Origin: Myxococcales bacterium
GTDB lineage: Bacteria; Myxococcota_A; Polyangia; Polyangiales; Polyangiaceae
Direction of reading: 5' to 3'
Assembly (NCBI GenBank): GCA_012514535.1
Contig: JAAZAA010000056.1
Coordinates: forward strand, 67,932-101,243
Length of the DNA stretch: 33,312 bases
Each line of letters opens with the position of its first letter. The stretch's first letter is position 1. The translations under genes and the position numbers were made by a program. Shown in pieces: positions 1 through 33,312 of the stretch. The notes under the pieces were generated by a model, which saw only the letters and a program-made list of their open reading frames with translations, did no database searches and was not told the DNA's origin.

Positions 1-1002
1 GAGAAGCTGCGCGAGTACCTGGCGGAGCTGCGGGAGATCGAAGGGCAGCGCGTCGAAGGCGACGTCGAGAGCGGCAAGCTCAAGGTCATCCGCGACAAGC
101 GCCGGCGCCTCGCGCAGATGATGGAGAAATGGCAGACGCCGGAGCCGCCCTGGAACCAGGTCTCCGCGAACCTGCTCTGGAACATCCCCAACACGCCCGC
201 GTCTCAGATCTCGATGCTGGGCAGGATCACGGGGTTCACCTTCGCGCCCATCGCCGCCTGCTCGACCTTCGGCGTCGGCTTGAAGCTGGCCCTCGACGCC
301 ATCGATCGCGGGGAAGCCAAGCTCGTCGTCGTGGGCTCGGCGGATCCGCCTCCGCACCCCATGACGGTCGGCGCCTTCTACAACGCGCGCGTGCTGTCGG
401 CGGACGGCGACCTCTCGAAGCCCCTCAGCGGCCTCAAGGGGACGCACGTGGCGGGCGGAGCCTGCATCTGGATCGTGGGTGATCTCGAGTACGGCAAGGC
501 GATGGGCTTCCGCCCCCTCGGTCTGGAGCCCGTGTCCGTCGGCGTCTCCGCGGACGCGGATCACATCATCACCCCCTCCGCCGAAGGTCCCCGCAGCGCC
601 ATGCTGCAGGCCCTGCGGCGCGCCGAAGCCACCCCCGAGTCCGTGGGCTCCTGGGACCTCCACGCCACCGCGACGCCGGGCGACTACCTGGAGCTCGCCA
701 ACCTGCAGACCGTCGTCCCGAAGAGCGTGCTCGTCACGGCGCGCAAGGGCACGTTCGGTCACGGCATGGGCGTCGGCGGCGGCTGGGAGCTCACGGCGCA
801 GTACCTCGGCTGCGCCCGCGGACGCCTGCACCCCACCCCGCTCTCGGAGGCGGACGTGCACGAGAGCATCCAGCGGCTCGGGCAGGACCTCGTCTACAAC
901 CGCCCGGTGCCGCTGCCACGCTCGGTCGTCGGCAAGCTGTCGATGGGCGTCGGCGGGATCAACGCGTGCGTGATCTCCCGGCTCTGGCCGCAGGACGCCT
1001 GA
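1..1002 (+). CDS. Beta-ketoacyl synthase, 3' part (5' end outside window)
   Basis: The frame is open from base 1, so the gene starts to the left of the window. The visible 333 residues hold the thiolase-fold active site of a ketoacyl-ACP synthase: the nucleophile Cys in AACST (about residue 87), the first catalytic His in DLHATATPGD (the usual HGTGTP site, here HATATP), and the Lys/second His in RKGTFGHGMG. Family members condense acyl-ACP with malonyl-ACP in fatty acid or polyketide synthesis. Before the Cys there is a charged, probably helical stretch (residues 1-45) that is not usual in FabF. A phosphopantetheinyl transferase follows 18 bp downstream, so the pair probably belongs to an acyl-carrier-protein-dependent pathway extending to the left. 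The exact product is unknown. The synthase call is firm; a FabF-like versus polyketide role is not decided. Confidence 0.85.
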   Translation, partial: EKLREYLAELREIEGQRVEGDVESGKLKVIRDKRRRLAQMMEKWQTPEPPWNQVSANLLWNIPNTPASQISMLGRITGFTFAPIAACSTFGVGLKLALDAIDRGEAKLVVVGSADPPPHPMTVGAFYNARVLSADGDLSKPLSGLKGTHVAGGACIWIVGDLEYGKAMGFRPLGLEPVSVGVSADADHIITPSAEGPRSAMLQALRRAEATPESVGSWDLHATATPGDYLELANLQTVVPKSVLVTARKGTFGHGMGVGGGWELTAQYLGCARGRLHPTPLSEADVHESIQRLGQDLVYNRPVPLPRSVVGKLSMGVGGINACVISRLWPQDA

Positions 1003-1020
1003 GGGACGGCGCGCGACGGG

Positions 1021-1746
1021 ATGGCGGACCTCGAGGCGCGGCTCCGGGACCTCTTCGCGGGCCCCGTGGCGACCGCCGTCGCCGATGCCTCCACGCCCCT
1101 GACGCCCCTGGTGGGCGAGGAGGCTGCCATCGTCGGCCCCCGCTGGTCGACGAAGCGCCTCTGGGAGTACCAGGCGGGGCGGCACTGCGCGCGGCTGGCG
1201 CTGACGCGACTCGGCGCGGACCCGACGACGCTCGCCGCGGGCATCGTGCGGGGTGAACAGGGCGCCCCCACCTGGCCTCCCGGGTGGGCGGGCTCCATCA
1301 CCCACACCGGTCACGGCGACACACGCTGGGCGGCGTGCGTCGTGTCCCGCGAGCTCATCTCCCTCGGGCTCGACGCGGAGATCGACGCGCCGCTCGAGGC
1401 GGACCTCCAGCGCCGCATCTTGACGGAGCGGGAGCGGCGCTGGGCGCACTCCCATTGCTCGAGCGCGACGGAGCTGGGTCACCATGCCCTCTTGGTGTTC
1501 TCCGCCAAGGAGGCGTTCTACAAGTGTCAGTTCCCCGTGAGCCGACTCTTTCTGGGCTTCCACGAGGTCGAGACGGAGTTCGACCGGGCGGGAGCAGCCT
1601 TCATGGCCTGGTCCGAGCGCCCATTGGGGCCCCTCGCCCCGGGGCAGCGCCTCGAGGGGCGCTTCCTCCGCGTGGGCGACCTCGTGGTGACCAGCGTCAT
1701 CCTGCCCGCGGACATCCCGCGGCGCAGCGAGCGCTCTCACGTGTGA
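1021..1746 (+). CDS. 4'-phosphopantetheinyl transferase (Sfp/EntD type)
   Basis: A 241-residue protein predicted to transfer the phosphopantetheine arm of CoA to a serine of acyl or peptidyl carrier proteins. Visible family motifs are EYQAGRHCARLAL near residue 43 (EntD-type N-terminal motif), GSITHTGHG near 90, the Mg-binding LGLDAEID near 117 and the catalytic FSAKEAFYK near 160. The length fits the EntD subgroup. The ATG lies 18 bp after the ketoacyl synthase stop, so co-transcription is likely, and the enzyme may activate the carrier protein of that pathway. The ribosome binding site is weak. It converges on the beta-lactamase gene. Confidence 0.93.
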   Translation: MADLEARLRDLFAGPVATAVADASTPLTPLVGEEAAIVGPRWSTKRLWEYQAGRHCARLALTRLGADPTTLAAGIVRGEQGAPTWPPGWAGSITHTGHGDTRWAACVVSRELISLGLDAEIDAPLEADLQRRILTERERRWAHSHCSSATELGHHALLVFSAKEAFYKCQFPVSRLFLGFHEVETEFDRAGAAFMAWSERPLGPLAPGQRLEGRFLRVGDLVVTSVILPADIPRRSERSHV

Positions 1747-1790
1747 GCGTGCCCAGTGAGCCGGCAAGGTGAACTCACAGTAAGCTCACA
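1742..1790. terminator. Nested dyad in convergent intergenic space
   Basis: TGTGAGC at 1742-1748 pairs with GCTCACA at 1784-1790, and GTGAG at 1756-1760 pairs with CTCAC at 1774-1778 inside it. The outer left arm contains the PPTase stop codon. There is no T-tract. A bidirectional terminator is the simplest reading, because the genes converge here with only 46 bp between them, but stem stability is modest. Confidence 0.35.
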
Positions 1791-1792
1791 TC

Positions 1793-2731
1793 TCAGACGT
1801 CGAGCCCGAGCGCCCGCAGCGCCTGCTCCGTCACCTCCCGCCGCGCGGCGGCCAGGTCGAGCTCCGGCGCGCGCTCGTCGATGATCGTGGCGAAGAAGAC
1901 GCGCCGCCGCTCGACCTCCACCCACCCCACGAACCAGGCGACCTCCTGCTCCACTTCCGGGGGAGCGGCCCAGCCAGTCTTGCCCCGCAGGACCGTGCCG
2001 TCGCGGCTCTCGATCTCCATGACGTCCCGGACGACCGCCAGGGTCTCGGGGCGGAGGGAGAGCTCGCCCGCGTCGAGGCGCCACAGGAAATCGAGCTGTT
2101 CCAGGGGCGTGATGAGCAGGGGCCCGCCAAGCCAGAAGAAGTCCACGCTGCCGGAGCAGTCCTGGTTGCCGTACTCGAGCCGCGCGAGCCAGTCGCGCAT
2201 CCTCGACTCGCCGATCTCGCGGGCGATCTGCTGGAAACAAGGGACGCACGAGGCTCGAAACGCGCTGCGCACCGTGTGATCCCGGTTCCAGTCCTCGACC
2301 GCGTGGAGCTGCCCGTCCCAGGCGAGCGGCGCCTCCGCCGAGCCGATCACGCCGTTTTCGAGGGCGATCAACGTGTTCGTGATCTTGAAGGTGGAGGCGG
2401 GGACGTGGCCGCGCGCGCAGCGCTCGAGATCTCCGCAGCGCAGCACCCCGTCCCCGGTGTCGTAGACCGCCACGGTGCCCGCGACTCGGCCCGGCTCGAA
2501 GGGTTCCTGGAGACGGGGGTCGACGACGGCGGTGAGCTCGCGGGGCCGCGCGCCGTACACCACGGGCTCCGGCTGCGGCTCCGGAGCAGAGGTGGCGGGC
2601 GGGGGCGGAGGAGGAGTGCGGACCTCGGCCCCGCCGCTGCCGCACCCGAAGGTCGTCGCGGCCGCCGCGAGGACGACGAGCCCGGACAGAGAGACGCGCG
2701 CGAGGGTGCGGGGGATCCGGGGGGAGCGCAT
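1793..2731 (-). CDS. Class D (OXA-type) beta-lactamase lipoprotein
   Basis: The protein has 312 residues from the ATG at 2731. The frame also allows a GTG at 2746; the ATG gives a cleaner signal peptide. A hydrophobic stretch ends in TTFGC with Cys30, an imperfect lipobox, followed by a Pro-rich linker. All serine-enzyme motifs of Ambler class D are present in order: Ser113-T-F-K116, Ser161-C-V163, Y187-G-N189, W200 in the FFWLGGPLLIT segment, and K251-T-G253. It should hydrolyse beta-lactams by acyl-enzyme formation at the outer membrane or in the periplasm. Odd points are the SCVPC version of the S-x-V motif and several other Cys residues (99, 105, 192). It is the last gene of a leftward run with an M48 protease and a stress protein. 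It looks like an intrinsic chromosomal enzyme; nothing suggests a cassette. Confidence 0.9.
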   Translation of the reverse strand: MRSPRIPRTLARVSLSGLVVLAAAATTFGCGSGGAEVRTPPPPPPATSAPEPQPEPVVYGARPRELTAVVDPRLQEPFEPGRVAGTVAVYDTGDGVLRCGDLERCARGHVPASTFKITNTLIALENGVIGSAEAPLAWDGQLHAVEDWNRDHTVRSAFRASCVPCFQQIAREIGESRMRDWLARLEYGNQDCSGSVDFFWLGGPLLITPLEQLDFLWRLDAGELSLRPETLAVVRDVMEIESRDGTVLRGKTGWAAPPEVEQEVAWFVGWVEVERRRVFFATIIDERAPELDLAAARREVTEQALRALGLDV

Positions 2732-2781
2732 GCCCGAGCATGCCACGGTCCGCCGGCCCCCGGGGAGCCCCGCTCGTCAGG

Positions 2782-3807
2782 TCACTGGACCGATGGATCC
2801 GAAGTGGGTGCGGCGGCGACGAAGGGCCACCAGCGGAGCGAGGCGTCTCGCTTCTCCCGTTTTCTCTCCTGCTTCTTTTCCTGGGCATCCGCAGCGCGGA
2901 CGCGCCGCTCCAGCTCGGGGCCGTACTTCTCCCGATACTCGAGGGCTTCCGGCACGAGCTCTCGCAGCCGCTCCGCGCGCTCCAGCGGGTCCGGATGGGT
3001 CGACAGGAACTCGGGCGCGCTGGCCGCCACCTTCGCCATGCGCTCCCAGAGGGGCGCCGCCGCGCGCGGGTCGTAGCCGGCGATGGTGGAGAGAAAGAGA
3101 CCGATCTCGTCCGCCTCCCGCTCGTGGGTGCGGCTGAAGGGCAAGAGCACGCCGACGGTCGCGCCCACGCCGAAGGCCGTGGCGAAGAGCTGGCGCACCT
3201 CCGTGGGGCGATCCTGCAAGGCGACGTCGAGGGCTACCCCGCCGAGCTGCGCTGCCATCACCTGACTCATGCGCTCGTTGCCGTGTTCGGCGATGGCGTG
3301 CGCGATCTCGTGCCCCATCACGACCGCGAGCGAGTCCTCGTCCCGCGCAACGGTCAACAGTCCAGTATACACCACGACCTTGCCGCCCGGCAGGCAGAAC
3401 GCGTTCACCTCGTCGCTCTCGACAACGTTGAACTCCCACTCGTAGCCCTCGAGCCGCCCCGGATCGCCCTCCCCCTCCAGCGCCACCTCCGCGGCCAAAG
3501 CGATGCGCTCACCGATGCGCCGCACCTGAGCCGCCAAGCGCTCGTTGTCCGTGAGCTCGCTCTGTTCGAGGATGTTTTGGTACTCGCTCGCGCCCAGCTC
3601 CTGGACCTGCGCCTCCGGGAGCAGCTGGAAGCTCCGACGCCCCGTGAAGGGGGAGGTGGCGCAACCGACCGCCAGCCAAGCGAGGAGGACCCCTTGGACG
3701 AAGAGCGCTTTGGCCGGGGGCACTCGGGGCTTGCGGCCGTTCCCAGCGCCCCGCGCCGACGGAGCTCCCGCGTCGTTCCGGGACGGCGTCTCCTCGGCTC
3801 CGGTCAT
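2782..3807 (-). CDS. M48-family zinc metalloprotease lipoprotein (LoiP/BepA-like)
   Basis: A 341-residue protein with a lipobox ending at Cys49 (LAVGC), so it is probably anchored in the outer membrane facing the periplasm. The zinc site is GHEIAHAIAEH (His166, Glu167, His170) with the third ligand Glu231 in EREADEIG. Family members degrade or rescue misassembled outer-membrane proteins. The C-terminal segment has a STHPDPLERAERL motif usual for this family and a basic tail. The ATG at 3807 has a GGAG about 9 bases upstream. A GTG at 3723 would give a shorter, more typical signal peptide, so the 28 N-terminal residues are uncertain. It lies between the stress protein (54 bp upstream) and the beta-lactamase, suggesting an envelope-stress operon. 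Confidence 0.92.
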   Translation of the reverse strand: MTGAEETPSRNDAGAPSARGAGNGRKPRVPPAKALFVQGVLLAWLAVGCATSPFTGRRSFQLLPEAQVQELGASEYQNILEQSELTDNERLAAQVRRIGERIALAAEVALEGEGDPGRLEGYEWEFNVVESDEVNAFCLPGGKVVVYTGLLTVARDEDSLAVVMGHEIAHAIAEHGNERMSQVMAAQLGGVALDVALQDRPTEVRQLFATAFGVGATVGVLLPFSRTHEREADEIGLFLSTIAGYDPRAAAPLWERMAKVAASAPEFLSTHPDPLERAERLRELVPEALEYREKYGPELERRVRAADAQEKKQERKREKRDASLRWWPFVAAAPTSDPSVQ

Positions 3808-3861
3808 TCGGTTCTCCGCTGGCTGGGAGCAGGGTTGTCCACCGGTGCAGCTACGGATCGG

Positions 3862-4461
3862 TCAGCGTGGTGAGTAATCGCGGCCCCCGGGCGACCGCTC
3901 TGCCGGGGGTTCTTTCGAGGAGGGGAACGGGGTCTCTGCCCGGAGCACCTCTGCCTCTTTTCTCGGGCTCACCGTTGCGCCGCGGGGCTGCCGCACGACG
4001 AGGACGGCGCAGTCCGCGAGGCGCACCACGGATTCGGCCACGGAGCCGAGAACGAGCCGGCGCACCCCGCGGCGACCGTGGGTGCCCACCACGATCACGT
4101 CCGCGCCCACCTCCGTCGCCAGCGCGACGATCTCCTCCGCCGGGATTTCCGCCCTCAAGTGGGTGACACAGCGGATGTGCGCCGAGCGTCCATGGCGCTC
4201 CTCGAAGCGCCGGCGAGCCGCGTCCACGTAGTCCTGGAGCCGCTGGCTCGCCTCCCGCAGCGACACCCCATAGACGGAGGGCTGGGCCGACTCCAGCATG
4301 ACGAACTCCCCGAAGTTCCTCACGACGTTCACGGCGTGCAGCTCGGCCGCGGGCCGATCCGCTGCGAGCTCGAAGGCGCGCTCCAGGGCCACCGCGCCCA
4401 GCTCGGAATAATCCACGCCGACCACCACCACGAAGGGCTTCGTTCCCCGCTCCTCTGCCAT
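3862..4461 (-). CDS. Universal stress protein (UspA family), ATP-binding type
   Basis: A 199-residue single-domain Usp. It begins with the beta strand VVVVGVDYSE near residue 11 and carries the ATP-binding signature G126-T-H-G129 with a nine-residue spacer to G139-S140, followed by a hydrophobic strand (CAVLVVRQP). It is therefore expected to bind ATP rather than be a UspA-type non-binder. A C-terminal tail of about 40 residues extends beyond the usual fold. The frame is open upstream to 4587, but the ATG at 4461 has AAGGA at good spacing and the sequence before it does not look coding. First gene of a leftward run with the M48 protease and the OXA enzyme; divergent from the GH5 gene. Confidence 0.9.
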   Translation of the reverse strand: MAEERGTKPFVVVVGVDYSELGAVALERAFELAADRPAAELHAVNVVRNFGEFVMLESAQPSVYGVSLREASQRLQDYVDAARRRFEERHGRSAHIRCVTHLRAEIPAEEIVALATEVGADVIVVGTHGRRGVRRLVLGSVAESVVRLADCAVLVVRQPRGATVSPRKEAEVLRAETPFPSSKEPPAERSPGGRDYSPR

Positions 4462-4597
4462 GTCCCGCTTCCTTTTCTCGGTGTGACATGGGCCCGAGAC
4501 CCGCGCACGGCTCCTTCCAGCCCCCCGCCCCGAGGCGGTCAGCGCAAGTCCGGCACATTTTCCGACGAAGTCCGCCTTCCGAGGCATTCACCCGTCG

Positions 4598-5644
4598 ATG
4601 CTTGCCCGTTTCGCGTCTCTCCTCCCCCTGACCGCCCTCGGCGTCTCCCTGAGCGCCTGTGACGAGGGCACCTCGGCGTGCCCTACCTGCAAACCGAAGG
4701 CGATCCACCTCGATGAGCCCATCGCGGACTGGTCGGGGACGCCGGTCGAGTCCTTCGGACAGCTCCAGCTCGCCGACGGTTTCCTCCGCAGCGAGGCAGG
4801 GGACGTCGTGCAGCTCAAGGGCGTCTCCAGCATGTGGCTCAACTGGGAGCCGGATGGCTACGCGGAGAGCCTCGAGGCCCTGGAGTGGATGCGCGACACC
4901 TGGCGCGTCTCCGTGATCCGCGCGGCGATGGGCGTCGCCCCCGACGGAGCCTACTTGAGCAACCCCGAGAAGGCCTTGGGTCAGGTGCGGCGGATCGTGG
5001 AGAACGCCGTCGCCGCGGGGGTCTACGTCATCATCGACTGGCACGACCACGACGCGCACCTGGACGACCACCGAGACGCCGCCGTGGAGTTCTTCGGGAT
5101 GATGGCCGAGGAGTTCGGCGACCTGCCCAACGTGCTCTACGAGCCCTACAACGAGCCCCTGCAGGTGGACTGGAGCGAGACGCTCGTCCCCTATCACAAG
5201 GCGGTCATCGACAGCATTCGGGAACACGATCCAGACAACATCGTCATCCTCGGCACGCCCAACTGGTGCCAGGACGTGGACGTCGCGGCGATGGATCCGA
5301 TCGACGGCCCCGGGATCATGTACGCCCTGCACTTCTACGCCTGCACCCACACGAACCGCGGCAAGGCCGAGGTGGCCCTGCGACGCCGCGTGCCCTTGTT
5401 CGTCACCGAGTGGGGAGCGACCCACGCGGACGGCGGCCTCGACGGCATCGTCTGCGAGTCGCTCGCGCAGGACTGGCACGACTGGATGAACGTCAACGCC
5501 GTGTCCTGGACGGCCTGGAAGCTCGACGGTTGTCCGGACTCGAGCTGCCTCCTCCAGATTGGCGCTCCCGTCGATGGACCCTGGGACGACTGGCTCCAGG
5601 GGCACGGCCCCTTCGTCCGCGAGCAGCTGCTCCAGCGCCCCTGA
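4598..5644 (+). CDS. Glycoside hydrolase family 5 (endoglucanase-like) lipoprotein
   Basis: A 348-residue secreted lipoprotein: signal peptide with the lipobox LSAC at Cys21, then a (beta/alpha)8 GH5 domain from about residue 55. The acid/base Glu186 is in YEPYNEP and the nucleophile Glu271 is in VTEWG. Other conserved sites are IDWHDH (146-151) and YALHFY (242-247). It should cleave beta-1,4-linked glucan or related polysaccharide at the cell surface with retention of configuration. Extra Cys residues near the N-terminus (28, 31) and C-terminus (312, 317) may form disulfides. No carbohydrate-binding module is visible. No clear Shine-Dalgarno precedes the ATG. It converges on the lipid kinase gene through a shared hairpin. 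Confidence 0.9.
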
Positions 5645-5670
5645 GGGCGCCCCGGACGCCGTCAGGGGCG
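5636..5670. terminator. Bidirectional hairpin containing both convergent stop codons
   Basis: CGCCCCTGA (5636-5644) is perfectly complementary to TCAGGGGCG (5662-5670). An inner GGCG/CGCC pair (5646-5649 with 5657-5660) leaves a 7-base loop. The left arm ends with the TGA of the GH5 gene and the right arm begins with the complement of the lipid-kinase TGA, so one structure serves both genes. There is no T-tract. Confidence 0.6.
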
Positions 5671-6588
5671 GGCGCTCGCGGCTCGCTCCACCGGCAGCGG
5701 CGCCAGGAGCTCCGCGGCGCCGCCCACCAGCCGCACCTCCAGGCGCTCCTCCGTCGCTCCCCGGCCGAGCCGCGTGAGCTTGTCGTCGACGCGACACGGG
5801 ACCTCGGCGGCGCGCAGCTCCACCCGCCGCCCACGCCGGACCGGAAGTGCCACGTCCAGCGCGCTTCCGGCGAAGCCGTCCATGGCGAGCCACACGAGGG
5901 CGTCGGCGTCCGTCACGAGCACCACGTCCAGGAGGCCGTCGCCGGGATCGGCGCCCGGAGCCAGCGACAGCCCCGGGCCACCGCGACCGAAGTTCGAGAT
6001 CTCGATCCCCAGGACGTCCGCGCGCTCGGTCTCACCATCGACACACAACTCGACGGGGAAGGGCGACAGCTCCGCGGCCACCAACGCGACGCCGCAGGCA
6101 TCCCTGTACAGCTCGTCCGCGGGCGACGAGAAGGTCCAGCGACTGCGGGAGTCCAGCCGCTCGATGAGCGCCATCGCCCGGGGCAGCAGGCCCACCCCGA
6201 CCCCCTCGACGAACGGTTCGGTACCCCAGGGGCCCCGGGCGTCCCCGAGATCGACCGAGCGCACACGAAAGTCAGGCCAACGCCGGACGAGCTCCTCGGG
6301 CGCTCCACGGAGCCCGAGGCACGTGGCGACGTTGTTGGCGGTGCCCAGGGGCAAGATCGTGCAGGGGCGGCCGATCTCGCGGCTGCGCAACAACGTCTTG
6401 CGCACGGCGCCGTCTCCCCCGGCGATCACCACCAGCTCGGCGTCCCCGAGCTCCGGGAGGGGATCCTTCCGCCGAGGCACCGGGTGGGAACGCACCTGAT
6501 GGCCTGCGGCGCGGAGCAGCTCCTCCAAGTCCTCGCAGGAGTGCGAGCCGGTGCCGGCGCTCGGGTTGTGGAGGAGACAGATCCGCAT
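5662..6588 (-). CDS. Diacylglycerol kinase-like lipid kinase (DagK/YegS family)
   Basis: A 308-residue protein from the ATG at 6588, which has GGAG six bases upstream; the frame stays open further upstream but shows no family similarity there. It has the DAGK catalytic fold: N-terminal strand [14 protein letters not shown], the nucleotide-binding GGDG (57-60), and PLGTANNVA (80-88). The second half is the usual all-beta lid domain. It is expected to phosphorylate a lipid alcohol (diacylglycerol, sphingoid base or similar) with ATP at the inner membrane; the substrate cannot be told. The gene diverges from surE and converges on the GH5 gene. Confidence 0.9.
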
Positions 6589-6717
6589 GCGAGCTCCGCG
6601 GTGTCGCGAGGAGGGGCTCAGGGAGGAAGGAGCGACCGGACGGCGAGCTCCCTGAAGGCGCGAGGACGGCTTCTCCGCGCCACGAGAACGGCCGTAAGCG
6701 GCCGTAGGGAGGGCGAC

Positions 6718-7443
6718 ATGAGAATCCTCGTGACCAACGACGACGGCATCTACAGCCCCGGCATCGCCGCGCTGGCGAAGGTGGCCACCCGCTTCGGCGA
6801 CGTCCGTGTCGTCGCCCCCGACGTGGAGCAGTCGTCCATGGGCCACGCCATCACCGCCTCGCGGCCCCTCGCCTATCGCCGCACGCCCCTCGGGCCGAGC
6901 CGGGAGGCGTTTCGAGTGAACGGCACCCCCGCCGACTGTGTCGCCCTCGGCGCCTACCACTGGGACCGCGTCGATCTAGTGCTCTCGGGGATCAACCTCG
7001 GGGTCAACCTGGGCAACGGGCTGTGGCACTCGGGGACGCTGGCCGCGGCCAAGCAGGCCGCGCTCCTCGGCATCCGCGGCATCGCCTTCAGCACGCCGGC
7101 GGGGGACGAGCCGGACTTCGACGTCGTGAGCGATTGGGTCGCACGCGCCCTCGACCTGCTCGTGCCCGCCCGGCACCTCGGCTTGGTGAACGTCAACGTG
7201 CCCGAGCGCCCCCACGGGCTCCGCTGGACGCGCCAATCCGTCCGCCACTACGACGGCAGGGTCGTCCCCGGGAAGGACCCCTACGGGCGCGACCACTACT
7301 GGTTCACGGTCGTCCCCATCGAGCCCGTCGAAGAGGACACGGACCGCTGGGCCGTCGCCAACGGCTACGTCTCCCTCACGCCCCTGCGCCTCGATCTCAC
7401 CGACGAAGCGGCCCTGCGCGACGCGCTGGCGTCGTCCTCGTAA
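6718..7443 (+). CDS. surE: 5'/3'-nucleotidase SurE
   Basis: A 241-residue protein matching the SurE family from its first residues: [11 protein letters not shown] with the metal ligands Asp8-Asp9, [13 protein letters not shown] with the conserved Ser pair at 39-40, [11 protein letters not shown] (68-78), and [10 protein letters not shown] (90-99) carrying the Asn ligand. It dephosphorylates nucleoside monophosphates and short polyphosphates in the cytoplasm. The start is fixed by the family N-terminus and a GGGAGGG ribosome binding site, although the frame is open far upstream. An 8-bp direct repeat CGGCCGTA lies just before the ribosome binding site. In many bacteria surE is next to pcm or rpoS; here it stands alone beside a divergent lipid kinase. 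Confidence 0.96.
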
Positions 7444-7512
7444 GCCCGCGAGCCGACGGAGAGCGGACGTGTCCCACGGCCTCGCTCTCCAGGCCGGCCC
7501 CCAGAAAGCGAC

Positions 7513-7544
7513 AACCCCTGGGAGCCGTGAGGCTCACAGGGGTT
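7513..7544. terminator. Terminator hairpin between surE and tRNA-Leu
   Basis: AACCCCTG (7513-7520) pairs with CAGGGGTT (7537-7544). An inner GAGCC/GGCTC stem (7522-7526 with 7531-7535) closes a four-base loop. On the minus strand it begins 7 bases after the tRNA 3' end; on the plus strand it follows surE and is trailed by a short T-rich run. Probably bidirectional. Confidence 0.7.
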
Positions 7545-7550
7545 TCCTTG

Positions 7551-7633
7551 TGCGAAGGAGAGGACTCGAACCTCCACGGGAGTTACCCCGCCAGCACCTC
7601 AAGCTGGTGCGTCTGCCATTCCGCCACCTTCGC
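7551..7633 (-). tRNA. tRNA-Leu (anticodon GAG)
   Basis: The minus strand folds as a class II tRNA of 83 nt. The acceptor stem is GCGAAGG/CCTTCGC with discriminator A. The D arm holds GGCAGACGC. The anticodon stem is CCAGC/GCTGG around TTGAGGT, which gives anticodon GAG. A long variable arm is followed by the T arm GAGGTTCGAGTCCTC. The 3' CCA is not encoded; the genomic bases are CAA. A promoter with a perfect TTGACA lies about 65 bp upstream and a strong hairpin follows the 3' end. Confidence 0.95.
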
Positions 7634-7676
7634 AGGGTGGACGACCTCGGAGACCCGGGGCGTCGCTGGCGCCGGG

Positions 7677-7704
7677 AAGTTAGGCGGCTCGGGCGTCATG
7701 TCAA
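7677..7704 (-). promoter_or_regulatory. Promoter of tRNA-Leu (TTGACA-16-TAACTT)
   Basis: On the minus strand TTGACA (7704-7699) is followed after 16 bases by TAACTT (7682-7677). The predicted start near 7670 gives a leader of about 37 nt before the tRNA. The -35 box is a perfect sigma-70 consensus; the -10 is weak. Confidence 0.5.
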
Positions 7705-7712
7705 GGCCCGAG
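7688..7712 (-). terminator. Hairpin after the histidine kinase gene
   Basis: CTCGGGC (7688-7694) pairs with GCCCGAG (7706-7712), with an 11-base loop. It lies directly after the kinase stop codon on the minus strand. The loop contains the -35 box of the tRNA-Leu promoter. No T-tract follows. Confidence 0.5.
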
Positions 7713-7718
7713 AAGCTT

Positions 7719-8939
7719 TCACGATTCCGACTGCTGTCGCAGCAGCCCCGCCAAGGTCTGGAGCAGCTCGCCCATCTCGAAGGGTTTGCGCACCCAGGCG
7801 GAGAAGCGACCCGCCGCCTCGTCCGGCACGCCGCTCGGATGACCACTCACGAGCACGAGGGGAGCCTGCGGGGCGTGCCCCCGGAGCGCGTCGAGCCAGT
7901 GGCTCAGCCGTCCTGCCAAGGGGGACAGGTCGAGGAGCGCGGCGTCGATCATCGGTCGTCCCCCGAGCAGCTGCGCCAGCCCCTCGGCGCCGTTCACGAG
8001 GAGCACCTCCGCTCCCTTGGCTTCGAGGCTCAGCTCGAGCAGGGAGGCGATCGCCGGATCGTCCTCCACCACCAGGATGCGGGCGCCGTGCAGCGCCTGG
8101 CTCGTCCGCGTCTCTGCCGCCGCGCTCTCGTTGGCGCCCGTGCCGCGGGGCCACGACAGCTCGAAGCACGCGCCGCGCTCGCTCGGCAGCAGCCGGAGAT
8201 CGCCGCCGCGCTCACGAGCGAGCCGGCGGGAGTGGGTCAGCCCGATGCCCGCGCCGCCGCGGCGGGTGCTCACCGGATCCGCGAACAGCGTGGCGTGACG
8301 CTCCGCGGGGATCCCAGGGCCCTCGTCCGTGACGGTGACGCGCAGGTGCGTCGCGTCACTGCTCAGGGCGACCCAAATGCGCCCGCCCGGCGGGGTGAAG
8401 TCGATGGCGTTGAGCAACAAGTTCGTGAGCACCTGCAGAGCGGGCGCCTCGTCGTCGAGGGGGACGTCCTCCTCGAGGGTCTCCTCCAGCTCCACGTGCA
8501 CTTCACCCGCCAGCGCGCGCGGTCGCACGCTCATCACCGCGAAGCGCGCCAGCGCCCGCGCGCCGCGCTGCTCCGCGTCGACGTCTTCCTCGGCGCCGAT
8601 GGCTCGACGCGCCAGGAGGCGTCCCCGTCGCGCATGCTCCCGAGCGACCTCGAGCGCTGCGAGGACCTTCGCCGGATCGTCCGTCGGGTCCACGGCGTCG
8701 AGCCAGCCGAGCACCACCGTGAGGGCGTTCGACACCTCGTGGAGCGCGCCCGCCAACGCGGCCCCATCGCGCCATCCCGGCGACGGCTGGATCGGAGCGT
8801 CTGCTCGCGGCGATACCGGAGCCGCTGCCCCCGAGGAGGGCACGACCTCCGTCACCGACGAACGCGGCTCGTCCGCGGAACCCTGCACGTCGGGCTCACC
8901 GGTCGGAGCCCGCGGCGCGGCAGTGGAGGGGCGCCTCAC
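7719..8939 (-). CDS. Soluble hybrid histidine kinase with C-terminal receiver
   Basis: A 406-residue protein from the GTG at 8939. It has a HisKA-like helix with the phospho-acceptor His67 (LHEVSNALTVVLGW), then a HATPase domain with the N box (LTNLLLNAIDF, Asn177), G1 (DEGPGIP) and G2 (GGAGIGLTHS). A receiver domain follows with the acidic cluster VEDD (about 291-294), the phospho-acceptor Asp337 in ALLDLS and Lys385 in VRKPF. There is no transmembrane segment and no recognisable sensor domain; the first 60 residues are Pro/Ala-rich. It probably passes phosphate from His to its own receiver or to a separate regulator. An ATG at 9008 in the same frame is possible, but the extra codons (AAT, CTT, TCA, TAT, AGG, GGA) are unlike the rest of the gene, and a TATAGG box lies 9 bases before the GTG. 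Confidence 0.88.
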   Translation of the reverse strand: MRRPSTAAPRAPTGEPDVQGSADEPRSSVTEVVPSSGAAAPVSPRADAPIQPSPGWRDGAALAGALHEVSNALTVVLGWLDAVDPTDDPAKVLAALEVAREHARRGRLLARRAIGAEEDVDAEQRGARALARFAVMSVRPRALAGEVHVELEETLEEDVPLDDEAPALQVLTNLLLNAIDFTPPGGRIWVALSSDATHLRVTVTDEGPGIPAERHATLFADPVSTRRGGAGIGLTHSRRLARERGGDLRLLPSERGACFELSWPRGTGANESAAAETRTSQALHGARILVVEDDPAIASLLELSLEAKGAEVLLVNGAEGLAQLLGGRPMIDAALLDLSPLAGRLSHWLDALRGHAPQAPLVLVSGHPSGVPDEAAGRFSAWVRKPFEMGELLQTLAGLLRQQSES

Positions 8940-8948
8940 TCCATTGAC

Positions 8949-8954
8949 CCTATA
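8949..8954 (-). promoter_or_regulatory. -10-like box TATAGG just before the kinase GTG
   Basis: TATAGG on the minus strand ends 9 bases before the GTG at 8939. A transcript starting about 7 bases after the box would carry almost no leader. No good -35 is visible at 16-18 bases upstream, so this is a weak call. Confidence 0.35.
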
Positions 8955-9011
8955 CCGTCGCCCTTCCGCTCGCCAGCACCCCGATGACCACCGAAGCGCC
9001 GAATTCATTCC

Positions 9012-9030
9012 CTGAAAAATCGATTTTCAG
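9012..9030. promoter_or_regulatory. AT-rich dyad, operator-like
   Basis: CTGAAAA (9012-9018) and TTTTCAG (9024-9030) form a perfect 7-bp dyad around ATCGA. It lies in the 171-bp gap between the lipoprotein stop and the kinase start. Such an AT-rich block is rare in this sequence. The stem is too weak for a typical terminator, so a protein binding site is more likely. Confidence 0.35.
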
Positions 9031-9110
9031 CCACGGTCGAACGGAGCCCGGAGAGAGCGTCCGCCCTCCTCCGCGTCGAGCAGCCCAGATGAGCCTCCGA
9101 GCGGCCCCGG

Positions 9111-10937
9111 TCAGCGAGACCCGAGGTGCGCAGGGATCAGCAGCTGGAAGCTCCCGTCGGGCTCGACTCGGCTCTCCGCCACCTGGAGCACCGCCGTCGC
9201 CTCGGCGGGGTCGTTGGTGAGGGCGGTCCCCTTCACGTAGGCGTAGGCGCGCAACAGCGCCGAGGACGCCCCCGAGGCCACGGCGGCGTCAACGAAGCCG
9301 CTGTAGACCACCGGCAGGGGCAAGCGGACGTCCCCGAGGGCGGCCTCCGGGCCCTTCGCGTTCACGCTGGGCAGGACGAGCCAGGAGAACCCGGAGCCGG
9401 TGCCCGGGCGCACCGCGAGATCGAACACTCCGCGATCGGCCACGACCGAGAAGCGGCCCTCCGCGTCCGTGACGGCGCCGTCGGCGCGCGGCGCGTACGA
9501 CGTCCGGCCGAGCACGCGCTCCAAGACGCCCGCGGCCGTGATCTCCGCGGAGGCGGCGGTGGCCTGGACGGCGGCGCCCGAGACGACCCCCGACGCGGGC
9601 CCGAGCACCCGCGCATGGATGTTGGCGTTCCACGCGAGCTCCACCACACGGCCCGCCTGAACGTCCTGGTTCGCGCTGATCCGCCAGATCGCCTCCGTAG
9701 GCGACAGCCCCGAGCCGACCGGAGGAAACGCGACGACGCGGTACGTCCCCGGCAGCAGGTCCACGGTGAACTGCCCGCCTTCGTCGGTCTCCACCACCCG
9801 CTCGAAGGCGGCGATGGTGCCGGGGCTGATCGCGCGGAGCTCCGTGGCGGCCAAGCTGACCGTCGCCCGCACGACCGTCGTGCTGTTCTCCGCGCTCACC
9901 TGCCCCATCACCTGCACCGGCGCGGGCAAGGATTGGAACTGGTCGATGATCCCCACCCCGTGCTCGAACAGCTCGACCACACTCCGGTCGACGATGACGT
10001 GGGGCGCAGTCACGCCCTCGGGGGGCGAGAGGCGGACGAGCTCCGCTTTGCCGCCGGTCGGCTGCACGGGGACGTAGGCGAGGTGCACGCGATAGTCGAA
10101 CCCCTCGTCGGCCGCGACGGGTTCCCCCAAGACGCCCTGGGTCGAGAGGAGGCGCCCGGTGTCGCCGTCGATCACGTCGAGGGTCCACCCATCGAGGAGA
10201 GGCTCCGGGTGCGGCCAGCGCACGACGACGTCGAGCTGCTCCGGGGTGTTGAGCGTCAGCGTGATCCCCACCTCGCTCGCGCCGACGTGGATCTCCCGGA
10301 AGAGCTGGGGCGGCGGCGTACACTCACCGGTCACCCCCCGGGGCTCGACGTAGACGTCGTAGGTCCCGGGCGGCACCAGCGCTCGGAAGCGATAGCTGCC
10401 GTCCACGAAGGTCGCGTCGCTCGTGTAGCTGGGGACGGCCAGGCCGAGCTGGCGCTGCTGAGGCCGCAAGGTGACGCGCGCTGGCAGGGTGCCATCCGCG
10501 CTCGGCTCGGCGGCGTCTCCCGGGACCGGCGCGGGGCATGGGAACGGCTCTGCCGTGGGGGAGATGGATCCCGTCACGGACGAGACGTGCGCGAGCTCCA
10601 CCGTGAGCTCACCCCCGGCCGGGTCGAGCTCCGTGACGGACTCGACGAAGCGCACCCCGGCGATTTCCGGAGCATCCGCCGGCGGCGTGATCTCGAGGAG
10701 GAGGGTCTCGATCTCCCCCTGCTCCGCGCGACACTGCCCCCCGACACACCTCCCGCCACCGCACTCTCGATGCTCGGAGCACTCGTTGCGGGTGGCGGGG
10801 CCGCCGCCGAACTCCAGCGCCTCGACGGAGCAGCCCGGCGCTCCGAGCCCCAAGGCGCAGCCGAGCCACGCGAGGAGCAGCCCGCTGCCCCTGCGGGGCA
10901 GGCTCCGGGCCGGGCGTCGCTCCATCACGGCTCGCAT
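9111..10937 (-). CDS. Lipoprotein with carboxypeptidase-regulatory-like beta-sandwich repeats
   Basis: A 608-residue protein (start ATG 10937; an ATG at 10925 is also possible). The signal peptide ends at GAPGC (Cys36). It is followed by a small Cys cluster (53, 59, 64, 69) like the short EGF-like modules of myxobacterial surface lipoproteins. The rest is beta-rich with at least three copies of the transthyretin/carboxypeptidase-regulatory pattern, visible as PPGTYDVYV (about residue 190), LLPGTYRVVAF (about 398) and EGRFSVVADRGVFDLAV (about 498). Such domains are structural or binding modules; no catalytic site is seen. It probably sits at the cell surface. The kinase gene follows 171 bp downstream and the giant TPR gene precedes it, all leftward, but the gaps do not prove an operon. 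Confidence 0.8.
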   Translation of the reverse strand: MRAVMERRPARSLPRRGSGLLLAWLGCALGLGAPGCSVEALEFGGGPATRNECSEHRECGGGRCVGGQCRAEQGEIETLLLEITPPADAPEIAGVRFVESVTELDPAGGELTVELAHVSSVTGSISPTAEPFPCPAPVPGDAAEPSADGTLPARVTLRPQQRQLGLAVPSYTSDATFVDGSYRFRALVPPGTYDVYVEPRGVTGECTPPPQLFREIHVGASEVGITLTLNTPEQLDVVVRWPHPEPLLDGWTLDVIDGDTGRLLSTQGVLGEPVAADEGFDYRVHLAYVPVQPTGGKAELVRLSPPEGVTAPHVIVDRSVVELFEHGVGIIDQFQSLPAPVQVMGQVSAENSTTVVRATVSLAATELRAISPGTIAAFERVVETDEGGQFTVDLLPGTYRVVAFPPVGSGLSPTEAIWRISANQDVQAGRVVELAWNANIHARVLGPASGVVSGAAVQATAASAEITAAGVLERVLGRTSYAPRADGAVTDAEGRFSVVADRGVFDLAVRPGTGSGFSWLVLPSVNAKGPEAALGDVRLPLPVVYSGFVDAAVASGASSALLRAYAYVKGTALTNDPAEATAVLQVAESRVEPDGSFQLLIPAHLGSR

Positions 10938-11104
10938 GGCTCCGCGCAGTCTGGGCACGAACGATACTCTAGGCAAGCAACGTGCCACGGCTGGGCGAGG
11001 CTTTCCCGGGCCCCCAGCGACGCCTAGGGCCTCCGGATCCGTGACAGCCCTGTCGCGCCCCGGAGCGGCCAGCGGGGATGGAGGCGTGGCCACGGCCCTC
11101 CGGG

Positions 11105-14100
11105 TTACGACGCATTCCAGCGCACCTCGGCGTACTCCGGGCTCAGGGCGAGGCGGACCAGATCCGCCACCGCCGCGCTCTGCCGGCAACGCACGCCCAG
11201 CTCGGCCAGGGTGCGCGGCGGAGCCAGCCGCTCCTCTTCGCAGGCAGCCACCACCGCCGTCGCCAGGTCCGCGCAGAGCACGAGCCCGGCGCGCCTCAAC
11301 ACCTGCCGCGCGACGGCGGTGACCTTCTCGTAGGCGAGCTCCGCGGGATCGGCGCAGAGCTGAGAGAGGCGACGCTGCTTGCGGGGCGGGAGCGCCTCCC
11401 AGAGGGCTGTGGCCAGGCGCGTCACCTCGCCGCTCGGGCGCTCCGTGCTGGGAGGGCCGAAGGCGGCGCGGAGCGCCGCGAGCAACGTGCGGACGTTTGC
11501 CGGGGGGGCGCCGAAGAGCAGCGCGAGCTCCGGCGACGTGGCCATGAGCATCGCACCGAAGTGGAACGCCAGCTCGGCGCTCGACTCCTCGATCTCGCCG
11601 GTCACGAGCAGCGCCGGAGGCACGAGCAGCGCGACGGAGAGGGTGATCGAGTTCGTCCCGCGCCGCTGGAAGACCGGGGTCCGTGAGGCGCCGAGGAGCC
11701 GCCCCGCGTCGGCGTAGAGTCGGGACAGGGGCGTCAGCGGTCCAGCCGCCACGCGCTCCAGCCCCGTGATCCCGTAGGTGCTCGGTTCCTGCTTGAAGAG
11801 GTTCGTGGCGTGCTCCCAGACCAGCGCCGTGGCCTCGGTGCCGGCGCACTGGAGCCCGCTGGCAAGGACGCGGCGGAGCAGATCCGGCTGCTCTCGCAGA
11901 CGACCGACCTCGGGCGCCACCTCGAAGGGGATCACGCCGAAGGTCCCCAAGACGTGGCGGATCGCGGCCGCCAGGGGGCCGTTGCGCTCGACCTCCGCCG
12001 CCGCGGCGAACTGGCGGAGCGCCCACTCGTCCCCCGGCTGGAGCAACGTGAGCCGCTCCGCCACGAGGAGACGATCCTGGGCGCGGGCGGGATCGGAGCC
12101 CAGGAGCTCGAGGAGCCCGCGCGCTGCTTCGGGGTCGCCGTGCTCGAACGCCGCCCGGAGCTCTTGCTCCCGAGGGCTGGCGGGGGGCGCGACCAGGAGC
12201 TTCGAGTTGGAGGAACGCCGTCCCCCGCTGGACGGCGGGGCGGAGGTGCTGATCGGGGAAGCGCCCGCCGCCTCCTCTCGCGCACGCGCCTGCTCCGCAC
12301 GCTCGACAAGGTCGCGTTCGGCAGCTTCGCGCTCGGCCCGCGCCTTCGCGGCACGCTCCGCGGCTTCACGCTCGGCGGCTTCACGCTCGGCTCGCGCGCT
12401 CGCTTCACGCTCCGCGGCTTCACGCTCCGCGCGCGCTCTCGCTTCACGCTCCGCGGCTTCGCGCTCGGCGGCTTCACGCTCGGCTCGCGCTCTCGCTTCA
12501 CGCTCCGCAGCTTCACGCTCCGCGCGCGCCTTCGCTTCACGCTCTGCGGCTTCACGCTCGGCTCGCGCTCTCGCTTCACGCTCCGCGGCTTCACGCTCGG
12601 CTCGCGCTCTCGCTTCACGCTCCGCAGCTTCACGCTCCGCGCGCGCTCTCGCCTCGCGCTCCGCGCGCGCCTGATTGTCTCGCTCGGCGCGCCCCCGCTC
12701 GGCAGCGATCTCCCGGAGCTCCGCGGCGGCCTCCACCTGACGCGGATCGTCGTGGGCCACCGCGGACAGATACGCCTGAGCGCGGTCCAGCTCGCCGAGG
12801 GAGCGGGCGACGCGACCCGCGCGGATGAGCACCTGCCCCTCCCCCCGGAGCCCGTGCAGATCGCTGCCCAGAGCCGCGTCCAGCAGCTGGAGCGCGCGCC
12901 GCGGATCGTCGTCCAGGCGCTCCGCCAGCCCGACCGCGACCAGCGCCCGGCTCCCCACCCGCTCGACGGCGCGATCAAGCTCCCGTAGGCCCGCCGCGCC
13001 GCCCTCCGTGACGTCCAGCGCCTCCGCCAACAAGAACGCCCGGAGCTCGATCTGGCGATGGTTGAGCCTCTCCTGCAGGTTGCGCAGCTGCGCCACCGTG
13101 CGCTGCGCCTGCTCGAGGTTTCCTGCGCCCCGCGCCAGGTACTCCAGGCGCCGCGCCAGCAGCTGCGCCTCCGCCGATTGCGGTGTGAGTTCGGCGGCCT
13201 GGACGGCGAGCTCGAGGGCCCGCTCCGCGTCTCCGCCGGCCTCGGCGGTGGTGGCGGCTTCGACGAGTAACGCCGCGGCCTGCGCGGGCTCGGCCCTCTC
13301 CTCCTTCGCCAGCTCGCTCAGCGCCCGAACCAACGCGCCGCGATCCCCGCTCTGACGCGCCAGCTTCACCCGCAGCTCCAGGAGCCGGCGGGAGGTCGAC
13401 TCGAACGTCACCTGCTCGAGGGTGCGGCGCGCACCGTCCACCTGCCCCGCCTCGAGGTGCGCCTCGGCGGCGAGCAACGTGAGCTCCCGCTGCTGCTCCG
13501 GATCGGTGGACACGGCTCGGGCCCGACCCCACAGCGTCGCCGCCCGGGAGGGGCTCCCGCTCCGGCGGTGCAGATCCGCCAGGACGTGCAGCAGATCGGG
13601 GTGCTCTCCTTCTTCACTCAGCAGCCGCTCGAGCTCCTGCCGCGCTTCCTCGACCCGACCGACGCTGCGCTCGAGGAGCGTCGCGCGCCGGAGGCGGAGC
13701 TGCAGCGCCTCCGCAGCGTCCGTGGCACACTCCGCCCGACGCAGCAGCAAGCGCGCCAGCTCCTCGTGATCACCGCGCCGCTCCGCGGCCCGCTCGAGCC
13801 CCTCCAGCGCGCCCCGGTTCACGGGATCCCGCGCGAGGAGCGCTCGATAACTGTCCTCGGCGTCGTCGAGCCTGCCGATCTCCTCCTGCCGCTGTGCGAG
13901 CGCCTCGTAGAGCTGGCGCTGCACCTCCGGGCTCAAGGGATCGAGCTCCACCTCGAGGAGGAGATCCAACGCGACGTCCACCGAGCTGTCCGCCGCCTGC
14001 GCCAGGATCTGCCGAGCGCGATCGTCGGCGGGGAGGATCCCCTCGACGGTGGCGAGCAGCTCGGGATCGCCCAGCTCTCGCGCGAACGTCTGGGCAAGTC

Positions 14101-17100
14101 CGACGAGGGCGGTGTCGTGGGGGCTCTCCACCGCCGCGCGGATCAGGAGGCGCCCGTGGGCTTCTTTCTCGCCGAGCCCGTGCGCGATCGTCGCGGCGAG
14201 CTCCGCGAGCGCGCGACCACAGGACGCGAGGCGGTTGCCCGCCCGCTCCACACACCACGCCACGAAGGCGCGAGCGGGAGCGCCCAACGCCGCCAGCCGC
14301 TCGGCGTAAGGCCGGAGCTCCGCGAACTGCTCGATGTCGCTGTCACACTCCGCCGCGCGTTGCAGCGCTCGCAGCGCGAGCTGGTCGTCTCCGAACAGCT
14401 CGAGGGCCGCGATGGCCGCGCGGACGGCGAAGGCGCTCCCTTCCATGCCGCCCGCCTTGGGCAACAACACCCCGAGCGCCCGCTCGAAGCGGAGGTGGAC
14501 CACCTCCGCGTCGTCCGGACAGACCTCGAGCAGCTGCCGCATCGCCTCCGCCAGCGTCCCCAGGGTCGGCGCGTCGGGGCGCACCGCGACCGCCCGCAAG
14601 AGCACGTCGATGCGCTGTCTGCGCCCGGACTCGCTCGTGTCCGCGAGGGCCGCGGCGCGAGCCAACCAGAGGACCCGCGCCCCGTCGTCGGGGGTGCGGC
14701 TCGCCACGCGCTCGAGGGCGCCCACGACCTGGTCGGAGTCTCCGGCCCGATCCGCCAGGCGCGCCATCAGCACGAAGGCGACTCCCTCCCCGGGGACCGC
14801 CTCGAACGCCGCCACCGCGTGCTGGAGCGCGACGTCGTGATGACCTCGGCGCTCGAGCTGCCGCGCCGCCCGGTAATGGACCGCGCGCTCGCCATAACGG
14901 CCGAGGGTGGCCTGGGCCAAGGTGCGGTACAGGGCGACGAGCTCGTCGACGTCCTGGCTGGTCGCCGCGCTCTCGGCGATCGTCAACACGTCCGCGTTGG
15001 CGGGGTGCTTCGTGAGCGCTTCCCGAGCGAGCCGAAAGGCGTCCGCGGGGCGCTGCGCCTCGAGGGCGAACCGCGCGGCGAGCCCCAGGAGGCGCCCCGC
15101 GGTCGCGGGCGTCGCCGCGTCCTCCGCCACGCGCTCCAGCTCCCGAGCGGCCATCTCCGGTCCGCCGAAGGTGTGGAGGTCCCATGCGAGCTCCTCCACC
15201 GCCTCGGCGCCGCCCCACTCCAGACGCCGTACCCACGCGAGCACCGCTCCGTGAACGTCCCCCGCGAGATCCCAGCGGGCCGCCCCGAGCTCACGCACCG
15301 CTCGGAGCCAACGCGCGCAAGACGCCCCTGCACCCGTCCCTCCCCGCACCCCCGACGCGGGCTGCAGCACCTCGACCTGCGCCTCGAGCACGGCGAGCAG
15401 CGCGTCGCCTTCGTCCGCGGGAGGGAGCGCCTCGAGGCGCTCGGCGATCACCGTAGCCGAGGCGCCCGCGGCGAGGGCGCGGCCCAGGGCGCGCGCGGCC
15501 GCCGCCGTCTCTCCGGTCGCTGCCCGCAGCCGCGCCAGCTCGACGAGCGCCCCGGCGCGAACCTGCGGTGACGCGGTCACCAGCCAACGCTCCAGCACCT
15601 GCGCCTCGAGGTCCGGCACCTGGCAGGTCCGGGCCACCTCGAGCACCGCCTCCCGCACCGCCTCGACGCGCGGACCGAGCACGTCGAGCACGCGCCGGGC
15701 CACCTCCGGAGCCCGCTCCGGGGCGAGCCGAGCGAGGGCTCCGAGCGCGCTCGCCGCAGGACCGACGAGCCGCGCGAGGGGGATGGGCTGAGACAGGAGC
15801 CACGAGAGAGCGTCCGCCAGCCGCTCGCCGTCTCCCGCCTCCGCCGCGCGCCGGAGGAGCTCCTTCGCGACCTCGGGATCCCCGGGGCGCTGCGCGAGCT
15901 GGCGCTGGGTCCAGGTGAGCGCGAGGCGCAGGGCTCCGCGTCGCTCGGAGGAGTCGGCCAGGACCTGGCACGTGCTCCCCCGCGCCAGCACGACGGCGAG
16001 GGAGCGCTCCAGCAGGACCGCCGCCGCGGAATCCGGATCGCGCTGAGCCACCAGCGCCTGCGCGGCGACGCCCCGCTGCCAGGACGGATCCGCGTCGACC
16101 GCCATCTCCGCGGCGAGCCGCGCCTCCGCGAGCTGCCCCGCGTCGAGGAGCAGCTCCGCCGCGACGCTCGCCACGACCGCGCGGACGCGCCCCTGGGCGT
16201 GGCCAGCGACGTGCCAGAGGGCGAGCGCCCGCCCCTCGTTCATGCCAGCCCGGAGCGCCGTCACCGCACCCAGGCAGGCGGCCTCGAGGGACGGCCCGGG
16301 TCGGGGCGCGAGCAGCGGTTGCAAGACCTCCTGGGCCGCAAACCAATCGCCCCGGGCCCCTTGGAGTCGTGCCAGCTCCAGGCGCACCCCCTCCTGGGAC
16401 GCGTCCCCGAGGTGGACGAGCTGCTCGCGCAGGGCCGCGATCCGGCGCAGGATCTCTTCCTCACCGAGCGCGAGCTCCGGCGCCAGCTGCGCGCGCGCTT
16501 CGGGGCGTGGGTACAGCTCGAGCAACCGCGCGCGCAGGCCCTGGACCGTGCTCGCGCCCCACGCGAACACCGCGGCGTCGAGCGCCGCGAGGAGCCAGTC
16601 CACGAGCACGGGCTCTCCCGCCGCCAGGTGCACGAACAGCGACTCGACGTCGCGCGGCGGCTCCGCGCGCGACCCCGCCAACACCTCCGCGAGCCGCTCC
16701 GCGTCGAACGCCGCGTCGAGCTCGGCGTCGAGGGCCGCCCCGAGGGCCGCGGACCAGTCCTGCTCGGCGATGAGGCGCCCGAAGCGCCGCTGATGGATCG
16801 CCGCGCGACGCGCCGCGGAGCCCGAGCGCGCTTGCTCTCGCAACACTTCTTCGGCGGCCCCTGGTCGCCCCCGCTCCTCGAGGGCCAGGGCCAGCTGCTC
16901 CGCCGCGGCCGGATCCGACGGGCACGCCTCGAAGGCGCGCACGCTGTTCTCGAAGGCGCCGGTCACGTCGCCGGCGGCGGCCCGCCGCGCCGCCGCCTCC
17001 GTGAAGGCGCGCGCCGCGCGCTCGCCACGGATCGCTCCCCAGCCCCGCAGAGTCCCGAGGAGCTCGGCAGGGAGCGGATCGTGAGTCGCCGCCTGGAGGG

Positions 17101-17551
17101 CGGATTCGAAGGCCTGCGCCGCCTCCTCCGCCTTCCCCGCGCGGGCCAGGAGCACCCCGATACGCGTCCGCACCGCGCCCCGATCTTCGGGACTCGCCCG
17201 CCCCTCGACGCGCTGGAGGATCGCCGCGGCCCGTGCGGGCTCACCGACGCTCGCCCACCAGGACGACAGGTCGCTCGCCAAGGCGCCGTCGCCTCCGAGC
17301 GCGAAGGCGCGCTCGCCCAGACGGAGCACCTCCCGCGCTTCGATCCCCCGCGCCGCCAACGCGCGAGCCAACACGCCGCTGAGCCGCGCCTCCGCCTCCT
17401 CGTCGCCCGCCTCACGAGCGTCCCGCAGCCGGGCCTGCACGGAGGCCAGCTCCGCAGTGGGTCCGTCGAAGCGAGGCGTGGGCCGTGGGTCGGGCGGTGG
17501 AGGCGCGGACCGTCCGCTGCGCGCCGCGGCCCCGGTTTGTGACGTGTTCAT
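11105..17551 (-). CDS. Giant TPR-repeat protein with charged single-helix segment
   Basis: A 2148-residue protein with no signal peptide or membrane segment, so probably cytoplasmic. Residues of about 35-1600 are degenerate tetratricopeptide-type helical repeats rich in Ala, Leu, Arg and Glu (for example the blocks near GRLDDAEDSYRALLARDP). Residues of about 1627-1754 are made of a 13-residue repeat (AEREAAEREARAR and variants), which predicts a long single alpha-helix with i/i+4 Glu-Arg pairs. After a Ser/Pro linker comes a globular C-terminal domain (about 1790-2148) that I do not recognise. TPR arrays bind protein partners, so a scaffold role is likely, but nothing here names the partner. 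It diverges from the PEGA-domain gene. The ATG at 17551 has no strong ribosome binding site. Confidence 0.82.
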   Translation of the reverse strand: MNTSQTGAAARSGRSAPPPPDPRPTPRFDGPTAELASVQARLRDAREAGDEEAEARLSGVLARALAARGIEAREVLRLGERAFALGGDGALASDLSSWWASVGEPARAAAILQRVEGRASPEDRGAVRTRIGVLLARAGKAEEAAQAFESALQAATHDPLPAELLGTLRGWGAIRGERAARAFTEAAARRAAAGDVTGAFENSVRAFEACPSDPAAAEQLALALEERGRPGAAEEVLREQARSGSAARRAAIHQRRFGRLIAEQDWSAALGAALDAELDAAFDAERLAEVLAGSRAEPPRDVESLFVHLAAGEPVLVDWLLAALDAAVFAWGASTVQGLRARLLELYPRPEARAQLAPELALGEEEILRRIAALREQLVHLGDASQEGVRLELARLQGARGDWFAAQEVLQPLLAPRPGPSLEAACLGAVTALRAGMNEGRALALWHVAGHAQGRVRAVVASVAAELLLDAGQLAEARLAAEMAVDADPSWQRGVAAQALVAQRDPDSAAAVLLERSLAVVLARGSTCQVLADSSERRGALRLALTWTQRQLAQRPGDPEVAKELLRRAAEAGDGERLADALSWLLSQPIPLARLVGPAASALGALARLAPERAPEVARRVLDVLGPRVEAVREAVLEVARTCQVPDLEAQVLERWLVTASPQVRAGALVELARLRAATGETAAAARALGRALAAGASATVIAERLEALPPADEGDALLAVLEAQVEVLQPASGVRGGTGAGASCARWLRAVRELGAARWDLAGDVHGAVLAWVRRLEWGGAEAVEELAWDLHTFGGPEMAARELERVAEDAATPATAGRLLGLAARFALEAQRPADAFRLAREALTKHPANADVLTIAESAATSQDVDELVALYRTLAQATLGRYGERAVHYRAARQLERRGHHDVALQHAVAAFEAVPGEGVAFVLMARLADRAGDSDQVVGALERVASRTPDDGARVLWLARAAALADTSESGRRQRIDVLLRAVAVRPDAPTLGTLAEAMRQLLEVCPDDAEVVHLRFERALGVLLPKAGGMEGSAFAVRAAIAALELFGDDQLALRALQRAAECDSDIEQFAELRPYAERLAALGAPARAFVAWCVERAGNRLASCGRALAELAATIAHGLGEKEAHGRLLIRAAVESPHDTALVGLAQTFARELGDPELLATVEGILPADDRARQILAQAADSSVDVALDLLLEVELDPLSPEVQRQLYEALAQRQEEIGRLDDAEDSYRALLARDPVNRGALEGLERAAERRGDHEELARLLLRRAECATDAAEALQLRLRRATLLERSVGRVEEARQELERLLSEEGEHPDLLHVLADLHRRSGSPSRAATLWGRARAVSTDPEQQRELTLLAAEAHLEAGQVDGARRTLEQVTFESTSRRLLELRVKLARQSGDRGALVRALSELAKEERAEPAQAAALLVEAATTAEAGGDAERALELAVQAAELTPQSAEAQLLARRLEYLARGAGNLEQAQRTVAQLRNLQERLNHRQIELRAFLLAEALDVTEGGAAGLRELDRAVERVGSRALVAVGLAERLDDDPRRALQLLDAALGSDLHGLRGEGQVLIRAGRVARSLGELDRAQAYLSAVAHDDPRQVEAAAELREIAAERGRAERDNQARAEREARARAEREAAEREARARAEREAAEREARARAEREAAEREAKARAEREAAEREARARAEREAAEREAAEREARARAEREAAEREASARAEREAAEREAAERAAKARAEREAAERDLVERAEQARAREEAAGASPISTSAPPSSGGRRSSNSKLLVAPPASPREQELRAAFEHGDPEAARGLLELLGSDPARAQDRLLVAERLTLLQPGDEWALRQFAAAAEVERNGPLAAAIRHVLGTFGVIPFEVAPEVGRLREQPDLLRRVLASGLQCAGTEATALVWEHATNLFKQEPSTYGITGLERVAAGPLTPLSRLYADAGRLLGASRTPVFQRRGTNSITLSVALLVPPALLVTGEIEESSAELAFHFGAMLMATSPELALLFGAPPANVRTLLAALRAAFGPPSTERPSGEVTRLATALWEALPPRKQRRLSQLCADPAELAYEKVTAVARQVLRRAGLVLCADLATAVVAACEEERLAPPRTLAELGVRCRQSAAVADLVRLALSPEYAEVRWNAS
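12288..12668. repeat. 39-bp imperfect coding tandem repeat
   Basis: About nine copies of a 39-bp unit built from CGCTTCACGCTCCGC-like and CTTCACGCTCGGCTCGC-like halves (plus-strand orientation). Some copies carry an extra 15-bp half unit. The unit encodes 13 residues on the minus strand and keeps the TPR-gene frame throughout. Copy-number change would lengthen or shorten the predicted helix without a frameshift. Confidence 0.85.
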
Positions 17552-17684
17552 GGCGAGTTACTGGGATCTCGAGAAAAGCCGCCGATTGCAGCCGGGCGGA
17601 CTTGTGGCCCGAGACATTCGCAGATTAGCCTCCCTGCCTACTCGGCGGCGAGTCCTCGACGATCCGACCCCCCTGGAGACCCCG

Positions 17685-18827
17685 ATGCAGCATCCTTCCC
17701 GCCTCCGGCAGCTGACCGCCTCGGTCAGCATCACCGCACTCTTGCTGGGCACCTGGGCGCCCCTGGCGGCGGCCCAGAGCGCGCCGACGCCCTCGGGAGA
17801 GACGCGCGCTGCTCCCTCGGCGCCGTCTCAAGCACCTTCCCCTACCCCGGCGCCCCCCGCGGCGGGCTCCCCCGAGCAGGCGCAACCCGGAGCCGAGGAC
17901 GCCGCCGACGCCGGGGCCAGCGAGGGCGCGCACTCGGCGGAGGAGCAGCGCGAAGCAGCCCGCGTCGCCTTCGAGGCGGGGCGCGCCGCCTTCGACGACG
18001 AGGACTACGCGCGCGCCTACGAGCAGTTCGCGGCGGCCCACGAGCGCGTCCCCTCCCCCCACGCGGAGTACTGGATGGCGGCCTCCCTCGATCTGCAAGG
18101 CGGGCGCGAGGCGGAGGCAGCGCGGGCTTATCAGAAGTTCCTCGCCCACCCGGGCGCCATGCACGTCGGCGAAGACAAGGTGGCCGAGGCGCGGCAGCGC
18201 CTCGACGAGCTGAAGGCGAAGCTCCCGGCGCGGATCACCATCGTGACGGAGCCGAGCGGCGCTCAGATCGCCGTGAACGGCGTGCTCCAGAGCGGCACCT
18301 CACCCCTCATGCTCGAGCTCCCCGCGGGACCCCACCGCATCGAGGCGACGCTCCCGGGGCGGCAACGCGCAGAGGCCGAGCTGCAGCTCCAGGGAGGCGA
18401 CGAGCTCGAGCAGCGCCTGCTCCTCCCGGAGGAACCCACGGCGGCGCCCGCTCCCCCCGCCAGCGAGCCCCCGCCCCCGGCGCTGGAGCCCAGTGAACGG
18501 AGCATGCTGCCCGCGTACATCACGTTGGGCCTGGCGGGCGCGGGTCTCGCCACGGGCACCGTGTTCGGCATCCAGGCTCTCTCCGCGCGCTCGGCCTACA
18601 ACGACGACCCCACCGCGTCCCGCGCGGATCGGGTGGAGCGGAACGCGCTCATCGCCGACATGGCCTTCGGCATCGCGATCACCCTCGGCATCACCGGGAT
18701 CGTGCTCCTCACCTCCAGCGACGACGCCCCGCAGACGGCCAAGGCGAAGAAGAAGCAGCCGACCCTCGCCGTGGCGCCGGTCGTCGCCCCTCAGCTCGGC
18801 GGCGCCGCCGCGCGGCTCACGTTCTGA
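17685..18827 (+). CDS. PEGA-domain protein with TPR and two C-terminal membrane helices
   Basis: A 380-residue exported protein; the ATG has GGAG seven bases upstream. The signal peptide is cleaved near Ala30/Gln31, followed by a low-complexity Ala/Pro/Ser linker (31-85). A TPR-like helical pair spans about 87-175, then a PEGA domain (about 182-245, ITIVTEPSGAQIAVNGV). After a Pro-rich linker come two hydrophobic segments (about 276-298 and 323-343) and a Lys-rich tail. Most of the protein is thus periplasmic. PEGA domains are thought to bind wall or surface components. Families with this layout are common in myxobacteria, but the role is unknown. It diverges from the TPR gene. Confidence 0.85.
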   Translation: MQHPSRLRQLTASVSITALLLGTWAPLAAAQSAPTPSGETRAAPSAPSQAPSPTPAPPAAGSPEQAQPGAEDAADAGASEGAHSAEEQREAARVAFEAGRAAFDDEDYARAYEQFAAAHERVPSPHAEYWMAASLDLQGGREAEAARAYQKFLAHPGAMHVGEDKVAEARQRLDELKAKLPARITIVTEPSGAQIAVNGVLQSGTSPLMLELPAGPHRIEATLPGRQRAEAELQLQGGDELEQRLLLPEEPTAAPAPPASEPPPPALEPSERSMLPAYITLGLAGAGLATGTVFGIQALSARSAYNDDPTASRADRVERNALIADMAFGIAITLGITGIVLLTSSDDAPQTAKAKKKQPTLAVAPVVAPQLGGAAARLTF

Positions 18828-18837
18828 GGCCCCCCGA

Positions 18838-18872
18838 GGCGCCCTGGGGTTCGCCCCGAACCTCCGGGCGCC
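18838..18872 (+). terminator. Strong terminator hairpin after the PEGA gene
   Basis: GGCGCCC (18838-18844) pairs with GGGCGCC (18866-18872). It continues through one mismatch and one G-T pair into GGTTCG/CGAACC (18848-18853 with 18857-18862), closing a 3-base loop. The stem of about 15 bp starts 11 bases after the stop codon. No T-tract is seen. Confidence 0.65.
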
Positions 18873-18921
18873 GGCGCTCCGAGCCCACAGGGCACTCGCA
18901 GGAGCGCTCTGCTTCTGATCC

Positions 18922-18944
18922 GCGCCGCTCCGTCGGAGCGGCGC
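18922..18944. terminator. Second hairpin in the PEGA/thrC convergent gap
   Basis: GCGCCGCTCC (18922-18931) and GGAGCGGCGC (18935-18944) form a perfect 10-bp stem with a 3-base loop. It lies 35 bases past the thrC stop on the minus strand, so it may terminate thrC while the hairpin at 18838 serves the PEGA gene. Confidence 0.6.
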
Positions 18945-18979
18945 CGCCCCATCGGGGGGCCCGCTCCGACCTACCGCGC

Positions 18980-20305
18980 TCAGGAGAAGCGCTTGCCGAT
19001 CGCGTCCACGACCTGGCCGTAATCGGCCGGCAGCATCACGGCGGGGTTGCGGAGGTTACTCGTCACCCCGTCGATGAGCCCCTCGTGGTAGCGCACCTTG
19101 AACTCCGTGAACTTGAGGCCGTTCGCGGTGGAGATGCACACGACGCGATCGTCGGACTTGATCACGTCCCGCGCTCGCAGCTTCTCGAGGACGGCCAGCC
19201 CTACGGCGGTGTGCGGACAGGTGTACATCCCCGTCGCGTCGGCGCGCGCGGCGGCGTCCGCCAGCTCCTGCTCGCTCGCCTGCTCCACGATGCCGTCCAT
19301 GGCCTCCAGCGCCTTGATGGCGCGCGGTGCGCTGACGGGGTTGCCGATCTGGATGGCCGTGGCCTGCGTCGGCTGCGCCGTGATGGGCTCCACTTCCTTC
19401 TTGCCGGCGCTCCAGGCCCGATACAGGGGGTTGGCGTTCTCGGCCTGGGCCACCACCAGCCGCGGCAGGCGCTCGACGACGCCGAGCTGCTGCATCATGC
19501 GGAAGCCCATGTACAGGGCGGAGGCGTTCCCGAGGTTGCCGCTCGGGAGGATGACCCAGTCGGGGCTCTCCCACCCGAACTGCTGCACGATCTCGATGCC
19601 GACCGTCTTCTGCCCCTCGAGGCGTAGCGGGTTCATCGAGTTGGCGAGGTACACGATGCCCTCGGCGGCCAGGCGCTTGACGATCGCCATGCAGCCGTCG
19701 AAGTCCGTGTCGAGCCCGAGCACCAGCGCACCGTGCGCGAGGGGCTGCACGAGCTGGGCCGTGGAGATTTTGCCCCGGGGCAGCAGCACGACGACCGGCA
19801 GGCCAGCCGCCGCACCGTAGGCAGCCAGGGCCGCGCTCGTGTCCCCCGTGGAAGCGCAGGCGATCGCCTTGAGGCTCTTGCCCTGCATCACGGCGCGCTT
19901 CACGACGCTGACCAGGACGGTCATGCCGAGATCCTTGAAGGAGCCGCTGTGGCTGTTTCCACACAGCTTCACCCACAGGTCGGGCAGACCCAGCTGGCGT
20001 CCGTAGCGCTCGGCCCAGAACAGGTTGGTGCCGCCCTCGTACATCGAGACGATCTCGTCGTCCGCGACCTCGGGCATCACCCACTCGCGCTTGCCCCAGA
20101 CACCAGAGCCGTAGGGCCACTGGTTGAGCCGGTACCGCTCGTCGAACAAGCTCTTCCAAGCCGCTCCACTGCGGGTCGCCAGCGCCTCCATGTCGTGGAC
20201 CACTTCGAGCAATCCGCCGCAGGAGGGGCACGTATAAATGGCCTCGGTCACCGGCCAGGAGCCGGAACAGCCAGCAAAACACCGGAACTCAGCGGAGTAA
20301 GGCAC
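18980..20305 (-). CDS. thrC: Threonine synthase (PLP-dependent, zinc-ribbon N-terminus)
   Basis: A 441-residue enzyme of the fold-type II PLP family, which converts O-phosphohomoserine to threonine. The PLP Lys124 is in [27 protein letters not shown] binds the phosphate, and [15 protein letters not shown] is the second conserved loop. Four Cys (9, 13, 26, 29) form an N-terminal zinc ribbon, as in many threonine synthases of this branch. The start codon is GTG without a Shine-Dalgarno; a TATAGT box ends six bases before it. No other threonine genes are adjacent. A related PLP enzyme such as cysteate synthase cannot be fully excluded. Confidence 0.9.
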
Positions 20306-20311
20306 GCGCGG

Positions 20312-20333
20312 ACTATATTCCCAATCGTGCCCC
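20312..20333 (-). promoter_or_regulatory. thrC promoter candidate, possibly leaderless
   Basis: On the minus strand TATAGT (20317-20312) ends six bases before the GTG start. A TCGACG box (4/6 match to TTGACA) lies about 16 bases upstream of it. A start point 6-8 bases after the -10 box would fall at or next to the GTG. The -35 overlaps a CCCC/GGGG dyad. Confidence 0.45.
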
Positions 20334-20473
20334 CGTCGAGGGGAACCCGCCGATCAAAAGCGACCTCTTCGACGGTCACCGCCGGGACGGAGCCCGTCCA
20401 GTCGCCGTGGAGCTGCCCCCCCGAACGCGCCACCCGACGACGACGCCAGCGGACTTGCCAGGAGCCGCCCGCC

Positions 20474-21628
20474 GTGGCCATCTACGCCGCGGTGGACCCC
20501 TGGCTGCTCGTCTTCACTCCCTCGACGGGGGATCCCGCGCGGATCGTGGCCGGCCTCCCCCTCGCGCTGCGGCTCGCCCTCGACGCCGGAGCGGCGGGGA
20601 TGGCGGGCATCGTGCTCCCGGAGGACCCCTCCGAGCGGGCATCCCTGGAGCGCCTGCTCGATGACGCTCGGCTTCGGCTCCCGCTCCTGGAGCGGGCTCC
20701 CGCGGGCGCCTCGACCATCGCCGTGCCCCCCAACTGGCTCGTCCACCGCCAGCTCCTCCGCCAGGTGGTCACCGGAGGGCCCTTGCTGGAAGGGGGGGCC
20801 CCCGCGCGGCTCGAGCCCGCCGGTCCCCAGCACGTGGATCTGAGCCGGCGCCCGCTCCGCCCCGACGTGCCGTTCTCCTTCGAGCCGATCGAGGTCACGG
20901 ACGCGGCCAGCGCCCGCCGCGCCGAGGGCCACGCGTTCCGCGCGCTCCGCAAGCCCCAGGACGGCTGGACCGCGCGCTGGCTCAACCGCTACCTCTCCCT
21001 CCCGCTGTCGCGCCTGCTCGTGCGGACCCCCCTCACTCCGAACCAGGTCTCCGTCGGCATCCTGGCCATCGGCTTGTGCGGCGCCTACCTGGCGTCTCGA
21101 GGCGACTACGCCTCGATGGCCTGGGGCGCCTTCCTCTTCCAGATGCAGAGCGTACTCGACGGCTGTGATGGAGAGATGAGTCGCATCACCCACCGCGGCT
21201 CGCTGACCGGAGAGTGGCTCGACACGGTGGGCGACGATCTCACGAACTACTCCTTCTACTTCGGAGCCGCCTGGGGGCTCTTTCAAGCCACCGGGTGGAC
21301 GCCGTACCTCGCGGCGGGGCTGGTCGTCGTCAGCTGCGGGTTCATCGCGAGCGGCCTGGAGTACCGCTACCTCGTGCGCATCGGCTCGGGGGATCTGCTC
21401 AAGTACCCCCTGAGCGCCGGTGAGGGGCAGTCGAAGCTCATGGCGGCGATCCAGCCGCTGTTCAAGCGCGACACCTTCGTGTTCCTCACCTTCCTCGCCG
21501 CGCTCGCGGGCTGGCTCGGCCCCATGCTGATCGTGTTCGCCGCGGGCGCCGTCGGCGTCTTGGTGAACGTCCTCAAGACCGAGCTCCGCCTGGCGCGCGA
21601 ACAGCGGGGTGGGACGCCGGTGACATGA
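20474..21628 (+). CDS. CDP-alcohol phosphatidyltransferase with degenerate N-terminal domain
   Basis: A 384-residue protein from the GTG at 20474, which has AGGAG nine bases upstream. The C-terminal half (from about residue 165) is a CDP-alcohol phosphotransferase with the full signature: D229-x2-D232-G-x2-S-R237-x8-G246-x3-D250-x3-D254 (Ser in place of the usual Ala). Several hydrophobic helices span about 193-365. It should transfer a phosphoalcohol from a CDP-alcohol at the inner membrane. The first 160 residues, ending in ALRKPQDGWTARWLNRYLSLPLSRLL, resemble the layout of the bifunctional inositol-phosphate cytidylyltransferase/di-inositol-phosphate synthase group. I see no nucleotidyltransferase G-x-G-T-R-L motif, so that half may be inactive. 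The stop overlaps the next start (ATGA). Confidence 0.88.
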   Translation: MAIYAAVDPWLLVFTPSTGDPARIVAGLPLALRLALDAGAAGMAGIVLPEDPSERASLERLLDDARLRLPLLERAPAGASTIAVPPNWLVHRQLLRQVVTGGPLLEGGAPARLEPAGPQHVDLSRRPLRPDVPFSFEPIEVTDAASARRAEGHAFRALRKPQDGWTARWLNRYLSLPLSRLLVRTPLTPNQVSVGILAIGLCGAYLASRGDYASMAWGAFLFQMQSVLDGCDGEMSRITHRGSLTGEWLDTVGDDLTNYSFYFGAAWGLFQATGWTPYLAAGLVVVSCGFIASGLEYRYLVRIGSGDLLKYPLSAGEGQSKLMAAIQPLFKRDTFVFLTFLAALAGWLGPMLIVFAAGAVGVLVNVLKTELRLAREQRGGTPVT

Positions 21629-23175
21629 TCGAAGGGGCGCGCTCCCCCGGGCGGGCCTCTCCCCGAAAGCCGTCCCCCCGGCGCGGTGAAACGACGTTCG
21701 CGCGAGCCCTGCTCACCGTCGCCCTCGGCGCGCTCCCCCTGAGCCTGACGCGCACCGCCTGCGCCCAGCTCGGCCCCGACGGCAGCCGCATCCAGACGAA
21801 CGACTACGCCATCGATCTGTTCCAGGGCCCCGTGCTCGCCAGTACGCGGGTGATGGGCCTCGGCGGCGCCTACGTCGCCGTGGGTGACTTCATCGAGGGC
21901 AACACCCAGAACGCCGCCGCCCCCGCGGTGCGCTCGGCCCACGCCCTCGACTACGTCGACTGGGATCTCGGCTTCGGCATCACCTTCCCCTCGAGCCTCG
22001 GCGGCTCCGACTTCTTCAACACGGGCAAGGGCCGCACGACGATCCCCACCACGGCGGAGCAGAGCTTCGTCTCCCTCGAGCTCGCCGGGAACCTCCAGTT
22101 CGGCCCCTGGGGCATCGGCGCCGCGGTCAACACGCAGCAGTACGCCCTCACCCGGGCGGAGGCGAGCGGGGATCGGCTCCAATCGCAGATCGTCAACCTG
22201 AACGTGCAGCTCGCCCGCTCCTTCCTCGACGGACAGCTCTTCGTCGGCCTCGGCGTGCGCACGATCGGGCTGTCGGTGCTGAACACGAACGCCGTCACGC
22301 AGGCCGAGCGCACCCTCTTCGAGAGCGTCGGCGGCAACGTGGAGGTGGGCACCCTGTGGCGACCGAACGGCGCTGCGTTCCGCATCGGCGCCGCCTTCCG
22401 CGGTCCCGTCGAGAGCCAGGTCGATACCGAGACGACGACGGCGCAGGTGCTCTTCCCCGGTACGCCCGAGGAGCTCTACTTGCCGAACTCCGTCCGCCTC
22501 CCCTGGCAGATTTCGATGGGCTTCGCCTACCAGTTCGGGCGGTTGTTCAACCCGCGCTGGTACGATCCGCACTCGCTGATCGAGCGGACCGATCGCTACG
22601 TGCGCTGGCGTCAGTCCGATCGGGAGCGACGCCGAGAGCGCCTCCACGCCAACGCGGAGCGCGCCGGAGGCGACGTGCCCGCAGCGAAGGCCGCCATCGA
22701 CGCCCACCTCGACCTCGAGCGGGCCATCGACGAGCGGAGCCTGGAGGAGGCCGCGAACGTGACCCGCCAGCGGCTCCGGGAGCGGTATCGAGATCTCGGC
22801 AGGTTCTACGTCCTGGTGTCGACGGCCCTGCACATCGACGGCCCGGTGGGCGACGCCGTCGGGATCGAGTCCTTCCTGGAGCGAGAGGTGAACCGGAGCG
22901 GCCAGCGCACGACCTTTTCCCCGCGCCTGGGGATCGAGAGCGAGATCATCCCAAACTGGGTAGTGCTGCGAGGGGGGACCTACCTGGAACCCACTCGCTT
23001 CGAGAGCAACCCCGCCGGGGCGCGCATCCACGGGACCGGGGGCGCCGACATCAAGCTCGGTCAGTGGGACGTCTTCGGCATCTGGCCCGACCACTACACT
23101 TGGCGCTTGCGGGGGGCGGTGGACGCGGCGCGCGACTATTTCGGCTGGGGCCTCGCGCTGGGGGGCTGGTATTGA
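21625..23175 (+). CDS. Outer-membrane beta-barrel protein (FadL/PorV-like)
   Basis: A 516-residue protein overlapping the previous gene by 4 bp. A long basic N-region precedes a hydrophobic signal (about 26-47, cleavage near TACA/Q). ASTRVMGLGGAYVAVGD (about 72-88) is the N-terminal pattern of FadL/PorV-type barrels. Alternating amphipathic strands follow and the chain ends in GGWY, a terminal aromatic as in many barrels. Residues of about 313-395 form a highly charged, probably helical insertion (YVRWRQSDRERRRERL and onward) that is unusual for a barrel and may be a periplasmic or surface arm. The substrate is unknown. Coupling to a CDP-alcohol transferase and two lipoproteins suggests a shared envelope task. 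Confidence 0.75.
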   Translation: MIEGARSPGRASPRKPSPRRGETTFARALLTVALGALPLSLTRTACAQLGPDGSRIQTNDYAIDLFQGPVLASTRVMGLGGAYVAVGDFIEGNTQNAAAPAVRSAHALDYVDWDLGFGITFPSSLGGSDFFNTGKGRTTIPTTAEQSFVSLELAGNLQFGPWGIGAAVNTQQYALTRAEASGDRLQSQIVNLNVQLARSFLDGQLFVGLGVRTIGLSVLNTNAVTQAERTLFESVGGNVEVGTLWRPNGAAFRIGAAFRGPVESQVDTETTTAQVLFPGTPEELYLPNSVRLPWQISMGFAYQFGRLFNPRWYDPHSLIERTDRYVRWRQSDRERRRERLHANAERAGGDVPAAKAAIDAHLDLERAIDERSLEEAANVTRQRLRERYRDLGRFYVLVSTALHIDGPVGDAVGIESFLEREVNRSGQRTTFSPRLGIESEIIPNWVVLRGGTYLEPTRFESNPAGARIHGTGGADIKLGQWDVFGIWPDHYTWRLRGAVDAARDYFGWGLALGGWY

Positions 23176-24065
23176 TGCAACGAACCATGCGCTCCCTCGC
23201 CGTTCTCTCTCTCCTCCTCGCGTGCTCGGCCTGCGAGGATCCACCCGAACCGCCTCAGCCCACCGAACCCTGGCCTGCGCCGCCCGCGTCCGCGCCCGCC
23301 ACCACGGCCACCGCCACCGGCGCGCCCGCTCCCTCGGAGGCTCCGCCTGCGTCGGAAACACCACGGCCCCTGCGCCCCTATCGCATCCAGGAGGGGTCGC
23401 TGATGCAGGTCACCCTGCCCGCCAAGGAGGCCAAACCCACAGGCACCTTCCGCATCGTGCGCGGCCAGCTGGAGCTCGATCTGCTCGAGCTCCAGCGCAG
23501 CCGCGGCACCGTCGAGGTCGATCTCGGCTCCGTGTTGATGGAAGGCGACAACGAGCGGCAGGAGCGCGAGCGCACGAGCCGGGCCCGCGATTGGCTCAAC
23601 CTCGGCGCGTCTCGGCCCGATGCGGAGGTGGAACGGAGCCGCTTCGCGCGCTTCGTGGTGACCAGCGTCGACGAGCTGTCCCACGAGGCGCCCCACATCG
23701 GTCGAAGGCTGCCTCCCCTGCCCCAGGACTCCACCACCAAGACCGAGAAGGGCGCGGAGGGCTCGGCGGGAGAACGTCGGCGCGTCACGGCGAAGGTCAC
23801 GGGCGAGCTCGAGGTGAACGGCTTCCGCGTCCAACGCTCCGCCGCCGTCCAGCTGGACTTCCATTACGACGTCGCGGCCACCCCCGGGCTCCCCCCGACC
23901 CGGATCCAGCTCAGCTCCCGGAGCCCCGTCTCGATCCCCTTGGCGGATCACGACATCCAGCCGCGGGACACCCATGGCCGTCTCGTCTCCGCGGATCTCG
24001 AGCTGGTGGGCCGCCTCGTGGGCCGGAACGCTCGGGTCGCGTTCCAGCTCGTCGCCGTGCCCTGA
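23175..24065 (+). CDS. YceI-like lipoprotein
   Basis: A 296-residue lipoprotein whose ATG overlaps the preceding stop (TGATG). The signal peptide ends at LLLAC (Cys17); a second Cys is at 20. A Pro/Ala/Thr linker runs to about residue 70. The rest follows the YceI beta-barrel pattern: GTFRIVRGQLELDL, then RGTVEVDLGSV, an R-rich loop with RDWLNLG, RFARFVVTSV, and VTGELEVNGF. YceI proteins bind long isoprenoid or amide lipids inside the barrel. Here a 35-residue polar insertion (about 180-205) replaces part of a loop. It may handle a lipid linked to the CDP-alcohol transferase two genes upstream; that is inference. Confidence 0.72.
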   Translation: MQRTMRSLAVLSLLLACSACEDPPEPPQPTEPWPAPPASAPATTATATGAPAPSEAPPASETPRPLRPYRIQEGSLMQVTLPAKEAKPTGTFRIVRGQLELDLLELQRSRGTVEVDLGSVLMEGDNERQERERTSRARDWLNLGASRPDAEVERSRFARFVVTSVDELSHEAPHIGRRLPPLPQDSTTKTEKGAEGSAGERRRVTAKVTGELEVNGFRVQRSAAVQLDFHYDVAATPGLPPTRIQLSSRSPVSIPLADHDIQPRDTHGRLVSADLELVGRLVGRNARVAFQLVAVP

Positions 24066-24095
24066 GCCGCGGCCTGGGTTATCGTGCGCGGGCTG

Positions 24096-24542
24096 ATGCA
24101 AACGGTGTCCCTCCCTTCCGTCCTCGCGAGCGCCTTGCTCGGGCTCCTGGCCCTCCACTGCGGTCCTCCGGTGGCGGAGCGTCCGGCCCCCACTCCCGTG
24201 TACGTCGCGGAGCTCTCGCTCCCTCCGACGAACATCATCGAGGAGTCCCTGCGTGCCCCCGCGCCTCCGGCCGACCAGGGTGCGGCAGCGAAGGACGAGA
24301 GCGCCCCCGACACCGACCACTCGAGCTCCGACCACTCAGGCCCCGACCAGGCGGACTCCGACCAGGCGGACTCCGAGCCCCGCGACACCCGGGGCGCTGC
24401 CGCCCCGGACGCCGACGAGCCGCGCTCTGCCCAACCGCCCGCTCCTGAGCCGCGCGTCGACGAGCCGCCCGCCGGGAAGCGGAAGGAAGCGGCTCCGGGC
24501 ACGGCGCCCACCGCGCCCACCGCGCCGCCGAAGAGTCCCTGA
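24096..24542 (+). CDS. Small acidic, Pro/Asp-rich putative lipoprotein
   Basis: A 148-residue protein of unknown function (ATG 24096; a GTG at 24084 is possible). The N-terminal hydrophobic segment ends in LLALHC (Cys near 22), a lipobox with an unusual His before the Cys. The rest is low-complexity and acidic, rich in Asp, Ser, Pro and Ala, with a 4-copy 5-residue repeat. High third-position GC throughout supports coding. It follows the YceI-like gene by 30 bp and is probably the last gene of the operon. Confidence 0.65.
   Translation: MQTVSLPSVLASALLGLLALHCGPPVAERPAPTPVYVAELSLPPTNIIEESLRAPAPPADQGAAAKDESAPDTDHSSSDHSGPDQADSDQADSEPRDTRGAAAPDADEPRSAQPPAPEPRVDEPPAGKRKEAAPGTAPTAPTAPPKSP
24315..24374. 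repeat. 15-bp tandem repeat, four copies
   Basis: Units at 24315, 24330, 24345 and 24360. The last two are identical (GACCAGGCGGACTCC); the first two share GACCACTC. They encode DHSSS, DHSGP, DQADS and DQADS in the small acidic lipoprotein. Confidence 0.9.
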
Positions 24543-24560
24543 GCCCGCGCCCGCTCAGGG
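24537..24560. terminator. Bidirectional hairpin containing both convergent stop codons
   Basis: CCCTGAGC (24537-24544) pairs perfectly with GCTCAGGG (24553-24560) across an 8-base loop. The left arm carries the TGA of the acidic lipoprotein and the right arm the complement of the L,D-transpeptidase TGA. Only 12 bp separate the two genes. Confidence 0.55.
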
Positions 24561-26144
24561 GCGGATGTTGACGAGGGTCCCGCGGGAATCGAAGGCCGAG
24601 TGCCAGTTCTGCGGCACGGGCGGATCCGTCCACGAGAACAGCCAGCGCGCGTCGTGCGGCGCCAGGTTGATGCACCCGTGGCTGCGGGGGTTCCCGAACA
24701 CGTCGTGCCAGAAGGCCGCGTGGAAGGCGTACCCCTGGTGAAAGTACTGGACGTAGGGGATGTCTCGCAGATCGAACTCGTCGCCCGGCTCGTCTCCGCT
24801 CATCGTGTCGGTGACGTGCTTGGTGTGAATCACGAACTGCCCACGCACCGTAGCGCGGGTGGTCTTGGGATCGCCGAGGAGATCTCGTCCGGTCGTCACG
24901 AGGGTCGCGTACACGGGCTGGGTTCCCCGATAGGCGACGAGGGTCTGGTTCAAGATGGAGACGTCGATCCAGCTCCGCTCCCCCTTCGCCCAGTAGGGCA
25001 TGGTCTCGAGGGGATCGATGCGCACGAGCTGACTGTCCCGCAGCCAGTGCCCGCTCTGGGTCTCGAGGAAGGTGACTCCCCCGACCTGCTCCTGGCGCCC
25101 GGTCAACGAGAACGCCTCGCGGAAGTGGATGGGGCGCTCCGGGGCCAAGGTGCCCTCCTTCGGGTGCCCGCGGAAGAGCTGAGCCCGGGAGCTGCGCACG
25201 AACACCACGGGGAGCTCCATTCCCTCCCCGAGGGGCACGCCGTGGAACTCACTCGCCATCACCGGGTCCAGCCGATCCAGCGGGATGAGCATCAGATCCG
25301 TGCTGATCCCCCAGCGTCGCCCCTCCGCCTCGAACAGGTCGATCAGAGCGAATGCGCCGTTGCTCAGCCCGAAGCCGCCGAGGGGCCCCGAGGGCAGCAC
25401 GGGATACCCGAAGGGCCGCGGGACGCGCTCTCCTCCCGCGATCTGCTGGGGCGGCCCTCCAACGGCCTCCAGGGTCCACAGGGGATCGATGCCGCGCCGC
25501 AGGTGGGAAGCCAGATCCTTCTCGCTCTGCTCCTGCTCGGCGCGGGTGGGGAGGCGCGCGTAGAGGGGCGGTGGGGCTCCGCGGGCCTTGCCGTAGGTGT
25601 ACGGCATCGGGGAGCTGCGGTCGGGCCCCGCCGCCGCCAGGGCGACCGCCGGATGCTCGATATCGAGCGTCGCCGTGCGCCCGACGCAGACGTACCCCTC
25701 GGGGGCCACGCGATACCACCCTTCGGGGCACCCCTCGGTGCTCTTCGGGACCGGCGCCCGGTTCACCACCGCCCCCGTCCGCAGGTAGCCGAGGCGGCGG
25801 GATCTCCGGTTGGGCTCCTCGTAGACGACGGTCTGCTTGCCCAAGGCCGCCAGGCGGGCGTCGGGGGACAGGCGGTCCGGGGAGGGCGGCTCGGAAGCGA
25901 CCTCCCCGTCCGGCGCCGCGAGCTCCTCGCTGGTCTCCGTCACGTCGGGGGCGGTGCCGACCACCTCGCCGACGGCCGCGAGCCGCGTCTCCTCCCCCTC
26001 CGGCTCGACGGGGGCGGGGGCGTCGATGACCGCCGCGGTGACCGACGACGACAGCGGCTGTCCCCGCAGATGGGTACGCGCCAGCACGACACCAGCACCC
26101 AGGGAACCGATGAACAAGCCGGTGATGACCGCTCGCCAGGCCAT
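24555..26144 (-). CDS. L,D-transpeptidase (YkuD family) with SH3-like domain
   Basis: A 529-residue membrane-anchored protein: hydrophobic segment at about 4-23, an acidic/Pro-rich linker to about 95, then an SH3b-like domain (about 104-157, TVVYEEPNRRSRRLGYL and GWYRVAPEGYVCVGR). The C-terminal YkuD domain (about 395-529) has HAAFWHDVFGNPRSHGCINL with catalytic Cys491 and His475, His480 and His489 nearby. Such enzymes make 3-3 cross-links in peptidoglycan or attach proteins to it, in the periplasm. The middle region (about 200-390) is larger than in the minimal enzymes and may be a substrate or partner module. It lies 64 bp downstream of rlmE on the same strand and may have its own promoter (TTTCCC-17-TAGAGC). 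Confidence 0.92.
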   Translation of the reverse strand: MAWRAVITGLFIGSLGAGVVLARTHLRGQPLSSSVTAAVIDAPAPVEPEGEETRLAAVGEVVGTAPDVTETSEELAAPDGEVASEPPSPDRLSPDARLAALGKQTVVYEEPNRRSRRLGYLRTGAVVNRAPVPKSTEGCPEGWYRVAPEGYVCVGRTATLDIEHPAVALAAAGPDRSSPMPYTYGKARGAPPPLYARLPTRAEQEQSEKDLASHLRRGIDPLWTLEAVGGPPQQIAGGERVPRPFGYPVLPSGPLGGFGLSNGAFALIDLFEAEGRRWGISTDLMLIPLDRLDPVMASEFHGVPLGEGMELPVVFVRSSRAQLFRGHPKEGTLAPERPIHFREAFSLTGRQEQVGGVTFLETQSGHWLRDSQLVRIDPLETMPYWAKGERSWIDVSILNQTLVAYRGTQPVYATLVTTGRDLLGDPKTTRATVRGQFVIHTKHVTDTMSGDEPGDEFDLRDIPYVQYFHQGYAFHAAFWHDVFGNPRSHGCINLAPHDARWLFSWTDPPVPQNWHSAFDSRGTLVNIRP

Positions 26145-26208
26145 GGTCCCAGGCTCTACCGAACGTCCGATCCTGGGGAAAGTTTTCTTCTGAGCTAGCC
26201 GCGCTCGG

Positions 26209-26865
26209 TCACCGGTCCGTCACGCGCTCGGTGCGGCCGTCTTGCGGCTCGTTCTCCCCGTCGTTCGAGCGCCGCAACCCCATGCCGACGAGGAAGACCT
26301 CCTTGCTCACGGAGCGCGTTCCCTCGGGACGGATGACGCGGGTCTTCGAGTAGTGAACCTTCGTCGCGCGCACCGCGGTGTCGAAATCCGGCCCCATGAA
26401 GAGCTTGCCCACGAAGTAGGAGCGCGGCTTACCCAACGTCGCCGCTACCTCGAGGGCACGCAGGTACAGCTCGAGGCTCGCGGATTGATCCTGGAACTTC
26501 ACTCCGCTCGTCCGCGGCGCCATGTCGCTCAACACGACGTCGTAGGGCGCGAACTGCCCAAGTCGATCACTCTCCAGATCGAAGGCGTCCCCCTGGAGGA
26601 CGACCACGTTGGGCTCGAAGCGTTGCTCGATCGGTTGCAGATCGATGGCGAGCACCCGCCCCCGAGCCCCCACCTTCTGACTCGCGTACAAGCTCCACGA
26701 GCCCGGCGCCGCACCGAGGTCCAAGACGTGCAGGCCTGGACGAAACAGCTGGGTGCGCCGATCGATCTCCTGCAGCTTGAAGACGCTGCGCGCTGGATAG
26801 CCGCGCGCCTTCGCCTCGCGGGTGGCCGGATCTTGACCGGCATAGGGGTTGCGTCGCCTGGTCAT
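26209..26865 (-). CDS. rlmE: 23S rRNA 2'-O-methyltransferase RlmE (FtsJ/RrmJ)
   Basis: A 218-residue SAM-dependent methyltransferase. The SAM-binding motif LDLGAAPGSWS is at 48-58. The K-D-K-E catalytic set of the FtsJ family is complete: Lys30 (ARSVFKLQEID), Asp114 (LSDMAP), Lys154 (GKLFMG) and Glu189 (SVSKEVFLVG). RlmE methylates the 2'-O of a uridine in the A loop of 23S rRNA on the assembling 50S subunit. A polar C-terminal tail of about 20 residues is extra. The ATG has GGAG 11 bases upstream. It follows the pseudouridine synthase/methyltransferase fusion by 78 bp on the same strand, in a cluster with rplC. Confidence 0.95.
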   Translation of the reverse strand: MTRRRNPYAGQDPATREAKARGYPARSVFKLQEIDRRTQLFRPGLHVLDLGAAPGSWSLYASQKVGARGRVLAIDLQPIEQRFEPNVVVLQGDAFDLESDRLGQFAPYDVVLSDMAPRTSGVKFQDQSASLELYLRALEVAATLGKPRSYFVGKLFMGPDFDTAVRATKVHYSKTRVIRPEGTRSVSKEVFLVGMGLRRSNDGENEPQDGRTERVTDR

Positions 26866-26903
26866 CGTCGTCGCCGCTCCTCTTCAACACACCTCGTCAA
26901 CGC

Positions 26904-26945
26904 CACCGCTCGTCGTCGTCCCCGTCCTCGTCACCGCTCGTCGTC
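26904..26945. repeat. CGTC-rich direct repeats between rlmE and the fusion gene
   Basis: CACCGCTCGTCGTC occurs at 26904-26917 and again at 26932-26945, a 28-bp period, with further CGTC triplet-like runs around it. The second copy overlaps the stop codon of the fusion gene. On the minus strand this is a GAC-rich leader before rlmE. Confidence 0.75.
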
Positions 26946-28653
26946 AACGCACCTTGGCCCAGACGCTCTTGCTGGGCCAAGGCCCCTCCGGGCCCTCGGG
27001 GCAGTCGAGGCCGCTCGGCGCGTCTCGCAAGGTCACCAAGGTGCGCCCCGCCTGCTGGGCCGCCCGATGCAGGATCTTCCGCAGCGCCTCGAGGCTGGTG
27101 CGCGTGTGGTTCGTCACCGCGAGCAGATGCCCCTCGGGCTCGACCAGCGCCAGCGCCAGCGCCGCGACCTCCCCGTAGCCCTTCGCGACGCTGAACGTCC
27201 CCTTCCCCACCGTCGAGAAGCTCGGCGGATCGAGCACGACCACCCGAAAGCGCTCTCCTCGCCGCGCGGCGCGGCCGAGCCACTTGACGGCGTCCTCCTT
27301 GAAGAAGCGGTGCGCGGACGGGTCGAGCCCATTCAGCTCGAAGTTGCGCCGCCCTCGCTCGAGCGCGCGCCCGGAGAGATCGACGCTCACCACCTCGCTG
27401 GCGCCGCCCAGGGCCGCCGCCACGCTGAAGGAGCACGTATAGGCGAACAGATTCAGCACGCGCCCGCCGCGCGCCAGCTGCTTCACGCGCCGCCGATTGT
27501 CCCGCTGATCGACGAACAGCCCCGTGGACAGGCCGTCCGCGAGCGCCACCTCCACCCGCAAGCCAGCCTCCGTCACCACCAGCCCCGCTGGCGCGGCCTC
27601 GCCCAGGAGCGGCCCCTCGGGCGCGAGCTCCGTCGCCTCCTGACGGCGCAGATCGGCGCGGACCCGCGTCTTCGAGTAGACGCCGCGGAACCCCAGCGCG
27701 ATGAGCTGCTCCCCGAGCGCGCGCGCCCGCGCCACCAGCTCCGCGTCGTACAACGACAGCACCGCCCAGGCTCCGTACACGTCGACGACCAGCCCGGGCA
27801 GGAGATCCCCCGCGCCGTTCACCAGCCGGTAGGCGTCCGTCTGCCCGCGCAAGGCGAAGCGACGCAGACCCGCGTCTTCGAGGGCCTCGGTGACGTTGGT
27901 GGGCACGCCCACCGCCCCCGCGACGAGCCAGTCGCGGAACGCAGGGGGCGGCTCCCGCGTCCACCTCGCGCCGGAAGCCTCTCCACTGCCACGCGCCGTC
28001 TCGCCCGCGCCTGCCTTCCCGGAATCTGGCCCACCGAACACCGTCCCCCCCAACGCCGTCGCGTGGAGGAACAACCGCGGCGCAGGCTCGCCTCCGTACA
28101 AACGATCTCCACAGATGGGCGCCCCCGCTGCGGCGAGCTGCACCCGCAGCTGGTGGGTACGCCCCGTATGGGGATGGAGACGCACCAGCGCTCGCCGCCC
28201 CACGGTCTCGAGCACCTCGTACTCCGTGACGGCCCGCTGTCCTCGCCCCGTTCCCGTGACCAGCTCCGTGCGGCCGCGCACGTGATGCAGCTGATGCTCG
28301 AGGCGCCCGCGAGAGCGCAGCTCCGGACGCCTCGTCGGCTCTCGCCAGCGCCCACCCCGCGGCGCCGCGCCTTCTCCCCCGAGGGTCACCACCGCGAGAT
28401 AGGTCCGTCGTACCTGGCGCCCTTCCATCGCCGCGGCGACCGCCGCGTTGACGTCCTTGCGCCGGGTGAAGAACAAGAGCCCGCTCGTGGCCTGATCGAG
28501 GCGCTGGTGCACCCCGAGGTAAGTGTCGCGCCCCTGGCTCCGGAGCCACGCTTCGAGCCGGTGCACCAGGTCGTCGGCGAGCTCTTCGTCCCCACCGTGG
28601 ACGACCACTCCGCTCGGTTTGTCGACGACCAGAAAGTCCGCGTCGTCGTGCAA
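26944..28653 (-). CDS. RluA-type pseudouridine synthase fused to RlmI-like rRNA methyltransferase
   Basis: A 569-residue two-domain protein from the TTG at 28653. Residues of about 1-210 are an RluA-family pseudouridine synthase: DKPSGVVVHG, the catalytic Asp53 in HQRLDQATSGLLFF, and LHPHTGRTHQLRVQLA. After a linker, about 250-569 is a class I methyltransferase like RlmI/RlmK: TGLFVDQRDNR (377-387), the SAM motif VLNLFAYTCSFSVAA (399-413), and VVLDPPSFS (472-480). Both halves should act on rRNA of the large subunit. The S4 domain of some RluA enzymes is absent. The frame continues upstream of the TTG with PWRVERILHDDADF, which fits the RluA N-terminus, yet has no ATG, GTG or TTG. A CTG at 28752 overlaps the rplC stop as CTGA, so the true start may be there (602 residues). 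Confidence 0.9.
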   Translation of the reverse strand: MHDDADFLVVDKPSGVVVHGGDEELADDLVHRLEAWLRSQGRDTYLGVHQRLDQATSGLLFFTRRKDVNAAVAAAMEGRQVRRTYLAVVTLGGEGAAPRGGRWREPTRRPELRSRGRLEHQLHHVRGRTELVTGTGRGQRAVTEYEVLETVGRRALVRLHPHTGRTHQLRVQLAAAGAPICGDRLYGGEPAPRLFLHATALGGTVFGGPDSGKAGAGETARGSGEASGARWTREPPPAFRDWLVAGAVGVPTNVTEALEDAGLRRFALRGQTDAYRLVNGAGDLLPGLVVDVYGAWAVLSLYDAELVARARALGEQLIALGFRGVYSKTRVRADLRRQEATELAPEGPLLGEAAPAGLVVTEAGLRVEVALADGLSTGLFVDQRDNRRRVKQLARGGRVLNLFAYTCSFSVAAALGGASEVVSVDLSGRALERGRRNFELNGLDPSAHRFFKEDAVKWLGRAARRGERFRVVVLDPPSFSTVGKGTFSVAKGYGEVAALALALVEPEGHLLAVTNHTRTSLEALRKILHRAAQQAGRTLVTLRDAPSGLDCPEGPEGPWPSKSVWAKVR

Positions 28654-28724
28654 AATGCGCTCGACGCGCCACGGGACCAGCAGCTCTGCGGTCCCGGGCG
28701 CGTCGTGTGCAGCGGTCGGGGGAG

Positions 28725-28754
28725 GAAGCTCGCTCAGCTGAAGCTCGCTCAGCT
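28725..28754. repeat. Perfect 15-bp tandem duplication over the rplC stop
   Basis: GAAGCTCGCTCAGCT occurs twice back to back (28725-28739 and 28740-28754). On the minus strand each copy contains AGCTGA, so the rplC stop codon is repeated in frame 15 bases later. In the fusion-gene frame the unit encodes LSELQ/LSELP. Confidence 0.95.
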
Positions 28755-29420
28755 CTGGGCGGACTTGCCGCCGTTCTTCTTCTTCACGGCGCCGCGCACG
28801 ACCACGAGGCCATTCTTCGAGCCGGGGATCCCGCCGCGCACGAGGATGAGGTTCTCCTCCGGCAGCACGCGCACGACGCGCTGATTGAGGATGCTCATGG
28901 TCTCGTTGCCGTACTGCCCGGCCATCTTCTTGCCAGGGAGCACGCGACCGGGGGTCATGTTGCTACCGATGGAGCCGCCGTGGCGCTTGTACTCGTGGGA
29001 GCCGTGGCTGCTCTTTGCGCCCGCGAAGTTGTGACGCCGCATCACGCCGGTGAACCCGCGACCGCGCGTGACACCCTGCACGTCGACGAACTGTCCCTGC
29101 TCGAAGATCTCGTCGACCTTGAGCTGCTGGCCCACCTCGAAGCCCGCCGCGTACTCCGCCGCGCAACGCAGCTCACGCAGCACCCGCTTCGGCTCCACGC
29201 CTTGCTTCTTGTAGAAGCCGGCCAGGGGCTTGTTCGTGTGCTTCTCCTTGCGGGGCTCGATGCCGAGGATGAGGGCGTCGTAGCCGTCCTTCTCCTGGGT
29301 CCGCTTCCCCACCACGGTGACGGCCGCCTGCACCACGGTGCAGGGGATGACGGTGCCGTCCGCCTCGATGACCTGGGTCATGCCAATCTTGCGGCCGATG
29401 ACGCCGGGATTCTGATTCAT
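28749..29420 (-). CDS. rplC: 50S ribosomal protein L3
   Basis: A 223-residue L3: N-terminal IGRKIGMTQVI, the central extension with GFTGVMRRHNF and SSHGSHEYKRHGGSIG, then PGRVLPGKKMAGQYGN and LILVRGGIPGSKNGLV near the C-terminus. L3 binds 23S rRNA early in 50S assembly, and its loop reaches the peptidyl transferase centre. The segment after GGSIG reads SNMTPG, where the E. coli protein has the Gln methylated by PrmB, so that modification is probably absent. Upstream of the ATG are AAGGA at 9 bases and a leader with a 7-bp hairpin. Unusually, no S10-operon genes (rpsJ, rplD, rplW) flank it. A translationally overlapping rRNA-modification fusion gene follows and rplS diverges 704 bp away. Confidence 0.97.
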   Translation of the reverse strand: MNQNPGVIGRKIGMTQVIEADGTVIPCTVVQAAVTVVGKRTQEKDGYDALILGIEPRKEKHTNKPLAGFYKKQGVEPKRVLRELRCAAEYAAGFEVGQQLKVDEIFEQGQFVDVQGVTRGRGFTGVMRRHNFAGAKSSHGSHEYKRHGGSIGSNMTPGRVLPGKKMAGQYGNETMSILNQRVVRVLPEENLILVRGGIPGSKNGLVVVRGAVKKKNGGKSAQS

Positions 29421-29496
29421 GGTCTGCTATCCTTCTCCTGATTGGCTGAGAGGTGCCGCCGCCCCGTGGTCCGGCGCCGCGCATTCGGCGACCGGC

Positions 29497-29516
29497 CGCT
29501 CCGACACTGCGGAGCG
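29497..29516 (-). promoter_or_regulatory. Hairpin in the rplC 5' leader
   Basis: CGCTCCG (29497-29503) and CGGAGCG (29510-29516) form a 7-bp stem with a 6-base loop. It lies 77-96 bases before the rplC ATG, inside the presumed untranslated leader. It could be a ribosomal-protein binding site, but it matches no leader I know. Confidence 0.3.
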
Positions 29517-29976
29517 CCCCGGGGAGACCCACGCCTCAGCGTCGAGGGCCCAAAGGGGCAGCGGGCTTACCCCCCGCCGCCGATCCCGTCAACCGGCTCC
29601 GTCACACTCCACCGGGCGCCCCGGCCCACCGCCCGGCCCCTCCCGCCGGATCCGATGGCCAGCGCACTCCTGCCCCGCGGGTGCTCCCCCGCCGTCGCGC
29701 GCGGACCGGCCTCCCCCCCCCCACAAGCCGGCGGCGGCCCGCCCCTTCCCCAGCGCTGCACACCCAGCCGTACCCCGCCCCGCCACCCTCGCGTTCACTC
29801 CCACTGCAAACCGCCCCGGCTTCAAATGTCGCCACGCCGGCCCCTCCGCGCCGGCCTCCTCCGCTCTTCTTCTCTCGACTCTCCTGCTCTCGACCCTGCG
29901 CCCGCCGGACGGCCGCTCCCGCGGGCCAGCACCGCGCGGCTCCCCCGATGTCCCGGCTTCCCGGTACCGCCCGCCG

Positions 29977-30004
29977 TTGACGAACCCCAACTGGGGTGCA
30001 TAAT
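29977..30004 (+). promoter_or_regulatory. rplS promoter with palindrome in the spacer
   Basis: TTGACG (29977-29982), a 16-base spacer, then CATAAT (29999-30004): 5/6 matches to each sigma-70 box, among the best in the window. The predicted leader to the rplS ATG is about 110 nt. The spacer holds ACCCCA-AC-TGGGGT (29984-29997), a perfect 6-bp dyad. Confidence 0.7.
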
Positions 30005-30124
30005 GCGCCACCCGCCGGGCCCACCGCGCTCCGGGCGCCCTCCCTTTTCGGAGCGACCGCCCGCCAAAGAGAGCCAAACAACAGCGCCAAATCACGAGGC
30101 AGACGGCAGGTCTTGGAGAACGCC

Positions 30125-30499
30125 ATGGCAACCGAAGCGACGACGTCGAAGGGCAACATCATCGATCAGCTGGAGTCGCAGTATCTGCGCAGCGACCTGC
30201 CGCAATTCCGCGTCGGCGACCAGGTGGCGGTGCACTACCGCATCGTCGAGGGCGACAAGACCCGCGTGCAGGTGTTCCGTGGGCTCGTGATCAAGCGCAG
30301 CCGCGGCGGCGCGCGCTCCACCTTCACGGTGCGCAAGACCAGCTTCAGCGTCGGCGTCGAGCGGACGTTCATGCTGCACTCACCCCGCATCGAGGCGATC
30401 GAGGTCCTCTCCCGCGGTGTCGTGCGCCGGGCGCGCCTGTTCTACCTGCGCAACCTCACGGGCAAGGCCGCTCGCGTCCGCGACCAGCGGGATCGCTGA
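30125..30499 (+). CDS. rplS: 50S ribosomal protein L19
   Basis: A 124-residue L19, close to the usual length. Family sites are [29 protein letters not shown] (26-54), [36 protein letters not shown] and [19 protein letters not shown]19 sits at the subunit interface beside L14 and L3. The ATG at 30125 has GGAG seven bases upstream and matches the family N-terminus; the frame is open further upstream but is leader. Normally rplS ends the rpsP-rimM-trmD-rplS operon; here none of those genes is beside it and it has its own promoter. Confidence 0.97.
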
Positions 30500-30564
30500 G
30501 CCGCCCCGCGACGGTTCGACCGCGGAGCGACCGCGGAGGAGACTCCGGCGGAGAGCGACGACAC

Positions 30565-30582
30565 CGGAGCGGATCCGCTCCG
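30565..30582. terminator. 18-bp perfect palindrome after rplS
   Basis: CGGAGCGGATCCGCTCCG is fully self-complementary. As RNA it would give a 7-bp GC stem with a GATC loop, 66 bases after the rplS stop. It could be the rplS terminator or an operator. Confidence 0.45.
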
Positions 30583-30672
30583 CGACCGCCATCGATCCGC
30601 CCTTCACGCGAGGCCGCCCCTTCACACAAGACCGCAAGGTGCGCGTCGGCGGGTCGAGCCCCTCGCACACAA

Positions 30673-30695
30673 AGGCCCACCCTCGAGGTGGGCCT
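30673..30695 (+). terminator. Terminator-like hairpin
   Basis: AGGCCCACC (30673-30681) pairs perfectly with GGTGGGCCT (30687-30695) around a 5-base loop. It resembles the hairpin that follows tRNA-Leu in this window and comes directly after a tRNA-end-like tract. Confidence 0.6.
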
Positions 30696-30708
30696 CACTC
30701 GTTTGTGG

Positions 30709-30722
30709 CACTTCGCGAAGTG
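30709..30722. promoter_or_regulatory. 14-bp perfect palindrome, operator-like
   Basis: CACTTCGCGAAGTG is fully self-complementary and lies about 180 bp upstream of the VWA/FHA gene. It looks like a binding site for a dimeric regulator; none is identified. Confidence 0.4.
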
Positions 30723-30825
30723 TCTCCGCGCCCGAATGTGCGGCCGGCCGTGGGATCCCATCGAGGCGATCCAAGGGCGCCAGGCCCCGAAACCACCGAG
30801 AACCCGGGCTGACGCGCGTTTGTGC

Positions 30826-30853
30826 GGAACATTCATCGGCCTGCGGATCTATG
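30826..30853 (+). promoter_or_regulatory. ECF (sigma-E-like) promoter candidate for the VWA/FHA gene
   Basis: GGAACAT (30826-30832), a 15-base spacer, then TCTATG (30848-30853). This resembles the GGAACTT...TCTGA layout of sigma-E-type promoters. The predicted leader to the ATG at 30900 is about 40 nt. Confidence 0.4.
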
Positions 30854-30899
30854 CTGGGGTCCGAAGCGCGCGCCCCACCGGCGCGGCACCCAGCGCACC

Positions 30900-33035
30900 A
30901 TGAGATTCCACACAGCCGCCCGTTCCCTTTCCCTGCGTCTGCGTCTCCTCCTCGGTCTGCTCGTCCTGCTCACCGCGGGGTCGACCTGGGCCGCGCCCCA
31001 GGCGCGTCTGCTCCGCGTCGATCCCCGGGCGGCCGTCGAGAGCGGTGGGCCCGTGCTCACCACCGTCATCGAGGTCTCCCAGGGCAAGCGCGTCAGTGAC
31101 GCCGTCCGTCCCTGCGCGACGCTGCGGGGCAACGCCCAGCTCGACTGCATGAGCGACGCGCTGGAGAAGCCCCTCGCGCTCTACACGCCCTTCAATTTCC
31201 CGGCGGAGAACGCCCTGTTCGCGGTGCACGTCGACGGGACGGACCGCCAGGCGCGCTACCTCAGCCACACCCGCTGGGGCGAGTCCCAGCAGACCCCCGG
31301 CGTGGGCACGGCGTGGCTCATCCTGATCGACGCCGACGCGCGCATGGGGAGCAGCTTCACCGACGCGCGCGAGCTCGCCAAGCGCTTCGTCGAGTCGATG
31401 GGCCCCAACGACACCGTCAACATCATGTTCTTCAACGACCGCCAGGTCGTCGAAGACTCCAAGTGGCTCCCCGCCGCGAAGAAGAAGAACGCGACGGCCG
31501 TCATCGACGGCGTGACGCGGACCTTCGCGTCCCAGGGGCGCAACCGCTCCCTGCTCACGATCATCAAACAAGCCGCCACGGACGCCTTCAGCGCCCTCGG
31601 CAACGCCGGTGAGGACATCCAGGTGCCCCTGCACCAGGCCCTCGTCGTGCTGTCGACCGGCTTCGGCGGCGCCGATCCAGCGACGACCGGCCCCGGCGCC
31701 CTGCAGCTCTCCCAGTACCTCACGGGCGGACGCTTCCCGGAGGACAACTCGGCCCTGCCCAAGACCCCCGTCCCGGTCATCAGCGTCTTCTTCCCGCCGA
31801 GCGTGATCGACGAGTACCGCCAGAACTCCCTCGAGTTCATGCAGAACCTCGCCGACCCCGAGATCGGCGGCTTCTTCACGGTGATGCGCCAGGGGCAAGC
31901 GAGCCGGGCACCGAAGATCGTCGAGGCGGTGCGGAGCCGCTTCGCCCGCATGTACATCGTCAAGTGGCGGGTCGCCTGCATCGCCCCCACCACGACCCAG
32001 AGCTTCCGCCTGGTGTTCACGAACGTGGACCCGCCCCTGCTCGGAGACAACTCCTTCAAGGATGTCCCCGTGGGCATCGATCCCACGACCTGGCCCCTCG
32101 ACGTGAACGTCGAGGCCACCCAGCAGGACGCCGCGCGGCGAGGCGGGATCTACCCGGGCGGCACCTTCCGGGTGTACGGCGATTTCTGCTGGGGCGGCGA
32201 TGCCTCGCGCGCGGAGGTCTACTTCGTCCCCGCCGGCCAGCAGCTCCCCGCGGAGCTCGCGGGCGCCAGCGTCGAGAAGGCTAAGCAGACCCAGCAACAG
32301 CTGATCGCGATGGACATGAAGGGGCGCGCCGTCGTCGCCAACGACAGCTTCGTGGAGTTCGAAGCGCCCGACAAAGACAAGATCTTGCACGGCTCCGGGG
32401 AGCAAGCCGTGGTGCGCCTGGTGGTGTTCGACAACCGGGCGGGGCGCACCTCGGGCGCGACGGCGGACACGGTGTTGCAGCTCAAGGGCACGACACCGCC
32501 TCTGCCCATCCTGCTCATCCTCGGGGGCGCCTTCGCGCTCGTCGTGCTGGCCCTCCTGCTCGTGGTCATGCTCCGCATGGGGGGCAAGCGACGTCCGGCG
32601 GCGCCCGCGGCCGCGCCGGCCTTCGCCGGTCACTACCCCGCGCCCGCGCCGATCGGCGGCCCCGCCGTGGGCGGCCCCATGATGGCCTCCGCCGGTGCGG
32701 CCATGGGCGGCGGCGTCGCGCGAGGCGCTCCTGTGGGCGGCGCCAGCCGCGCCACCCTCCAGGGACCCGCCGGGGTGTTCACGGTGTTGCCGGGTCTCGA
32801 GATGAAGGCCGGTCGCGACGGGGGCCAGTGCGCGATCTTCCTGGAGAACGGCCAGGTGTCGGCGGTCCACGCGTCGCTGAAGCTCGAGGGCGGTCAGCTC
32901 CTCGTGCGCGACGAGGGCAGCACCGGGGGCACGACGATCAACGGGCACCCCGTGAGCCCCGGCGCCTGGACCCCCCTCCACGGCGGAGACCGCGTCGCCT
33001 TTGGGCCTGTCGAGTTGACCGTCACGCTGGAGTAG
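30900..33035 (+). CDS. Membrane protein with periplasmic VWA domain and cytoplasmic FHA domain
   Basis: A 711-residue protein. The signal peptide spans about 1-32 and a von Willebrand A-like domain about 136-355. The MIDAS position reads D144-A-D146-A-R with GSS following, so the usual DxSxS is degenerate. A beta-rich region reaches about 530, a membrane helix spans about 535-559, and a Gly/Pro/Ala-rich linker leads to a C-terminal FHA domain (about 628-711: AGRDGG, VSAVHASLKLEGG, GSTGGTTINGHPV, GGDRVAFGPVEL). The topology puts VWA outside and FHA inside. FHA domains bind phosphothreonine, so the protein may link an envelope interaction to Ser/Thr kinase signalling, which is abundant in myxobacteria. 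The frame is open upstream to 30822, but the ATG at 30900 begins a proper signal peptide. Confidence 0.88.
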   Translation: MRFHTAARSLSLRLRLLLGLLVLLTAGSTWAAPQARLLRVDPRAAVESGGPVLTTVIEVSQGKRVSDAVRPCATLRGNAQLDCMSDALEKPLALYTPFNFPAENALFAVHVDGTDRQARYLSHTRWGESQQTPGVGTAWLILIDADARMGSSFTDARELAKRFVESMGPNDTVNIMFFNDRQVVEDSKWLPAAKKKNATAVIDGVTRTFASQGRNRSLLTIIKQAATDAFSALGNAGEDIQVPLHQALVVLSTGFGGADPATTGPGALQLSQYLTGGRFPEDNSALPKTPVPVISVFFPPSVIDEYRQNSLEFMQNLADPEIGGFFTVMRQGQASRAPKIVEAVRSRFARMYIVKWRVACIAPTTTQSFRLVFTNVDPPLLGDNSFKDVPVGIDPTTWPLDVNVEATQQDAARRGGIYPGGTFRVYGDFCWGGDASRAEVYFVPAGQQLPAELAGASVEKAKQTQQQLIAMDMKGRAVVANDSFVEFEAPDKDKILHGSGEQAVVRLVVFDNRAGRTSGATADTVLQLKGTTPPLPILLILGGAFALVVLALLLVVMLRMGGKRRPAAPAAAPAFAGHYPAPAPIGGPAVGGPMMASAGAAMGGGVARGAPVGGASRATLQGPAGVFTVLPGLEMKAGRDGGQCAIFLENGQVSAVHASLKLEGGQLLVRDEGSTGGTTINGHPVSPGAWTPLHGGDRVAFGPVELTVTLE

Positions 33036-33054
33036 CCCTCCCCACAGAGGCGTA

Positions 33055-33088
33055 CCCCCGGAGCCGCCCACACGGCGACCTCCGGGGG
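33055..33088 (+). terminator. Terminator hairpin after the VWA/FHA gene
   Basis: CCCCCGGAG (33055-33063) and CTCCGGGGG (33080-33088) form a perfect 9-bp stem with a 16-base loop, 20 bases after the stop codon. No T-tract follows. Confidence 0.6.
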
Positions 33089-33175
33089 CGACGTCCGTCG
33101 CTCGAGGACCACGTCCCCCCCTCACGTCCCCTCGCCCCATCCCCGATACCTTAGGCGCGGGCGCCGCCCGTCAAG

Positions 33176-33285
33176 CTCGGGTTTTGGCGAGGCTTTCGCG
33201 AGCACCGGAGCGGAACGTACGTGGGTACTTGAGCACCGGAGCGCAGCGCCCCTTCCCCGAGGATTGGGCGAAGCCAAAACCCGAG
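33176..33285. repeat. 110-bp element with perfect 13-bp inverted ends
   Basis: CTCGGGTTTTGGC (33176-33188) and GCCAAAACCCGAG (33273-33285) are perfect inverted copies. Inside, GAGCACCGGAGCG occurs twice as a direct repeat (33200-33212 and 33231-33243), and GGCTTTCGC (33191-33199) can also pair with GCGAAGCC near the right end (33268-33275). There is no gene. It could be a small non-autonomous mobile element, a dispersed palindromic repeat or a structured RNA. No clear target-site duplication is visible. Confidence 0.6.
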
Positions 33286-33312
33286 ATCGGCGGGCGTCCT
33301 GGTCCGTTAAGA

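Follow-up and report, generated by a model that had tools for sequence, protein, structure and literature searches.

MNIO-modified peptides are a fast-growing class of RiPPs that has mostly been described from Pseudomonadota, in systems with DoxX-type partners. The described systems closest to the locus studied here are the HvfABC/EGKCG oxazolin (captophorin) and bufferin systems, which combine an exported, Cys-rich precursor with an MNIO and a DUF2063 partner. Earlier work covers the chemistry of HvfA/BufA-type products as well as MNIO products that are lipidated (PMC13097082, PMC12636315), and MNIO RiPP-lipoproteins with a CxxxxC motif appear as “Cluster X” (PMC12636315, a preprint) and as the CxxxxC family (PMC12452194), both uncharacterized. 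Such lipoproteins are already known; a link between MNIO and YceI proteins was not found in the literature searched, and YceI goes unmentioned in the main texts of PMC12636315 and PMC12452194. YceI proteins occur commonly and are little understood, and a fixed genetic link to a putative copper-binding, tethered peptide offers a testable function for them.

The window, i.e., the whole stretch of 33,312 nucleotides of myxobacterial DNA that was analyzed, contains the following features in and around the locus.

18980 to 20305, minus strand: threonine synthase (TIGR00260, 224 bits), the divergent neighbor of the CDP-alcohol phosphotransferase in most operon-clade relatives (see below)
20474 to 21628, plus strand: CDP-alcohol phosphotransferase (CDP-AP) with predicted AF2299 architecture (PF01066, conserved motif, Foldseek match to AF2299)
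21625 to 23175, plus strand: outer-membrane barrel with a predicted FadL-type fold and a helical-hairpin insert (AlphaFold, Foldseek, and aligned orthologues)
23175 to 24065, plus strand: YceI-like lipoprotein (PF04264; lipobox read in the sequence)
24096 to 24542, plus strand: small, acidic, low-complexity lipoprotein in the slot that holds a RiPP precursor in relatives (from its sequence; N-terminal precursor profile negative)
24543 to 24554: junction at which relatives have MNIO, DUF2063, kinase, and TPR genes and the window has none (compared with L172–L174 and L129/L130/L132)
24555 to 26144, minus strand: YkuD L,D-transpeptidase (PF03734, 69 bits), the flank where synteny resumes; several relatives have it as the next gene beyond TPR

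The original prediction was of four tightly joined genes, with junctions of 4, 1, and 30 bp, encoding a CDP-alcohol transferase, an outer-membrane barrel with a charged helical insert, a YceI-like lipoprotein, and an acidic lipoprotein. The coordinates and all four gene calls held up. The CDP-AP gene starts with GTG at 20474, preceded by AGGAG, and overlaps the barrel gene by 4 bp (ATGA); the barrel and YceI genes overlap by 1 bp (TGATG), and the ATG of the fourth gene, at 24096, lies 30 bp downstream of the YceI gene. Third-position G+C is 0.86 to 0.92 in all four genes. Neither the barrel nor the fourth protein of the window has a Pfam match.

The CDP-AP scores 24.4 bits against PF01066 (CDP-OH_P_transf; cutoff, 22). 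The class I signature, Dx2DGx2ARx8Gx3Dx3D, is present in a six-helix membrane domain with one exchange (A to S, at S236), and the resulting motif, D229xxD232G233xxSR237...G246xxxD250xxxD254, is complete and conserved in 21 orthologues. In the structural model (pLDDT 91), the membrane domain is predicted with high confidence, and Foldseek aligned the whole chain to AF2299 (391 columns, TMt 0.72). This full-length match suggests that the CDP-AP has a cytidylyltransferase-like N-domain in front of the CDP-AP domain, which is the architecture of AF2299 and DIPPS. The window protein appears to share this two-domain fold and the intact motif with AF2299 and IPCT-DIPPS of Archaeoglobus fulgidus but is only about 20% identical to them, and these two proteins, its best sequence matches in the PDB (96 and 79 bits, respectively), match in the membrane domain only. 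The G-rich loop and lysine of nucleotidyltransferases are absent from the window N-domain and are not conserved among the orthologues; judging by its sequence, this domain looks degenerate and catalytically dead. A bifunctional IPCT-DIPPS was rejected on account of the missing N-domain motif and a score of 72 bits against NF041135 (cutoff, 580), and a phosphatidylinositol-phosphate synthase on account of 37.4 bits against the NCBIfam PIPSynth model (cutoff, 170). The protein stays far under the cutoff of every NCBIfam equivalog.

RsPIPS uses two acceptor-phosphate arginines, R153 and R191 (PMC4634129). R298 and K331–R332 are candidates for their counterparts; sequence alignments, including those with the window genome’s own PIP-synthase-like protein, were too weak to fix the positions. 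The genome encodes separate pgsA, pssA, and PIP-synthase-like genes, and the CDP-AP therefore need not make a housekeeping phospholipid. Given that donors or products can be water-soluble for AF2299 and DIPPS (PMC4634129), the likeness to these proteins means that the product need not be a lipid at all.

The barrel was modeled by AlphaFold with a pLDDT of 79, with the helical hairpin at approximately residues 320 to 391; this hairpin corresponds to the charged helical insert of the original prediction. Foldseek placed the model in the FadL/PorV/OmpP1 superfamily, with FadL (E 2.2e-10, prob 1.00) and CymD on top, followed by barrels from the BAM and type 9 secretion complexes of Bacteroidota. 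The predicted fold is thus of the FadL superfamily, yet the barrel differs from these proteins in its 70-residue hairpin insert and in query-length TM-scores of just 0.40 to 0.44, and a Pfam match is lacking. The YceI protein scores 24.9 bits against PF04264 (gathering cutoff, 23.7), and 13 of 14 orthologues likewise match the family. These proteins differ from the family at large by being lipidated and by having a Pro/Ala tether, insertions, weak scores, and, as shown below, linkage to MNIO genes.

Conservation was assessed in 108 genomes of a Polyangiaceae-like myxobacterial family. Using a threshold of E <= 1e-60, CDP-AP orthologues were found in 21 of these, including the window’s own genome; a scan of named genomes returned almost exclusively myxobacterial metagenome assemblies, many of them labeled Polyangiaceae. 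In a tree of the 21 sequences, 13 form a single clade (support, 97/97), referred to as the operon clade, with the window nested inside. A barrel gene follows the CDP-AP gene in 10 of the 12 other members, and a YceI gene comes next in all members for which the sequence is available. Most of the 12 relatives thus share the order CDP-AP > barrel > YceI, which argues against a chance arrangement. ATGA-type overlaps between barrel and YceI genes were seen in L093, L126, L128, and L130, and the distance between CDP-AP and barrel genes ranges from −11 to +4 in L128, L130, L131, and L095. There are exceptions: an opposite-strand RCC1-type gene separates CDP-AP and barrel in G014 and G054, the barrel is missing at the locus in G022 and G096, YceI is inverted in G061, and the G077 locus is spread over two contigs. 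In the window, the first three genes belong to a tightly packed envelope operon that is conserved. Measured against the original prediction’s own refuting criterion, genes scattered in relatives, the picture is mixed: the gene order is kept within one CDP-AP clade and not beyond it. CDP-AP genes outside the operon clade come without YceI and often lie near genes for a WPSD-motif lipoprotein, an Exo_endo_phos protein, or an AMP-binding ligase; YceI–MNIO pairs without CDP-AP occur in many genera, and the fourth gene is not conserved.

In 11 of the 12 relatives, further genes follow, encoding a small lipoprotein that ends in CGxGxCG/A, an MNIO (PF05114), and a DUF2063/HvfC-like partner. The complete locus reads CDP-AP > FadL-type barrel > YceI > CGxGxC lipoprotein > MNIO > DUF2063 > protein kinase > TPR, and lies between the threonine synthase and the L,D-transpeptidase, the latter being reached after the kinase and TPR genes where the contig extends far enough. 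This longer conserved locus contradicts a self-contained four-gene system. The idea that the four genes together make and move an unusual lipid kept its support in the three-gene operon and in folds that are consistent with such a task, and lost its claim to completeness.

Precursors ending in CGAGTCG or near variants lie between YceI and MNIO in the 11 operon-clade genomes and at most other YceI loci. The MNIO of L093 scores 299.6 bits against PF05114. Its partner carries DUF2063 and NGO1945_C domains, and their genes overlap by 14 to 23 bp in several loci. The nearest NCBIfam models are HvfB and BufB for the MNIO and HvfC for the partner; the L093 MNIO did not reach the equivalog cutoffs of HvfB (272.8 versus 360) or BufB (269.4 versus 310). 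With an exported cysteine-containing precursor, a PF05114 protein, and a DUF2063 partner encoded side by side, the relatives’ locus is, by its gene content, a predicted RiPP system of the bufferin/oxazolin type with a lipidated peptide. The order precursor > MNIO > DUF2063 partner is the same as in HvfABC and bufferin loci, the C-x4-C spacing of the core cysteines is shared with the oxazolin EGKCGEGKCG, and some precursors have EGGCG repeats. The differences are that the MNIO and its partner remain under the NCBIfam equivalog cutoffs, that the precursors are lipoproteins, long-tethered and as a rule with one or two CGxGxC tips, and that YceI is a standing partner. A look through the gene order of these loci revealed no DoxX gene. 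By description, the precursors resemble those of Cluster X, which combine a lipoprotein signal, a conserved C-x4-C motif, and an adjacent MNIO gene. By analogy, the product is probably a membrane-tethered, cysteine-ended, enzyme-modified peptide that would bind copper.

The window has none of the three genes that define the HvfABC and bufferin systems. Between its fourth gene and the L,D-transpeptidase, it lacks the MNIO and DUF2063 genes as well as those for the kinase and the TPR protein. PF05114 is found in 90 of the 108 family genomes and had no match in the window genome (G000; 98.8% complete). The outer neighbors match those of the relatives (the order in L173 is TPR, YkuD, rrmJ), and an assembly gap is an unlikely explanation for the missing MNIO because the contig shows no break on the way to the L,D-transpeptidase and rrmJ, an arrangement also seen in G096. 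We are fairly confident that what remains in the window is the front half of an envelope locus that is conserved in relatives, and that its RiPP half has been lost. G008 also lacks the RiPP half, its YceI gene leading straight to the TPR gene; since its sister G077 has the RiPP half, loss is the simpler history for G008 as well. The retained CDP-AP, barrel, and YceI genes, intact and coupled after this loss, probably have a role of their own that is independent of the modified peptide. The window is a natural deletion in which genes of the lipid type have become separated from those of the peptide type.

The fourth gene occupies the place of the precursor. Its product has a lipobox cysteine (Cys22) as its sole cysteine and a Pro/Ala-rich tail, and it therefore lacks the core cysteines of an MNIO precursor. 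A profile built from 26 N-termini of the relatives’ precursors gave it −1.4 bits; 148 of 195 background lipoproteins scored higher, as did 196 of 1000 shuffles. CGxGxC tails were not found in the inspected reading frames of the window, and the fetched relatives contain no recognizable homologue of the protein. Given the negative profile and the missing tail, we rejected the view that precursor homology can be demonstrated for the fourth gene. We lean toward a decayed precursor as the simplest view, a reading that, with the profile negative, draws on position. It is also quite possible, if somewhat less probable, that an unrelated lipoprotein gene arrived after the RiPP half had been deleted. 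Such a newcomer would account for the failed profile match, the missing core cysteines, and an acidic, Asp/Ser-rich middle that is unlike the Ala/Lys-rich tethers of the precursors, but slot, orientation, lipobox, Pro/Ala-rich tail, and similar size are shared with them, and the simplest history requires no new gene.

To see how far YceI and MNIO genes go together, we searched the family by profile and fetched flanks of 1.5 kb. YceI matches were found in 75 of the 108 genomes. At 27 of the 30 best loci, a CGxGxC lipoprotein and/or an MNIO lies within these flanks, mostly without a CDP-AP. The remaining three loci, which have neither precursor nor MNIO, are the window, G008, and G059; the last may be a third case of loss of the RiPP half. 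The lipidated MNIO system is widespread in this myxobacterial family and accompanies YceI even where the gene order has changed, as in L290, L291, and L296 (MNIO–DUF2063–YceI). In a phylum-wide sample, strong YceI matches occurred in 17 genomes, just three of them outside the family; L293, from another family, keeps the YceI–MNIO link, with a tandem pair of precursors preceding the MNIO. These genomes also contain YceI paralogues that score more weakly and have no MNIO (L297–L301). YceI is the part of the operon that is tied to MNIO, far more widely than to CDP-AP.

Taken as a whole, the explanation we consider best, and likely, is a half-lost locus together with a RiPP/YceI mechanism that we infer from the protein families. 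By analogy with described systems, the MNIO and its DUF2063/HvfC-like partner would act in the cytosol and oxidize cysteines in the lipoprotein’s C-terminal tip, with 5-thiooxazoles as the probable product. The Sec and lipoprotein pathways would then anchor the modified lipoprotein in a membrane, where a flexible Ala/Pro/Lys tether could present the putative copper-binding tip. Judging from its family, we guess that the YceI lipoprotein serves as the periplasmic partner, likely through an isoprenoid or quinone-like lipid that it binds. In the one clade that has them upstream, the CDP-AP would join a CMP-activated alcohol to a soluble acceptor, and the barrel would pass a hydrophobic molecule across the outer membrane. 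In its most specific form, which we regard as speculative and rather improbable, YceI would be a dedicated partner of a lipid-anchored MNIO RiPP, with its lipid or quinone keeping the thiooxazole tip reduced, loaded, or placed; CDP-AP and the FadL-type barrel of one clade would supply or move that lipid; and some lineages, including the window’s, would have retained the lipid half when the peptide half was lost.

A lipid role is the most natural guess for a task of CDP-AP, barrel, and YceI on their own and is plausible. A version dedicated entirely to lipids, in which CDP-AP makes an unusual phospholipid or head group, YceI carries it across the periplasm, and the barrel moves it across the outer membrane or releases it from there, seems doubtful to us. 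The close packing kept in relatives, the persistence of the trio in two lineages that have lost the RiPP half (the window and G008), the three folds, all of which fit lipid handling, and the AMP-binding ligases that adjoin some sister-clade CDP-AP genes all speak for it. However, most family genomes that have YceI have it with MNIO and without CDP-AP, G022 and G096 do without the barrel at the locus, an AF2299/DIPPS-like CDP-AP may yield a non-lipid product (PMC4634129), and the fourth gene is not conserved.

Another reading is that a YceI–MNIO module landed beside a CDP-AP–barrel pair and that only the RiPP module is functionally linked. We think this unlikely: overlaps and short gaps such as those in L093, L126, L128, L130, L131, and L095 are unusual for plain neighbors, and the trio was retained when the RiPP half was lost. 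Yet CDP-AP elsewhere adjoins other genes, such as those for the WPSD-motif lipoprotein and the Exo_endo_phos protein, and the flanking thrC, PEGA, and YkuD genes are syntenic too. In G053, the order is barrel–YceI–lipoprotein–MNIO with CDP-AP absent. The preferred explanation itself leaves room for CDP-AP and barrel sharing the locus by neighborhood rather than function, as each occurs elsewhere without the other and L094 and L129 lack the barrel.

The WPSD-motif lipoprotein, found at the following places in loci of relatives, has no Pfam match and may be the older partner of the CDP-alcohol phosphotransferase (CDP-AP).

L093:2795-4771 and L097:3221-5236, and also at further CDP-AP loci: WPSD-motif lipoprotein, approximately 660 residues

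The lipoprotein and CDP-AP genes form a divergent pair in many genomes, in both CDP-AP clades. In the sister clade, CDP-AP also adjoins a gene for a secreted protein whose fold includes sphingomyelinases and inositol-polyphosphate phosphatases among its members.

L097:6415-7419: secreted Exo_endo_phos protein

Cys-rich lipoproteins of a different kind (e.g., CCKGKNECKGKSGCK) lie near other MNIO (PF05114) loci of the family (L144, L147, L152, L158, and L161), which suggests a second type of lipidated MNIO substrate. At L293, from a genome of another family, one MNIO gene is preceded by two CGxGxC lipoprotein genes in tandem. The YceI gene is inverted in the otherwise intact locus of genome G061 (L133:6556-7533), and in G062 (L127, approximately 7.4-9.8 kb) an inserted gene for a large secreted protein separates the precursor from MNIO.

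The window encodes a large protein, fragments of which are found in synteny upstream of thrC in relatives.

Window 11105-17551, minus strand: 2148-residue protein with AEREA-type repeats

In the translation, these repeats form a long stretch towards the C-terminal part.
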